From Marinobacter sp. MDS2 (GTDB lineage Bacteria > Pseudomonadota > Gammaproteobacteria > Pseudomonadales > Oleiphilaceae): a stretch of 64,000 nucleotides of DNA. Positions 1 to 64,000 of the stretch are shown in pieces. Both the position numbers and the translations under genes were made by a program. Each line of letters begins with the position of its first letter. The stretch's first letter is position 1. The DNA is taken from the NCBI RefSeq assembly GCF_030718085.1, contig NZ_JAVAJF010000001.1, forward strand, positions 1,240,001 through 1,304,000. The letters run 5' to 3'. The notes beneath the pieces are model-generated. The model was not told where the DNA came from, made no database searches, and saw nothing but the letters and a program-made list of their open reading frames with translations.

Positions 1-595
1 CTCTGGCGACATCATCGTTCACGGTGATCCCGTTCGATTCAAACACAACCGGAAAGGCGAGCGGATCCCTGCCAGTAACCGCCAGGTTGAGTTGATTCGT
101 GCGCGTCTGTCTATGGTGTTCCAGGGTTTTAACTTGTGGTCACACATGACCGTGCTGGAAAACATCATCGAAGCACCGGTCAATGTACTTAAGGTCCCCA
201 AGAAAGAAGCCATCGAGCGCGCCGAAGCGTATTTGAACAAAGTCGGCATTTACGAGCGCAAAGATTACTACCCGGCACAGATGTCTGGTGGTCAACAACA
301 GCGGGCAGCCATCGCCCGGGCTTTGGCGATGGAGCCAGAGGTCATGTTGTTTGACGAGCCAACGTCGGCGTTAGACCCCGAACTAGTGGGTGAAGTATTG
401 AAGGTAATGCAGAGCTTGGCCGAGGAAGGCCGCACCATGATCGTGGTCACTCACGAAATGGCGTTTGCAAGGGACGTGTCGAGCCAGGTGCTGTTTTTGC
501 ATCAGGGCGTAATTGAAGAGCAAGGTTCACCGGAAAAGGTGTTTGATCATCCGGAATCTGAACGTATGCAGCAATTTCTTGCTCCCAAGTTCTGA
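1..595 (+). CDS. Polar/basic amino-acid ABC transporter ATP-binding protein, 5' partial
   Basis: Cytoplasmic ATPase of an amino-acid importer of the HisP/AotP/ArtP type. The gene enters from the left edge, with the first whole codon at base 2, so the Walker A motif is outside the window. Visible motifs in order are the Q-loop in VFQGFNLW, the ABC signature [15 protein letters not shown], Walker B with the D-loop in [10 protein letters not shown], and the switch histidine in VVTHEM. The C-terminus ends in a short FLAPKF tail. It lies 88 bp before a periplasmic binding protein and two permeases on the same strand, so it is almost certainly their ATPase. Location next to astE favours arginine/ornithine as substrate, which is an inference. 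Confidence 0.93.
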
Positions 596-683
596 ACACC
601 GATGCTATCTTGAAACCGGAACCAGATTAGAAAACTTCCATAAAAAATAAAGCCTGAATGGCAAACGAGTGGAGAAGTGACAC

Positions 684-1430
684 ATGAAAAAATTATTGAT
701 TGCAGCAAGTTGCGCTATGGCCATGTTCGCCAGTGGCGCACAGGCTCAAGACCTGCGCATTGCGTTTGACGTACCCTACGAGCCGTTTGAATACAAAGAT
801 GACAACGGTGAACTGACCGGTTTCGAAGTAGAGCTGGCCAGCGCCATGTGTAAAGAGCTGGAAGCCAATTGCGAATTCGTTATCCAGGCTTGGGACGGTA
901 TGATTCCTGGCCTGATCGCCCGTAAATTCGATTTGATCATGTCGTCCATGTCGATCACCGAAGAGCGTGCCAAGCGCGTTCTGTTCTCGGAGCCGTACTA
1001 CATCACACCGGGCGGATGGTTCGGCCCTGAGTCGTTCAATACCGATGTGACCGATCTGGAAGCCATGAAAGGTAAGACCGTTGGCGTTCAGCGCGGCACC
1101 ACCATGGACACTTACGTTACTGAAAACATGCACAGCGCTGTAACCATCAAACGTTACACCACCGCTGAAGACATGGTTCTGGACCTCGAAGGCCAGCGTA
1201 TTGATGTGGCGTTTGTAGATTACCCGGTTGGCGAGCAAACAATTCTGAACCGCGACGGTTACAAAGAAGTGGGCGAGCCTGTGAAGCTGGGTGAAGGTGT
1301 TGGTGTTGCCATGCGCAAGCGTGACGCCAAGCTGGCCAAAGAGATCAATGCCGCTCTGAAGACTCTGAAAGAGAACGGCACCTACGACTCCATCATGGCC
1401 AAGTACTTCAACTACGACATCAAGATTTAA
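684..1430 (+). CDS. Periplasmic polar/basic amino-acid binding protein (AotJ/ArtJ/HisJ type)
   Basis: Class of small type II solute-binding proteins, 248 residues, the usual length. A Sec signal peptide is clear (MKKLLIAA..., cleavage after AQA near residue 22) and the mature protein opens with QDLRIAFDVPYEPFEY, the typical ligand-lobe start. GELTGFEVELASAMCKEL and LIARKFDLIMSSMSITEERA are family motifs. The two cysteines (near residues 53 and 60) resemble the disulphide of Lys/Arg/Orn-binding proteins. A ribosome binding site GGAG precedes the ATG. It is separated from the permease genes by a stable hairpin, which fits the known need for excess binding protein. Substrate range among Arg, Orn, Lys and His cannot be settled from sequence reading alone. 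Confidence 0.92.
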   Translation: MKKLLIAASCAMAMFASGAQAQDLRIAFDVPYEPFEYKDDNGELTGFEVELASAMCKELEANCEFVIQAWDGMIPGLIARKFDLIMSSMSITEERAKRVLFSEPYYITPGGWFGPESFNTDVTDLEAMKGKTVGVQRGTTMDTYVTENMHSAVTIKRYTTAEDMVLDLEGQRIDVAFVDYPVGEQTILNRDGYKEVGEPVKLGEGVGVAMRKRDAKLAKEINAALKTLKENGTYDSIMAKYFNYDIKI

Positions 1431-1438
1431 ACCACTCC

Positions 1439-1462
1439 GGGAGCAGCCTGCGGGCTGCTCCC
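1439..1462 (+). promoter_or_regulatory. Hairpin between binding protein and permease genes (mRNA stabiliser type)
   Basis: Ten-bp perfect arms GGGAGCAGCC / GGCTGCTCCC enclose a four-base loop, directly after the binding-protein stop codon. No T tract follows, so it is not a classical terminator. Such hairpins after binding-protein genes commonly protect the upstream message from 3' exonucleases and give more binding protein than permease. Confidence 0.6.
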
Positions 1463-1480
1463 AGCATTCCGGACTCTCTC

Positions 1481-2185
1481 ATGCTTGATCTGAAAGGCTA
1501 TGGCCCCGCCCTCGCAGAAGGTGCCGTGGTTACCATTGAGCTGGCATTCCTGTCGTTGGCACTGGCGGTTACTCTTGGCCTGCTAGGCGCATCGGCCAAA
1601 CTTTCTGGCAACCGCGTACTGACGGGCATCGCCACTGCCTACACCACCCTGATTCGGGGCGTACCCGATTTGGTGATGATGCTGTTGTTTTATTATGGCG
1701 GCCAGGTGGCGGTAAATGCCCTTTCAGATTATTTGTGGGAAACCCGGGAAATTGATTTCTTCTTCCAGTTCGACCCGTTCATCTCTGGCGTGGTCACTAT
1801 CGGTCTGATTTTCGGCGCTTACATGACGGAAACCTTCCGGGGTGCCTTTCTGGCGGTCAATGTCGGACAGATCGAAGCCGCCAAAGCTTATGGCTTTACC
1901 CGCTGGCACACGTTCCGACGAGTGATGATTCCGCAGATGATGCGCCATGCCTTGCCGGGCATCGGGAACAACTGGCAGGTTCTGCTGAAAACCACAGCAC
2001 TGGTTTCCATCATCGGCCTTACCGACATGGTGCGCGTGGCCGAGGAAGCGGCAAAGGCCGAGCGCATGCCGTTCCATTTCTTTATTCCTGTTGCTGCGGT
2101 TTATCTGGCGCTGACGGCAGGCACTGAGTTGTTCATCCGCTGGCTTGATAAACGAGCCAACGTCGGCGTGGTTCAGGGGAATTAA
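1481..2185 (+). CDS. Amino-acid ABC transporter permease (AotQ/HisQ type)
   Basis: Inner-membrane permease of 234 residues, the usual size for HisQ/ArtQ. About five hydrophobic segments are visible, with the N-terminal polar-amino-acid permease motif GAVVTIELAFLSLALAV. The EAA loop that docks the ATPase reads IEAAKAYGFTRWHTFRRVMI at roughly residues 130-150. It forms an operon with the next permease, from which it is separated by only 3 bp. It should pair with that protein as a heterodimeric channel. Distinguishing HisQ-like from HisM-like relies on order and length. Confidence 0.9.
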   Translation: MLDLKGYGPALAEGAVVTIELAFLSLALAVTLGLLGASAKLSGNRVLTGIATAYTTLIRGVPDLVMMLLFYYGGQVAVNALSDYLWETREIDFFFQFDPFISGVVTIGLIFGAYMTETFRGAFLAVNVGQIEAAKAYGFTRWHTFRRVMIPQMMRHALPGIGNNWQVLLKTTALVSIIGLTDMVRVAEEAAKAERMPFHFFIPVAAVYLALTAGTELFIRWLDKRANVGVVQGN

Positions 2186-2188
2186 ACG

Positions 2189-2911
2189 ATGCCTGATTTT
2201 ATTGCCGATTGGCTGAATTCCAACGAAATTTTCACCGTCATGACGCTGATGGAATACTGGGACGGGCTGGTTACTACCGTGCACCTGGTGTTTTTGTCTT
2301 TGGTCATCGGGCTGATTGTGGCGGTGCCTTTGGCGATTCTTCGCACGGTGAAGAATCCGTTTGTCTCTGGCCCTATCTGGCTGTACACCTATTTGTTCCG
2401 GGGTACGCCATTGCTGATTCAGCTGTATATCATTTACTACGGTGTGGCGCAGATTCCGGGCATTCAGGACACCTTTTGGTGGGAGATTTTCAAGGAACCG
2501 CTCTACCCTGCTTTGCTGGCGTTTACGCTGAATACGGCGGCCTATACTACTGAGATTATTCGCGGTGCCATTATGTCTACGCCGAATGGCGAGATTGAGG
2601 CGGCGAAGGCTTACGGTATGAATTGGTTTTTGCGGATGCGGCGGATTATTCTTCCGAGCGCGGCGCGGCGGGCGGTGCAGGCGTATTCGAATGAGGTTAT
2701 TTTTATGCTTCATGCGAGTGCCATTGCGAGTATCGTGACGATTGTGGATCTTACCGGGGCTGCGCGGAATATTTACTCGCGGTTTTACGCGCCGTTTGAC
2801 GCGTTTATTTTTGTGGCGCTGATTTATTTGGCTTTGACGTTCATTCTGGTTTTCGTGTTTCGTAAACTGGAAAATCATTTGTTGCGGCATCAACGGCCGG
2901 CCAATTCCTGA
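2189..2911 (+). CDS. Amino-acid ABC transporter permease (AotM/HisM type)
   Basis: Second permease subunit, 240 residues, starting 3 bp after the previous stop. It carries the family N-terminal motif GLVTTVHLVFLSLVIGL, the channel segment YLFRGTPLLIQLYIIYYG and the EAA loop IEAAKAYGMNWFLRMRRIIL near residues 130-150. From about base 2580 the codon usage is visibly less optimised (many GCG, TTT and ATT codons) than in the first half; I draw no conclusion from this. It is the last gene of the importer operon. A structured intergenic repeat follows, before astE. Confidence 0.9.
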   Translation: MPDFIADWLNSNEIFTVMTLMEYWDGLVTTVHLVFLSLVIGLIVAVPLAILRTVKNPFVSGPIWLYTYLFRGTPLLIQLYIIYYGVAQIPGIQDTFWWEIFKEPLYPALLAFTLNTAAYTTEIIRGAIMSTPNGEIEAAKAYGMNWFLRMRRIILPSAARRAVQAYSNEVIFMLHASAIASIVTIVDLTGAARNIYSRFYAPFDAFIFVALIYLALTFILVFVFRKLENHLLRHQRPANS

Positions 2912-2936
2912 TTCTTTTAGTATTGGTGCAAGGCTA

Positions 2937-3040
2937 GGTGTCGGGGTGGTCTTGCCGAGAACCGCTACGAGCACATCCATGTGCGCTTCTCTCAGGCCAT
3001 CCTTGGCCTTCGACATTCTCGGCAAGACCACCCCGACACC
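2937..3040 (+). repeat. Variable-stem/conserved-core repeat, copy A
   Basis: A 25-bp perfect inverted repeat (2937-2961 and 3016-3040, beginning GGTGTCGGGGTGGTCTTGCC) encloses a 54-base centre at 2962-3015. With one mismatch the stem extends outward a further five positions (GGCT/AGCC). The centre contains two small hairpins, GCACATCCATGTGC and AGGCCATCCTTGGCCT. The same centre occurs at 62180-62233 (one base different) and, inverted, at 41606-41659, but the stem sequence is unrelated in each copy. It lies between the importer operon and astE. No T tract follows. Confidence 0.85.
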
Positions 3041-3114
3041 CAGCCCCGAACCTGTTCCTGGGTCTAAGTTCGGCCCGCTCCGGTAATCACAAAAACTATA
3101 CGGGAGAGGGTTTC

Positions 3115-4164
3115 ATGATTACGCTCACACACCTTTTCGGCATTTCTCCCGACTGGCTTTCGCACACCCTTTCTCACGCGGCTTCTGCTCTCCCTGAAAC
3201 CACCTCGAAACTTGCCGACGGCACCCACGTTGCCCGAATCGCCAATGGCGTGCTTTGGCTCACACCGCCAGCTGAAAGGGATAACCCGAACCGCGAGGCG
3301 TTGATTGTTTCGGCGGGGGTTCATGGTAACGAGACGGCGCCGATTGAGGTGCTGAACGGGCTGGTGTCGGAGTTACTTGCGGGTGAGTGGCCGCTGGCTT
3401 GTCCGTTATTGCTGATACTCGGGAATCCCCCTGCCATGGTGGCCGGGCAACGGTTTTTGGATGTGAACATGAACCGGCTGTTTAATGGCGCGCACGGGAA
3501 GCCAGAGTATGCAGATTTACCGGAAGCAAATCGCGCCCGGTTTCTTGAGGAGGTCTGTCGGGCCTTTGCGGATGAGCACTCTGATCTTGCGTTGAGCCAC
3601 TACGATTTGCACACGGCAATACGGCCATCAAAACAAGAGCGCTTTGCCTTGTATCCGTTTGTACCGGGTCGTTCCGTGCCTCGCGGTCAATGTGCTTTTT
3701 TGTTGGAAGCCGACGTGGAAGCGTTGTTGCTTCAGCATAAAACGTCCACGGTGTTTTCTTCGTTTTCTGCCAGCCAACTGGGTGCCGAGAGTTTTACCGT
3801 AGAGCTGGGGAAGGTTCGGCCGTTTGGTCAGAATGATTTGCAGCGTTTTAACGGTATTCAACAGGCGTTACGACGGCGTTTTCGTGGTGCGCCCGCGCCA
3901 AAGGCCCAGTGCACGGAACAACTGACGGTGTTTGAGGTGGTGCATGAGGTTTTGAATACCGGGCCGGGGTTCCGGTTTCATGTGCCCGATGATGTGTCGA
4001 ATTTTACCCTGTACCCGCCGGGCACGGTGATTTGGGAAGACGGCGAGAATTGTTACCGTGTTGGCGCGGAGCCCGAGGGGATTGTGTTCCCGAATCGGGA
4101 GGTTCCGGTGGGGCAACGAGTGGGGCTGATGGTGCGAGCGCAAACAAAACGTCAGGCGGGATAG
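3115..4164 (+). CDS. astE: Succinylglutamate desuccinylase
   Basis: Last enzyme of the AST arginine pathway: hydrolyses N-succinylglutamate to glutamate and succinate. The protein is 349 residues, close to the usual 320-350. Zinc ligands of this carboxypeptidase-like family are recognisable: H70 and E73 in GVHGNE and H166 in SHYDLHT. E230 in ESFTVELGK is the likely general base. The start chosen at 3115 is preceded by CGGGAGAGGG; the frame is open further upstream to 2938, but that part runs through the structured repeat and is not coding. It sits alone between the amino-acid importer and the minus-strand efflux genes, about 5 kb from astB, so it is split from the rest of the pathway. Confidence 0.93.
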   Translation: MITLTHLFGISPDWLSHTLSHAASALPETTSKLADGTHVARIANGVLWLTPPAERDNPNREALIVSAGVHGNETAPIEVLNGLVSELLAGEWPLACPLLLILGNPPAMVAGQRFLDVNMNRLFNGAHGKPEYADLPEANRARFLEEVCRAFADEHSDLALSHYDLHTAIRPSKQERFALYPFVPGRSVPRGQCAFLLEADVEALLLQHKTSTVFSSFSASQLGAESFTVELGKVRPFGQNDLQRFNGIQQALRRRFRGAPAPKAQCTEQLTVFEVVHEVLNTGPGFRFHVPDDVSNFTLYPPGTVIWEDGENCYRVGAEPEGIVFPNREVPVGQRVGLMVRAQTKRQAG

Positions 4165-4189
4165 TGAGCCACTACCCCGCCTGAATTCG

Positions 4190-7100
4190 TTATGCCGGGG
4201 CGTTTTCGGGTTCAGCCACCGGTAATTTGATGAGTTTGGTGCACACCGCCGGGATCACCAACAAGGTCAGTACCGTTGAAGCCAGCAAGCCGGAGATGAT
4301 CGCCCAGGCCATGGGTGGCCACAGTGTGGAGCTGGAGAGTGCCAGCGGCAGCAATCCGGCCACGGTGGTGGCGGTGGTCAGCAGGATTGGCCGGGTGCGG
4401 CGTTCTACTGCGGTTCTGACCGCATCTTTGATTGCCCTGCCCTTTTCCAGCTCGCGATCCATTACGTCCAGCAGAACGATGGCGTTGTTGACCACGATGC
4501 CTACCAAGGCAATAACTCCCAGCAGCGATTGGAAGCCGAAGGGCGAGCCAGACAGCACCAACCCGGGGAATATTCCCACTGTTGCCAAGGGCACGGTCAG
4601 CAGGATGATGCCGACACGGCGGAACGAGTTGAACTGCAGCAGCAGGAAGAACAGCAACAACAGCATGCCTATGGGAGCCGCAGTGAGTAGCGCGCTGTTG
4701 GCATCGTTGGACCCTTCAGCGTCACCGCCCATTTCCAGCCGTGTTCCGGGTGGCAAGGGGTTTTCCGCCAACGCTGCGTTCAATCCGTCCAGCGCCTGGC
4801 TGAAGCTGTAGCCTTTGGTAAGATTGGCCGTCACCGCGTTCACTCGGACGCCGTTGCGCAGGTATCGTGCTGCCGGCTCCCAGGTGGTTTCAACAGTTGC
4901 CACCGCAGACAACGGAATGGCATCGCCGCGGCTGTTGTAGATGTTGACCGACAGCAAACGCGACAACGACAACAAGGTACCCTCACGCGAGCGAAGCACG
5001 ATGGGGATCGGGTCTTCTTCCTGGCGATAGCGTTCTGCCATGGCACCAAAACTCTGTCCGTACAGGCTTTGTGCTACGTCCGCACGGGTCAGGCCATAGC
5101 GGGCTGCGGTCGCGTCATCCACATTAATGGCGATGCTCGGCACACCGATGTCCAGATCGTGACGAACGTCTACCGTGCCTTCCACATCGCGAAGGACCGA
5201 ATAGATCTGTTCAGTTGCCAAGACTCGGGCATCGTCATCGGCATGGTAGACACGTACTTCAACCGGCGCAGTGCGTGGTGGCCCCTGTCCCAGTATCCCC
5301 ACAGAGATATCCAGTTCCGGCAGGTTTTGGGCTACCTCTTTGCGAATCTTTCGAACCAGATCGGTGGTGTCTGCCAAGGTGGGCGTTCGCACTACAAGGC
5401 GGGCCCGGTTCGGTGATTGCGGTGCACGCTGCAAGTTGTAGTAGAAGCTTGGGCCGGTAAAGCCGACAAAGCGGTGCACTTCCAGCGCTTCGGGCTGAGT
5501 GCGAATGGTGCGCTCAAGGCTCTCGGCCACTTCTGCAGTGCGGGCCTGATCGGTGCCTTCCGGCATGTACATTTCGACGATCACCCGCGGTCGGTCTGCG
5601 TTCGGGAAGAATTGCTGAGCCATAAACGGCGTTAAGCCGACACTGATCGCAACAAGCAAAGCGCCAAAAGCAATCAATTTTTTCGGGTGTTTGAACACCA
5701 AACCACCGAGGAAACGAGCGAGCCCAACCAGTCGATCTTCACCTACATTCTTGCGAGCTTTGAGGAAACGTATCGCCAACAGAGGCACCGCCGAGATCGC
5801 CAGCAGATAACTGACCGACAGCGTCAGCATAATCATAACGGGAACACCGCGGGTGAAGTCGGCCGCGCCGCCTTTCGCCATCAACAGCGGAGCAAAGGCT
5901 GCCAGCGTGGTACCGGTGGAGGCGCCCAGCGGCCCCGCCAGTTCACCAACCGCTTTCTTCAAGGCATCCAACCGGCGCATGCCGGCATCCAGATAGCCCT
6001 GAATGCTTTCCACAATTACGATGGCGTTATCGATGAGTATACCGAGCGAGATCACCATACCGATCACGGCAATCTGATGCAGTACGCCGCCACCGAGGTC
6101 GTAGAGCCCGACACTGATCATCGCCACCATCGGCAGGATGGAGGCCACCAGCAGCCCCATTCGAATGCCCATGCCCGTAAACACCACGGCCACGATGATC
6201 AAGACCGAGAACACCAGGCTCCAGGCCAGATTATCCAGGCGGTCTGAAACCTTGTCGGGCTGGAAGAACATTTCCCGCAGCTCGTAAGGCTCAAAGTCCG
6301 GGCGAATCTCGCCCAGCCTGTCGCGAATTCGCTCACCGAAGCGAATGGCGTCGGTATTGCCTTCTTCCATGATCAGCGACACCAAGACCACCCGCTCGCC
6401 ATCAAACCAGGTTTCGGGCTGGCGCGGCTCAACAGGCCCACGCCATACTTCCGCGGCGGCTGCGAGAGGAACCTGCGAACCGTCTGGCAGCTCAATAGGC
6501 GTGGCCCGAATGGCTTCGATGTCACTGAATTCCGAATTCGGCAAGACAGAGAGTCGCTTACCGTCCACTACGACAAAACCGCCGGGTGTGGTTTGGTTCC
6601 GTTGCGACAGGGTTTGCAGCACACGCTGCGGCGAAATCCCGAGTCGGAATAAAGCCGCATCATCCAGAGCGAGAGTGATCTGTTCGTCCACCTCACCTTC
6701 AAGCTCGATGCGTGAAACACCGGGAATATCCGAAAGGTTTTGTTTGAGGCGCTCTGCGGCTTTAGACAGTTCGGTTATCGACGGCGAACCGCCCACGGCC
6801 AGCACCACCGCAGGAATATCAATCAGCCGGTCGTCCAGGCTCATCTGCCCCACACCGTCGGGGAAATCCTGCTTGGCGCGCTCCATGGCCTGGCGTACGC
6901 GATCCCACGCAGCATCGGTATCGTAAATACGATCAAGCAGTTTGATTCTCGCCAAGGCCACGCCGGTTCGGGCGGTGCCCTGACTGAAGTCGACCTCTTC
7001 AACCTGCCGCAGTTCATCGGTCAACGGCCGCAACACCAGCCGTTCAACCGCTTCGGCACTGGCTCCCGGGTAATTCACCGAAATCATACCCGCGCGGTAT

Positions 7101-7216
7101 GGGAAGGAAGGATCTTCCTGGCGGGGCATGGTGCTGTAGGCTGCGATGCCCAACAGGCAAAGCATGGTAACGACCATGCCCAGCAGTCGTTGATAATTAA
7201 GCAGGCTACGGGTCAT
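4190..7216 (-). CDS. RND efflux transporter, inner-membrane permease
   Basis: Proton-driven resistance-nodulation-division pump of 1008 residues, the normal size for the AcrB superfamily. It has an N-terminal membrane segment (residues 10-30), a large periplasmic porter domain, a membrane block from about 330, a second periplasmic domain and a final membrane block near 850-1000. The proton-relay region reads ISLGILIDNAIVIVES, giving D396 N397 in place of the Asp-Asp of AcrB; a DN pair is common in other RND subfamilies. A GxxxGxR-type start and PRQEDPSFPYR mark the clade related to TriC/MexK-like pumps rather than AcrB itself. Its ATG shares a base with the adaptor stop codon (TGATG), so the two are translationally coupled. 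No outer-membrane channel gene is present. Substrate unknown. Confidence 0.9.
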   Translation of the reverse strand: MTRSLLNYQRLLGMVVTMLCLLGIAAYSTMPRQEDPSFPYRAGMISVNYPGASAEAVERLVLRPLTDELRQVEEVDFSQGTARTGVALARIKLLDRIYDTDAAWDRVRQAMERAKQDFPDGVGQMSLDDRLIDIPAVVLAVGGSPSITELSKAAERLKQNLSDIPGVSRIELEGEVDEQITLALDDAALFRLGISPQRVLQTLSQRNQTTPGGFVVVDGKRLSVLPNSEFSDIEAIRATPIELPDGSQVPLAAAAEVWRGPVEPRQPETWFDGERVVLVSLIMEEGNTDAIRFGERIRDRLGEIRPDFEPYELREMFFQPDKVSDRLDNLAWSLVFSVLIIVAVVFTGMGIRMGLLVASILPMVAMISVGLYDLGGGVLHQIAVIGMVISLGILIDNAIVIVESIQGYLDAGMRRLDALKKAVGELAGPLGASTGTTLAAFAPLLMAKGGAADFTRGVPVMIMLTLSVSYLLAISAVPLLAIRFLKARKNVGEDRLVGLARFLGGLVFKHPKKLIAFGALLVAISVGLTPFMAQQFFPNADRPRVIVEMYMPEGTDQARTAEVAESLERTIRTQPEALEVHRFVGFTGPSFYYNLQRAPQSPNRARLVVRTPTLADTTDLVRKIRKEVAQNLPELDISVGILGQGPPRTAPVEVRVYHADDDARVLATEQIYSVLRDVEGTVDVRHDLDIGVPSIAINVDDATAARYGLTRADVAQSLYGQSFGAMAERYRQEEDPIPIVLRSREGTLLSLSRLLSVNIYNSRGDAIPLSAVATVETTWEPAARYLRNGVRVNAVTANLTKGYSFSQALDGLNAALAENPLPPGTRLEMGGDAEGSNDANSALLTAAPIGMLLLLFFLLLQFNSFRRVGIILLTVPLATVGIFPGLVLSGSPFGFQSLLGVIALVGIVVNNAIVLLDVMDRELEKGRAIKDAVRTAVERRTRPILLTTATTVAGLLPLALSSSTLWPPMAWAIISGLLASTVLTLLVIPAVCTKLIKLPVAEPENAPA

Positions 7217-8301
7217 CAGCGCACCTCCACGGTGTCGCCATCCACCAATCGTGTCATGCCGGCATACACCACCTGATCACCAGGCTGAAGCTCGCCGGGG
7301 TGCACCATCACTCGCTCACCGATCACACGATCCACTTTCACCGGTACCCGGTGCGCTACGCCATCGCTCACCCGATAAACGCTGGTGCCGGTAGCATAGC
7401 GCACCACCGCCAGCATGGGGACGGTCACCGCGGATTCCCGAACCGGCGTAACACCCACCTCAACCGGCTCGCCGGAGGACAACGAATTTGCCGGCAAACT
7501 GACCAACACCGGATGCAGCTCCCCGCGAATCGAACTGCCTTGGGCGATTTCTATAACCGTACCGGTTTCCGGCGAGCGGTTACGATCCTGAACCTGCCAG
7601 ACCGGCAGTTCCATCCCCACACGCACATGACTCAGCAAATGCGCCGGCACCCGGATTTCAACTTCCCGGCCCAGCGGTGAGGACAAACGCATCACTGGCT
7701 GCCCAGCCGAAACAAACTCGTCGCGCTCAACCAACAACGCTTCTACCTGGCCCGCAAACGGTGCTTTCAATACGCTTTCTTCGAGCAGATGAGTCGCTTC
7801 CGACAACGCGGCTTGCGCGGTGGCCATGCTGGCTCGAAGGGAATCGCGGCGTGCTGCAATCTGCTCCAGATTTTGCTCCGACACAACGCCACGCTTATGC
7901 AAACGCGCCGAGCGCTCCCACTCTCGCTGGGCCTGATTAAACTGGGTTTTCAACTCTTCAAGCTTGGCCGCTGCCGAATCCTGAGCCGGTTGCAAAGCGG
8001 GGTTGTATAGCGCCGCCAGCGTATCGCCAGGTTTCACCATCTGCCCCAGCTCAACCGGCCGCTCTTTGAGGGTACCGCTGACCTGAAACGTGAGCGTAGC
8101 GCGCTGGGCAGCTCGAACAATGCCGGAGAAGCGCAGTGGGATTTCCTCTACCTGCCCCCCGGTCACATCGGCAACACGAACCGATACCGCCGCCGAATTT
8201 TCCGCGGCTTCGCTGCTTCCGCCACGACACCCGGACAACAACAGCATCGCAAGCACAAGGGTCATTACGGTAAATGGGAGAGATCGTTTAGTGGGAGACA
8301 T
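7216..8301 (-). CDS. RND efflux periplasmic adaptor lipoprotein (membrane fusion protein)
   Basis: The 361-residue protein links the RND permease to an outer-membrane channel. The N-terminus is a lipoprotein signal with lipobox LLSGC, giving the lipidated cysteine C25. It is followed by a beta-barrel/lipoyl segment (RATLTFQVSGTLKERPVELGQMVKPGDTL is split around residues 65-95), an alpha-helical hairpin rich in Glu/Gln/Arg (about 100-170), the second lipoyl half (ESVLKAPFAGQVEALLVE) and C-terminal beta domains. It is first in a two-gene operon, divergent from a TetR regulator. The spacing and overlap with the pump gene leave little doubt about the partnership. Confidence 0.9.
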   Translation of the reverse strand: MSPTKRSLPFTVMTLVLAMLLLSGCRGGSSEAAENSAAVSVRVADVTGGQVEEIPLRFSGIVRAAQRATLTFQVSGTLKERPVELGQMVKPGDTLAALYNPALQPAQDSAAAKLEELKTQFNQAQREWERSARLHKRGVVSEQNLEQIAARRDSLRASMATAQAALSEATHLLEESVLKAPFAGQVEALLVERDEFVSAGQPVMRLSSPLGREVEIRVPAHLLSHVRVGMELPVWQVQDRNRSPETGTVIEIAQGSSIRGELHPVLVSLPANSLSSGEPVEVGVTPVRESAVTVPMLAVVRYATGTSVYRVSDGVAHRVPVKVDRVIGERVMVHPGELQPGDQVVYAGMTRLVDGDTVEVR

Positions 8302-8370
8302 GAACAGACAGCCCTTTCCCTGAATGATGGGTGGTGGGCATGCCGGTCCAGGAATTACAGGCAGCCCTAC

Positions 8371-8416
8371 TATGACGACATAATGTCATTCTTTGACAAT
8401 TTGTCAATAATAGGTT
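8371..8416. promoter_or_regulatory. Probable TetR operator overlapping divergent promoters
   Basis: Two palindromes lie side by side in the 166-bp gap between the efflux operon and its TetR gene. They are GACAT-A-ATGTC at 8377-8387 and TTGACAATTTGTCAA at 8393-8407, a perfect 15-mer about a central T. On the minus strand the second palindrome holds a TTGACA -35 hexamer (8407-8402) followed after 16 bp by CATTAT, so a repressor bound here would cover the efflux promoter. The motif assignment is inference; the symmetry is directly visible. Confidence 0.6.
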
Positions 8417-8467
8417 TTCATCGATACTTATCCACCGCCCAACCATCCCCTGAGGTAACCGCAAGCC

Positions 8468-9088
8468 ATGAATGAGCCGTTGAAATCACGCCGGGAAAAG
8501 GAAAAACAGGCACGATACAGCGCCATACTGGATGCGGCCGAAACCGTCTTTTCGGACAAGGGCTACGACCGCACGTCGATGGACGACATTGCCCGCACCG
8601 CCAACCTCAGCCGGGCGCTGCTATATGTGTATTTCAAAGATAAAGCGGCTATTCAGATGGGCATCATGCAGCGAGCGGGGCAAAATCTGGTGGAGCGTTT
8701 CAAGGCCACTCATTGCCCGAACCATACCGGGCTGGCACAGATAAGGGCCATGGGTGAGGCCTACTACAAATTCTATCGGGAAGAACCGGAATACTTTGCC
8801 GCACTCACCAAAGCATCCACCGTGATTGCCGACGTGGATGAAGCCCAGGCAGCAGAAATGCTTTGTTCCCGGGATGAGCTGATCAGACTCATGGTGGCCG
8901 CCCTCCAAAAAGGCCTGGAAGACGGCACCATGAGTAAAGAGCGTATTACCGATCCGACCCAGACAGCTCTCTATTTACGCGGCGCTTTGCACGGCGTGAT
9001 CATGCTGTGCGAAGGCGAAAGCATGCCTTCCGACACGCTGATCCAGCACACCATGGACATGCTGTCACACTCGATAGCAACCCCGTAA
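8468..9088 (+). CDS. TetR/AcrR-family transcriptional regulator
   Basis: DNA-binding protein of 206 residues. The N-terminal helix-turn-helix is textbook: AILDAAETVFSDKGYDRTSM and DDIARTANLSRALLYVYFKD (about residues 17-56). The C-terminal two thirds are helical ligand/dimerisation domain without a recognisable ligand signature. It is divergent from the RND adaptor-pump operon, with a palindrome pair in between, and is therefore the likely repressor of that operon. It is convergent with astB, separated by only 7 bp. A weak GAGGTAACCGCAAGCC ribosome binding region precedes the ATG. Confidence 0.9.
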   Translation: MNEPLKSRREKEKQARYSAILDAAETVFSDKGYDRTSMDDIARTANLSRALLYVYFKDKAAIQMGIMQRAGQNLVERFKATHCPNHTGLAQIRAMGEAYYKFYREEPEYFAALTKASTVIADVDEAQAAEMLCSRDELIRLMVAALQKGLEDGTMSKERITDPTQTALYLRGALHGVIMLCEGESMPSDTLIQHTMDMLSHSIATP

Positions 9089-9095
9089 ACCGGCT

Positions 9096-10436
9096 TTACC
9101 GCTGAAAATCGTAGATAGAGCCCAGCTGCAGTATGCCGGTGAGTTCGTCCAGCGCCTGTCGCACTTCATTCAGTAACTTCGGGTCTGCGAGGTCTTGCTG
9201 AACGAGCCGGTCGCGGTAATGGGTTTCCACCCAGGTTGTCAGGCGCGCGTAAAGTTCGTCGGTTAGCACAACACCCTGATTGATTGCGTGGCGCTCTTCG
9301 TCATTCAGAACCACCCGCAAACGCAGGCACGCAGGGCCGCCACCATTGCGCATGGACTGTTTCACATCCATCACTTCGACCGAAGTAATCGGGCCGTCGG
9401 ACGCCACCAACTCATCCAGATACCGGCTAACCGAAGCAACCTCCCGACACTCTCCCGGCACCACCAGCAACATGCCGTCCGGACTGTTCAACAACTGACT
9501 GTTGAACAGATACGAAGACACGGCATCTTCCAGAGGCACCTGCTGAGGGGTTACTTTGATGGCTTCCAGCTCGGCACCCAACAAACGCTCGCGAATCTCC
9601 GCCAATACCCGCTCTTCATTGAGAAATGCCAACTCGTGGTAAAACAGGCAGTTGCCATTCCCTACCGCGATTACATCGTTATGAAACACACCGGCATCAA
9701 TCGCCGCCGGGTTTTGCTGGGCAAACACCCGATTCGCATCAGCCAAACCGTGCAACCGCGCGACCGCCTGAGAAGCTTCAAGCGTTTGGCGCGCCGGGTA
9801 CATCACCGGCGCAGGAGCTTGCTGATTGAAGGCTTCCTGCCCGTACACGAACAATTCAACCCCCGGTTCACCATAATGGCCACACAAGCGCGTATGGTTG
9901 GCAGCACCTTCATCGCCAAAGTGACCGACGGACGGCAACGCCGGATGATGCGCAAAATACTGCTCGTCCCGGAAAATAGCCTTCAAGGCCCGCCCGGTAA
10001 CGGCGTGCTCGATTGAGCGATGGAACTTGGCACTGAGATTAGCCGGAGTGAAATGCACCCGATGGTCGGCCGTATCGGCGCTGGGCGAAACCGTGGCTGC
10101 GTTTGCCGTCCACATGGTGGATGCCGACGATACCGCCGCCAGAATAGCCGGAGCCTGCTTGGCGGCTGCTCCGAGAATCTGGGTGTCGCTGCCCTCGAAG
10201 CCCAGCGCGCGCAACGTCGGTAAGTGGGGGCGCTCATGAGGCGGCAACACGCCCTGCATATAACCGCGATCGGCCAGCGCTTTCATTTTTGCCAGGCCTT
10301 GCAGGGCGGCTTGTTTCGGATTGGATTCCGCGTTTACATTCGATTTGGACGCAACGTTTCCCCAGGACAGCCCCGCGTAGTTGTGGGTTGGCCCCACCAA
10401 CCCATCAAAATTAGCCTCAACTGCGTGTTTTGCCAT
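9096..10436 (-). CDS. astB: N-succinylarginine dihydrolase
   Basis: Second enzyme of the AST pathway: converts succinylarginine to succinylornithine, two ammonia and CO2. The 446-residue length matches the family (about 447). The start [20 protein letters not shown] and the segments [20 protein letters not shown] and [14 protein letters not shown] are diagnostic. The catalytic cysteine is the one in [10 protein letters not shown]. It belongs to the pentein fold of guanidine-modifying enzymes. The gene overlaps the 3' end of astA by 20 bp, so translation is probably coupled. In many gammaproteobacteria astD lies between astA and astB; here nothing separates them. Confidence 0.96.
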
Positions 10437-11514
10437 CGTTAACCCCTATCGAGTCTTCCAGATGAATGGGCGAAAGGCCGCCGTCTTTCAGGGGCGCCAA
10501 ACGAACGGTATCACCGTTTTTTAGATGCAAGGCTTCAGCCATCGCCTGCGGAATGGTTACGGTATCTTGCCCAATGCAGCTCATTGGCAGAGTGGTCAGC
10601 CGGAAGTTATTGAACGAACGGTTGGACACCATCACCCGGTGTTCCGCAGGCACATCTAGGTCTATGGGTGAATCTCCCACAACCACATCCCGGTTCAGGG
10701 AGTCGCGCACGGTTCGAATGGTGTGCAAAAAGGCTTCAACCACCGGGCCGCCGTCAAAGATATCGACCAGCCCATTGAAATTGAAACCTTCGGCTTCGAG
10801 CATTTTGAGTGCCGGGCGGGTGTTTTCGTGCACCTGGCTGATGACTTCTCTGGCGGAATCGGGCAACAACGACAGGTAAATCGGGTACTGGGGCATCAGT
10901 TCGGCAATGAAGGACTTATTACCCAATCCGGACAACCGGTCAGCTTCCACAAATTCCATATCAAAAAACTTGCTGCCCAAGGCGTTCCAGAGGGGGCTTT
11001 GCCCCTCTTTATCCGACACCCCGCGCATTTCAGCAAACACTTTGTCCGAAAAGAACTCCCGGAAGTCATCCAGAAACATAAAGCGACTGCGAGACAGCAA
11101 CAAACCATTGCCGCCCCCTTTATAATCATCCGCCAGCAACAGCGAACAGATTTCAGTGGCATCGGTCATGTCGCTGGAGATGTGAAGAGTGGGCGTCCGA
11201 ACATGCACACCCAATTCTCGAGAGGCGTTAACGGTCAGGCTCAGTCGATAGTTGTAGAACACCTCATCCTGACCTACCCGAGCCTCAATACCGCTGATGC
11301 CAACCACCCGTTGCGCTTCGGTATCTTCGAGCGCAAACAGATAGAGAGCCTCTTCCGGCTTGCACTGTTTGCTAAACGAATCGACCGCCCAGTCGATTTT
11401 ACGTTGCAGCAATTCCCGATCGGCCGGCAGGGTGGTTAACCCCTTACCGGCGCTTTGAGCCATGGCGTACAGATCTTCGAGATCCGCTGGTTGCATCGGG
11501 CGAACAATCAGCAT
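10417..11514 (-). CDS. astA: Arginine N-succinyltransferase
   Basis: First step of AST catabolism: transfers succinyl from succinyl-CoA to the alpha-amino group of arginine. The protein is 365 residues (E. coli AstA 344) with the family start [20 protein letters not shown], the GNAT-like segment [20 protein letters not shown] and [13 protein letters not shown] near residue 135. Only one subunit gene is present, so this is not the AruF/AruG two-gene form of Pseudomonas aeruginosa. It lies between astC (62 bp upstream) and astB (overlapping), and the three form one minus-strand operon. Confidence 0.94.
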
Positions 11515-11576
11515 ACTCCTCCCTCCCTCTGTTGTTCAGAGTGTGGGCGGCCCTGGCGTCAAGCCACCGTTTATTG

Positions 11577-12800
<1,224 letters not shown>

Positions 12801-13007
12801 TCAGTGACTCATTACTAAGTGACAGGTTGAATCCACCATAATACGCCTCTGATCGCATAAGAACAGCCCATTGCGACATCGCCCTGCCTGCACCTCTCCC
12901 CCTGATTAGACGTTGGTCTATCTCATGCATTTTTTGTTTGAATTGTGACCGATACGTTACTAAGTTGAAGTTGGTCCAACAAAAACAAATATGTGGAGAC
13001 AACAACA

Positions 13008-14180
13008 ATGCAGAACAATAAATTGCGAATGGCGATTCGTGCGACGGCGGCTGTGACAGTGCTGGGATTGGCTTCTCAGGCGCAGGCATTCAGCTTTAGT
13101 GCCGGTGATTACGATGTGAGCGTATACGGCTATGGTCGCTTGAATGCCAGCTATGATCTCGACAACAATCAGGCCTTAAGCACCCGCTCTGGCTCCTACA
13201 GCGGCCTTGCATCAGACGATGGAAAAGATGGTCACTTTGGTGCGGATGCGGTTCAAAGTCGGCTGGGGGTCAAAACCGTTACCCCTCAAGGCGTTGCCGT
13301 AACCGTCGAAGGTGATTTCCGAGGTGGAAATCTCCGCCTCCGCCACGGCTTCGGCGAATACAACGGCGTACTGATGGGCCAAACCTGGTCCAACTTCACC
13401 AGCTTCGTGGGCAACACCGCAACTCTAGATTTTGACTCACTCCCGGGCTTAGCTGGTTACCAAGCACGCACAGCGCAGGCTCGATACACCTCTGGGCCAC
13501 TGTCGATTGCACTTGAACAACCAAACAGCTCGATTATCGCTGCGGGGCTGGACGACGACGGAGACCCTGCAGTGCTAGATGTTGACGGCAAGGACAGTAT
13601 GCCGGCCTTCACTGCCAGGATTGAAGATTCCAACGACGGCATGAGTTACTCAGCAGCGCTGCTTGCTCACCAGGTAGGCTACGACACCGGCACTAGCGAT
13701 GAGAGCTCATTCGGCTTTGCGACCTTCGTTGCCGCCAAAATGATGCTAACCGACATGATTACCCTTCAAGGCACACTTTCCTACAGCGATGGCGCCAACA
13801 GCTATCTGTATCGCTCTGGTGACAACTTTGGAGCTCCCAGTGCTTATGTTGACAGTAGTGGTGACGTAGAAACAATTTCGGGCTACGGAGGCTCCATTGG
13901 CGCCGGCATCAATCTTGGTGGTGGCCGCAGCATTAACATCGGCTACGGTATGGTTGAAGTCGACTGGGACGACGCTGAAGATGAGGCTGCTGACGCCGGG
14001 TTTGCAGGCATTCTGGACGGCCAAAGCGAAACCAATTCTGCCGTCATGGCCAACTACAAGTGGACCCCGGTCAAGAACGTAATGATGGGCGTTGAATACC
14101 AGTTCCTGAAGCGTGAAAACGTGGACGGTTCTGACGGTGATGCAAGTCGCCTACTGTTTGCAGCGCAATATAACTTCTAA
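13008..14180 (+). CDS. DcaP-like outer-membrane porin
   Basis: Outer-membrane beta-barrel of 390 residues. The start at 13008 is chosen because GGAG (12995-12998) lies nine bases before this ATG; an in-frame GTG at 12993 would put the ribosome site inside the gene. A signal peptide ends at AQA (near residue 27). The mature part shows alternating aromatic/polar strands, SVYGYGRLNASYDLD, AVQSRLGVKT, GDFRGGNLRLRHGFGEYNGV and GQTWSNFTSF, all typical of DcaP-family trimeric porins. The last residue is phenylalanine (AAQYNF), the BAM recognition signature. Substrate is unknown; DcaP relatives pass dicarboxylates or anions. An intrinsic terminator follows at once. Confidence 0.85.
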   Translation: MQNNKLRMAIRATAAVTVLGLASQAQAFSFSAGDYDVSVYGYGRLNASYDLDNNQALSTRSGSYSGLASDDGKDGHFGADAVQSRLGVKTVTPQGVAVTVEGDFRGGNLRLRHGFGEYNGVLMGQTWSNFTSFVGNTATLDFDSLPGLAGYQARTAQARYTSGPLSIALEQPNSSIIAAGLDDDGDPAVLDVDGKDSMPAFTARIEDSNDGMSYSAALLAHQVGYDTGTSDESSFGFATFVAAKMMLTDMITLQGTLSYSDGANSYLYRSGDNFGAPSAYVDSSGDVETISGYGGSIGAGINLGGGRSINIGYGMVEVDWDDAEDEAADAGFAGILDGQSETNSAVMANYKWTPVKNVMMGVEYQFLKRENVDGSDGDASRLLFAAQYNF

Positions 14181-14210
14181 AGACTCCTTGTAGACGTTAA
14201 CTCTCCTTTG

Positions 14211-14235
14211 ACCCCGGCATCCGCCGGGGTTTTTT
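14211..14235 (+). terminator. Intrinsic terminator of the porin gene
   Basis: ACCCCGGC / GCCGGGGT arms with a four-base loop are followed by TTTTTT, 31 bp after the porin stop codon. Confidence 0.9.
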
Positions 14236-14433
14236 CGTTCTGGTTTGGTGCAACGCGCCCCAAACTAGCCCAACCTTTAACTATCCAATTCCCGCCCTCC
14301 CTTTGCTACGCTATTAAAATCAACAATTTACCACCAACCAAGAAACTGGCACAGCTCATGCAACAACTCATTTGAAGGCAGCCGGCAACGCCCCTGCCCT
14401 GCTTAATCTGCCGAAACTTCACGAGGTGTCGTT

Positions 14434-14544
14434 ATGAAACCAGCCAAAGACCAAAGTCTGCTGTTCGAACTGACCCAGCCTGCCGAGGCCTACGCCATGC
14501 AGGATCTTCACAACTACTTTGATTGGATGTTTTTCGCAAACTGA
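14434..14544 (+). CDS. Possible small protein of 36 residues, unknown
   Basis: A short open frame starts MKPAKDQSLLFELTQPAEAY and ends ...DWMFFAN. It is preceded by CACGAGG eight bases upstream of the ATG, a good ribosome site. No signal peptide or domain is recognised. Upstream, TTGCTA...TATTAAAAT near 14302-14320 could be a promoter. Support is limited to start context and codon choice; it may equally be the remnant of a longer gene. It lies in the 433-bp gap between the porin and gcdH, which otherwise holds only a terminator and a hairpin. Confidence 0.35.
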   Translation: MKPAKDQSLLFELTQPAEAYAMQDLHNYFDWMFFAN

Positions 14545-14557
14545 TTGTCCGTAAACA

Positions 14558-14594
14558 CGAAAGCCGGGATACCTTTCGGTTAACCCGGCTTTCG
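14558..14594. terminator. Bidirectional hairpin downstream of gcdH
   Basis: Eleven-bp perfect arms CGAAAGCCGGG / CCCGGCTTTCG with a 15-base loop lie 20 bp beyond the gcdH stop and 14 bp beyond the small frame. No long T tract follows on either strand, so terminator strength is uncertain. Confidence 0.5.
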
Positions 14595-14613
14595 AATTCT
14601 CTCTTAACAACAA

Positions 14614-15795
14614 TCAGAAGAAGGCTTGAATACCCGTTTGCGCGCGCCCCAAAATCAACGCGTGCACGTCGTGAGTGCCTTCGTAAGTATTCACCACTTC
14701 CAGGTTCACCAGATGGCGGGCAATGCCAAACTCGTCGCTAATGCCGTTACCGCCCAGCATGTCTCTGGCCAGCCGGGCAATTTCAAGAGCTTTACCACAG
14801 GAGTTACGCTTCATGATCGAGGTAATCTCCACCGCAGCCGTGCCTTCGTCTTTCATTCGGCCCAAGCGCAAAGCGCCCTGCAAACCAAGCGTAATCTCCG
14901 CCTGCATATCCGCCAGCTTTTTCTGAATCAGCTGATTGGCGGCCAGTGGGCGGCCAAACTGCTTGCGGTCCAGCACATACTGGCGCGCCGTGTGCCAGCA
15001 ATCTTCGGCAGCCCCTAAGGCGCCCCAGGAAATGCCGTAACGGGCTGAATCCAGGCAAGTGAACGGACCTTTCAAGCCCCTAACTTCGGGGAAAGCGTTT
15101 TCTTCCGGCACAAACACCTCGTCCATGACAATTTCACCGGTAATCGACGCTCGCAGGCCCACTTTGCCGTGAATCTCCGGCGTACTTAAGCCTTCCCAAC
15201 CTTTTTCCAGCACAAAGCCACGAATCTTGCCGTCATCGTCTTTGCCCCAGACCACAAACACATCCGCTATCGGGCTGTTGGTGATCCACATTTTGCTGCC
15301 CGTCAGCCGATAACCCCCGTCTACCTTACGGGCGCGGGTAGCCATACTGCCGGGGTCAGAGCCGTGGTCCGGCTCGGTCAGGCCGAAGCAGCCTATCCAC
15401 TCACCGGAGGCCAGTTTAGGGAGGTATTTCTGACGGGTTGCTTCGTTACCGAATTCGTAAATGGGCACCATCACCAAGGAAGATTGAACACTCATCATGG
15501 AACGATAGCCGGAATCGACTCGCTCAATCTCCCGGGCGACCAAGCCGTAGCTGACGTAGTTCAGGCCACTGCCACCGTACTGCTCGGGTATGGTGGCACC
15601 CAACAAACCACTGGCGCCCATTTCCCGAAAAATCTCGGGATCGGTGTGTTCGTTGCGGAATGCGTCTACTACGCGGGGCCGAAGATGTTTCTCGGCGAAT
15701 TGGCGGGCGCTGTCGCGCACCATTCGCTCTTCATCGGTCAGTTGTTGGTCCAGAAGAAGGGGATCTTCCCAATTGAAGCTTGCTTTGTTGGCCAT
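14614..15795 (-). CDS. gcdH: Glutaryl-CoA dehydrogenase
   Basis: FAD-dependent acyl-CoA dehydrogenase that oxidises and decarboxylates glutaryl-CoA to crotonyl-CoA in lysine/tryptophan breakdown. The 393-residue protein starts at [20 protein letters not shown]; a longer GTG start at 15813 is possible. Family marks are [11 protein letters not shown] (FAD/substrate region), [10 protein letters not shown] and the C-terminal [20 protein letters not shown] with the catalytic base E372. The segment [20 protein letters not shown] is characteristic of GcdH rather than short-chain dehydrogenases. It is transcribed away from the pdh genes' end with no close operon partner; a LysR regulator or CoA-transferase often found next to gcdH is not here. 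Confidence 0.92.
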
Positions 15796-15879
15796 GATTT
15801 TATTGTCCACCAAAAACGAAATGTCTTGCCGGGTGTTGCCACTTCAACCCAAACAGATTGAAGCGGCAACAGGCTAAGA

Positions 15880-17553
15880 CTACAGCAACAAGGTGCGGAT
15901 ATCCCCAAGCAGCTGCGTGAGCAGGCTGGTGAATCGTGCGGCATCTGCGCCGTTCACTGCCCGATGGTCGTAGGACAACGACAACGGCAGCATCAGGCGC
16001 GGCTGGAATTCATTGCCGTCCCACACCGGCTTCATGGCTGCCTTGGACACACCCAGAATCGCCACCTCCGGCGTATTCACAATCGGCGTGAAGGCAGTGC
16101 CCCCGATACCACCCAAGCTGGTGATAGTGAAGCAAGCGCCCTGCATTTCAGCCGGTTTCAACTGCTTGTCCCGGGCCTTCTGTGCCAGCTCGGCGCTTTC
16201 CGCCGCCAATTCCCACAGGCCTTTCTGGTCCACATCCCGGATCACCGGCACCATCAAACCGTGCGGAGTATCCACTGCAATACCAATGTGGATGTACTTC
16301 TTGCGCACCACTTCCTTGCGCTCCATGTCCAACGACACGTTGAACTGAGGCAGCTCAGCCAGTGCTGCAGCGCAGGCTTTCAGCAAGAACGGCAGCGGCG
16401 TCATTTTCACACCACGCTTTTCACCAGCGGCCTTCTGCGCTTTGCGGAAGGCTTCCATTTCGGTGATATCAGCATCATCAAACTGGGTCACGTGGGGTAC
16501 GTTCAACCAGCTGCGCTGCATGTTGTTCGCGGTGGTGAACATCATGCGGGACATACCTTCCCGCTCAATCTCACCGAACTTACTGAAGTCCGGCAGCTTC
16601 ACAGCTGGGATGCCGCTTCCGCCACCCACAGAAGAACCCTGCTGTACTTGCTGTAGCTGGCCCTTCACGTAATCCTGAACATCGTCCTTCAGAATCCTGC
16701 TTTTCGGGCCCGACCCCTTGATACGGGTGAGGTCTGCACCCAACTCCCGGGCCAACTTCCGGACCGCAGGGCCCGCATGCACCTTGGCACCCGGAGAAGG
16801 CGGGGCGTAGGTGGCGCTTTCCGCCGAGCTGTCTTCCTGCTTTTCAGGTTTGGCGTCAGGTTTTGACTCGGACTGGTCAGTGCTTTCCTTCTTTGGCGCT
16901 TTCTCTTCGGTGCTTTCAGCTTCGTCCGGTTCACCACCTTCGTCTTCGATAACCAGGTCCAGCAAGTCGGCATCTTCGGACAGCTTGTCGCCCTCTTTCA
17001 CCAGTATCTTGCTTACCTTACCAGCGAAGGGAGACGGAATTTCCATGGTTGCTTTATCCGATTCCACCGTCACCAGTGGGTCGTCTACTGCAACCGTGTC
17101 GCCCTCGGAGACGTTAATCTCGATGACCGGAATGTCTTCCATACCGTCCAGCGAGGGCACCTTCACCCGCTCGGTGCGAGAGCCACCCGACTGTTTTTTC
17201 GGTTCGGGCTTGCTGTCTTCAGACTTGGCTTCAGATTTCTCATCCGCACCGGCTTTGCTCTCGGCCCCGGCACTCCCGGAATCCTCTTCCGAGTCGCCTG
17301 AATCACCGGAGTCATCGCTGGCCACCAACATACCAACCACGTCGCCTTCTTTGATTTTGTCACCAACTTTGGCAGTGATCTTACTGATCTTACCGGCTGC
17401 CGGTGACGGCAGTTCAACCGTCGCCTTATCGGTTTCAACCGTCAGAATCGGATCTTCTTCCTGTACTGTATCCCCTTCACTGGCGATGATTTCGATCACT
17501 TCGACTTCATCAGCACCGCCGAGATCGGGAACTTTAATTTCCTGTTCACTCAT
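15880..17553 (-). CDS. aceF: Pyruvate dehydrogenase E2, dihydrolipoamide acetyltransferase
   Basis: Core of the pyruvate dehydrogenase complex, 557 residues. Two lipoyl domains are visible, with lipoyl-lysines in VETDKATVELP (K43) and VESDKATMEIP (near 163), joined by long acidic/Lys-Pro-rich linkers. Next come the peripheral-subunit-binding domain (AVRKLARELGADLTRIKGSG) and the catalytic domain ending with HRAVNGADAARF, whose histidine is the active site. The ATG at 17553 has AAGGAGTCCGCT ahead of it; the frame is open further upstream but only inside aceE. It starts 10 bp after the aceE stop, so the two are co-transcribed. No lpd gene follows. Confidence 0.95.
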   Translation of the reverse strand: MSEQEIKVPDLGGADEVEVIEIIASEGDTVQEEDPILTVETDKATVELPSPAAGKISKITAKVGDKIKEGDVVGMLVASDDSGDSGDSEEDSGSAGAESKAGADEKSEAKSEDSKPEPKKQSGGSRTERVKVPSLDGMEDIPVIEINVSEGDTVAVDDPLVTVESDKATMEIPSPFAGKVSKILVKEGDKLSEDADLLDLVIEDEGGEPDEAESTEEKAPKKESTDQSESKPDAKPEKQEDSSAESATYAPPSPGAKVHAGPAVRKLARELGADLTRIKGSGPKSRILKDDVQDYVKGQLQQVQQGSSVGGGSGIPAVKLPDFSKFGEIEREGMSRMMFTTANNMQRSWLNVPHVTQFDDADITEMEAFRKAQKAAGEKRGVKMTPLPFLLKACAAALAELPQFNVSLDMERKEVVRKKYIHIGIAVDTPHGLMVPVIRDVDQKGLWELAAESAELAQKARDKQLKPAEMQGACFTITSLGGIGGTAFTPIVNTPEVAILGVSKAAMKPVWDGNEFQPRLMLPLSLSYDHRAVNGADAARFTSLLTQLLGDIRTLLL

Positions 17554-17563
17554 AGCGGACTCC

Positions 17564-20227
17564 TTAGCTGTGCGCCGGGTTCGGTTTGTTGCGATCGATA
17601 CCGTACTTGCGCATCGCTTCGAGAACCTGCTTCTGGTCGATCTCGCCGTCTTTAGCCAAAGCCGCCAACGCATCAACCGTGACGTAGTAACGGTCTACCT
17701 CGAAGAAATTACGAAGCTTCTCGCGGGTATCACTCCGGCCGAAGCCGTCGGTGCCCAACGTCATGTAGGTAGCCGGGATGTATGCCCGCAGCTGTTCAGA
17801 ATGCAGCTTGATGTAGTCGGTCGATGAAATCACCGGCCCCTTCTGTTTCTCAAGACACTGAGTCACGTAGGCCTTGCGCGGCTTGTCATCCGGGTGCAGG
17901 GCGTTCCAACGTTCAACGTGCTGACCATCGCGGGCCAGTTCGTTGTAGCTGGTGACACTCCAGACATCCGATGCAACGCCCCAGTCTTCTTTCAGCAACT
18001 GAGCCGCTTCGCGCACTTCGTTGAAGATGGCACCGGCGCCCATCAGCTGAACCCGCGGCGATTTCTTCTTGCCTTTGGTTTCAACGGATTCGAACAGGTA
18101 CATGCCTTTGATGATGCCTTCTTCACACCCTTCAGGCATTGCAGGCTGCGCGTAGTTCTCGTTTTCCACGGTCAGGTAGTAAAAGACGTTTTTGTCTTCT
18201 TCAAACATTTCCTTCATGCCGTGGTGGATCACTACGGCCATCTCGTAACCGTAAGCCGGGTCGTAGGCTTTGCAGTTCGGAATGGTGTTCGCCAATACAT
18301 GGCTGTGGCCGTCCTGGTGCTGCAAACCTTCGCCGTTCAGCGTCGTCCGCCCTGCGGTACCACCGATCAGGAAGCCACGAGCCTGCATATCGCCCGAAGC
18401 CCAGGCCAGATCGCCAATGCGCTGGAACCCGAACATGGAATAGAACACATAGAACGGAATCAGCGGGAAGCTGTTGTTGCTGTAGGACGTAGCCGCTGCC
18501 ATCCAGGTGGCCATGGCGCCGGCTTCGTTGATACCTTCCTGCAGGATCTGGCCCTGCTTGGCTTCACGGTAGTACATGATCTGGTCACGATCCTGGGGCA
18601 CATACTTCTGCCCTTCAGACGTGTAGATACCCAGCTGACGGAACATGCCTTCCATACCGAAGGTCCGGGCTTCGTCCGGCACAATCGGCACCACGCGTTT
18701 GCCCACACGCTTGTCTTTCACCAAAGCCCCGAGCAGACGCACAAACGCCATGGTGGTGGAAATCTCACGATCACCGGAGCCTTCCAATACCGCTTTGAAG
18801 ATATCAAGATCCGGTATCTGCAACGGCTGACATTCTTTATTACGCTTCGGGTAGAAGCCGCCCAGCTCCTGGCGCTTTTTCTTCATGTACACCAGCTCAG
18901 GGCTGTCTGGCGCCGGACGGTAATACGGCACGTCTTCCAGCTCTTCGTCTTTCAGAGGTACACCGAAGCGGTCGCGGAATGCCTTGAGCGTATCCAGATC
19001 AAGCTTCTTCAACGAGTGAGCGGTGTTCTGCGCCTCACCCGCTGCGCCAAAGCCGTAGCCTTTGATGGTGTGGGCAAGAATCACCGTCGGCCGGCCGTTA
19101 TTCTGGTGCACCGCACGGTGATACGCCGCGTAGACCTTGTAGGGATCGTGACCGCCACGGTTCAGCTTGGCGATGTCGTCATCCGACAGGTTCTCAACCA
19201 GCTTGGACAATTCCGGATACTTTCCGAAAAACTCTTTACGGGTAGCCGACGGGCCTTTGAAGGCATAATTCTGCAGGTCGCCGTCGCATACCTCGTCCAT
19301 GGCTCGCTGCATCAGACCGTCTTCGTCTTGATCGAACAGCGGATCCCACATACGGCCCCAAACGACTTTAATGACGTTCCAGCCGGCCCCGCGGAAGACA
19401 CCTTCCAGCTCTTGCATGATTTTGCCGTTACCACGAACCGGGCCGTCCAGGCGCTGCAGGTTGCAGTTCACCACGAAAATGAGGTTGTCCAGTTTTTCGC
19501 GGCCAGCTTTGGAGATACAACCCAGAGTTTCAGGCTCGTCACACTCACCGTCACCCAGGAAGCTCCACACCTTCCGATCGCCCATGTCGATCAGCTCGCG
19601 ACTGTGCAAATACTTCATCACGTGCGCTTGGTAAATCGACTGGATCGGCCCCAACCCCATAGAGACCGTCGGGAACTGCCAGTAGTCTGGCATCAACCAA
19701 GGGTGCGGGTAGGAAGACAGACCTTCGCCGCCGGTTTCTTCCCGGTATTTATCCAATTGCTCTTCGGTAAACCGACCTTCCAGAAATGAGCGGGCGTAAA
19801 TTCCCGGCGCTGCGTGCCCCTGGAAATACACCAGATCAGAGTCGCGGTTCTCGTCACCACCGTGGAAGAAGTAGTTAAAGCCCACGTCATACAATGTGGC
19901 GGCAGAAGAGAAGGTGGAAATGTGACCGCCCAGATCACCGGGACGTTTGTTGGCGCGCACCACCATGGCCATGGCGTTCCAGCGAATCAGGGAACGAATA
20001 CGGCGTTCCATAAACAGGTCGCCCGGCATGCGCGCTTCCTGAGTTACTGGAATCGTGTTTCTAAATGGTGTGGTGATGGAATACGGCAGCTCGGTGCCGT
20101 CTCGGCTGGCGCGCTCGGAAAGACGCTCCAGAATGTACTTAACTCGGTCTATACCTTCATTCTCGATCAGAGATTCCAGTGCATCTAACCATTCTCTGGT
20201 CTCAATGGGATCATCATCCTGGTACAT
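17564..20227 (-). CDS. aceE: Pyruvate dehydrogenase E1 (homodimeric type)
   Basis: Thiamine-diphosphate-dependent decarboxylase of 887 residues, the standard AceE length. The start MYQDDDPIETREWLDALESL is typical. The ThDP motif is GDGECDEPETLG through FVVNCNLQRLDGPVRGNGK (about residues 230-265), and the hallmark DLVYFQGHAAPGIYARSFLEG is near 130. It is first of the aceE-aceF operon, with a 666-bp upstream gap shared with the divergent kamA. No pdhR gene adjoins it. Confidence 0.97.
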   Translation of the reverse strand: MYQDDDPIETREWLDALESLIENEGIDRVKYILERLSERASRDGTELPYSITTPFRNTIPVTQEARMPGDLFMERRIRSLIRWNAMAMVVRANKRPGDLGGHISTFSSAATLYDVGFNYFFHGGDENRDSDLVYFQGHAAPGIYARSFLEGRFTEEQLDKYREETGGEGLSSYPHPWLMPDYWQFPTVSMGLGPIQSIYQAHVMKYLHSRELIDMGDRKVWSFLGDGECDEPETLGCISKAGREKLDNLIFVVNCNLQRLDGPVRGNGKIMQELEGVFRGAGWNVIKVVWGRMWDPLFDQDEDGLMQRAMDEVCDGDLQNYAFKGPSATRKEFFGKYPELSKLVENLSDDDIAKLNRGGHDPYKVYAAYHRAVHQNNGRPTVILAHTIKGYGFGAAGEAQNTAHSLKKLDLDTLKAFRDRFGVPLKDEELEDVPYYRPAPDSPELVYMKKKRQELGGFYPKRNKECQPLQIPDLDIFKAVLEGSGDREISTTMAFVRLLGALVKDKRVGKRVVPIVPDEARTFGMEGMFRQLGIYTSEGQKYVPQDRDQIMYYREAKQGQILQEGINEAGAMATWMAAATSYSNNSFPLIPFYVFYSMFGFQRIGDLAWASGDMQARGFLIGGTAGRTTLNGEGLQHQDGHSHVLANTIPNCKAYDPAYGYEMAVVIHHGMKEMFEEDKNVFYYLTVENENYAQPAMPEGCEEGIIKGMYLFESVETKGKKKSPRVQLMGAGAIFNEVREAAQLLKEDWGVASDVWSVTSYNELARDGQHVERWNALHPDDKPRKAYVTQCLEKQKGPVISSTDYIKLHSEQLRAYIPATYMTLGTDGFGRSDTREKLRNFFEVDRYYVTVDALAALAKDGEIDQKQVLEAMRKYGIDRNKPNPAHS

Positions 20228-20787
20228 CTAACCCTCCCCTGAACCTAACGAATGCAACGTGCGCCACGATCAGCGGCCGAACACGATGCGAAATTGGAAA
20301 CTGCGATAACAGGCAGTTTTATTATTGAAGTATCAGCTTGCGAGAAACGCTGAGCGGCCTGCGTGACTTCCCTCAAGCATAGAACAGCTTTCATTTTTTT
20401 CCTGTGACAGAGCGTTGTTATAACTCTCGTCGATAAGCGTCTGGCACTGCCTTGAACCGGCGCAGGTATCCGAGGCGCGCACCCTGGTGAAAGTTACGTA
20501 CTTTTACCAAAAAAATATGTTTTTTTCGCCTAAAACCTGACAAAGAGATCGCCAGACAACGGCAGAATTCTGTTTATTTACGTAATAATGGCCAATTCAC
20601 TTCACTAAAACAACACACCCCCGACCAAGGTCTGATACTCATCTTTTAGCCACAAACCTTCGCGTCACTAAATACTTTCCTTTCATCCAATGATCGTATG
20701 CGCCTGGCCAGACCGCTCAACCACAGGCTTCCGACTGAAAGCCACCCCATCATCTGCAACTAAACCCAACTTGCAGAATAATTAGAC
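20228..20787. other. Long gap between divergent aceE and kamA
   Basis: About 560 bp of AT-richer sequence with no supported gene. It must hold the aceE promoter and any control sites, but no convincing hexamer pair or palindrome was picked out by eye for aceE. A homopolymer stretch near 20510-20530 is present. Confidence 0.5.
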
Positions 20788-20816
20788 CTGAAAATAATTT
20801 CATAACTCTGTATAAT
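20788..20816 (+). promoter_or_regulatory. Probable kamA promoter
   Basis: CTGAAA (20788-20793), a 17-bp spacer and a perfect TATAAT (20811-20816) precede kamA by 78 bp. Confidence 0.6.
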
Positions 20817-20842
20817 TTTCGGCCCGTTTTTTAGGCAACTGC

Positions 20843-20865
20843 GAAGGTGCTTTAGCCTTCTTTTT
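20843..20865 (+). promoter_or_regulatory. Terminator-like hairpin in the kamA leader
   Basis: GAAGGT / GCCTTC (one G-T pair) with a six-base loop is followed by TTTTT. It sits between the kamA promoter and start codon, so it could attenuate transcription. The stem is short, and chance occurrence is possible. Confidence 0.4.
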
Positions 20866-20893
20866 ACTTTTATTACCCAACAGAGGGCGATCT

Positions 20894-22258
20894 ATGAACT
20901 CCATCGTCACCTTTCCTAACCGTATCCCGGTGCAGGAATTCGAAGAGCGCCGGTTCAAGGTGTTTACTGACCGTCAGCTCGACAAAATTGAAGCCATTCA
21001 GGACCTGCCAGAAGAAACCCTGTTTGAGATGAAGGTTGTGGCCAGCGTGCTGCCCTTCCGCGTCAACGAATATGTCATCAACGAGCTGATCAACTGGGAC
21101 AAAGTACCGAACGATCCAATCTACCAGTTGGTGTTCCCGCAAAAGGGTATGCTGAAGGACGAGCATTACGAGCAGATGGCACAACTGCACCGGGACGGCG
21201 CAGACAAGAAAGACATTCAGGCGCTTGCCAAGCAGATCCGTGATGATCTGAACCCGCACCCGGCCGGCCAAATGGAAATGAACATGCCGGAGCTGGACGG
21301 CGAAGTGCTGGACGGCGTTCAGCACAAATACCGCGAAACCGTGCTGTTCTTCCCGGCGCAGGGCCAGACATGCCACTCTTACTGCACCTTCTGCTTCCGT
21401 TGGGCGCAATTTGTCGGCGACAAAGACCTGAAGATGTCCAGCACCGAAGCCGAGAAGCTACACGGCTACCTGCAGGAACACACCGAGGTTACCGACTTGC
21501 TGGTGACCGGCGGCGATCCGATGGTTATGAAAACCAAGAGCTTGGTTCAGTACCTGGAGCCTCTGCTTCAGCCTGAGTTCGATCACGTTCAGACCATCCG
21601 CATCGGCACCAAGGCTTTGACCTTCTGGCCCTACCGCTTCGTCACCGACAAAGATGCAGACGAGCTGATCGAGCTATTCGCCAAACTGGTCGATGCCGGC
21701 AAGCACGTAGCCATCATGGCGCACTACAACCACTGGCAGGAAATCACCACCGACATCGCGGAAGAAGCCATTCGCCGCATCCGCGCCACCGGTGCTGAAA
21801 TCCGCGCGCAAGGTCCGCTGATCAAGCACGTTAACGACAACGCGGATGACTGGGCGAAGCTTTGGAAGCGCGAAGTGAAGCTGGGCATCATCCCCTACTA
21901 CATGTTCGTAGAGCGCGACACCGGCGCCAAAAACTACTTTGAAGTGCCGCTTGCGGAAGCCTACAACATCTACCGCGAAGCCATGAAGAAGGTCTCTGGC
22001 CTGGCTCGAACCGCCCGAGGCCCCAGCATGAGCGCCGGCCCTGGCAAGGTAGAAATACAGGGCATTGCGGAAATCAAAGGCGAGAAAGTGTTTGTACTGC
22101 GCTTCTTGCAAGGCCGCAACCCGGACTGGGTGCAGCGCCCGTTCTTCGCCAAGTACAGCGAAACCGCCACTTGGTTGCATGAACTTGAACCGGCCTTCGG
22201 AGAGGAGAAGTTCTTCTTTGAGGATGAGTTTGAGCAGATGAAGAAAGGGAATGCATAA
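20894..22258 (+). CDS. KamA-family radical SAM amino acid 2,3-aminomutase
   Basis: Radical SAM, PLP-dependent enzyme of 454 residues. The iron-sulfur motif is CHSYCTFC (C160, C164, C167), and LVTGGDPMVMKTKSL follows with the SAM-binding GGDP. The likely PLP lysine is K385 in SAGPGKVEIQG. These three elements match lysine/glutamate 2,3-aminomutases, which make beta-amino acids. It is longer than EpmB (about 340 residues), so it is not the EF-P modifier. The beta-lysine acetyltransferase AblB that normally accompanies osmolyte-forming aminomutases is not next to it. Substrate (lysine, glutamate or another) is unresolved. GAGGGCGATCT precedes the ATG, and a strong terminator follows. Confidence 0.85.
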   Translation: MNSIVTFPNRIPVQEFEERRFKVFTDRQLDKIEAIQDLPEETLFEMKVVASVLPFRVNEYVINELINWDKVPNDPIYQLVFPQKGMLKDEHYEQMAQLHRDGADKKDIQALAKQIRDDLNPHPAGQMEMNMPELDGEVLDGVQHKYRETVLFFPAQGQTCHSYCTFCFRWAQFVGDKDLKMSSTEAEKLHGYLQEHTEVTDLLVTGGDPMVMKTKSLVQYLEPLLQPEFDHVQTIRIGTKALTFWPYRFVTDKDADELIELFAKLVDAGKHVAIMAHYNHWQEITTDIAEEAIRRIRATGAEIRAQGPLIKHVNDNADDWAKLWKREVKLGIIPYYMFVERDTGAKNYFEVPLAEAYNIYREAMKKVSGLARTARGPSMSAGPGKVEIQGIAEIKGEKVFVLRFLQGRNPDWVQRPFFAKYSETATWLHELEPAFGEEKFFFEDEFEQMKKGNA

Positions 22259-22283
22259 CCCTCTTCTTCGCTGACCACTCTAA

Positions 22284-22312
22284 AGGGGCGCCTGGCAAGG
22301 TGCCCCTTTTTT
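22284..22312 (+). terminator. Intrinsic terminator of kamA
   Basis: AGGGGCGCC / GGTGCCCCT arms (one G-T pair) and a six-base loop are followed by TTTTTT, 26 bp after the stop. Confidence 0.9.
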
Positions 22313-22575
22313 ATGCGACCAATACCATAACTGCGTCACCCTAACCATTGACTTCAATCATATCTCGTTAGGCCAAAGCTGCAATTTAACAATGCTTTAC
22401 AGTTCGTCAATTGCTAGCTACCCGATAACACTCTAACTTTTACGTAGCTCCAATCGGCGTATTTGAGCAAAGGGACTACTGATCAGGGACAGATCAAGCT
22501 TTACGCTATACCTCTCTCTGATCGTGTCCGCATTTCCGGCAGGTGTTCACTGCCACCTTCTAAAAATTAAAGAGA
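22313..22575. other. Gap upstream of the lipoprotein gene, with a decayed inverted repeat
   Basis: No gene is seen. GGGACAGATC (22486-22495) and GATCGTGTCC (22520-22529) form an imperfect inverted repeat. It shares GGGACAGA with the REP-like element after lon and may be a degraded relative. A promoter for the downstream lipoprotein should lie here but was not recognised. Confidence 0.35.
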
Positions 22576-22587
22576 ATGGAAATCAGG

Positions 22588-24462
22588 ATGCTTCAAAAGA
22601 ATAAATTGCTTCGTGCTTTGCTGGCTGCTGGCCTAACGACTGGAATGGTTGCTTGTGGTGGAGGCGGAAGCTCCAGCGACTCGACTTCAGGCGGTGACGG
22701 TGGCGGTGGCGGTGGCGGTGGCGGTGACCCCCAAACGTCTTCACAACCAACCAATACCGGCCAATTTGTCGATAGCCCGGTTGGCGGGCTTGAATACACT
22801 CGCAGTAGCAATAATGGTGAAACATACCTAACCAATGACAACGGCGAGTTCAAATACGCCGACAACGATACTGTCACCTTTAAGGTTGGCCAACTGACTA
22901 TCGGCTCTACCAAGGGTGCCGCGGTCATTTCACCGAAAAACCTTGCCCAAGGAACGGGGGCCACGAACGTAGCTCGAGTACTCCAAACTCTCGATGAAGA
23001 TGGCGACGCCACAAACGGTATCACCATTTCATCCGAAGTCCGCAGCAAAGCCGCTAAAGCAGCTACACCTCGGAATATTTCTGAAACAGCAGATTTGGAC
23101 TCAATCGCAAACGAAATCACGGATCTTAGCTCCGACACCAACGCTCAACTGGTTTCCGCGACAGACGCTGACGCCCACCTTAACGAGACTCTTGCAAGCA
23201 TCAGCGGTGCTGACGTAACAAGCTGCGCAGATGAAGGTGCACAAGAGCTATCTACCAGCGATTTTTCCGACCTATCCGTGGGCATGATTTCGGACAGTGA
23301 AATCATGATTATGCAATTCTCAGGCTCCGGATCATTCTCTGAGTTCAAGACCAAAGACAACGAATACACGGAAAAAGACATCAAACGCGAAGGAAATTGG
23401 ACGTTCAACGAGAACAGCCAAGAGCTATCACTAACCTTCCCTAAAGAAGGTAGCGACGGTGACACAACTGATACCTTCGAGATTTGCGCGGTGGAGAGTA
23501 AGGTCATCACAGAATCAGACGAGGGTGCCAGCTACCTTTACAGGCTGAACAAGCAAATCAAAGCCGAGCGTGCAGCCGGCACTTACTTCCTGCAGTACCC
23601 TGATGAAACCGGCGCCATAATCACGCTAAACAAAGACAAAACCCTAACCTATTTTGAAGGTGAGTCTCCGACTTCAGCTTCAGTTTCATTCGGCACGGGG
23701 ATGGCAACGATCGAGTGGGCAGGCGAATCAAATGATGAAATCTACTTCCTCTCCGGCCAGCCTACCCGGACGGCCATATACCTCGACTTTGCAGAGACTG
23801 CCGGTACTTTTGAACGGATAGGCACAGCCAAGGCAACAGCGCCAATCACACTCGAGACCCCAACGACTGGCGATCTAAAAGGTAAAGCATTCCTTTACCG
23901 CTCAGATGAAGCCGATGAAGTTGTTGTGACTGAACTAAACGACGGCACTTATGTATCCTATTTCAACGACTCTTATCACAACGATGAGCGCCAGCCCGCA
24001 GAGCGGCGCGCGAACAACTGGTCCATCGCGAACGGCGTCCTGAACCTCGAAGAAGAGACGCCTAACGAAGAACGGTGGCGTATTGCTTTAGCTAAAACCA
24101 CTTCTTACTGGGGGCTTAAAGCCGACGAAAACCGGGATGAGATCAACAAGATTGATTCTATCTCCCTAGCCAAAGCTCTGACGAACGATAGTTTCGTTGG
24201 CACCTACGACATCGGCATTCCTACGGAAAACAACGCGGAAGAGGTTCTCACCATCTCGGAAGGCGGAAGCTGCGATTACAGTGGCACAGGCTGCAACTGG
24301 AGCATCGATGAAAATGGCAAAGGTTTAATTACCTTTGGCTCAGGCAACGATTCCGTCGGCAACATCTGGCAGATGGCAGATCGGTCTAACGGATATATTT
24401 TCGTGATGACTCACACCCAAAACGAAGATGATGTGGAGCCGGGCTACATGACCCGTCGATAA
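22588..24462 (+). CDS. Large glycine-rich surface/periplasmic lipoprotein, unknown function
   Basis: I do not recognise the family. From the second ATG (22588) the protein is 624 residues; an upstream ATG at 22576 is also in frame and the true start is uncertain. A lipoprotein signal (MLQKNKLLRALLAAGLTTGM) ends in the lipobox MVACGG. It is followed by a low-complexity Gly/Ser/Asp linker encoded by a hexanucleotide repeat, and then acidic, beta-rich sequence. Two segments, GGLEYTRSSNNGETYLTNDN and YFLQYPDETGAIITLNKDKT, look like repeat units of extracellular proteins. Paired cysteines occur in SCADEG and in GSCDYSGTGCNW. It is flanked by its own terminator and stands alone. Confidence 0.75.
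   Translation: MLQKNKLLRALLAAGLTTGMVACGGGGSSSDSTSGGDGGGGGGGGGDPQTSSQPTNTGQFVDSPVGGLEYTRSSNNGETYLTNDNGEFKYADNDTVTFKVGQLTIGSTKGAAVISPKNLAQGTGATNVARVLQTLDEDGDATNGITISSEVRSKAAKAATPRNISETADLDSIANEITDLSSDTNAQLVSATDADAHLNETLASISGADVTSCADEGAQELSTSDFSDLSVGMISDSEIMIMQFSGSGSFSEFKTKDNEYTEKDIKREGNWTFNENSQELSLTFPKEGSDGDTTDTFEICAVESKVITESDEGASYLYRLNKQIKAERAAGTYFLQYPDETGAIITLNKDKTLTYFEGESPTSASVSFGTGMATIEWAGESNDEIYFLSGQPTRTAIYLDFAETAGTFERIGTAKATAPITLETPTTGDLKGKAFLYRSDEADEVVVTELNDGTYVSYFNDSYHNDERQPAERRANNWSIANGVLNLEEETPNEERWRIALAKTTSYWGLKADENRDEINKIDSISLAKALTNDSFVGTYDIGIPTENNAEEVLTISEGGSCDYSGTGCNWSIDENGKGLITFGSGNDSVGNIWQMADRSNGYIFVMTHTQNEDDVEPGYMTRR
22693..22728 (+). repeat. Hexanucleotide tandem repeat inside the lipoprotein gene
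   Basis: GGTGAC, four GGTGGC units, then GGTGAC, coding for a Gly run flanked by Asp. Unit length is a multiple of three, so copy-number change would lengthen or shorten the linker without a frameshift. Confidence 0.8.
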
Positions 24463-24477
24463 CACATCTCTGGGTTG

Positions 24478-24503
24478 AGGCCCGCCATTTTGGCGGGCCT
24501 TTT
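24478..24503 (+). terminator. Intrinsic terminator of the lipoprotein gene
   Basis: AGGCCCGCCA / TGGCGGGCCT perfect arms with a short loop end in TTTT, 15 bp after the stop. Confidence 0.88.
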
Positions 24504-24529
24504 ATGGAGTTTGCCCTTCGTCAAAAACA

Positions 24530-25393
24530 TCAATGCATCAACGTATACAACTTCCTCCGATACGTCCGCACATCCGCATTGTTGTTCCCCAATTTCTCAA
24601 ACAACTCCACCAAGGTTGTCTTGGCCACGCCATCTTTATAAGTGCTGTCCGCCTGCATTAACCGGATCAGCAAATCCATCGCCTCGGCATTCTGCTCTTG
24701 CAACACTTTGTGCAGTGCCAACTGATGTAAAGCCTCCGGGTCTTTCGGGTTGGCTTCCAGCGTTTGCTCCAAGCCCTCGATGGCCGGCAATTCACCGGAC
24801 TGCTTCAAAAACTTAACGCGGGCCGCCAGCTGCTTGGCCTTGGTCTGCAGTTTTTCTTCCGGCGGCAGGCTTTCCAGCACTTGCTCGGCGGTTTCCAGAT
24901 CACCTTGCTCCGCTTTCAGCTGGGCCAGATCAATCAGTACGTCCAGGTTTTCCGGATCCTTTTGGTTCATTTCCGTGAGGATCGCCAGCGCACCGTCCAG
25001 ATCACCCGCTTCCCAAAGTGCGTGTGCTTTTTCGTACGGGTCTTCTGCCGGCAGCTCAACATGCTTCTCCAGCACCTTGCGGATCTCGCTTTCTGGTTGG
25101 GCACCATTAAAGCCGTCTACGGCTTGGCCGTCTTTTACTAGGATCACGGTGGGCAGGCTGCGCACACCCAAGGAAGACGTCAGCTCTTGCTGCTCGTCGG
25201 CATTCACTTTCGCCAGCAGGAAGTTGCCCTGATATTCGTCCGCCAGCTTTTCCAGTATCGGCATCAGCTGCTTACAAGGCGCGCACCATTCGGCCCATAC
25301 GTCCACCAGGATTGGCGTGGTGGCGGAAGCGTCCATCACTTTCTGCTGAAAGTTGTCGGCGGTGGCGTCGAAGATATACGGCGAAGCGGTCAT
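24530..25393 (-). CDS. cnoX: CnoX/YbbN-type thioredoxin with TPR domain
   Basis: Cytoplasmic chaperedoxin of 287 residues: an N-terminal thioredoxin fold (residues 1-110) followed by helical TPR-like repeats (about 120-285), the CnoX architecture. The active site is WCAPC (C37, C40), a complete redox pair, whereas E. coli CnoX has lost the first cysteine. The cis-proline is in SLPTVILVKDG. Family role: protects proteins from oxidative over-aggregation and hands them to GroEL or DnaK. It lies alone between the lipoprotein terminator and an AraC gene on the same strand, 89 bp apart. Confidence 0.88.
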   Translation of the reverse strand: MTASPYIFDATADNFQQKVMDASATTPILVDVWAEWCAPCKQLMPILEKLADEYQGNFLLAKVNADEQQELTSSLGVRSLPTVILVKDGQAVDGFNGAQPESEIRKVLEKHVELPAEDPYEKAHALWEAGDLDGALAILTEMNQKDPENLDVLIDLAQLKAEQGDLETAEQVLESLPPEEKLQTKAKQLAARVKFLKQSGELPAIEGLEQTLEANPKDPEALHQLALHKVLQEQNAEAMDLLIRLMQADSTYKDGVAKTTLVELFEKLGNNNADVRTYRRKLYTLMH

Positions 25394-25482
25394 ATATTTA
25401 CCCGGTTAATAAGACATGGATTACGATCGGTTATGGGGTCAGGCAACGAAAATTCAAGCCAGGCGGGCACCGCTTATGGCTG

Positions 25483-26523
25483 CTAGCGAGCCACACGTTG
25501 TTTCAGGTAGTCCCGCGGCGAACACCCTGCCCAGCGCCGAAAGGCTCGGCTGAAGTTGGTAACGTCAGAATAGCCCAGCAAGTCAGACACCTCTCCAATA
25601 CTTTTCTGATTGAGCAACAACAGCCGCTCCGCATGGTGTCGGCGAATGCTCTCCACCAGTTGACGAAAGACCACTCCTTCAGCCTGTAAACGACGCTGCA
25701 GCGTGCGCGGGGTGGTATTCAGTTTCTCCGCCACCTCTTCCATAGACGCGAAACCCAACTCCTCGTCAAACACCAGGTCTCGCACCTGCCGAGCCAGCGA
25801 ACGCCCTCCACCCAGCCGGCCCAGCTCCTCCTTGCACTGTTCCCGGGCAATCCGGGCGGCGACAGGGTCTGACATCACCAGGGGGTAATCAAGAATCGAC
25901 GCATCAAATATAAACCCGTTGAAAGCGCCGTCAAAATGAAGCTTGCCGGCAACCAGATGGTCGTATCGGTCCATATAGGGAGGACGGGGGAATCTTATTA
26001 CGCCTTCGCCTTTAAGCTTCCGGCCAGTCAGGGCTTCTGCCATGGCTGCGAATCCGGTCAGCAGAAACTGCGCGCCTACTTCGCTCAGCCGATAGCGCTC
26101 ATCTCGTTCCCCCAGGCTCAGCCGTACCATGTCGCCCCCATGCCCTGCCTCACGATCAATGCGTAACTGGAGGTCCGACGAGGGCATGTCGAAATAGGCC
26201 CTGGCAATCTCCAGCGCCTCTCCCAGGGTGCGCGCTACCATCGCGGCCTGGCCAATGACCCCATGGCAGGACACCCGCATTTGCAGGCCCAGCAAAAAGC
26301 CGATACCCGGCTCCCCTGTCAGGCTGACCGCCCGCTCTATCAGATTGGCGAAGTTGTCCCGGGGTAACCGGAAACCATTGCGCAAACAGTCTTCCGGCTG
26401 CAGGCCTTCCCCCGCCAACAGCTTGTCTGCCGATATATTCCAGCGTTCGGCCACATCCATCAGCAGCAGTACGTAGGTGCCCGGAACGGTCGGTTGGCTG
26501 GAAACGATAGAAACTGTTGTCAT
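25483..26523 (-). CDS. AraC-family transcriptional regulator (Arabinose_bd-like N-terminus)
   Basis: DNA-binding protein of 346 residues. The N-terminal 200 residues match the ligand/effector domain of OruR/ArgR-type AraC proteins (GEPGIGFLLGLQMRVSCHGV and NPLVMSDP-like YPLVMSDPVAARIAREQC). The C-terminal double helix-turn-helix is clear: MEEVAEKLNTTPRTLQRRLQ and GEVSDLLGYSDVTNFSRAFR, ending RRWAGCSPRDYLKQ. It is divergent from a fatty-acid desaturase, with direct repeats in the shared promoter region. It is therefore probably the desaturase activator, as AraC regulators next to desaturases and lipases often are. Confidence 0.88.
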   Translation of the reverse strand: MTTVSIVSSQPTVPGTYVLLLMDVAERWNISADKLLAGEGLQPEDCLRNGFRLPRDNFANLIERAVSLTGEPGIGFLLGLQMRVSCHGVIGQAAMVARTLGEALEIARAYFDMPSSDLQLRIDREAGHGGDMVRLSLGERDERYRLSEVGAQFLLTGFAAMAEALTGRKLKGEGVIRFPRPPYMDRYDHLVAGKLHFDGAFNGFIFDASILDYPLVMSDPVAARIAREQCKEELGRLGGGRSLARQVRDLVFDEELGFASMEEVAEKLNTTPRTLQRRLQAEGVVFRQLVESIRRHHAERLLLLNQKSIGEVSDLLGYSDVTNFSRAFRRWAGCSPRDYLKQRVAR

Positions 26524-26529
26524 TGTAGT

Positions 26530-26565
26530 TGTCGTCTAATGATCGTTTTTTGTCGTCTGATCATA
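26530..26565. promoter_or_regulatory. Direct-repeat operator between AraC regulator and desaturase
   Basis: TGTCGTCTAATGATC (26530-26544) and TGTCGTCTGATCATA (26551-26565) repeat with a 21-bp period, two DNA turns. This is the layout of AraC-type half-sites. They adjoin the regulator's start codon, so autoregulation is likely. Confidence 0.6.
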
Positions 26566-26658
26566 CCCGGCTTGGGCACCACCTCACCCACAATAGCAAC
26601 TGTAGATGCCAGGATCAGGTACCTGGATGCCGATAACCCCCGTTAAAAAGGTCAAACC

Positions 26659-27744
26659 ATGTCTTTAGATCCAAGCACCATGACCGATGCCCAAAAAACC
26701 GATCACATTCGCAAGACCATTCTGGAGGAAGGCCGGGCGTTAAGGCGCCGTCATCCGTGGCTTGAAAAGCACCAGAATCTGATTGGCGCCGCCATTATGG
26801 TGGTATCGCTTCTGGGCATGATTACCAGCGGTACGTTGTATGTCATGGACATTATTCCCTGGTGGCTGTGCATTCCTGTCACCGCCATTTTCGCCTCCTT
26901 CATCCATGAACTGGAACACGACCTTATCCACCTGATGTACTTCAAAAACCGCCCCTGGGCAAACAAGCTTATGCTGGCCGTAGGCTGGGTGGCTCGGGCA
27001 AGCACCGTCAGCCCGTTCGTGCGCCGCAATCTGCACCTGCACCACCACAAGTACAGTGGTACCGAAAGCGACCTGGAAGAACGAGGCATTACCAACGGTG
27101 AGCGCTGGGGGCTACGCCGGCTGCTGATGACCGGTGACAACATGATGGCAGTACTGATGCGTCCGCTGACCATGCAGCGAGCGGTGAAGGCGTATATCCG
27201 TTCCCAGAAACCGGAATCCCGGGGCGAGGTTCAGAAAATGCGCATCCAGCAACTGCTGGCCTATGCACCCCTGGGCAACCTTTACTACCTGTTGTTTCAT
27301 GGCTGGATTGCCATCCATGTGGTGCTGTTTTCGGCACAGGTTGCGGGCTCACCCATTACCCTGACCGGTGAATTTGCCAGCGCGCTTGGGGTTCTGAATA
27401 CCTTTGCCGTGGTCTATATGCTGCCATCGTTCCTGCGCACCTTCTGCCTGCATTTCATCAGCTCCAATATCCACTATTACGGAGATGTTGAAGCCCGCAA
27501 CGTGATGCAACAGTGCCAGGTTCTTAACCCCTGGTGGCTGCTACCGATGCAGGCGTTCTGCTTCAATTTTGGCAGCACCCATGCCATTCACCACTTTGCC
27601 GTGCGGGAGCCGTTTTACATCCGCCAATGGACCGCACCAGCCGCCCATAAAGTGATGAGAGAGATGGGTGTTCGGTTTAACGACTACGGCACGTTTTTCC
27701 GGGGGAACCGTTTTAGTCAGGAGACATCTTCATTTCCAGTGTAG
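26659..27744 (+). CDS. Membrane fatty-acid desaturase
   Basis: Integral-membrane di-iron oxygenase-type enzyme of 361 residues. Three histidine clusters bind the irons: HELEHDLIH (H83, H87, H91), HLHHH (126-130) and HAIHH (308-312), with extra histidines H265 and H272 in HFISSNIHYYGD. Hydrophobic pairs near residues 42-82, 200-222 and 245-262 are membrane segments. Substrate (acyl-lipid, acyl-CoA or another alkyl chain) cannot be read from sequence. No ferredoxin reductase partner is adjacent. Its last 15 bases overlap the end of brnA on the opposite strand. Confidence 0.85.
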   Translation: MSLDPSTMTDAQKTDHIRKTILEEGRALRRRHPWLEKHQNLIGAAIMVVSLLGMITSGTLYVMDIIPWWLCIPVTAIFASFIHELEHDLIHLMYFKNRPWANKLMLAVGWVARASTVSPFVRRNLHLHHHKYSGTESDLEERGITNGERWGLRRLLMTGDNMMAVLMRPLTMQRAVKAYIRSQKPESRGEVQKMRIQQLLAYAPLGNLYYLLFHGWIAIHVVLFSAQVAGSPITLTGEFASALGVLNTFAVVYMLPSFLRTFCLHFISSNIHYYGDVEARNVMQQCQVLNPWWLLPMQAFCFNFGSTHAIHHFAVREPFYIRQWTAPAAHKVMREMGVRFNDYGTFFRGNRFSQETSSFPV

Positions 27745-27939
27745 ATCCGGTTTCCTGCGGGACTGCGCGCAGTCCCGCAGGTATAGATTAATCAGGCTCT
27801 GATAAGGCACGCCCAATTCTTCGGCCAATGCCTTGAAGTATCCCAACGCATCTTCGTCCACCCGAATTGTGATCTGCTTTTTCAACGCCTTGGCGTAGGG
27901 GTTTCTTTTCGCCCCTGAAAAGTCGTATTCGTCTCTCAT
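27730..27939 (-). CDS. brnA: BrnA-family antitoxin
   Basis: Antitoxin of a type II pair, 69 residues. It carries the BrnA ribbon-helix-helix core KKQITIRVDEDALGYFKALA and GVPYQSLINLYLRD. It neutralises BrnT and as a complex represses the operon. The ATG overlaps the toxin stop by four bases (ATGA), the usual toxin-first BrnTA order. Its 3' end overlaps the convergent desaturase by 15 bp and contains a perfect 28-bp palindrome (27754-27781) coding for part of LRDCAQSRRK, which is unusual for coding DNA. Confidence 0.88.
   Translation of the reverse strand: MRDEYDFSGAKRNPYAKALKKQITIRVDEDALGYFKALAEELGVPYQSLINLYLRDCAQSRRKPDLHWK
27754..27781. repeat. Perfect 28-bp palindrome inside the 3' end of brnA
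   Basis: The sequence CCTGCGGGACTGCG is followed at once by its own reverse complement, giving uninterrupted two-fold symmetry about 27767/27768. It lies 10 bp beyond the desaturase stop on the plus strand and inside brnA on the minus strand. No T tract follows on either strand. Confidence 0.85.
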
Positions 27940-28226
27940 AGTCCTCGCCTCCCGGCCCTGTAATAGCCAGACTCATGCTTCGTCGCTTTGCGTGCTGAAA
28001 TCAACCTGATGGTTTGATCATCCTGTCGATAACAATGACAAACCACAAGCAACCGGAGTGACTCACTGCGCCCCATAATCAGAAACCGATCCTCCAACTC
28101 AGAGTGGTCAGGGTCGGGAATAATCAAGCCATACTCATCATAGAAAACAGTACGCGCCTCATGAAAACTGACGCCATGCTTATCCTGGTTGATCAGCGCC
28201 TTCCTTTCGTCCCATTCAAAATTCAT
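27936..28226 (-). CDS. brnT: BrnT-family ribonuclease toxin
   Basis: Toxin of 96 residues with the BrnT/RelE-like fold. Recognisable features are the start MNFEWDERKALINQDKHGVS, the segment FHEARTVFYDEYG, the core RLLVVCHCYRQDDQTIRLIS and the C-terminal ARKATKHESGYY. The ATG at 28226 is chosen because GGAGGG lies six bases before it; a GTG at 28232 would overlap that site. Members cleave mRNA when free of BrnA. The pair sits between a desaturase and lon, divergent from lon, whose product typically degrades antitoxins. Confidence 0.9.
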   Translation of the reverse strand: MNFEWDERKALINQDKHGVSFHEARTVFYDEYGLIIPDPDHSELEDRFLIMGRSESLRLLVVCHCYRQDDQTIRLISARKATKHESGYYRAGRRGL

Positions 28227-28251
28227 ATTCACCCTCCGTGGATAACTACAT

Positions 28252-28261
28252 TGTAATTACA
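28252..28261. promoter_or_regulatory. Short palindrome upstream of brnT, candidate BrnA operator
   Basis: TGTAATTACA lies 26 bp before the brnT start; TACATTGTAAT overlaps it. Ribbon-helix-helix antitoxins bind such sites near their own promoter. Assignment is inference. Confidence 0.4.
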
Positions 28262-28296
28262 TTTCAAGCTTTCTAGCAACGCCTGAAAGCTTGAAA
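28262..28296. repeat. Inverted repeat between brnT and lon
   Basis: Twelve-bp perfect arms TTTCAAGCTTTC / GAAAGCTTGAAA with an 11-base loop. The right arm contains the CTTGAAA hexamer of the proposed lon heat-shock promoter, so binding or cruciform formation here could affect both divergent units. Confidence 0.6.
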
Positions 28297-28317
28297 ACCT
28301 GGCTTTCGTCGTCACAT
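28290..28317 (+). promoter_or_regulatory. Candidate sigma-32 (heat-shock) promoter of lon
   Basis: CTTGAAA (28290-28296), a 15-bp spacer and TCACAT (4 of 6 to CCCCAT) lie 37 bp before the lon ATG. lon is a known RpoH target in gammaproteobacteria; here the -35 is exact and the -10 weak. Confidence 0.5.
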
Positions 28318-28353
28318 AGGTCTTTAACCACTCAGCCTTGAGAGCAACACGGT

Positions 28354-30804
28354 ATGAATGACGAGAACCGCAAAGACTCCCTGGAAGAATTTGAAGACGA
28401 TGTAACCGAATACATCGGCAAAGACGAGAACAGCAAAAGCCTGATCCTGCCGCAGCAGGCCAGGCCGCGGCGTATGTATGTTTTGCCGGTGTCTAACCGG
28501 CCGTTCTTCCCCGCCCAGGTGCAACCGGTGGTGGTGAACCAGAACCCCTGGCAGGAGACCCTGAAGCGGGTGGGCGAGACCGAGCACAAGGTGCTGGGTA
28601 TCTGCTTTGTGGAAGACCCGGAATCTGAAACCGGCATTCCCGCCAGCGATGACCTGGAAACCATGGGTTGCGCGGTGAAGGTTCACCATGCCCAGAGCGA
28701 AGGAGGCAAGGTCCAGTTTATTGCCCAGGGCATGCAGCGCTTCAAAATCGTGCAGTGGCTGCGCCGCCGCCCGCCCTACCTGGTGGAAGTGGAATACCCG
28801 GAGGAGCCGGAAGAACCGGCGGATGAGCTCAAGGCCTACACCCTGGCCATTATCAGCGCAATAAAGGAGCTGCTACGCACCAACCCACTGTATGGCGAAG
28901 AGGTGAAGCAATACCTGTCCCGCTTTGGCCCGGAAGACAGCTCGCCGCTGGCAGACTTCGGCGCCTCTATGACCAGTGCCCCGGGCCGGGAGTTGCAGGA
29001 TGTGCTGGATACCGTGCCCCTGCTCCGGCGTATGGAGCGGGTGCTGTTGCTGATGCGCAAAGAGCAGGAAGTGGCGCGCCTGCAATCCGAGATCAATGAA
29101 GAAGTAAACGAGAAGGTGCAGAAGCACCAGCGGGAATTCTTCCTGCGCGAGCAGCTGAAAGTCATCCAGCGGGAGCTGGGCATTGCCAAGGACGACAAAA
29201 CCGCCGATGTGGAGCGCTTTGAAGAGCGCATGGCCAAACTGAACCCACCGGACGCGGTGCAGGACCGGTTCAAGGATGAAATCCAGAAACTACAGGTGCT
29301 GGAACAGGGCTCCCCGGAATACGGCGTTACCCGCAACTACCTGGACTGGATTACCCAAGTGCCCTGGGGTGTGCATTCCGAAGACCACTTCGACCTGGCC
29401 GAAGCTCGTCGCATTCTGGACCGGGACCACGACGGCCTGGACGATGTAAAAGACCGTATCATCGAGTTCCTGGCCGAAGGTACCTTCAAAGGCGAAGTGA
29501 GTGGTTCCATACTCTTACTAGTCGGCCCACCCGGGGTGGGCAAAACCTCCATCGGCCGTTCGGTGGCCGATGCCCTTGGCAGGGAGTTTTATCGGTTCAG
29601 TGTCGGCGGCATGCGCGATGAAGCCGAAATCAAAGGCCACCGCCGCACCTATATCGGCGCCATGCCCGGTAAATTCGTGCAGGCCCTGAAAGACAGCAAA
29701 GTGGCCAACCCGGTGATCATGCTGGATGAGATCGACAAGATCGGCAGCTCCTATCAGGGCGACCCGGCCTCGGCCCTTCTGGAAACCCTGGATCCGGAAC
29801 AGAACAAGGAATTCCTCGACCACTACCTGGACGTGCGCATGGACCTGTCCAAGGTGCTGTTCGTGTGCACCGCCAACCAGCTGGACACCATTCCCCGGCC
29901 ATTGCTCGACCGCATGGATGTGATTCGACTGTCTGGCTACATCGGCGAAGAAAAGCTCGCCATCGCCAAGCACTACCTGATCCCTCGCCTGCTCAAACGT
30001 GCCGGCTTACTGAAAAAACAGCTGAACATTTCAGACGCCGCCGTGCGCCAGGTGATTGAGGGCTATGCCCGGGAAGCCGGCGTGCGCAGTTTGGAAAAGC
30101 TGCTGCACAAAATCATTCGCAAAGGCATTGTGAAACTGCTGGAAAACCCGGATGAACCGGTCAGAGTTGGCGTAGCCGACCTGGTGAGTTATCTCGGACA
30201 GCCCGCCTTCCGTAAAGAGAAATCGCTCAAAGGCACCGGCGTAGTTACCGGCCTGGCATGGACCGCCATGGGCGGTGCCACACTGAGCATCGAAGCCTCC
30301 CGCGTTCACACCCATCACCGGGGCTTCAAACTGACCGGGCAACTGGGCGACGTGATGCGCGAGTCGGCGGAAATCGCCTACAGCTACGTGGCCTCCAACC
30401 TGAAGCGGTTCAAAGGCGACCCGAGCTTCTTCGAGAAGTCGTTCGTGCACCTACACGTGCCGGAAGGCGCAACACCGAAAGACGGCCCCAGTGCCGGCGT
30501 GACCATGGCCACGGCATTGCTCTCGATCGCCCGCAGGGAAGCTCCTCAGCAAAACATTGCCATGACTGGCGAGCTGACACTCACCGGGCAGGTGCTGCCT
30601 GTTGGCGGGATACGTGAAAAAGTGATTGCCGCCAGAAGGCAGAAAATCAGCAACCTGATTCTGCCGGAGGCCAACCGGGGCGACTACGAAGAGTTGCCGG
30701 ATTATCTCAAAGAAGGGCTAACCGTGAACTTTGCCAAAAACTACAACGACGTGTTTCAGGTGTGTTTTGGCAATAAGCCCAAGAGTGGGTCTAGCGTGCA
30801 CTAA
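28354..30804 (+). CDS. lon: ATP-dependent Lon protease
   Basis: Cytoplasmic AAA+ serine protease, 816 residues. Order: N-terminal substrate-binding LON domain (about residues 40-240, with RRMYVLPVSNRPFFPAQVQP), coiled-coil region, AAA domain with Walker A GPPGVGKTS and Walker B VIMLDEIDKIG. The proteolytic domain has the catalytic serine in KDGPSAGVTMATAL and lysine in VGGIREKVIAARR. It is slightly longer at the N-terminus than E. coli Lon (784). This looks like the type with RPFFP and an acidic N-terminal leader, sometimes a second Lon copy, so whether it is the sole Lon cannot be told. It stands alone, divergent from brnTA. Confidence 0.96.
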   Translation: MNDENRKDSLEEFEDDVTEYIGKDENSKSLILPQQARPRRMYVLPVSNRPFFPAQVQPVVVNQNPWQETLKRVGETEHKVLGICFVEDPESETGIPASDDLETMGCAVKVHHAQSEGGKVQFIAQGMQRFKIVQWLRRRPPYLVEVEYPEEPEEPADELKAYTLAIISAIKELLRTNPLYGEEVKQYLSRFGPEDSSPLADFGASMTSAPGRELQDVLDTVPLLRRMERVLLLMRKEQEVARLQSEINEEVNEKVQKHQREFFLREQLKVIQRELGIAKDDKTADVERFEERMAKLNPPDAVQDRFKDEIQKLQVLEQGSPEYGVTRNYLDWITQVPWGVHSEDHFDLAEARRILDRDHDGLDDVKDRIIEFLAEGTFKGEVSGSILLLVGPPGVGKTSIGRSVADALGREFYRFSVGGMRDEAEIKGHRRTYIGAMPGKFVQALKDSKVANPVIMLDEIDKIGSSYQGDPASALLETLDPEQNKEFLDHYLDVRMDLSKVLFVCTANQLDTIPRPLLDRMDVIRLSGYIGEEKLAIAKHYLIPRLLKRAGLLKKQLNISDAAVRQVIEGYAREAGVRSLEKLLHKIIRKGIVKLLENPDEPVRVGVADLVSYLGQPAFRKEKSLKGTGVVTGLAWTAMGGATLSIEASRVHTHHRGFKLTGQLGDVMRESAEIAYSYVASNLKRFKGDPSFFEKSFVHLHVPEGATPKDGPSAGVTMATALLSIARREAPQQNIAMTGELTLTGQVLPVGGIREKVIAARRQKISNLILPEANRGDYEELPDYLKEGLTVNFAKNYNDVFQVCFGNKPKSGSSVH

Positions 30805-30825
30805 GCTACGTCAGTTCGGAGAATG

Positions 30826-30853
30826 GGGGTCTGTCCTCGTAGGGACAGACCCC
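30826..30853. repeat. REP-like palindrome after lon
   Basis: Eleven-bp perfect arms GGGGTCTGTCC / GGACAGACCCC around a six-base loop, 22 bp after the lon stop and 9 bp before the convergent marR stop. There is no T tract. GGGGTCTGTCC palindromes of this kind recur in many gammaproteobacterial genomes as REP elements; that link is from memory of the general pattern. Confidence 0.6.
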
Positions 30854-30862
30854 TCGCAAACC

Positions 30863-31357
30863 TCAGGTTTTCTCCTTCCAGCCATCATCCTTCAACACCG
30901 AACCCACTGTCAGAACCGGAGAGGCATCAATGTCGTCAGCGTTCATCATGTGGGCCACACGCTGCAACGACGACAAAATCATTGTCTGCTCCCACTCTGC
31001 CAGATTCTGAAACTTCTCAATGAAATCTTCCTGCAAAGGATTCGGCGCACGGGCCAGAAGATCGGCTCCGTCTTCGGTCAAATGCGCATGCACCTTGCGT
31101 TTATCCTTGGTGCTGCGCACCCGATAAACCAGCTTACGGTGTTCAAGACGGTCGAGAATGGTCGTTACCGTTGCCTGGCTGAGACTGACATTCTCGGCAA
31201 TCGTACCAATCGTCACCTCACCCAAGTCACGAATGGTGCGCATAATCAGCAACTGAGGCCCCGTCAATCCGGCATGCTTGCTCAACCGTTTGGAATGCAA
31301 ATCCGTTGCCCGGATAACCCGCCGAAGCGCCACCAACACCTGCTCGTAACTATCCAA
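30863..31357 (-). CDS. MarR-family transcriptional regulator
   Basis: Winged-helix regulator. The TTG at 31357 is taken as start (164 residues) because GGGAG lies seven bases upstream. An open frame reaches TTG 31423, but that part contains a perfect operator-like palindrome and a TATAAA box, so it is more likely promoter. The DNA-binding domain reads LTGPQLLIMRTIRDLGEVTI and IAENVSLSQATVTTILDRLE, then the wing VYRVRSTKDKRKVHAHLTED. Ligand and targets are unknown. The gene is convergent with lon and divergent from the TPR membrane protein at 31569. Confidence 0.82.
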   Translation of the reverse strand: MDSYEQVLVALRRVIRATDLHSKRLSKHAGLTGPQLLIMRTIRDLGEVTIGTIAENVSLSQATVTTILDRLEHRKLVYRVRSTKDKRKVHAHLTEDGADLLARAPNPLQEDFIEKFQNLAEWEQTMILSSLQRVAHMMNADDIDASPVLTVGSVLKDDGWKEKT

Positions 31358-31384
31358 AACCTGACTCCCGAACCATTTATTTAT

Positions 31385-31403
31385 ACCTCTAACTATTAGA
31401 GGT
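31385..31403. promoter_or_regulatory. Palindromic operator upstream of the MarR gene
   Basis: ACCTCTAA-CTA-TTAGAGGT, perfect 8-bp arms around three bases, a typical MarR site. TATAAAT follows directly on the minus strand (31384-31378), so occupancy would block the gene's own promoter. Confidence 0.7.
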
Positions 31404-31568
31404 CTTCGCCCTTCGTGATGCAAGTGCGAATATTACTTAGCTCACCGAAAACCCTGCCATACGGGTGTTGCCGGCAAACCCGCCCTGCGCTCGGCATTAT
31501 TTCTAATAGTCACTGTGCTAAGGTCATCCACTGATACTGTTCTCCTCACTGAAAAACGGACACCTTTA

Positions 31569-32480
31569 ATGATCAGGCACTACCTCGCTTTCATCCTCGC
31601 CCTTATTTTTGCCGGACACCTCCATGCACAAGGGCAGGAACTTGGCCCGGACAAAGAGCTGACAGCCGAAGACCTGGAAGAAAGCATCAAAACGCTGGAA
31701 AAGCCCATGTACACGCCCTTCGTGGAGCTCTACCTGCTCGACGAAACCAAGGCGCTTCGCCAAGACATGCAAAACACCCGCGCCGAGCTCATAGAAAAAG
31801 TCGTCGAAAAAGAATTGTCCGTGGCTGACAAATCCATGTCTTATGCCGCCGACACGGTCACCTACTTCTTCTACCTGATTGCCGGCGCCACCTCCATTCT
31901 GGTGGTTATCGGCTGGAACTCGATTCGGGACATGCGCCACCAACTCACAGGCCTTGCGGAAGAGCGGGTCAACGAATTGGTGGTGGAATACGAAAAGCGC
32001 CTGAAAGCGATCGAAGTACAGTTGCAGCAAAAGTCTGAAATCATTCACCAGAACCAGGCAGAAATCGAACTGACCAACGAAGTGCATGCGCTCTGGCTTA
32101 AAGCCAGTCAGGAAACCTCGCAACAGAACAAGATCAACACCTACGACCAGATTCTGGAATTACGGCCAGACGATGTTGAAGCACTGAGCTACAAAGCCGA
32201 TGCCGTGCTCGAAATACAAGAACCGCTCTGGGCCATCAGCCTGTGTAACCGTGCGCTCAAGCTGGCACCGGACAACGGCCATGCGCTTTACCAGCTGGCC
32301 TGTGCCTTTGCCGAGATCGGCCGCTGGGAAGATGCCGTTGCCAACCTGGCAAAAGCCATCGAGATCTCCGAAGCCTATCGAGACGATGCCTCGGTGGACC
32401 CCAGCTTCGAGCAATTGCACGACCACGAAAACTTCAAGAATCTGGTCTACATCGATGGCGACGACCCGGAAGACGCTTAA
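31569..32480 (+). CDS. TPR-containing membrane-anchored protein, unknown function
   Basis: Protein of 303 residues from the ATG at 31569, whose N-terminus MIRHYLAFILALIFAGHLHA is a signal peptide. A single membrane segment lies near residues 99-120 (TVTYFFYLIAGATSILVVIG). It is flanked by an acidic helical region before and by a coiled-coil after (EERVNELVVEYEKRLKAIEV). The C-terminal half holds two to three tetratricopeptide units, such as YDQILELRPDDVEALSYKAD and ALYQLACAFAEIGRWEDAVA. This suggests a membrane-tethered scaffold with the TPRs probably cytoplasmic. No enzyme motif is seen. Confidence 0.75.
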   Translation: MIRHYLAFILALIFAGHLHAQGQELGPDKELTAEDLEESIKTLEKPMYTPFVELYLLDETKALRQDMQNTRAELIEKVVEKELSVADKSMSYAADTVTYFFYLIAGATSILVVIGWNSIRDMRHQLTGLAEERVNELVVEYEKRLKAIEVQLQQKSEIIHQNQAEIELTNEVHALWLKASQETSQQNKINTYDQILELRPDDVEALSYKADAVLEIQEPLWAISLCNRALKLAPDNGHALYQLACAFAEIGRWEDAVANLAKAIEISEAYRDDASVDPSFEQLHDHENFKNLVYIDGDDPEDA

Positions 32481-32592
32481 ATTGGTATATGTATCGCGGC
32501 CATACACGCATTTGCTTGACAAGGCCTAGGCTGTGGTGTTTCTTAACTCATTGTGAACATAAGAATAACCCTGACACACAGGAAAAAACACG

Positions 32593-33705
32593 ATGAACAT
32601 TTCCGCAAAGAAACTCGCCACCGCTATAAGCGCGTCCGTCGCCCTGATGGCCGCTGGCCAGGCTACTGCTGATATCAAAATCGGCATCGCCGGGCCCATG
32701 ACCGGCCCGGTTGCCCAGTACGGTGACATGCAGTTCTCCGGTGCCCGCATGGCTATCGAGCGCATCAACGCCGAGGGTGGCGTGATGGGCGAAGATCTGG
32801 TTGCCGTTGAAGTTGATGACGTTTGCGACCCTAAGCAAGCCGTTACGGTTGCTAACCGCCTGGTGAACGAAGGCGTTCAGTACGTTATTGGCCACCTCTG
32901 CTCCAGCTCGACCCAGCCCGCCTCCGACATTTATGAAGACGAAGGCATTCTGATGATCACCCCGGCTTCCACCAGCCCGGAAATCACCGAACGCGGCTAT
33001 GAACTGGTGTTCCGTACGATTGGTCTGGACAGCATGCAGGGACCGGTCGCGGGCAATTACATCGCCAGTCAGAAGCCGGAGCGAGTTGCGGTCGTTCACG
33101 ATAAACAGCAGTACGGTGAAGGCATTGCCACTGCGGTTCGTGACACCCTGAAAAACGCCGGCATCGAAGTTGCGATGTTCGAGGGCATCACCGCCGGCGA
33201 CAAGGACTTCTCCTCTCTGGTCACCAAAATCAAACAAGCCGACGTGGACTTCGTCTACTACGGCGGTTACCACCCTGAACTGGGGCTGATCCTGCGTCAG
33301 GCTCGCCAGACGGATGTCACAGCCAAATTCATGGGCCCTGAAGGGGTAGGCAACAAAGACATCAACACCATCGCCGGTGAAGCCGCCGAAGGTTTGCTGG
33401 TCACCCTGCCGCCAAGCTTTGATGAAAAAGCCGAGAACCAGGAGCTGGTCAAAGCGTTCAAGGACAAAGGCGAAGACCCGTCCGGCCCGTTCGTTCTACC
33501 TTCCTACACTGCCGTTCAGCTAGTGGCTGAGGGCATCAAGCAAGCCGATTCCAAAGATCCGTTTGATGTGGCCGCCGCGTTGCGCGCCAACAGCTTTGAA
33601 ACTCCGATCGGAACCGTTCAATACGACAAAGCCGGGGACCTGAAGTCCTTCGAATTTGTGGTGTACGAATGGCACTCTGACGGTAGCAAGACTCCGGCAC
33701 AGTAA
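32593..33705 (+). CDS. livK: Branched-chain amino-acid ABC transporter, periplasmic binding protein
   Basis: Leu/Ile/Val-binding protein type, 370 residues. A signal peptide ends at ATA (near residue 25), followed by the hallmark DIKIGIAGPMTGPVAQYGDM. Further family segments are VGHLCSSSTQPASDIYEDEG-like IGHLCSSSTQPASDIYEDEG and MITPASTSPEITERGYELVF. It heads a complete liv operon. TTGACA at 32516-32521 is a good -35, but a matching -10 was not clear. A hairpin with a short T tract separates it from livH, consistent with higher binding-protein expression. Ligand could be branched-chain or another amino acid. Confidence 0.93.
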   Translation: MNISAKKLATAISASVALMAAGQATADIKIGIAGPMTGPVAQYGDMQFSGARMAIERINAEGGVMGEDLVAVEVDDVCDPKQAVTVANRLVNEGVQYVIGHLCSSSTQPASDIYEDEGILMITPASTSPEITERGYELVFRTIGLDSMQGPVAGNYIASQKPERVAVVHDKQQYGEGIATAVRDTLKNAGIEVAMFEGITAGDKDFSSLVTKIKQADVDFVYYGGYHPELGLILRQARQTDVTAKFMGPEGVGNKDINTIAGEAAEGLLVTLPPSFDEKAENQELVKAFKDKGEDPSGPFVLPSYTAVQLVAEGIKQADSKDPFDVAAALRANSFETPIGTVQYDKAGDLKSFEFVVYEWHSDGSKTPAQ

Positions 33706-33734
33706 GCCAAATCCTCTACCGAGGTATGAACAAG

Positions 33735-33771
33735 AGCACCTTCCAGCCGCGATCCGGGGGAAGGTGCTTTT
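33735..33771 (+). terminator. Leaky terminator/stabiliser between livK and livH
   Basis: AGCACCTTCC / GGAAGGTGCT perfect arms followed by TTT, 30 bp after livK and 31 bp before livH. Partial termination or 3'-end protection would give the usual excess of binding protein. Confidence 0.65.
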
Positions 33772-33801
33772 CTGGCCGTATGCATTCGGAGCTCCCCCAG
33801 C

Positions 33802-34725
33802 ATGCAAGACCTCCTATATTTTTCCCAACAGCTCGTTAACGGGCTCACGATCGGGAGCACTTACGCCCTGATCGCCATCGGCTATACGATGGTTTACGGC
33901 ATTATCGGCATGATCAACTTCGCCCACGGCGAAATCTACATGATCGGCGCTTACACCGCGCTTATTGCCATCACCGGCCTTGCCACCCTCGGCGTCGCCT
34001 GGTTACCTGTCATTTTACTGGTTGCGCTGATCTGCGCGGTGATCGTATCCAGCTCCATGGGCTGGGCGGTTGAACGAGTCGCTTACCGCCCCGTGCGCGG
34101 TCGCCACCGACTGATACCGCTCATCTCCGCAATCGGTATGTCGATCTTCCTGCAAAACTACGTTCATCTGGCCCAGGGTTCGCGCAACATCGGCTTTCCG
34201 GCGCTGATCGACGGCAGTTTTCGCTTTGGCGCTCCCGAAAGCTTCCAGCTTTCACTCTCCTACATGCAAATCACCATTTTTATCACCACGCTGATCTGCA
34301 TGACCCTGCTCTCTTTGTTCATTTCACGCTCACGCATCGGGCGAGCTTGCCGGGCCGTTTCCCAGGATCTGGGCATGGCTAATCTGCTGGGTATCGATAC
34401 CAACCGAATCATTTCCGCGACCTTTGTCATCGGTGCCTCGCTGGCGGCTGTTGCCGGTTTGTTACTGGGCATGTACTACGGCTCGGTTGACCCGTTGTTT
34501 GGCTTTATCGCGGGCCTGAAAGCATTTACCGCAGCGGTACTGGGCGGCATTGGCAGCATTCCCGGCGCCATGTTGGGTGGTCTGATACTTGGTGTCTCGG
34601 AAAGCATGACCTCGGGTTATCTGAGCGGCGAATACAAAGACGTTGTTTCGTTCAGCTTGCTGATACTGATCCTGCTGTTCAAACCCACCGGCCTGCTTGG
34701 CAAACCGGAGGTTGAGAAGATCTGA
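33802..34725 (+). CDS. livH: Branched-chain amino-acid ABC transporter permease LivH
   Basis: Inner-membrane permease, 307 residues, the usual size. It begins [20 protein letters not shown] and contains [20 protein letters not shown] and [13 protein letters not shown], which are LivH/BraD signatures. The ATPase-contact region is [20 protein letters not shown]. About eight hydrophobic segments are present. The stop codon shares one base with the livM ATG (TGATG), indicating coupled translation. Confidence 0.94.
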
Positions 34726-35996
34726 TGGCAACCCACAACTTGAAGCATGCGCTGTTCTGCGCGATCGTCACCGTCGTTATCGCCTACCCGATTCTCGGTT
34801 TGAATCTGGTGGCTCAAGGCACCGAAATCGGTCTGGAAGGCGCAACGCCAACCACCATTATCTCGATCTTTCTGGCCGCCGGTATCGTGTTCTTCTTCCA
34901 GCTGTTCCGTGACAACATCATGGGTAACCTGGGCAAACTGCCCAAGCTGAACCCTTTGAGCGGTCGCGAGCCCATGCCCGATGCCAAGCGCGCAAAAATG
35001 GAGGCCTGGGTGCTCACGGCCATTATCGTGCTGGCGTTATTCTGGCCGTTCGTGGTGTCACGCGGTGCGGTCGATCTGGCCACATTGGTGCTTATCTACA
35101 TCATGCTGGCTTTGGGCCTGAACGTGGTGGTTGGCCTCGCCGGCCTGCTCGATCTCGGCTACGTCGCCTTCTATGCCGTCGGCGCCTACACCTTTGCCCT
35201 GCTGTACCAGTACTTTGGCTTTACCTTCTGGATGGCCTTGCCGGTTGGCGCCTTGCTGGCCGCAACCTTTGGCATGGTGCTCGGATTTCCGGTGTTACGA
35301 CTGCGAGGCGATTATCTGGCCATTGTGACGCTGGGTTTTGGCGAGATTATCCGCATCCTTTTGAACAACTGGACAGCGGTTACCGGCGGCCCTAACGGCA
35401 TTGGCGGCATTCCCGACCCAACCTTGTTCGGTATGGAGTTCGGGCGCAGAGTCAAAGAAGAAGGCAACACCTCCTTCCACGAAACCTTTGGCATCGCCTA
35501 CAGCGGTGAGCACAAGGTCATTTTCCTGTACCTGATCGCCCTGGTGCTCGCGGTTATTACCGCTCTGGTCATCCGCCGCCTGATGCGCATGCCGGTTGGC
35601 CGGGCCTGGGAAGCCCTTCGGGAAGATGAGATTGCTGCTCGCTCCCTTGGTTTGAGCCGCACCGCCGTAAAGCTTTCTGCGTTCACCATCGGCGCCTTCT
35701 TCGCCGGATTCGCCGGTACCGTGTTCGCTTCCAAGCAAGGCTTCATCAGCCCTGAATCCTTTGTCTTCCTGGAATCCGCGATCATTCTGGCGATTGTGGT
35801 ACTGGGCGGCATGGGCTCTCAGATTGGCGTAATTCTCGCGGCTGTTGCCGTCACCATCCTGCCGGAGCTCGCACGTGAGTTCTCAGACTTCCGAATGCTC
35901 GTCTTCGGGGCCGCCATGGTTCTGATGATGGTATGGCGGCCTCAAGGTCTGATGCCTATGCGTCGAATTCCCATTGCACTGCAACGGCAGGAGTGA
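34725..35996 (+). CDS. livM: Branched-chain amino-acid ABC transporter permease LivM
   Basis: Second permease, 423 residues, similar to E. coli LivM (425) in having an extra N-terminal portion before the conserved permease domain. Signatures include [40 protein letters not shown] and [20 protein letters not shown] (the ATPase-contact loop). It forms the channel with LivH. The end is 5 bp before livG. Confidence 0.94.
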
Positions 35997-36001
35997 CAGG
36001 T

Positions 36002-36757
36002 ATGCTAGAAGTACAAGATCTGTCCATGCGCTTCGGCGGCCTGCTGGCCGTGGATGGCGTGAATCTGGACGTTCAGAACCATGAAATCGTCTCGGTGATC
36101 GGCCCCAACGGTGCCGGCAAAACCACCGTGTTCAACTGCGTTAGCGGATTCTACAAACCCACTGGCGGAAAAATTCTGTTTCAAGGTAAAGAGGTGCAAG
36201 GCAAGCCGGACTACAAGATCTCGCGGCTCGGCATGGTGCGCACCTTCCAGCACGTTCGGTTGTTTAATCAAATGTCGGTGGTCGAGAACCTGCTGGTTGC
36301 TCAACACCGTCATCTCAACACCAACTTGCTTTCCGGGCTGATAAAAACGCCGGACTATCGATCCCGGGAAAAGCGTTCGCTGGACAAAGCGGCTTATTGG
36401 CTCGAACGGGTGGGCCTGCTGGAACTCGCCAACCGTGAAGCCGGCAACCTCGCCTATGGCCAGCAACGCCGTTTGGAGATCGCGCGCTGCATGGTCACCG
36501 AACCCAAGCTGCTGATGCTTGACGAGCCCGCAGCCGGCCTCAACCCGGCTGAAACCAAGGATCTCAATCAGCTGATCATGAGCCTGAAAGAGGATTACAA
36601 CGTTTCAGTGCTGCTCATCGAGCACGACATGAGCCTCGTGATGGACATTTCCGACCGGATTACCGTCATCAACCAGGGGCGCCCCCTGGCCAGCGGTACC
36701 CCCGACGAAGTTCGCCAGAACGACGACGTGATCAAAGCTTATCTGGGCGAGGCCTGA
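36002..36757 (+). CDS. livG: Branched-chain amino-acid ABC transporter ATP-binding protein LivG
   Basis: ATPase of 251 residues. The ATG at 36002 has CAGGAGTGACAGGT just before it; the frame is open upstream only inside livM. Walker A is GPNGAGKTTVFN, followed by the family insert MVRTFQHVRLFNQMSVVENL. The signature LAYGQQRRLEIARCM and Walker B LLMLDEPAAGLNP follow. LivG-type ATPases have this LAYGQQRRLEIAR form of the signature. Confidence 0.95.
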   Translation: MLEVQDLSMRFGGLLAVDGVNLDVQNHEIVSVIGPNGAGKTTVFNCVSGFYKPTGGKILFQGKEVQGKPDYKISRLGMVRTFQHVRLFNQMSVVENLLVAQHRHLNTNLLSGLIKTPDYRSREKRSLDKAAYWLERVGLLELANREAGNLAYGQQRRLEIARCMVTEPKLLMLDEPAAGLNPAETKDLNQLIMSLKEDYNVSVLLIEHDMSLVMDISDRITVINQGRPLASGTPDEVRQNDDVIKAYLGEA

Positions 36758-36766
36758 GGAATAACC

Positions 36767-37468
36767 ATGCTAGTACTGGAAAACGTTCATACGCATTACG
36801 GCAAAATCGAGGCTTTGCACGGTGTCTCGGTTGAAGTGAACAAGGGGGAGATTGTTTCGTTGATTGGCGCCAACGGTGCCGGTAAAACCACTCTGCTGAT
36901 GACGGTCTGCGGAAACCCGCAAGCCAGTTCCGGGCGCATTATTTTGGAAGGCAAAGACATCACCCACGACGCCACCTCCACCATTATGCGCTCCGGCATT
37001 GCCATCGTGCCCGAAGGCCGGCGCGTGTTTTCCGGCCTGACGGTCGAAGAAAACCTGCATATGGGCGGGTTCTTCAACACCAAGGCCGAGATTCGCAAAA
37101 GCCAGGATCACGTTTACGAGCTGTTCCCCCGGCTCAAGGAGCGGGAAAACCAACGAGCCGGCACCATGTCAGGCGGTGAGCAGCAAATGCTTGCCATTGG
37201 TCGGGCCCTGATGAGTAAGCCCAAGATGATCATTCTGGACGAGCCGTCGCTGGGCTTGGCGCCGATCATCATTCAGCAGATCTTCGAGATCATCGGCCAT
37301 TTGCGAGACGAGGGCATCACCGTGTTTCTTGTTGAGCAGAACGCGCATCAAGCGCTGAACCTGGCCGACCGGGGCTATGTCCTCGAAACCGGAAAAATCC
37401 GGCTACACGATACCGGCAAGAACTTGCTGAGCAACCCGGAAGTTCGGGAGGCGTATCTGGGGGGCTGA
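36767..37468 (+). CDS. livF: Branched-chain amino-acid ABC transporter ATP-binding protein LivF
   Basis: Second ATPase, 233 residues. Walker A GANGAGKTTLLM, the LivF-specific IVPEGRRVFSGLTVEENLHM, signature MSGGEQQMLAIGRALM and Walker B IILDEPSLGLAP are in place. It starts 9 bp after livG with GAGGAATAACC as ribosome site. It ends the operon and is followed directly by a strong bidirectional terminator. Confidence 0.95.
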   Translation: MLVLENVHTHYGKIEALHGVSVEVNKGEIVSLIGANGAGKTTLLMTVCGNPQASSGRIILEGKDITHDATSTIMRSGIAIVPEGRRVFSGLTVEENLHMGGFFNTKAEIRKSQDHVYELFPRLKERENQRAGTMSGGEQQMLAIGRALMSKPKMIILDEPSLGLAPIIIQQIFEIIGHLRDEGITVFLVEQNAHQALNLADRGYVLETGKIRLHDTGKNLLSNPEVREAYLGG

Positions 37469-37480
37469 CCAGCCCCATCA

Positions 37481-37523
37481 AAAAAGCCGGAGCAGGGTTA
37501 AACCCCTCTCCGGCTTTTTTTTG
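37481..37523. terminator. Bidirectional terminator between livF and the small lipoprotein gene
   Basis: AAAAAGCCGGAG / CTCCGGCTTTTT arms with T8 on the plus side and T6 on the minus side, placed between two convergent genes. Confidence 0.9.
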
Positions 37524-37536
37524 CCAATCACGAAGC

Positions 37537-37983
37537 TTATTTGATGCTTCGGATGGTGCCTTTGTAACCTTCAACTTTTACGTCGATGGTGCCAAAGAAG
37601 CCGTAGCCTTCCTGCTTGATGGTGTAGCGAGGTGCTACGATCACATCAGCGCCGGACTCGGTAATGGCGTTGTAAGCTGCTGCAGACTTCACTTTTTCAG
37701 TCAAAGAAGCGCCGCCCAGTGAAAGCAGAGAACCGCCACCGTTAGCACCGTAAGCAACACCGTCAGCGTATTCGTGCTCGGCACCCAGAGTCAGCAGACC
37801 AAACAGCTGAGTAACAGAGGATTCGCCAGTGATCTTTTCGCCAACTTCGATGTCAGCTTTTACGTCAGTGGCAACAACACCGGTCAGGGGCAGAGAAGGA
37901 GCACTGGTGTTCAGTGAGCTACAACCAGTCAACGCGCCGGCCATTACAAGGCTTGAGGCAATAAGCAATTTTTTCACAATCAT
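37537..37983 (-). CDS. Small lipoprotein of unknown function
   Basis: Protein of 148 residues with a lipoprotein signal (MIVKKLLIASSLVMAGALTG) and lipobox LTGCSS. The mature part includes PLTGVVATDVKADIEVGEKI and ITESGADVIVAPRYTIKQEG. The layout (signal, TDVK, a small-residue middle, a repeated GADVIVAP-type strand) resembles TRL-like/DUF small lipoproteins, but I am not certain of the family. A Gly-rich central region is present. It is a single gene with its own terminator. Confidence 0.7.
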   Translation of the reverse strand: MIVKKLLIASSLVMAGALTGCSSLNTSAPSLPLTGVVATDVKADIEVGEKITGESSVTQLFGLLTLGAEHEYADGVAYGANGGGSLLSLGGASLTEKVKSAAAYNAITESGADVIVAPRYTIKQEGYGFFGTIDVKVEGYKGTIRSIK

Positions 37984-38274
37984 GTCTCCATGTGTCTTTA
38001 TAGGTCGCCATCTTGGCGGGCGGAACTATACGGAACCCGGCCTTCTATGACAAGAAAACATAACTCCGAACTTTATAATCAAATTAGTAATAAGAACCTG
38101 TTCATAAAATTGGGCTAAGTACCTCGTATAGTTTGCGTTTTTGCAAATTTGTCTATACTTACCTGAGCGGTTTGCAAGCTGGGCTTTCACCCTCGGGCCG
38201 TTCTCATCTAATAAATGATCAGCCTTACGTTTAGGCGTTTTGTGACGAGAGAAAAACCACACAAGGAGTGGATA

Positions 38275-38739
38275 ATGAAAAAACTGATCGCAGGTGCAAT
38301 TCTTCTAGGTGCTTCTTCTATGGCCTTCGCGCAGCCGGGCTGTGGTGTCGGTGCCATGATCTGGAAGGGACAGTCTGGCATTGCTCCACACGTGCTGGCA
38401 GCGACCACCAACGGAACCTTTGGTAACCAGACCTTTGGTATGACCACCGGTACTTTGGGTTGCTCCACCAACCAGTCCGTGCAATCTATGGCTATGTACA
38501 TGGACAGCAACATCGACAAGGTTGCCCGTGACATGTCCCGCGGCTCCGGTGAAAACCTGGACACTCTCGCCGTACTTCTTGGCGTAGAAGAAGCGGACCG
38601 CGCTGACTTCCGTCAGGTACTGCAGGATAACTTCGCAACCATCTTCCCGAACTCTGAAACCACTTCTGGCGAAGCGGTAGACGCAATCGTAGCCCTGCTT
38701 GAGCAGAACAAATCTCTGAGCAAATACGTGGCGGCCTAA
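38275..38739 (+). CDS. DUF3015-type secreted protein
   Basis: Protein of 154 residues, starting at the ATG at 38275 with AAGGAGTGGATA just before it. The signal peptide MKKLIAGAILLGASSMAFA is cleaved before QPGCG. The conserved GCGVGAMIWKGQSGIAPHVL and TGTLGCSTNQ with two cysteine-containing GC motifs identify DUF3015. The C-terminal half is helical. The family is periplasmic with no settled function. It is 35 bp before a DUF4105 gene; the two are a recurring pair in marine gammaproteobacteria and form an operon here with a hydrolase. Confidence 0.8.
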   Translation: MKKLIAGAILLGASSMAFAQPGCGVGAMIWKGQSGIAPHVLAATTNGTFGNQTFGMTTGTLGCSTNQSVQSMAMYMDSNIDKVARDMSRGSGENLDTLAVLLGVEEADRADFRQVLQDNFATIFPNSETTSGEAVDAIVALLEQNKSLSKYVAA

Positions 38740-38774
38740 TCGCCTAACCCCGAAGGATTGAACCTGCGCCACGG

Positions 38775-40688
38775 ATGGCGCACTATCCTATTCTTCACTC
38801 AAACCGGATGTACCAAACACCCATGGGCTACCTCTTGCGCACTGGGCAGGCTGCATTATGGCTTGCTGGCACCTTGGCAACCCACACTGCCTTCGCTTCA
38901 AACCTTGAAAACCTGCACGAACATCCCGTTTGGCTCACGCTCGGCCACTATCACGAAAATCGTTTTGGTTCCGGCTACACCAGTCAGGCCGACGATCCTG
39001 CGTTTTTCCTGAGCGAGGGCGGCAAGACTAATCCCCAGGCAGAACTCGAAGCGACGCTTGCCGCCATACAACAGCCCGGCAAAGGTGACGACCACGCCCG
39101 GTGCCGCTTCCCTGCCCGGGATGCCTGGCTGCGTGACCAGCTCGACTTGCCCGAGGAACCAGTAAGCTGCCCGGCGTATGACGACTGGGCGGACACCTTG
39201 AATACTGAAAAAGTGACGCTTGTATTTGCCGCGTCCTACCTGAACAGCCCGTCGTCCATGTTTGGTCACACGTTTCTGCGACTAGACCCTCCCCAAGACG
39301 ACAACGAAACTGATCTGCTGTTGGCAAATACCATCTCCTATGCCGCCGACGCGGCCGAACACGACAGCGAACTGCTGTTCGCCTATCGCGGCATCTTCGG
39401 AGGCTACCCGGGCATTACGGCGATCAAGCCTTATTACGAAATGATCCGCCTGTACAACGACATCGAACACCGGGATTTGTGGGAATACACCCTGAATCTG
39501 AGCCAGCAGGAAGTCGACACCATGCTGACCCACACCTGGGAAATTCAGGACAAGAACTTTGATTACTATTTCTTCGACGAAAACTGCGCCTACCGCTTAC
39601 TGGCACTCATCGATGTGGCTCGCCCAGGCACAGACCTCTTAGAAGAAGTGAGCACTCACGCCATACCCTCCGATACGGTGCGCTGGGTGCGTGACAAAAA
39701 CCTGGTAGAAAGCATCCATTACCGCCCGTCCGCCGCGACAGCGGTTAGCCACAGTCTGGAATCCCTGCCGGACGACCACCAAACCATTGCCGCTGCAATC
39801 GCCAACGGCTACGTGAAGGTAGGCGATCCGGAGGTACAACAACTGCCTGTCGGCGAAAAAGCCCGCTTGCTGGATGCCACCTACGACTACGTGCGCTACC
39901 AGAGCGAAGCCGACAATTGGCCGCGAGAGTTTGCGGCACCGTTATCGCACCAGCTGTTGGTTACCCGCAGCCAAATCGACAACGCCAAACCGATTCCCCC
40001 GGTGGCAGAACCAACCGTGCGAGACGACCAGGGCCACGACACATTCAGACTCAGCCTGAGTTCCGGCCAATTGGCTCACAACGAATTCACTGAACTGACC
40101 ATCCGGCCGGCCTATCACGACGTCGTTGATCCCCCCGAAGGCTACCGAACCGGTGCGCAGCTGCAATTCCTGCGACTGGATGCACGGCTCTATCACGACA
40201 ACGATGAACTGCAGGTCGAACAAATCACCGGCGTCGAAATACGCTCCTTGAGCCCCCGCAACCAGTTCTTCTCGCCCACGTCCTGGCAAGTCGGCTTCGG
40301 CGGCCGCCGCACCGACACGGGAACCCAGCGGGTGCTCGCGCCATATCTGGAAGGTGGAGCCGGAGGCAGCTGGAGCCTCGGCGACAACAGCCAAGTCTTC
40401 GCCCTGGCCACGGCTGATCTTGAAATCGACGATGACATCCGCCGCGGCTACGACTTTGCCCCGGGCGCAGACCTTGGCGTACTGCACCAAAGCCCCCGCG
40501 TCAGCCTACTGGGCGGAGTTAAAACCAAAGCGTGGATCGTCAGCAGCCAACACCGCCAAGACCAGCTCTACCTGAAAGCCAACTACCACATCGGCCGAGA
40601 ATTCAGCCTATTCACCGAATTCACCCGAGAAGACCACTTCGACAGGTACCAAAGCACATGGCAGGCAGGCATCCACGCGTACTTCTGA
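38775..40688 (+). CDS. DUF4105 / Lnb-type periplasmic protein with C-terminal barrel-like domain
   Basis: Protein of 637 residues. The N-terminal domain (about residues 95-330) is DUF4105, now linked to Lnb lipoprotein N-acyltransferases. The candidate catalytic histidine is in NSPSSMFGHTFLRL and the cysteine in YYFFDENCAYRLL, an arrangement like NlpC/P60-type papain folds. The last 200 residues (SFRL..., ending WQAGIHAYF) alternate like outer-membrane beta strands. A signal peptide is present if translation begins at one of the inner ATGs (38808 or 38823); the 38775 start gives a longer leader, so the exact start is unsure. It follows a DUF3015 gene and overlaps the next gene by 31 bp. Confidence 0.8.
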   Translation: MAHYPILHSNRMYQTPMGYLLRTGQAALWLAGTLATHTAFASNLENLHEHPVWLTLGHYHENRFGSGYTSQADDPAFFLSEGGKTNPQAELEATLAAIQQPGKGDDHARCRFPARDAWLRDQLDLPEEPVSCPAYDDWADTLNTEKVTLVFAASYLNSPSSMFGHTFLRLDPPQDDNETDLLLANTISYAADAAEHDSELLFAYRGIFGGYPGITAIKPYYEMIRLYNDIEHRDLWEYTLNLSQQEVDTMLTHTWEIQDKNFDYYFFDENCAYRLLALIDVARPGTDLLEEVSTHAIPSDTVRWVRDKNLVESIHYRPSAATAVSHSLESLPDDHQTIAAAIANGYVKVGDPEVQQLPVGEKARLLDATYDYVRYQSEADNWPREFAAPLSHQLLVTRSQIDNAKPIPPVAEPTVRDDQGHDTFRLSLSSGQLAHNEFTELTIRPAYHDVVDPPEGYRTGAQLQFLRLDARLYHDNDELQVEQITGVEIRSLSPRNQFFSPTSWQVGFGGRRTDTGTQRVLAPYLEGGAGGSWSLGDNSQVFALATADLEIDDDIRRGYDFAPGADLGVLHQSPRVSLLGGVKTKAWIVSSQHRQDQLYLKANYHIGREFSLFTEFTREDHFDRYQSTWQAGIHAYF

Positions 40689-41521
40689 GCCCAAAAACGC
40701 TCACCAGCGTTTTCTTGGTGTTTTTGGCACTGCTGCAAACCGGTTGCAGCAGTGTTTTCTTCTATCCAAACAACACCACCTACATCACCCCGGACCGACT
40801 CGAACTGGACTACGAAAACGTCTTCCTGAACACCCCCGACGGCGAAACCCTCCACGGCTGGTGGCTACTCGCTAAAACTGACGGCCCGCCAAAAGGCACC
40901 ATTTACTACCTCCACGGCAACGCCCAAAACGTAAGTGCTCACATACTCAACATCGCCTGGCTGCCAGAGGAAGGCTACAACGTCTTCACCATAGACTACC
41001 GAGGCTACGGCCAATCCACCGGCGCTCCCGACATCGAAGGCGCCCTGCACGACGTAGAAACCGGCCTGCGCTGGCTTGCCGAACACCATACGGATCAACC
41101 GCTCTTCCTCCTCGGCCAAAGCCTCGGCGGCGCACTAGGGATTGCCCTTGCCAACGAATGGGTACAACGCAACGAACAACCCGAACTCAACGGCGTGATC
41201 CTGGACGGCACCTTCTCCGGCTTCCGCTACATCGCCCGCGAAAAACTCAACAACTTCTGGCTAACCTGGCCCGTCCAATACCCCCTGAGCTGGACCATCC
41301 CCGACGACTACGAAGGCGTCGATCGCATTGCAGGCATAGCACCCGTGCCGGTTATGATCATCCACAGCATCCGGGACGGCATCATCCCGTTCCACCACGG
41401 CACAAGGCTCTATGATGCCGCTGAACATCCCAAAGAATTTCTCCAGACGGACACCCCCCACGCAGCCACATTCGTGATTCCTGCGTACCGTGAGGCGGTT
41501 CTGGAGTTTATGGAGAAATGA
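40658..41521 (+). CDS. Alpha/beta hydrolase lipoprotein
   Basis: Protein of 287 residues from ATG 40658, which overlaps the previous gene by 31 bp. A lipoprotein signal with lipobox LLQTGCSS is followed by FFYPNN and an alpha/beta-hydrolase fold. YLHGNAQN is the oxyanion strand, LLGQSLGGALGIAL carries the nucleophile serine, an aspartate lies in HSIRDGIIP and a histidine in DTPHAATF. It resembles the YfhR/BEM46 group. Substrate unknown; an ester or acyl group in the envelope is plausible. Co-transcription with the DUF4105/Lnb-like gene hints at lipid-related envelope work, which is inference. Confidence 0.82.
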   Translation: MAGRHPRVLLSPKTLTSVFLVFLALLQTGCSSVFFYPNNTTYITPDRLELDYENVFLNTPDGETLHGWWLLAKTDGPPKGTIYYLHGNAQNVSAHILNIAWLPEEGYNVFTIDYRGYGQSTGAPDIEGALHDVETGLRWLAEHHTDQPLFLLGQSLGGALGIALANEWVQRNEQPELNGVILDGTFSGFRYIAREKLNNFWLTWPVQYPLSWTIPDDYEGVDRIAGIAPVPVMIIHSIRDGIIPFHHGTRLYDAAEHPKEFLQTDTPHAATFVIPAYREAVLEFMEK

Positions 41522-41580
41522 AGTGCCACAAAAAGTGCACTTGCTAGGCAGCTGTAGCAGCCACACAGAGTCTGATGCGG

Positions 41581-41684
41581 AGGTTGGATGAGCCCTTCCC
41601 AAAAGTCTTGAGGGCCAAGGACGGCCCGAAAGAAGCGCACATGGATGTGCTCGTAGCGTCTTTTGGGAAGGGCTCATCCGGCCT
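41581..41684 (-). repeat. Variable-stem/conserved-core repeat, copy B (inverted)
   Basis: A 20-bp perfect inverted repeat (GGATGAGCCCTTCCCAAAAG at 41586-41605 with its complement at 41660-41679) extends by five more positions, two of them G-T. It encloses a 54-base centre at 41606-41659. Read on the minus strand, the centre matches copies A and C at 47 of 54 positions against A. Among the changes, one base pair of the inner hairpin goes from A-T to G-C (positions 33/48 of the core). It lies between convergent genes, before the shared terminator. Confidence 0.85.
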
Positions 41685-41718
41685 CAGCACGACCCCCAAG
41701 CTAAACCGCATAGAAACG

Positions 41719-41744
41719 AAAAAACCCGCCAAAAGGCGGGTTTT
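41719..41744. terminator. Bidirectional terminator between the hydrolase and pnp
   Basis: AAAACCCGCC / GGCGGGTTTT with loop AAAA; A and T runs on either side serve both convergent genes. Confidence 0.88.
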
Positions 41745-41764
41745 CTCAAGACAAACCAGAAATC

Positions 41765-43885
41765 TTAGTCAGCGAATTCAGTTGCCTGCTCGCCTTCCTT
41801 AACTTCCTTCATCGACAGCTTAACGCGGCCACGGTTGTCCACATCCAGAACCTTAACCAGAACTTCCTGACCTTCGCTCAGCTCATCAGTCACGTTCTCG
41901 ATACGACGCTCAGAGATCTGGGAAATGTGCACCAGACCATCCTTGCCAGGCAGAATGTTCACAAACGCACCGAAGTCCACAATCCGCTCAACGCGGCCCT
42001 TGTAGATAGCGCCCACTTCGATCTCAGCCGTGATTTCCTTAACACGATTCATCGCCGCCTGAGCCGCTTCACCGTTCTCGGCGTAGATCTTCACATTACC
42101 GTCGTCATCCAGATCGATAGACGCACCGGTCTCATCACAGATAGAACGGATAGTCGCGCCACCCTTACCGATCACGTCACGGATCTTGTCCGGATGGATC
42201 TTGATAGTGGTGATGCTCGGCGCACGATCAGACAGCTCGGTGCGCGGCTCGGAGATAACCTTGTTCATCTCGTCCAGGATGTGCAAACGCGCAGCCTGTG
42301 CCTGCTCAAGAGCAAGTTCCATGATCTCGTCAGTGATACCGTTGATCTTGATATCCATCTGCAGCGCAGTGATACCTTCTTTGGTACCCGCAACCTTGAA
42401 GTCCATGTCGCCCAAGTGATCTTCGTCACCGAGGATGTCGGTCAGAACAGCGAACTTCTCGCCTTCCTTAACCAGACCCATCGCAATACCGGCAACCGGT
42501 GCCTTGATCGGAACACCCGCGTCCATCAACGCAAGGCTGGAACCACATACGGAAGCCATAGAGCTGGAACCGTTGGATTCAGTGATCTCGGAAACCGAAC
42601 GAATCGCATACGGGAACTCTTCAATAGTCGGCATAACCGCCAGAACACCACGCTTGGCCAAACGACCGTGGCCCACTTCACGACGACCCGGAGTACCTAC
42701 ACGGCCGGCTTCACCGACAGAGTACGGAGGGAAGTTGTAGTGGAACATGAACGGGTCTTTGCGCTCGCCTTCCAGTGCGTCAATGGTCTGAACGTCACGG
42801 GTGGTACCCAGAGTGGTGGTTACGATCGCCTGAGTTTCACCACGGGTGAACAGGGCAGAACCGTGAACAGAAGGCAGAATGCCCACTTCCACTTCGATCG
42901 GACGAACGGTCTTGTTGTCACGGCCATCGATACGCGGCTTGCCATCGATAACTTGCTGACGAACAACCGTCTTCTCAACTTTGCCGAAGTACTTCTTCAC
43001 CAAGTCGGCAGAAGGCTGACCTTCTTCTTCACCGGCCAGCTTCTCAACGGCCGCAGCTTTGATTTCGCCCAGACGCTCGTAACGAGCCATCTTGTCGCGA
43101 ATGGCATAAGCTTCTTCGATCTGCCCAACAAACTCCGCTTTGATCGCATCCAGCAGTCCGGTGTCTTCCGGCTCTGGCTGCCAATCCCAACGCGGCTTGC
43201 CGTTCTCGGCTGCAAATTCTTTGATCGCGTTGATCGCGGTCTGCATTTCTTGGTGAGCGTACAGAACGCCACCCAGCATCTGATCTTCAGACAGGCCTTT
43301 GGCTTCAGATTCAACCATCAGAACCGCTTCATCAGTACCGGCAACAACCATGTCCAGAAGAGAGGTTTCCAGCTCTTCGAAAGACGGGTTCAGGAAGTAA
43401 CCTTTGTCGTTGGTGAAACCAACGCGCGCAGCACCGATCGGGCCGTCAAAAGGAATACCAGAGATTGCCAGGGCAGCAGAAGCGGCCAACATGGCGGCGA
43501 TATCCGGGTCCTGCTTCTTGTCGGTCGACATAACCGTCAGAATCAACTGAACTTCGTTCATGAAGCCAGTCGGGAACAGAGGACGAATCGGACGGTCGAT
43601 CAGACGCGAGGTCAGAGTTTCTTTCTCGGAAGGACGACCTTCACGCTTGAAGAAACCACCGGGGATTTTACCCGCAGCGTAAGTCTTCTCGGAGTAGTTA
43701 ACGGTCAGCGGGAAGAAAGGCTGGCCCGGCTTCGCTTCACGGACACCAACAACGGTACCCAGAACGGAGGTATCACCACAGGTAACCACTACAGAACCGG
43801 TTGCCTGACGCGCTACACGGCCGGTTTCCAGTGTGAAGGTGTGTCCACCCATTTCAAATGTTTTCGTACGTGGTTGCAGATCCAC
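41765..43885 (-). CDS. pnp: Polyribonucleotide nucleotidyltransferase (PNPase)
   Basis: Phosphorolytic 3'-5' exoribonuclease, 706 residues, the usual length. Two RNase PH cores (start [20 protein letters not shown], then [16 protein letters not shown] in the second) are followed by a KH domain ([20 protein letters not shown]) and an S1 domain ([20 protein letters not shown]). The start is GTG, preceded by GCAGGAGTAAATT. It follows rpsO with a structured 343-bp gap containing hairpins, the arrangement in which RNase III cleavage and PNPase autocontrol are known in E. coli. Confidence 0.97.
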
Positions 43886-44013
43886 AATTTACTCCTGCTT
43901 TCAACTGTTTAATACGTGGCTGATAACTGAACGATTCAGCATAGCCCGTGTTTTCCATTTATGCCGCAGCAGTCTGAACTGTGAACCAAAAGGCAACCCG
44001 TCTGAAAGCTAAC

Positions 44014-44057
44014 AGGCTGTCGCAAAAACCCGGCAACGCCCCGGCTTTTCGACAACC
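44014..44057 (-). promoter_or_regulatory. Long imperfect stem in the pnp leader
   Basis: AGGCTGTCGCAAAAACCCGG (44014-44033) pairs imperfectly with CCGGCTTTTCGACAACCT (44041-44058) across a seven-base loop, about 130-170 bases before pnp. Position and shape match the RNase III-cut stem that controls pnp in E. coli. The functional link is inference. Confidence 0.55.
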
Positions 44058-44173
44058 TGCTTTCAATATCGGCTTTCCATTACGACAGGGAAAATCCTTT
44101 GGTGTCACGGACAAATCAACTGCAGCAGATGACCGCCTGGTTGCCTTACCAGCAAGCGCAGACAGCGGGGGAG

Positions 44174-44209
44174 AAAACTCGGCTGGCCACGGGAAACCCC
44201 GGGCCAGCC
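44174..44209 (-). terminator. Partial terminator after rpsO
   Basis: GGCTGGCC / GGCCAGCC perfect arms with a 13-base loop lie 20 bp after the rpsO stop. Only TTTT follows on the minus strand, so readthrough to pnp is expected. Confidence 0.65.
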
Positions 44210-44228
44210 TTCAGGTCACTAAATCCGA

Positions 44229-44498
44229 TTAGCGACGCAGACCCAAACGCTTGATCAACTCAAGGTAACGGTCAGCATTCTTACGCTTCAGGTAGTCCAG
44301 CAGCTTACGACGCTGGTTTACCATACGGATAAGACCACGGCGGGAATGGTGATCCTGCTTGTTGGCCTTAAAGTGATCCTGCAGCTTGTTGATGTTAGCG
44401 GTCAGCAGAGCCACCTGAACTTCAGGGGAACCGGTATCGCCTTCACCTTGCTGAAAATCGGTAACGATTTGAGCTTTCTCACTGGCAGAAAGTGCCAT
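44229..44498 (-). CDS. rpsO: 30S ribosomal protein S15
   Basis: Ribosomal protein of 89 residues, universal length. The sequence [20 protein letters not shown] through [19 protein letters not shown] is typical. The ATG at 44498 has GAGGTGTAAT before it. It binds 16S rRNA in the 30S platform and represses its own translation in related bacteria. Gene order truB-rpsO-pnp is conserved. Confidence 0.98.
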
Positions 44499-44575
44499 AT
44501 TACACCTCATTGTTTGCGATGCTGAAAAATCCGGCCGAACCGCGCATCTCTACAGCCCGGCTACACAGCGGCAGC

Positions 44576-45499
44576 TTATCTGCCGTTGTTCTTGACCAGC
44601 CGACGAGGCACCAGCACGGTGTCTTCGCCTTCCGGTTGAGCTTCCGCCAGCCCGACAAAGGAATGGTTGCCGTAAACGCGCACAAATCCTTCAAAGGGCT
44701 GACCGGGTATTCTAACTGGTTGCCCGTTCAATATCGATACCAGCGCCGGGCCTGAAAGCCGGTGTTCCGGAAACATGGTCAGCGCACTTTCCGGTGGTAA
44801 CAACAGCCCGTCAAGGCTTTCGTCACGCTCACGCATGGCTTCAAGGGTTTCGACATTCTGAACGTTTTCAAGGGTGTAACCCGCCGCCAAGGTACGACGC
44901 AAAGCAACCACATGCGCTCCGCAACCCAACTGTTCGCCAATGTCTTCGACTAATGAGCGGATGTACGTACCTTTGGTGCAGGTTACCGCCAGATCGAGCT
45001 CATTGTCGCGAACCGCAAGCAGCTTCAGTTCATAGATGGTAACGGGCCGTGCCGGGCGCTCAATCTCGATGCCTTCCCGGGCGTATTCATACAGAGGTTT
45101 GCCCTGATGCTTAAGCGCGGAATACATGGATGGAACCTGTTGAATGTCGCCCCGGAAGTTTTCCAGAACGGCTTCTACATCGGCTTCTGTAAGAGAGGGA
45201 ACGGGCTTTTCTTCAACCACAGCGCCTTCGGAATCCCCGGTCTCTGTACGAACACCTAAACGGGCCGTGGTGATATAGGCCTTATCGCTGTCCAACATCG
45301 TCTGGGAAAACTTGGTGGCCTCACCGAAGCACAAAGGCAACACGCCAGTGGCCAACGGATCAAGCGCACCGGTATGGCCCGCTTTTGCGGCTCCATAGAG
45401 GCGCTTGACCTGCTGAAGAATACCGTTAGAAGTGACACCCTGGGGCTTATCGATCACCAGGATGCCATTTACGTCACGACCTTTACGTCTTCGACTCAA
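44576..45499 (-). CDS. truB: tRNA pseudouridine(55) synthase
   Basis: Makes pseudouridine 55 in the T-loop of tRNAs. The 307-residue protein carries the catalytic aspartate in [20 protein letters not shown] and the family starts [20 protein letters not shown] and [21 protein letters not shown] small C-terminal PUA-like part ends [13 protein letters not shown]. The start overlaps the rbfA stop by four bases (ATGA). Confidence 0.97.
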
Positions 45500-45927
45500 G
45501 CGTCTCGCTCCGAACTGTCCGTGTCAGTATCGTCACTGTCGTCTCGACTAACGGCAGGCTGATCACCCACAGCTTCGCGGATCAGCTGATCCAGCTTACG
45601 GCTATGGCCAAGCAAACTGTCGAAGTGGAAGCGCAGCATGGGTACGACCCGCAACTTCATCGCACGCGCCACTTGGCCTCGCAAAAATCCGGATGCTTTA
45701 TTCAGCACTTTCAGGGACTCCTGAACTTCCGGAGATTGCTCGGTTAGCTCTTCGGTCGACAACAGCGAAACGTAGATATCCGCATAGCCCAAATCACGGC
45801 TGACTTTGACATCATTCACCGTGATCATGCCAACGCGAGGGTCTTTCACCTCGCGCTGGATGATCTGGGCCAGCTCACGTTGCATCTGATCGCCAATGCG
45901 ATCGATGCGACTGTAATCCCGTGCCAT
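45496..45927 (-). CDS. rbfA: Ribosome-binding factor A
   Basis: Late 30S maturation factor with a KH-like fold, 143 residues. Start [20 protein letters not shown] and the segment [20 protein letters not shown] are diagnostic, as is [20 protein letters not shown]. The C-terminus is a Asp/Ser-rich acidic tail ([15 protein letters not shown]). The ATG overlaps the infB stop by one base. Confidence 0.96.
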
Positions 45928-48467
45928 TAGGCCCCCGTAGATTCGAGCTGACGTTCAACGCGAACGCGATCGAAGACTTCGATCTGGTCGCCCACTTTCA
46001 CATCGTAACCCTTAACACCGATACCACATTCCATACCGTTACGTACTTCTTGTACGTCGTCTTTGAAGCGGCGCAGTGATTCCAGCTCGCCTTCAAAGAT
46101 CACTACGTTGTCACGCAGTACACGGATCGGCTTGTTGCGGTAGACATTACCCTCGGTAACCATACAGCCAGCAACCTGACCGAACTTCGGTGAACGGAAT
46201 ACATCACGCACATCGGCAATACCAACGATGTCTTCGCGGAATTCCGGCTTCAGCATGCCCGTCAGAGCCGCTTTAACGTCATCCAGCATGTTATAGATGA
46301 TGCTGTAGTAACGCAGGTCCAGGCCTTCCTTCTCGACCAAACGCTTCGCCGCTGTATCAGCACGAACGTTAAAGCCGAAGATAACCGCGTTGGTAGCCAT
46401 GGCCAGGCTGATATCGGTTTCAGCGATACCGCCGACACCGGATGACACAACCTTGACCTGAACTTCGTCGTTACCCATATCACGCAAGGCTTTGGTGATC
46501 GCCTCAAGGGTACCGCGTACGTCGGTTTTCAGAACAACGTTGAGGGTCTTAACCTCATCCTTGCCCATGTTTTCAAACATATTCTCAAGCTTGGCGGCTT
46601 GCTGACGCTGCAGACGGTTCTCGCGCTCGCGAGTCTGACGCAATTCGGCCAGCTCTTTGGCCTTCTTCTCGTCGGAAACGGCGTAGAACTCGTCACCGGC
46701 ATCCGGCGTACCGTTCAAGCCCAGGATCTCAACCGGGATTGAAGGGCCCGCAGACTTAACCTGTTTACCGGCTTCGTTAGTCATGGCACGAACCTTACCG
46801 AAGAAGGAACCGGCAACAACCATCTCACCCTGGCGCAAAGTACCGTTCTGAACCAGAACCGTCGCAACCGAACCACGACCCCGCTCCAGGCTGGATTCAA
46901 CAACCACACCTTTCGCAGACGCGTCTGGAGAAGCTTCCAGTTCGAGCACTTCGGCCTGAAGCAATACAGCTTCAAGCAGATTGTCGATACCAGAACCGGT
47001 ATGCGCGGAAACCGGTACGAACTGAACATCACCGCCCCAGTCTTCAGGAATAACATCCAAAGCCGACAGTTCGGTTTTGATGCGGTCAGGATCGGCTTCT
47101 TCTTTGTCCATCTTGTTGATGGCAACAACCAAAGGAACACCGGCTGATTTGGCGTGTTCAACCGCTTCTTTAGTTTGTGGCATCACACCGTCATCGGCCG
47201 CTACAACCAGAATGACGATATCGGTGCACTGAGCACCGCGAGCACGCATCGCCGTGAAGGCTGCGTGGCCCGGGGTATCCAGGAAGGACACCATGCCGTG
47301 ATCGGTTTCAACGTGGTAGGCACCAATGTGCTGGGTAATACCACCGGATTCGCCAGCCGCCACTTTGGTGCGACGAATGTAATCAAGCAGCGAGGTTTTA
47401 CCGTGGTCAACGTGACCCATCACGCTCACAACCGGAGCACGCTTGATCTTTTCTTTGCCTTCGTCCTGATCAGTGATGTTGCTCAGCACTTCTTCTTCAA
47501 GTGCGTCGTCACTGATACTAACCGGCTTGTGACCCAACTCTTCCGTCACCAGGATCGCAGTTTCCTGATCCAGAGGCTGGTTGATGGTGGCCATCACGCC
47601 CATTCCCATCAGAGTCTTGATGACATCAGCGGCTTTAACAGCCATACGCTGGGCGAGATCACCAACAGTGATCGTTTCGGGAATCTGTACTTCTCTTACC
47701 ATGGGCTTGGTTGGCCTCTCGAAAGCATGACGCTTTTCTTTCGTTTTCTTTTTGGCCCGTAGCTGTTTGCGAGGAACGGTATCGTCATCCTCGGAAATCA
47801 CCAGAGGCTCCTCTGGTCGGCTACGTGGACCGCGATGGCCAGCCTGCTTCTTCTTAGGCTTGCCGTCATCATCATCGCCGCGCTCACGCCCTTTCTCTTT
47901 CTTTTTCTTCGGCTTGCGATCCCGTCCATCGTCTTCTGGCGGAGGCATCGGAATGTCCTCGGGCGCAGTTTCAACGGCTGGCTCTGGCTCTTTCGCTTCA
48001 GGCGCTTTCGGCGCTTCTGCAGCTTCAACCTGCTCTTTCGGCGCTTCGGTTTCTGGCTGAGCTGGTGTTTGCTCAGCAGCCACTTGCGGCGTTTCTTGTG
48101 GAGCTGGCTCTTGCGCGACCGGCTGTTCTACAGGCTCTGTCGGCTTTGGCGCTTCGGCTTCCGGCTCAGGCTGCAGTTCGGCACGCTTGATGTACGTACG
48201 ACGCTTGCGCACTTCCACATTAACGGTTTTGGCTTTGCCCGCTTTCAACGTGGTGGTTGTCTTGCGCTTGAGCGTGATCTTCCGCGGCTCTGCTTCGTCA
48301 TCGCCGTGGCTCTTTCTCAGATAATCCAGCAACTGCTGTTTCTCATCGCTAGACACAGCATCGTTTTCGCTACGGGCTTGTAGCCCGGCTTCAACGATCT
48401 GCTTCAGCAAACGATCCACGGGAGCGCCTACATCTGCGGCCAGTTGTTTTACCGTTACATCAGTCAT
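45927..48467 (-). CDS. infB: Translation initiation factor IF-2
   Basis: GTPase that places initiator tRNA on the 30S subunit; 846 residues. An N-terminal IF2-N domain ([20 protein letters not shown]) is followed by a long charged linker rich in Glu, Pro and Lys (about 60-240). The G domain has [20 protein letters not shown] and NKMDK. Domains II-IV end with the fMet-tRNA-binding C2 region. Part of the nusA-infB-rbfA-truB operon. Internal starts giving shorter IF-2 forms, known in E. coli, are possible but were not resolved. Confidence 0.98.
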
Positions 48468-48487
48468 ACTGGTCCTCCTCTCCCGAA

Positions 48488-49981
48488 TCAGGCCTGGTCT
48501 TCAAACCAGGGTGCACGTGCCGTCATAATCAACTGACCTGCACGCTCTTCATCAACACCTTCGATCTCAAGCAGATCATCAACTGATTGCTCTGCGAGAT
48601 CTTCCATCGTGCGAACGCCCATACCGGCAAGCTTGAACGCCAGTGCCCGCTCCATGCCTTCCATTTCCAGCAGGTCTTCAGCAGGCTCTGCACCTTCAAG
48701 GGCTTCTTCACCGGCCAAGGCCTGATTGAGCAGGGCATCTTTGGCACGCTTACGAAGTTCCGTCACGGTGTCTTCATCCAGACCATCGATGGCCAGCATT
48801 TCTTCCATCGGTACGTAGGCCACTTCTTCAATAGAAGAGAAGCCTTCTTCGATCAGGACACTTGCAAACTCTTCATCAACATCAAGATGCTTGGTGAAGT
48901 GTTCAAGCAAACGACCAAGCTCTTGCTCTTGACGCTCGCCTGCTTCTTCTTCCGTCATCACGTTCAGTGTCCAGCCGGTCAGCTCGGTGGCCAAACGAAC
49001 GTTCTGTCCATTCCGACCAATGGCCTGGGCCAGATTGTCTTCAGCAACTGCAACGTCCATGGTGTGACGGTCTTCATCCATCACAATGGAGGCAACTTCT
49101 GCCGGAGCCATGGCATTGATAACCAGCTGTGCCGGGTTGTCGTCCCAGAGAACGATATCCACACGCTCACCGCCCAACTCGTTGGAAACGGCCTGAACAC
49201 GGGAACCCCGCATACCTACACATGCACCGACCGGATCGATACGACGGTCGTTGGTTTTCACGGCAATTTTCGCCCGTGAACCTGGATCACGGGCTGCGCC
49301 ACGAATCTCGATCAGCTCTTCGGCGATCTCGGGCACTTCGATACGGAACAACTCGATCAGCATCTGGGCATCAGTACGGCTCAGAATCAGTTGCGGACCA
49401 CGATGATCCACCCGGATTTCGAGCAGCAAAGCGCGGACACGATCGCCCATGCGGAACGTCTCGCGAGCAATCAGGTGTTCACGTGGCAGCAAAGCTTCAG
49501 CGTTGCTGCCCAGATCCACGATGACGTTGTCCCGGGTGACCTTTTTGACGGTACCGGAAACCAGCTCACCAACGCGATCGCGGTAGCTGTCTACGATCTT
49601 GGAACGCTCGGCTTCACGCACTTTCTGGAAGATAATCTGTTTTGCAGCCTGCGCACCGATACGGCCGAAAGCAACGGATTCCGTCTGCTCTTCGTACATA
49701 TCACCTGGCTGCAGCGACGAATCGATTTCTTCCGCTTCCTGCATGGTCAGCTCGGTGCCCAATGCGGGAACCGCGTCATTATCTACCACCAACCAGCGGC
49801 GGAAAGTTTCGTATTCGCCAGTACGGCGATCGATGGAAACGCGGATATCCGCCTCTTCATCTTCGTAACGCTTTTTGGCAGCAGTGGCGAGCGCAAGCTC
49901 GATGGCCTCAAAAATCACGTCCTTGTCGACGCCCTTCTCGTTCGAGACGGTTTCCACTACCAGCAAGATCTCTTTACTCAT
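48488..49981 (-). CDS. nusA: Transcription termination/antitermination factor NusA
   Basis: RNA polymerase-binding factor of 497 residues. The N-terminal domain ([20 protein letters not shown]) is followed by S1 ([20 protein letters not shown]), two KH domains ([40 protein letters not shown]) and two C-terminal acidic repeats ([37 protein letters not shown]). All domains of the gammaproteobacterial form are present. It lies between rimP and infB. Its own leader terminators upstream of rimP are potential targets. Confidence 0.98.
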
Positions 49982-50034
49982 GCGATTGCCCTGCCTTCAA
50001 AATAATCAATACATCTAAGAATTCTTGAATACAC

Positions 50035-50496
50035 TTATTCAAAAACCGGAACGATATTGGCTTTATCAATACTGTCGAACGGCAACAAGTATTCGTGATC
50101 GTCTACCACGATAACCACCTCGTCACCTTCCACACCTTTGATCAGGCCCTGGAATTTTCGGCGCCCCTCAAAAGCCATACGGAGTTTGAGCTGGACTTTA
50201 TGCCCAACAAACGCCTGATAATGCTCAAGACGAAACAACGGGCGATCCATCCCCGGGGATGAAACCTCCAACGTATATTCACTCTGGATGGGATCTTCCA
50301 CATCCATTACGCCACTGACTTGCCGACTCACCTTTTCGCAGTCTTCAATGCCAATACCGTTTTCGGCGTCATCGATAAACACCCGCAGCATCGACTGGTA
50401 GCCACGAGAACGAAATTCGATACCCCAAAACTCATATCCGAGCCCTTCTACAACCGGGCGCAGTATCTCTTCGAGTTGATTAAGCTTGGCTGACAA
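50035..50496 (-). CDS. rimP: Ribosome maturation factor RimP
   Basis: 30S assembly factor, 153 residues. The start is a TTG at 50496 with GGAGG nine bases upstream; no better ATG exists. Family motifs are [40 protein letters not shown] and [15 protein letters not shown]. First gene of the nusA-infB operon. It is preceded by a 228-nt leader with two terminator hairpins. Confidence 0.95.
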
Positions 50497-50538
50497 GTGT
50501 CGCCGCCTCCGTCTTGAGAATTTTCAATGTACAAAAAC

Positions 50539-50566
50539 AAAAAAAGGGCTGTTGAGCAGCCCTTTT
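50539..50566 (-). terminator. Intrinsic terminator 43 bp ahead of rimP
   Basis: AAAAGGGCTG / CAGCCCTTTT arms with loop CTCAA on the minus strand, followed by T7. A strong terminator by shape, located inside the leader of the rimP-nusA-infB message. Confidence 0.85.
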
Positions 50567-50597
50567 ATGCACTAGGGCCCTTGCGCCAGGCCCCTTA

Positions 50598-50627
50598 ATC
50601 AAAAAGCCCCTGAAATCGGGGCTTTTT
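50598..50627 (-). terminator. Second intrinsic terminator in the rimP leader
   Basis: AAAAAGCCCC / GGGGCTTTTT arms with a seven-base loop, then T5 on the minus strand. It also works formally on the plus strand. Confidence 0.85.
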
Positions 50628-50730
50628 GTTGCAAGAATTCGCAGAAAGCCAAACCCAAAACGGCTAACTGCCGACAGACACCTGGCCTGCCTGGAAGTCA
50701 GGATGAATCACTGACTCCAATATCCGCGGA

Positions 50731-50759
50731 AGTATAGAGATACGAAGCGGATCGGTCAA
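50731..50759 (-). promoter_or_regulatory. Strong promoter for the rimP-nusA-infB leader
   Basis: On the minus strand TTGACC (50759-50754), a 17-bp spacer and TATACT (50736-50731). Start of transcription is expected near 50724, upstream of both leader terminators. Confidence 0.75.
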
Positions 50760-50770
50760 GGACTGACCAA

Positions 50771-50805
50771 ACAAAGACGGCCTGGATAAACCAAGCCGTC
50801 TTTGT
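50771..50805 (-). terminator. Terminator of the secG-tRNA-Leu unit
   Basis: ACAAAGACGGC / GCCGTCTTTGT perfect arms with a 13-base loop start eight bases after the tRNA 3' end. Confidence 0.75.
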
Positions 50806-50812
50806 TGAAAAT

Positions 50813-50897
50813 TGGTGCCCAGGGCCGGACTCGAACCGGCACAGCTCTCGCTACCACCCCCTCAAGATGGCGTGTCTACCAATTTCACCACCTGGGC
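50813..50897 (-). tRNA. tRNA-Leu(GAG)
   Basis: Class II tRNA of 85 bases including an encoded CCA. The acceptor arms GCCCAGG / CCTGGGC pair, the D-arm is present, and the anticodon loop TTGAGGG reads GAG. A variable arm and the T-arm GCCGGTTCGAGTCCGGC follow. The sequence closely resembles E. coli tRNA-Leu(GAG). It lies 8 bp after secG, the standard arrangement. Confidence 0.97.
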
Positions 50898-50905
50898 AAA
50901 AACTC

Positions 50906-51268
50906 TTACTCGAGCTCTGGAAGCTCGTTTTCTTTCGTCTCGCTGCTTGCGCCTTCGTCCAGAGCAGGAACCTGCTCTGCTGAGGATTCCTGAAGCATCG
51001 GGATACCGGCTTCGCCGGCCACTTCAGCACGCTGCTTGGCAAAAATCGCAAGCGAGAAACTTGTCACGAAAAACACAACCGCCATCAAGGTGGTTACACG
51101 GGTCAGAAAGCTGCCGCTACCCTGACTACCAAAAACGGTCTGGGAAGCGCCACCACCGAAGGCCGCACCGGCATCAGCACCCTTGCCCTGCTGAATCAGG
51201 ACGACACCAACCAGCGCCACGGCGATAACGACGTGAACTACAACTACCAGTGTTTCGATCCAATCCAT
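50906..51268 (-). CDS. secG: Protein-export membrane protein SecG
   Basis: Small subunit of the SecYEG translocon, 120 residues. Two membrane segments (TLVVVVHVVIAVALVGVVLI and TTLMAVVFFVTSFSLAIFA) flank the cytoplasmic QQGKGADAGAAFGGGASQTV and FGSQGSGSFL, the SecG signature. The tail is acidic. It sits between tpiA and tRNA-Leu. Confidence 0.96.
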   Translation of the reverse strand: MDWIETLVVVVHVVIAVALVGVVLIQQGKGADAGAAFGGGASQTVFGSQGSGSFLTRVTTLMAVVFFVTSFSLAIFAKQRAEVAGEAGIPMLQESSAEQVPALDEGASSETKENELPELE

Positions 51269-51292
51269 ACAGACTCTCGTATTCGTTTCGGC

Positions 51293-52051
51293 TTAGCTAC
51301 CCACCGGGAATGACCGGCAGATACTAATAAACTCGTCAGCCTTAAGGGAAGCGCCACCTATAAGACCACCATCGATATCGGGCTCTGAAAACAGAGCGGC
51401 AGCATTATCCGCTTTTACACTGCCGCCGTAAAGTACCGAAATCTCTTCTGCGGGTGCATCCATTGTTTTCAGGACGCTTCGAATCTCCGCATGCATCGCC
51501 TGGGCATCATCAGCCGTAGCTGTCTTGCCCGTACCTATGGCCCAAACCGGCTCATAAGCCACTACAACTCCTTGCCACTGGTCACCTGCAACTCCGGCCA
51601 AACCCTTTCTGACCTGCTCGGCAACCACACGCTCTGCTTCACCAGCCTCACGCTGCTCCAGCGTTTCACCGACACAAAGCACTGCCGTCAATCCACTTTC
51701 GAGCACGCGCCCAACCTTGCGGGCTGCGACATCATCACTCTCACCAAACAGCTGGCGACGCTCGGAATGACCCACCAGCACAAAACTGCAGCCAAGGTCT
51801 TTCGCCATATCCGCAGACACTTCACCCGTGTAGGCTCCGGATTGCCATTCACTGACATTCTGCAGCCCTAAGGCAAGCTTGCCATCGGACTGCTGCTGAA
51901 CCAGGGGGACGTAAGGCGCTGGAGGAATGACGACCACCTCTGCAGCGTCATCCAGCCCGACCGCACGATCACAAATCACGCCGACCAGTTGCTGCACAAG
52001 GTCTTTCGACCCGTTCATTTTCCAGTTTCCGGCTACAATTTTACGGCGCAT
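51293..52051 (-). CDS. tpiA: Triosephosphate isomerase
   Basis: Glycolytic enzyme, 252 residues. The ATG at 52051 gives MRRKIVAGNWKMNGS with the substrate-contact Lys; the frame is open slightly further but without support. The catalytic glutamate is in VVAYEPVWAIGTGKTA, the histidine in FVLVGHSERR, and the loop GGSVKADNAA is present. Confidence 0.97.
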   Translation of the reverse strand: MRRKIVAGNWKMNGSKDLVQQLVGVICDRAVGLDDAAEVVVIPPAPYVPLVQQQSDGKLALGLQNVSEWQSGAYTGEVSADMAKDLGCSFVLVGHSERRQLFGESDDVAARKVGRVLESGLTAVLCVGETLEQREAGEAERVVAEQVRKGLAGVAGDQWQGVVVAYEPVWAIGTGKTATADDAQAMHAEIRSVLKTMDAPAEEISVLYGGSVKADNAAALFSEPDIDGGLIGGASLKADEFISICRSFPVGS

Positions 52052-52132
52052 ATGAACTCTCAAATGTCCCGAGCGTAAGCGAGGGCGAACTATACAGCAG
52101 AGATTTCATCTGCACAACCGCCCCGTTTTGAA

Positions 52133-53476
52133 TCAGGGGGTTGACTGCTCTACCACCTCTGCAAGGCTCTCAGCGACGCGAGCAATTTCAGCGGCATCTT
52201 TACCTTCTGCCATGACCCGGATCAAAGGCTCAGTCCCTGAAGCTCGCAAGAGAATACGCCCGGAATCGCCAAGCGATTCTTCAGCCTCGCGCATGGCGCT
52301 GACGATATCGTCCCGACTCAGCGGATCAAAGCGCTGGGCAACTTTCACATTGATCATGGTTTGCGGCAACTTGTTCATACCACTACGCAGCTCTGACAAC
52401 GTTTTTCCGGAGTTGCCAATCGCCAACAGCACTTGTAAGGCCGAAATCACGCCATCGCCCGTACCGATGCAGTCGCGAATGACCATATGCCCGGAACCTT
52501 CACCACCAACCAGCCAGTCATTGGCCAGTAGCCGCTCCATCACATAGCGGTCGCCAACCTTTGCACGCTCAAACGGTATATCCAGCTCGTTTAGCGCCAA
52601 CTCGACACCCAGATTGGTCATCAACGTGCCAACCACGCCACCTTCCAGACGCCCCTCAGCGCGCCGCTGTGATGCCAGAATATACAGCAGTTCGTCTCCG
52701 TCCACTTCGGATCCGTCCCGATCAACCATGAGGACCCGGTCGCCATCACCATCGAAAGCGATCCCCAAATCAGCACCCTTGTCGATAACCGTCTGTTTCA
52801 GGCTTTCAAGATGGGTAGAGCCAACGTTCAGGTTGATATTCAGTCCATCCGGCTCGGCACCAATTACGGTCAGCTTGGCACCCAGCTCGCGGAACACCTT
52901 GGGTGCCACGTGGTAGGTCGCACCGTGAGCACAATCCAGCACGACATGCAGCCCATCCAACGTGAATTCATTCGGAACGGTACTCTTACAGAATTCGACA
53001 TAGCGGCCAGGCGCGTCATCGATCCGACTGACTTTACCCAACTCTTTCGGCTCGCAGACCTCAATCGGCTTATCCAGCCAGCGTTCGATCTCCGATTCCA
53101 GCGCATCATCCAGCTTAGTGCCGGCAGCCGAGAAAAACTTGATACCGTTGTCATGGTGAGGATTGTGGGAGGCACTAATCACAATGCCCGCCGACGCCCG
53201 GAACGTGCGCGTCAGATAAGCAATGGCCGGGGTCGGCATCGGACCTAGCAGTTTGACATCCACTCCAGCGGCAGAAAGCCCCGCCTCCAGCGCCGACTCA
53301 AACATATACCCTGACAACCGGGTGTCTTTACCGATCAACACACTGTTGCGCTGCCCGGCCTTTTTAAACGCTTGCCCGGCCGCCCAACCAAGATGAAGCA
53401 TAAACTCGGGTGTGATGGGTTGCTCGCCGACGCGACCGCGAATGCCGTCGGTACCAAAATATTTCCGCTGGGACAT
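52133..53476 (-). CDS. glmM: Phosphoglucosamine mutase
   Basis: Converts glucosamine-6-phosphate to glucosamine-1-phosphate for peptidoglycan and LPS; 447 residues. The active-site serine is in [20 protein letters not shown], the metal site in [15 protein letters not shown], and the phosphate-binding [13 protein letters not shown] is C-terminal. The ATG shares a base with the folP stop. Confidence 0.97.
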
Positions 53477-54306
53477 TACCTTGCCTCCTTTATGGCCGTT
53501 ACGACTTTGACGGCGTCCACAGTTTCCCTGACGTCATGCACTCGCAGAATGCTCGCGCCTTTCATGGCCGATATTGTCGCGGCTGCGAGGCTGGCAGACA
53601 ACCTTTCATTCACATCGCGACCTGTGATGGCTCCGAGCATCGACTTTCGGGAGATACCAATCAGTAGCGGATGCCCAAGCATATGCATTTGTTCCATGCC
53701 GGCTAGCAGCTGAACATTGTGCTCAACCGTCTTACCAAAACCGAACCCGGGATCAAGAATGATATTTTCCGGTAACACGCCAGCCGCTTCGGCTACTCGC
53801 ACCCGCTCCGTCAAAAACGAGCTGACTTCCCGACGCACGTTCCGGTAGAACGGCGAATCCTGCATGGTGTCCGGCTCACCCTGAATGTGCATCAGGCACA
53901 CGGGCACGCCCGCCTCAGCAACCACTTCTGACGCACCGTCTCGTTGAAGCGCCCGGACATCATTAATCAAGCCAGCTCCAACCTTTACGGTTTCCGCCAT
54001 GACCACCGGATTGCTGGTATCGACAGACACCACCACATCCAGCTCTCGCGCAATCGCCTCAACAACCGGGCACACCCGGTCCAACTCTTGCTGCGTAGAA
54101 ACCGGAGCGGCTCCCGGGCGGGTTGATTCACCCCCAACGTCCACAAAAGTTGCGCCATCAGCCACCATTTGCTTTGCTCGAAGCACTGCAGCGTCCACAT
54201 TATTGAATCGACCACCATCCGAAAACGAGTCGGGGGTGACGTTCAAAATACCCATAACATGGCATTCCGACAGATTCAGCTGGCGGCCGGCAAAATTAAC
54301 GTTCAT
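53476..54306 (-). CDS. folP: Dihydropteroate synthase
   Basis: Folate enzyme joining p-aminobenzoate to hydroxymethyl-dihydropterin, the sulfonamide target; 276 residues. Signatures [17 protein letters not shown] and [16 protein letters not shown] are early, and [17 protein letters not shown] and [13 protein letters not shown] complete the TIM-barrel site. It is coupled to glmM downstream. Confidence 0.97.
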
Positions 54307-54335
54307 AGCACAGAGTCCGGTTAGATCTTTAGTGA

Positions 54336-54371
54336 ATACAAAAACAAACGCCGCCCAGAATGTGGGCGGCG
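54336..54371 (-). terminator. Terminator between ftsH and folP
   Basis: CGCCGCCC / GGGCGGCG with a seven-base loop, followed on the minus strand by TTTGTTTTTG. It suggests partial separation of ftsH from folP-glmM. Confidence 0.75.
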
Positions 54372-54400
54372 TCGGATGTTACTTGCAGCTTTACTGCGAG

Positions 54401-56344
<1,944 letters not shown>

Positions 56345-56620
56345 GGATCATCACCTGTGAATTGCAGAGCCGCGGCCTGGCCGCTCACCCTTTTCGAACA
56401 CCTTACACCAAATGTACGCTCGTAAACCAGAAGTGGCCTATCCGTAAAAGACACAGATTCCGGGAAAACGTTCCCCGCCACCAAATCTACAAACCACACC
56501 TGTAAGTGATTACAGCCATTTGTAGCGGGCCTCTATCTGTTACAATCGCTCCATTATACTTCGTTGTCAGCATTTAAGCCGCTGACCTTTTGTTAATAGC
56601 ATTGATAAAGAGATTACATC
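56345..56620. other. Gap between divergent ftsH and yhbY; no rlmE
   Basis: Only 276 bp, too short for the roughly 620-bp rlmE gene usually found here. No similarity to an RlmE C-terminus is seen in the three minus frames. The short inverted repeat GGGAA-AACG-TTCCC (56462-56475) and presumed promoters are its only content. Confidence 0.6.
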
Positions 56621-56929
56621 ATGAGCTTGTCATCGGAACAGCGCCGGGAATACCGGGCCATTGCCCACAACCTGAAGCCCATCATCATTGTCGGCGACAA
56701 AGGCCTGTCCGAAGGACTTCAAGACGAACTGGACCGCGCCCTGAACGATCACGAGCTGATCAAGATCAAGGTCGCCAGCCAGGACCGGGAGGCTCGCCAG
56801 GAAGCCATTGAAGCTCTGTGCAAGAGCGCCAAGGCCGAGTTGGTGCAAACCATCGGTAAAATTGCCGTGATTCTGCGCCGTTCGAAAAAACCCAATCCGA
56901 AGCTTTCCAATCTGCTCAGAAACAAATAA
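56621..56929 (+). CDS. yhbY: Ribosome assembly RNA-binding protein YhbY
   Basis: CRM-domain protein of 102 residues that associates with pre-50S particles. The start MSLSSEQRREYRAIAHNLKP and the GxxG loop in VGDKGLSEGLQDELDRALND are typical. It is alone on the plus strand, divergent from ftsH and convergent with greA, as in E. coli. Confidence 0.94.
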   Translation: MSLSSEQRREYRAIAHNLKPIIIVGDKGLSEGLQDELDRALNDHELIKIKVASQDREARQEAIEALCKSAKAELVQTIGKIAVILRRSKKPNPKLSNLLRNK

Positions 56930-56941
56930 GCATTCAGCAAC

Positions 56942-56979
56942 AAAAAAGCCGGCCCGAGGTTCCCCTCCGGCCGGCTTTT
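56942..56979. terminator. Bidirectional terminator between yhbY and greA
   Basis: AAAAGCCGGCC / GGCCGGCTTTT perfect arms with A6 and T4 runs between convergent genes. Confidence 0.88.
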
Positions 56980-56995
56980 CTTTGCCTGCAGTAGC

Positions 56996-57478
56996 TTAGA
57001 TGTACTGCACCTCGGCAATTTCGTACTCAACCGTACCGGACGGGATACGAATGGCGACCACGTCACCCTCACTCTTACCGATCAACGCACGTGCAATGGG
57101 TGAGGAAACCGAGAGCTTGCCTGCCTTGATGTCAGCTTCGTCTTCGCCAACAATCTGGTAGGTCACTTCTTCATCGGTGTCCATGTTCACCAACTCGACG
57201 GTGGTGCCGAAAATGACCTTGCCGGTATTTTCCATCGCGGTCACGTCGATCACCTGAGCCACCGAAAGCTTGCCTTCAATTTCCTGAATGCGCCCTTCGA
57301 TGAAACTTTGCTGCTCACGGGCAGCGTGGTATTCAGCGTTTTCTTTCAAATCGCCGTGTTCACGAGCATCAGAAATAGCCTGAATAACCCGCGGACGATC
57401 TTCGGATTTCAATTTTTTCAGCTCCTCACGCAAGCGGGCTTCGCCCAGCTTGGTCATAGGAACTCTATCATTAGACAT
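56996..57478 (-). CDS. greA: Transcription elongation factor GreA
   Basis: Rescues backtracked RNA polymerase by stimulating transcript cleavage; 160 residues. The ATG at 57478 yields [20 protein letters not shown], only slightly longer than E. coli GreA (158). The acidic tip is in [20 protein letters not shown] and the C-terminal domain begins [14 protein letters not shown]. It follows carB with a 4-bp gap, so it is co-transcribed. Confidence 0.96.
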
Positions 57479-57482
57479 ATCG

Positions 57483-60400
57483 TTACTTCCCTGCGTGCAA
57501 GTCCTGGAGGCGACGAACTGCGCGCTCCGGACCAAACTTAATGGCTCGGCAGTAGGCTTCGCCACCTGCCAGAGTCGTTGTATAGGTTACCTTGCTCTGC
57601 AACGCCGACTGACGGATTTGCGACGAGTCAGAGATGGCCTTACGGCCTTCGGTGGTGTTGATAATCAGCTGAACTTCACCGTTCTTGATCGCATCCACAA
57701 TATGCGGGCGACCTTCCCGAACCTTGTTCACGTGCGCAACCGCTATGCCCGCCTCTTCCAGTGCCTTAGCGGTACCGGTTGTTGCAATGATGTTGAAGCC
57801 AGCTTCAATCAGCTCACGGGCCACTTCGATGGCGCCCGGCTTATCGACGTTTCTCACCGACATGAACGCCGTGCCCTCTGTCGGCAACTTATCGCCAACG
57901 GCCAATGACGCCTTGGCGAACGCTTCGTCGAAGCTGTCACCCAGACCCATCACCTCACCGGTCGATTTCATTTCCGGCCCAAGAATCGGGTCAACCGACG
58001 GGAACTTGTTGAACGGGAACACAGACTCTTTCACCGCGTAGTAAGTCGGTACGATTTCCTGCGTGAATTCCAGTTCTTTCAGAGTCTTGCCGGACATAAC
58101 CCGGGCTGCAACGGCGGCCAGCGACAAACCAATGGCCTTGGATACGAACGGCACGGTACGAGAGGCCCGCGGGTTCACCTCAATCACGTAGATTTCGCCG
58201 TCCTGCCAGGCCAGCTGGACGTTCATCAAACCGATCACTTCCAGCTCAATGGCCATCTTCTTGACCGCGTCACGCATGGCGTCCTGCACGTCGGCAGGCA
58301 AACTGTACGGTGGCAGCGAACACGCGGAGTCACCGGAGTGAATACCCGCCTGCTCGATGTGCTGCATGATGCCGCCGATCACGACGTCGGTGCCGTCAGA
58401 GATGGCGTCGATATCCACCTCGATGGCGGCGTTCAGGAAGTGGTCCAGCAGTACCGGGCTGTCGTTAGACACCAATACGGCACTTTGCATGTAGCGAACC
58501 AGTTCGGTTTCGTCGTAGACGATTTCCATGGCACGTCCGCCCAACACGTAGGACGGACGAACCACCAGCGGATAGCCGATTTCACGAGCAGCCACAATGC
58601 CTTCTTCGTGGCTACGAACCGTGGCGTTTTCAGGCTGCTTCAGGCCCAAGCGCTGGATCATCTGCTGGAAGCGCTCACGGTCTTCGGCACGGTCAATCGC
58701 ATCCGGGCTGGTACCGATAATCGGAACACCGGCCGCTTCCAGGCCGCGCGCCAGTTTCAGCGGTGTTTGACCGCCGTACTGAACAATCACGCCTTTGGGC
58801 TTCTCAACTTCAATGATTTCCAGAACGTCTTCCAGAGTGATCGGCTCGAAGTACAAGCGATCCGAGGTGTCGTAATCGGTGGACACGGTCTCCGGGTTAC
58901 AGTTGATCATGATGGTTTCGTAGCCGTCTTCGCGCATCGCAAACGCGGCGTGAACGCAGCAGTAATCGAACTCGATGCCCTGACCAATCCGGTTAGGACC
59001 ACCACCGATGACCACGATTTTTTCGCGATCCGATGGATCCGCCTCGCACTCTTCTTCATAGGTGGAGTACATGTAAGCGGTGTCTGAGGCGAATTCGGCC
59101 GCACAGGTGTCCACCCGCTTATAAACCGGACGCACGCCCAGATCGTGACGCAACTTACGCATGCTGGCTTCAGAAATGCCGAGCAGCTTGGCCAATCGAG
59201 CGTCAGAGAAACCTTTGCGCTTCAGACGGAACAAGGTGGCGTAATCGATATCGGCCTTGCCTGCGGTCTTCAGGGCAGTTTCTTCTTTGATCAGATCTTC
59301 AATCTGCACCAGATACCAAGGATCAACCTTGGTGTGCTTGAACACTTCGTCAACCGTCATACCCGCGCGGAAGGCGTCACCGATGTACCAGATACGCTCT
59401 GCACCCGGGACGTTCAGCTCGCTGGTCAGTGTTTCACGGGAATTCTCCGAATCCAGGTCTTCCAGCTTCTCATCAAAGCCTTCGGAGCCCACTTCCAGGC
59501 CACGCAGTGCTTTCTGAACCGATTCCTGGAAGGTCCGGCCGATGGCCATGACTTCACCGACCGACTTCATCTGCGTGGTCAGGCGGGCGTCTGCCTGCGG
59601 GAATTTCTCGAAGGTAAACCGGGGAATCTTGGTAACCACGTAATCAATGCTCGGCTCAAACGAGGCCGGGGTAACACCACCGGTGATTTCGTTCTGCAGC
59701 TCATCGAGGGTGTAGCCAATGGCCAGTTTGGCGGCAACCTTGGCAATCGGGAAACCGGTTGCTTTCGACGCCAGCGCCGAGGAGCGAGATACACGCGGGT
59801 TCATCTCGATCACGACCATGCGGCCAGTGTCGGGATTAATGCCGAACTGAACGTTGGAGCCGCCGGTTTCAACGCCGATTTCACGCAGTACCGCCAAGGA
59901 GGCGTTACGCATGATTTGGTATTCTTTGTCGGTCAGAGTCTGGGCGGGAGCTACGGTGATGGAGTCACCGGTGTGCACGCCCATAGCATCGAAGTTTTCG
60001 ATGGCGCAGACGATGATGCAGTTGTCGTTTTTGTCACGAACCACTTCCATCTCGTACTCTTTCCAGCCGATCAGAGATTCGTCGATCAGCAGCTCGTTGG
60101 TTGGAGAGAGATCCAGGCCACGAGTACAGATTTCTTCAAATTCGTCTTTGTTGTACGCGATACCACCACCGGAACCACCCATGGTGAACGACGGACGAAT
60201 AATGCATGGGAAGCCGATTTCTTTGGAGATTTCCCAAGCTTCTTCCATGGAATGGGCGATGGAAGCGCGCGGGCACTCGAGGCCAATTTTCTTCATGGCC
60301 TGATCGAAACGGTTGCGGTCTTCGGCTTTATCGATGGTGTCGGCGTTGGCGCCGATCATTTCAACGCCGTGTTTGTCGAGAACGCCGTATTTTTCCAGAT

Positions 60401-60701
60401 CCAACGCGCAGTTCAGTGCGGTCTGGCCGCCCATGGTCGGCAGCAGGGCATCCGGCTTTTCTTTCTCGATGATTTTTTCGACGGTTTTCCAGTTGATGGG
60501 CTCGATGTAGGTGGCATCGGCCATGACCGGATCCGTCATGATGGTAGCCGGGTTGGAGTTCACCAGAATAACCCGGTAACCCTCTTCTCGCAGGGCTTTA
60601 CAAGCCTGAGCTCCGGAGTAATCGAACTCGCACGCCTGCCCGATCACGATGGGGCCAGCGCCCAGGATCAGGATGCTTTTGATGTCGGTACGTTTTGGCA
60701 T
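57483..60701 (-). CDS. carB: Carbamoyl-phosphate synthase large subunit
   Basis: Makes carbamoyl phosphate for arginine and pyrimidines; 1072 residues. The two homologous halves are clear, each with an ATP-grasp domain ([17 protein letters not shown] in the first, [17 protein letters not shown] in the second). The C-terminal MGS-like allosteric domain ([20 protein letters not shown]) responds to UMP and ornithine in relatives. It lies 80 bp after carA. Confidence 0.98.
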
Positions 60702-60781
60702 GTCTTGGTAAACCTGTCAGCAACTTTTGAATTCTTGCAGCGCAGAACGCAGCGCCTGTCGTTATCCGTGGTGATCCGGGT

Positions 60782-61912
60782 TTAGGCGGATCGTGCTTCC
60801 ATCAACTGGATAAACTCGTCAAACAGGGGCGCTACATCGCCGGGACCGGGGCTGGCTTCAGGGTGGCCCTGGAAGCTGTAGGCCGACTTGTCGGTCAGGC
60901 GAAGTCCCTGCAACGTTCCGTCAAACAATGATTTATGGGTTGCCTGAATGTTCGCAGGCAATGTGGACGCATCCACCGCAAAGCCGTGGTTCTGACTGGT
61001 AATCATGACGACACCGCTGTCGAGATCTTGCACCGGATGGTTCGCGCCGTGATGGCCGTGGTTCATCTTCATGGTTTTGGCACCGCTGGCCAATGCCAGT
61101 AACTGGTGCCCCAAACAGATCCCGAAAACAGGAATGTCGGTTTCCAGTACGTCTTTGATTGCGCTGATAGCGTAATCGCAGGGTTCCGGATCTCCAGGGC
61201 CATTTGACAGGAAGATGCCATCAGGGTTCATGGCCAGCACTTCAGAGGCCGGAGTTTGCGCCGGTACAACGGTAATATCGCAGCCGCGGGAAGCGAGCAT
61301 GCGCAGGATGTTGTACTTTACGCCGTAATCCCAGGCGACCACTTTGAATTTGGCATTGTTTTGCTCACCGTAACCAGTAGCCAAGTCCCATTCGGACTGT
61401 TTCCACTGGTAGGGTTTTTCGCAGGTTACTTCTTTGGCCAAATCCATGCCTTTGAGGCCCGGGAAGGCTTTTGCGAGCTCAAGGGCGCGCTCGGCTGTGG
61501 CGTTTTCGCCAGCCAGGATGGCTCCGTTCTGGGAACCTTTGTCCCGGAGGATTCGGGTCAGGCGGCGGGTATCGATGTCAGCAATGCCAACGATGTTGTT
61601 GCTTCGCAGGTAGTCTTCGAGGCTACCCTGGCTACGCCAGCTGCTGGCAATCAGAGGCAGATCACGAATGATCAGGCCAGCGGCGTGTACGCGGTCGGAT
61701 TCGACGTCTTCTTCGTTAACGCCGGTGTTGCCGATGTGCGGATACGTCAAGGTGACGATTTGGCGCGAGTAGGACGGGTCGGTCAGGATTTCCTGGTAGC
61801 CGGTCATGGCGGTATTGAATACCACTTCGCCGCTGGTTTCTCCGTCTGCGCCAATGGCGGTGCCGTAGAACAGGCTTCCGTCTGCGAGTGCAAGGATTGC
61901 TGGTGTACTCAA
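60782..61912 (-). CDS. carA: Carbamoyl-phosphate synthase small subunit
   Basis: Glutamine amidotransferase subunit, 376 residues from a TTG at 61912. This start is preferred over the ATG at 61927 because GAGG lies nine bases before it, and (L)[16 protein letters not shown] aligns with the length of Pseudomonas CarA. The nucleophile cysteine is in [15 protein letters not shown], with His and Glu in [10 protein letters not shown] promoter and a terminator-like hairpin lie upstream. Confidence 0.95.
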
Positions 61913-61979
61913 GGCTTGTATCCTCATCGAGTGGCGTAAGTTCGTCACGAACAGGAACGCAAGCGCAAAGTCAGGTTGC

Positions 61980-62017
61980 AAAAAAGCGAGACTGAGTGGT
62001 GGCTCGGTCCCGCTTTT
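61980..62017 (-). promoter_or_regulatory. Terminator-like hairpin in the carAB leader
   Basis: On the minus strand AAAAGCGGGAC / GTCTCGCTTTT (one G-T pair) with a 14-base loop is followed by T6, 68 bp before carA. It lies downstream of the proposed carAB promoter, so it can act as an attenuator; it may also stop dapB readthrough. Confidence 0.6.
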
Positions 62018-62061
62018 CTAGAAACTTTTCAAAGGTACGCTTGGTGCAAAAAAATCGACTT

Positions 62062-62090
62062 ATTCTACGAATTTTGTCGCTTTTTGTCCA
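62062..62090 (-). promoter_or_regulatory. Probable carAB promoter
   Basis: TGGACA (62090-62085), a 17-bp spacer and TAGAAT (62067-62062) on the minus strand, each 5 of 6 to consensus. The early transcript contains a T7 run (62054-62048 region). Confidence 0.65.
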
Positions 62091-62158
62091 TCGCGAATTA
62101 CGATCTGGCTTGATATAGATGACCTTTGGCTCTGCAGCCCTAGGCTCCGGCAGTGGCT

Positions 62159-62254
62159 CGTGGGTTCGCGTTCCGAAAACCGCTACGAGCACATCCATGT
62201 GCGCTTCTCTCAGGCCATCCTTGGCCTTCGAAATTTTCGGAACGCGAACCCACG
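62159..62254 (+). repeat. Variable-stem/conserved-core repeat, copy C
   Basis: A 21-bp perfect inverted repeat (62159-62179 and 62234-62254, beginning CGTGGGTTCGCGTTCCGAAA) encloses a 54-base centre at 62180-62233. The centre differs from copy A at one position only, yet the stem shares no similarity with that of copy A. Beyond the perfect arms a few further positions pair. It lies between the dapB stop and the carAB promoter. Confidence 0.85.
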
Positions 62255-62294
62255 ACCCCCTACCTCAGAATCGGCCGATCAACCCTGTTGCAAA

Positions 62295-64000
<1,706 letters not shown>

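Follow-up and report, generated by a model that had tools for sequence, protein, structure and literature searches.

How can a dispersed repeat keep the two arms of its stem paired when the letters of those arms differ from copy to copy? The question is raised by three repeats in the window, i.e., the whole 64-kb stretch of Marinobacter DNA analysed here. The initial annotation described them as sharing a 54-base core with two hairpins, and this description was borne out both by their positions and by a covariance model of the element. Indeed, the unfiltered model gave three strong matches in the window (101.8-109.2 bits), accompanied by weaker reverse-strand echoes of the same places (26.2-30.1 bits), the next best match otherwise scoring 16.2 bits. 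The features are listed below, the strand being that of the RNA.

2934..3043, minus: copy 1, whole element (54-nt core and 28-bp arms), covariance model score 109.1 bits
2962..3015, minus: copy 1, conserved core of 54 nt
2995..3008, minus: copy 1, hairpin A (GGCC AAGGAU GGCC on the RNA strand), loop with CANGGANG
2971..2984, minus: copy 1, hairpin B (GCAC AUGGAU GUGC on the RNA strand), loop with CANGGANG
2932..2961: copy 1, left arm of the closing stem, which has 30 pairs with 1 mismatch; arm letters not common to the other window copies
3016..3045: copy 1, right arm of the same stem
41578..41687, plus: copy 2, whole element, covariance model score 101.8 bits
41613..41626, plus: copy 2, hairpin A (GGCC AAGGAC GGCC)
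41637..41650, plus: copy 2, hairpin B (GCAC AUGGAU GUGC)
41586..41605: copy 2, perfect 20-bp part of the 5' arm
41660..41679: copy 2, perfect 20-bp part of the 3' arm
62152..62261, minus: copy 3, whole element in a 28-bp frame (perfect stem of 22 bp), 109.2 bits
62213..62226, minus: copy 3, hairpin A (GGCC AAGGAU GGCC)
62189..62202, minus: copy 3, hairpin B (GCAC AUGGAU GUGC)
62158..62179: copy 3, left arm (perfect over 22 bp)
62234..62255: copy 3, right arm (perfect over 22 bp)

Copy 1 is flanked by a BPD_transp_1 permease gene, whose stop lies about 20 bp before it, and by an AstE/AspA-type gene about 70 bp beyond it. Copy 2 is located between a hydrolase gene (stop 41521) and pnp, which are convergent, and is followed by a shared terminator-like hairpin (CCCGCC..GGCGGG), while copy 3 has dapB (stop 62295) and carA on either side. 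Two further structured regions were noticed near these copies. The S15 leader (RF00114, 46.2 bits), the only Rfam family reaching its cut-off in the window, was found at 44442-44563 in the rpsO-pnp region, copy 2 being directly behind pnp. Upstream of carA (61982-62100, minus strand), about 110 nt are strongly conserved in 30 loci (L237-L266), with or without the element; these conserved letters (AAAAGCGAGA..CCCGCTTTT..CGCTTGGTGCA) are probably a carA leader or attenuator.

Read on the RNA strand, which is the opposite of the strand used in the initial annotation, the element comprises a stem of about 28 bp, the 54-nt core (hairpin A, a linker and hairpin B) and the returning arm, with weak outer motifs before (AAGTTTG) and after (CnCCAAA) the stem in 70 elements. 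RNA folds of the three window copies gave z-scores of -9.2 to -12.2 against shuffled sequences. Among 204 distinct elements from 176 loci, 200 had an arm score of at least 14 and 194 a 54-nt loop; this set was reduced to 197, 195 or 188 by leaving out elements that lay close to a contig end, had short arms or a different loop length, or carried no genome label, and the same exclusions reduced a larger set from 236 to 233 or 160. Pairing in 197 elements, mostly from unrelated loci, was 0.92-1.00 over pairs 0-20 (0 being the pair at the core) and 0.82-0.90 over pairs 21-26, and then fell to 0.65, 0.47, 0.37 and finally 0.25 at pair 30. The combination of perfect pairing and differing arms was confirmed, since in the same 197 elements a mean of 14.96 of the 16 outer pairs (10-25) were paired, against 6.17 of 16 when arms were swapped between copies. 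The view that the arms are unrelated between copies holds for the outer part, which is near random between loci (0.37 identity), but not for the inner 10 bp, which are semi-conserved (0.65-0.66 identity between different loci), nor for a semi-conserved GG/CC located about 17-18 bp from the core. A stem that ends at a roughly fixed length with free sequence would suggest a protein or enzyme measuring duplex length rather than a copying accident.

The element is present in high copy number. A search of the 3.45-Mb genome of origin, in which the window occupies C1:1240001-1304000, with the core pattern (up to 3 mismatches), a check that had been proposed with the initial annotation, gave 26 copies, all with a long arm stem of 20-30 bp and 0-2 mismatches, and none when the pattern was read backwards. 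The covariance model, which includes diverged forms, identified 71 distinct places in this genome (150 of 1307 first-look candidates scored). These correspond to 72 matches, one palindromic place being matched on both strands; all had E-values of 1.5e-6 or better, with none from there to the limit of 0.01. Genome contigs provided at least 120 stretches with the core pattern, which fixes hairpin B, and all those listed belonged to Marinobacter. By this pattern, the element was found in 31 of 58 genomes, comprising 31 of the 37 from the same genus and none of the 21 from other families. By the covariance model, it was found in 60 of 61 Marinobacter genomes, 16 of which hold at least 71 copies, and order-wide (E 0.01) in 118 of 293 genomes and 58 of 118 genera, the top per-genome counts being at least 14. 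Some genomes, such as G069, G012, G020 and G026, hold 0-3 copies each, indicating that the elements are dispensable. Carriage by phages or plasmids was rejected, as the element had no match in plasmid and phage records and the core pattern had no exact match in viral contigs. In two copies (L189, at locus 1 in G022, and G000 C1:1754246-1754417), about 80 bp are inserted within the core, splitting a hairpin, and the flanking stem is still paired.

Which molecule is under selection can be read from the imperfect pairs. Under DNA pairing alone, a one-sided transition would give G·T and A·C about equally. Over stem pairs 0-23, 96.6% of which are Watson-Crick, G·U exceeded A·C on the GGA strand by 120 to 11 (233 of 236 elements). 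The excess was also found when one element was taken per orthologous group (32:1, 64 groups) and within the genome of origin (59:4 over 28 pairs, in 69 of the 71 copies, the palindromic copy and one copy without a suitable locus being left out). This asymmetry indicates that selection acts on RNA from that strand. The fold itself is supported by covariation: with 70 sequences, 97.1% of cells were paired and the score was 0.518, compared with 0.146 for shuffled and at most 0.144 for slid sequences, and with 41 sequences including diverged members it was 0.695, compared with 0.204 and at most 0.183, respectively. Changes on both sides were observed in 17 of 18 stem pairs in the former set and in all 18 in the latter. 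Thus, among the possibilities raised in the initial annotation, selection for an RNA structure is the one that the mismatch asymmetry and the conserved CANGGANG loops bear out, and they also name the strand.

On the RNA strand, both core hairpins display the motif C-A-N-G-G-A-N-G, and copies vary mainly at the N positions. Hairpin A lies outside the search pattern; in the 188 elements with a 54-nt core its first A was invariant (188), N was T in 119, A in 50, G in 18 and C in 1, and the GGA was G in 187, G in 187 and A in 188, followed by T in 164, C in 23 or A in 1, and then by G in all 188. Hairpin B reads C-A-N-G-G-A-N-G as well in these elements, an invariance partly made by the pattern, which fixed part of this hairpin in the genome-contig set; the covariance model, in turn, was trained on conserved loops. 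A-N-GGA-N loops thus occur in both hairpins of nearly all 188 elements. Exactly two CANGGANG were present in each of the 48 cores read, out of the 71 copies of the genome of origin, despite widely differing hairpin stems, one of them being AAAATCA..TGATTTT. Diverged copies, recovered through orthology or the model, also kept CANGGANG when GCACA..UGUGC had changed to GUACA..UAU, with forms including GUACAGGGAAGUAU and CUACAGGGACGUAU; the exception among the 41 rows of the diverged set is L188, which has GAA.

The longer form of the recognition motif of CsrA/RsmA is ACANGGANGU. By its letters, the loop motif C-A-N-G-G-A-N-G is a CsrA/RsmA recognition site, and the genome of origin has one CsrA gene (91.9 bits). 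A(N)GGA and a secondary AGAGA are given as CsrA/RsmA recognition sequences in the cited part of PMC4066749, and many copies also have AGAGA in their linker. Much of the core beyond the loops is likewise invariant in the 188 elements, which is more than CsrA alone would need.

The history of the element was followed at orthologous sites anchored by both flanks (4 of 30 at locus 1 and 1 of 60 at loci 2 and 3 lacked one flank and were dropped). All three window loci are occupied in some Marinobacter genomes and not in others. The 26 readable spacers of locus 1 comprised 19 with the element (one with an insert and one diverged), one with a remnant and six with none; the 29 of locus 2 comprised 19 with the element (six of them diverged and missed by the pattern), one with a remnant and nine with none; and the 30 of locus 3 were divided into 15 with and 15 without. 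Empty spacers include, at locus 1, those of L200, L203 and L206 (34 bp) and of L194 (14 bp); at locus 2, five bare terminators (L220, L224, L229, L231, L234); and at locus 3, L252-L257. Remnants in L201, L228, L251 and L265 point to losses, and no clear recent gain was found among the spacers compared at the three window loci. Other arrangements were also seen at these sites. Locus 2 in L225, L226 and L232 (G059, G002 and G004) carries a different palindromic repeat instead (GGGGTCAGA..TCTGACCCC or GGGGACAGACT), present in several copies; G004 has 22 Y1_Tnp matches. At locus 1, L181 and L182 (G061 and G018) show a second left half of the element upstream of an intact one.

Flank comparison defined 37 orthologous groups. 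Arms at the same locus in different genomes had identities of 0.54 (outer) and 0.86 (inner), compared with 0.37 and 0.65-0.66 between different loci (160 elements, 29 genomes), showing that arms are inherited. In 12,480 comparisons of places not linked through both flanks, outer-arm identity exceeded 0.78 only where one flank was homologous; arms are therefore not shared beyond this level without flank homology, and recent copying of whole elements to new places is not seen. The initial suggestion that one arm is copied from the other at insertion does not agree with these data, since in many species a given locus retains arms of its own, which diverge. The arms are inherited and re-paired in place, not made at insertion.

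Arms turned over rapidly, and their changes were mostly two-sided. At flank identities of 90-95%, outer-arm identity was only 0.66, two-sided changes affecting 125 pairs and one-sided changes 25 (25 comparisons); the corresponding values were 312 and 31 at flank identities of 85-90%, and 9 and 7 above 95% (four comparisons). Below 95% flank identity, both-side changes were 5-10 times as frequent as one-side changes among orthologue pairs; these comparisons, like those on transversions and adjacency below, are not independent of each other. About half of the double changes involved transversions, which cannot pass through G·U, and adjacent double changes numbered 433 against a position-matched expectation of 357 (sd 12.4; highest of 500 simulations 396; 144 comparisons). 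Differences may come in blocks between close relatives: L084 and L133 differ by seven letters in the left arm and six in the right, most of them in a single stretch of the stem, and L104 and L119, with 95.6% identical flanks and the same core, differ at 13 of 28 left-arm positions. Import of alleles by recombination can explain part of such differences. Nevertheless, the claim that point mutation cannot account for the arms proved too strong. In the most similar stems (pair identity of at least 0.85, 25 comparisons), 13 of the 16 single changes were G·U steps and adjacency was 2 against 1.2 expected; such single steps are what ordinary stepwise compensation would give.

Rebuilding of arms by conversion, another of the early proposals, may have occurred: the two-sided excess, the transversions, the clustering and one palindromic copy agree with it, but the 9:7 ratio in the four closest pairs and, in the most similar stems, the prevalence of G·U steps and the lack of clear clustering do not. 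The palindromic copy (C1:967502-967569 in the genome of origin) has lost half of its core and forms a perfect palindrome through hairpin B, whereas L066, at the same place, has a full core; it looks like a natural fold-back product. It is possible that template switching in hairpin DNA helps arm changes, a process reported to give multi-base compensatory changes that restore RNA hairpin stems in the cited part of PMC8794818. That work concerns rRNA and microRNA stems, whereas the process is proposed here for a high-copy bacterial family with many parallel stems. Core identity was nearly equal at the same locus (0.911) and between different loci (0.898-0.906), and a single orthologous group may contain different core types. 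Gene conversion causing the cores to evolve in concert could produce this pattern, as could constraint combined with repeated change at few sites.

The arrangement of copies along the genome is also regular. Close pairs followed a strict order in 24 of 25 cases of a first set and in 23 of 23 without the palindromic copy, one of the 25 being this copy on both strands and another this copy with its neighbour. All 8 close pairs of the genome of origin showed the same order (one involves the palindromic copy, oriented by its better score), and the two sets overlap in the pairs of this genome. Within a pair the GGA strands point away from each other, with model ends 63-126 bp apart in the genome of origin; a transcript crossing a pair would read GGA in one core and UCC in the other, the two being inverted repeats with the potential for mutual masking. 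Inside the pair gaps of L151 (215 bp) and L160 (214 bp) there are REP-like hairpins (GTAGGTCGGATTAG..CTAATCCGACCTAC), and L117 has a third, decayed-looking element copy in the gap between its two elements. The initial statement that copies lie only between genes is nearly correct: by a crude gene caller of our own, 12 of 184 elements, and 6 of 70 in the genome of origin, overlap an ORF.

The position of the copies relative to genes allows a reading in which the element is a REP-like 3' end element, whose long hairpin protects or ends neighbouring messages and whose GGA loops are secondary. For 132 of 171 elements (41 of 63 in the genome of origin) the gene end closest to the element is the 3' one, and the median gap to the nearer stop codon is 34-47 bp in the three commonest arrangements, as such a role would predict. 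However, both orientations are used, the stem is followed by no U-tract, and conservation among diverged forms is highest in the loops, making this reading unlikely. Relative to the neighbouring genes, unpaired tandem copies were sense in 47 cases and antisense in 27 (p 0.027; 16 and 12 in the genome of origin), a weak bias that supports a simple sense 3' UTR role at most weakly. An autonomous sRNA with a sigma-70 promoter was not supported either: a crude scan of 62 elements revealed no promoter enrichment 5' of the RNA strand (score 6.57, the 3' side giving 6.57 and the opposite strand 6.62), and T-runs (T5+) occurred in the 60 nt on the 3' side of the GGA strand in 1.25% of 160 elements. 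A5+ runs were seen in 20% of the 160 elements in the same 60 nt, perhaps partly reflecting the CCAAA motif.

Two readings place the origin of the stem in DNA. A mobile palindromic DNA element (MITE/REP-like) that gains its arms each time it inserts, the target flank being copied onto the core by fold-back, would be in keeping with the high copy number, the uneven occupancy (each of the three window loci is empty in some genomes), the strict layout of close pairs, the fact that arms were not found shared between unrelated loci, and the copy at C1:967502-967569 that looks folded back. It is decidedly improbable, since arms are inherited (0.54 against 0.37 in the outer part) and change in place in a compensated manner, unrelated loci share a stem end at about 28 bp, several unoccupied sites (L201, L228, L251, L265) keep remnants and look like losses, and a DNA mechanism offers no reason for the excess of G·U over A·C. 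Copy number did not correlate with Y1_Tnp (Spearman -0.02 in 61 genomes, 16 of them counted as at least 71), which led us to reject a link to a RAYT/Y1 transposase and goes against the travelling RAYT gene that had been suggested for checking, and the searches of plasmid and phage records and of viral contigs were negative, as described above. Fold-back insertion was accordingly rejected as the main origin of the arms, one copy looking like its product. The same strand asymmetry (120:11 and 59:4) speaks against a DNA-level hairpin or cruciform, serving as a nucleoid, replication or recombination site and kept palindromic only through template-switch correction, with no RNA role. The low number of imperfect pairs, the predominance of clustered two-sided changes, about half of them transversions, and the layout of pairs would all suit such a site. 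Nevertheless, loop variation is concentrated on the N positions of an RNA-protein motif and 13 of the 16 single changes in the most similar stems are G·U steps, so that we give this explanation very little credence.

We consider it likely that the copies are TwoAYGGAY-like structured RNA elements (see below), each presenting two CsrA-type sites, the whole family serving scattered buffering or control by CsrA. Judged from its sequence features, it looks like a scattered CsrA-binding, sponge-like system and not like a transposon copying its own arms. We infer that CsrA would bind the element and be sequestered by it, with the stem contributing as follows. The closing stem of about 28 bp, largely free in sequence and constrained in pairing and length, presents the two-hairpin junction, in which each loop carries C-A-N-G-G-A-N-G, the putative site for the CsrA/RsmA dimer; two sites per element would fit one dimer. 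The likely role of the 71 mostly intergenic copies would be to bind and buffer CsrA or to place neighbouring transcripts under its control, and the long duplex may provide stability or a handle for RNase III. Arms would differ because they belong to old loci under selection for pairing only, the core being held by function, and their mostly two-sided and clustered changes may be helped by template switching in hairpin DNA. Arms that are unlike each other yet perfectly paired are thus explained by RNA-level selection on pairing, with possible help from template switching.

A more specific proposal, which we regard as possible but doubtful, is that of a distributed sponge in Marinobacter and many relatives in its order. 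In place of a single RNA with many sites, each of about 70 loci would supply one RNA able to bind a dimer, either processed from a local transcript or remaining part of it; CsrA activity would read the summed transcription of these loci, and the stems would be kept perfect by template switching under RNA-level selection. If so, dozens of parallel natural stems per genome would be available to measure template switching. If the element binds CsrA, titration would be organised unlike the textbook single-sponge model. The many orthologous and paralogous stems that stay paired despite turnover of their letters also offer a direct test of compensatory change, opposing stepwise G·U to template switching.

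Several known systems share features with this family. CsrB, CsrC and RsmX/Y/Z are encoded by one to few genes, each RNA with many GGA sites and its own promoter and terminator. The element resembles them in the GGA hairpin loops for CsrA, binding being predicted here from the motif, but differs in having two sites per element, tens of loci, no promoter signal in the crude scan and few T-runs; the PrrB_RsmZ model exceeded its cut-off in none of 12 genomes and had no match at E 0.1 in the genome of origin. REP/BIME/REPIN sequences are palindromes scattered between genes, frequently close to 3' ends and arranged as inverted pairs. The element, although also dispersed, intergenic, palindromic, near 3' ends and in inverted pairs, differs from REP/BIME/REPIN with RAYT in its largely free, locus-specific stem letters, in RNA-level selection and in having no Y1 transposase link, 18 of the 27 genomes without Y1_Tnp holding 40 or more copies. 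Integron attC sites, arrayed beside an integrase and with conserved R sites, have covarying stems too, whereas the copies described here are dispersed on both strands and form no array. Matches to microRNA families (mir-3158 and others) were rejected, the long stem alone being matched. In the open-access literature, six forms of the core letters matched, among the matches listed, only papers apparently unrelated by title or abstract. By the listings, none of the papers on Marinobacter palindromic or intergenic repeats dealt with the element, and the matches listed contained no work on Marinobacter with CsrA or RsmZ and no description of a dispersed family among CsrA sponges or repetitive elements.

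The closest known system is the TwoAYGGAY RNA motif (Rfam RF01731; PMC2864571, cited in part), which is grouped with CsrC in Rfam clan CL00106. According to the cited passages of PMC4333381, it has a tandem GA and a poorly conserved external stem, and its binding to CsrA was proposed on motif grounds, validation being called in progress. The element likewise has, on the same strand, two adjacent GGA-loop hairpins and an outer stem weakly conserved in sequence, and it shares the tandem-GA feature, as G-A and A-G face each other in a 2+2 internal loop below hairpin A in all three window copies. The loop consensus A-Y-GGA-Y is matched by hairpin B (AUGGAU) in the three window copies, whereas hairpin A (AAGGAU or AAGGAC) has a second letter other than Y. 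The near-perfect stem of about 28 bp, the 71 copies per genome and the strict pair layout are not among the TwoAYGGAY features in the cited passages.

The two models overlap only in part. The RF01731 gathering score of 43 bits was not reached in the window, and the genome of origin gave 9 matches, the best at 41.5 bits; RF01731 was also absent from the Rfam matches of copy 1 up to E 10. It nonetheless aligned end to end, with the same topology and on the same strand, with L307 (36.6 bits) and L230 (36.0 bits), both below the cut-off of 43. Among 194 genomes of the order, 41 matched RF01731 at E of 0.01 or less and 16 passed the cut-off, with no match in 14 control genomes. The model of the new element overlapped RF01731 on the same strand at 10 of 20 loci fetched with RF01731 (L323-L328, L337, L340, L341 and L342) and had no match (E 0.05) at the other 10 (L329-L336, L338 and L339), which makes the tie to the RF01731 family partial. 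Loci from other genera common to both models passed the RF01731 cut-off (L325 and L326 with 52.7, L337 with 43.9). The window copies are thus best seen as an unlisted high-copy branch of the TwoAYGGAY kind and not as formal members, so that a computationally defined RNA family has here a branch with 71 copies in a 3.45-Mb genome and about two CsrA-type sites in each. Judged against the open-access literature covered, what is new in this branch is its copy number, the proof of the strand, the dynamics of the arms and the paired layout.
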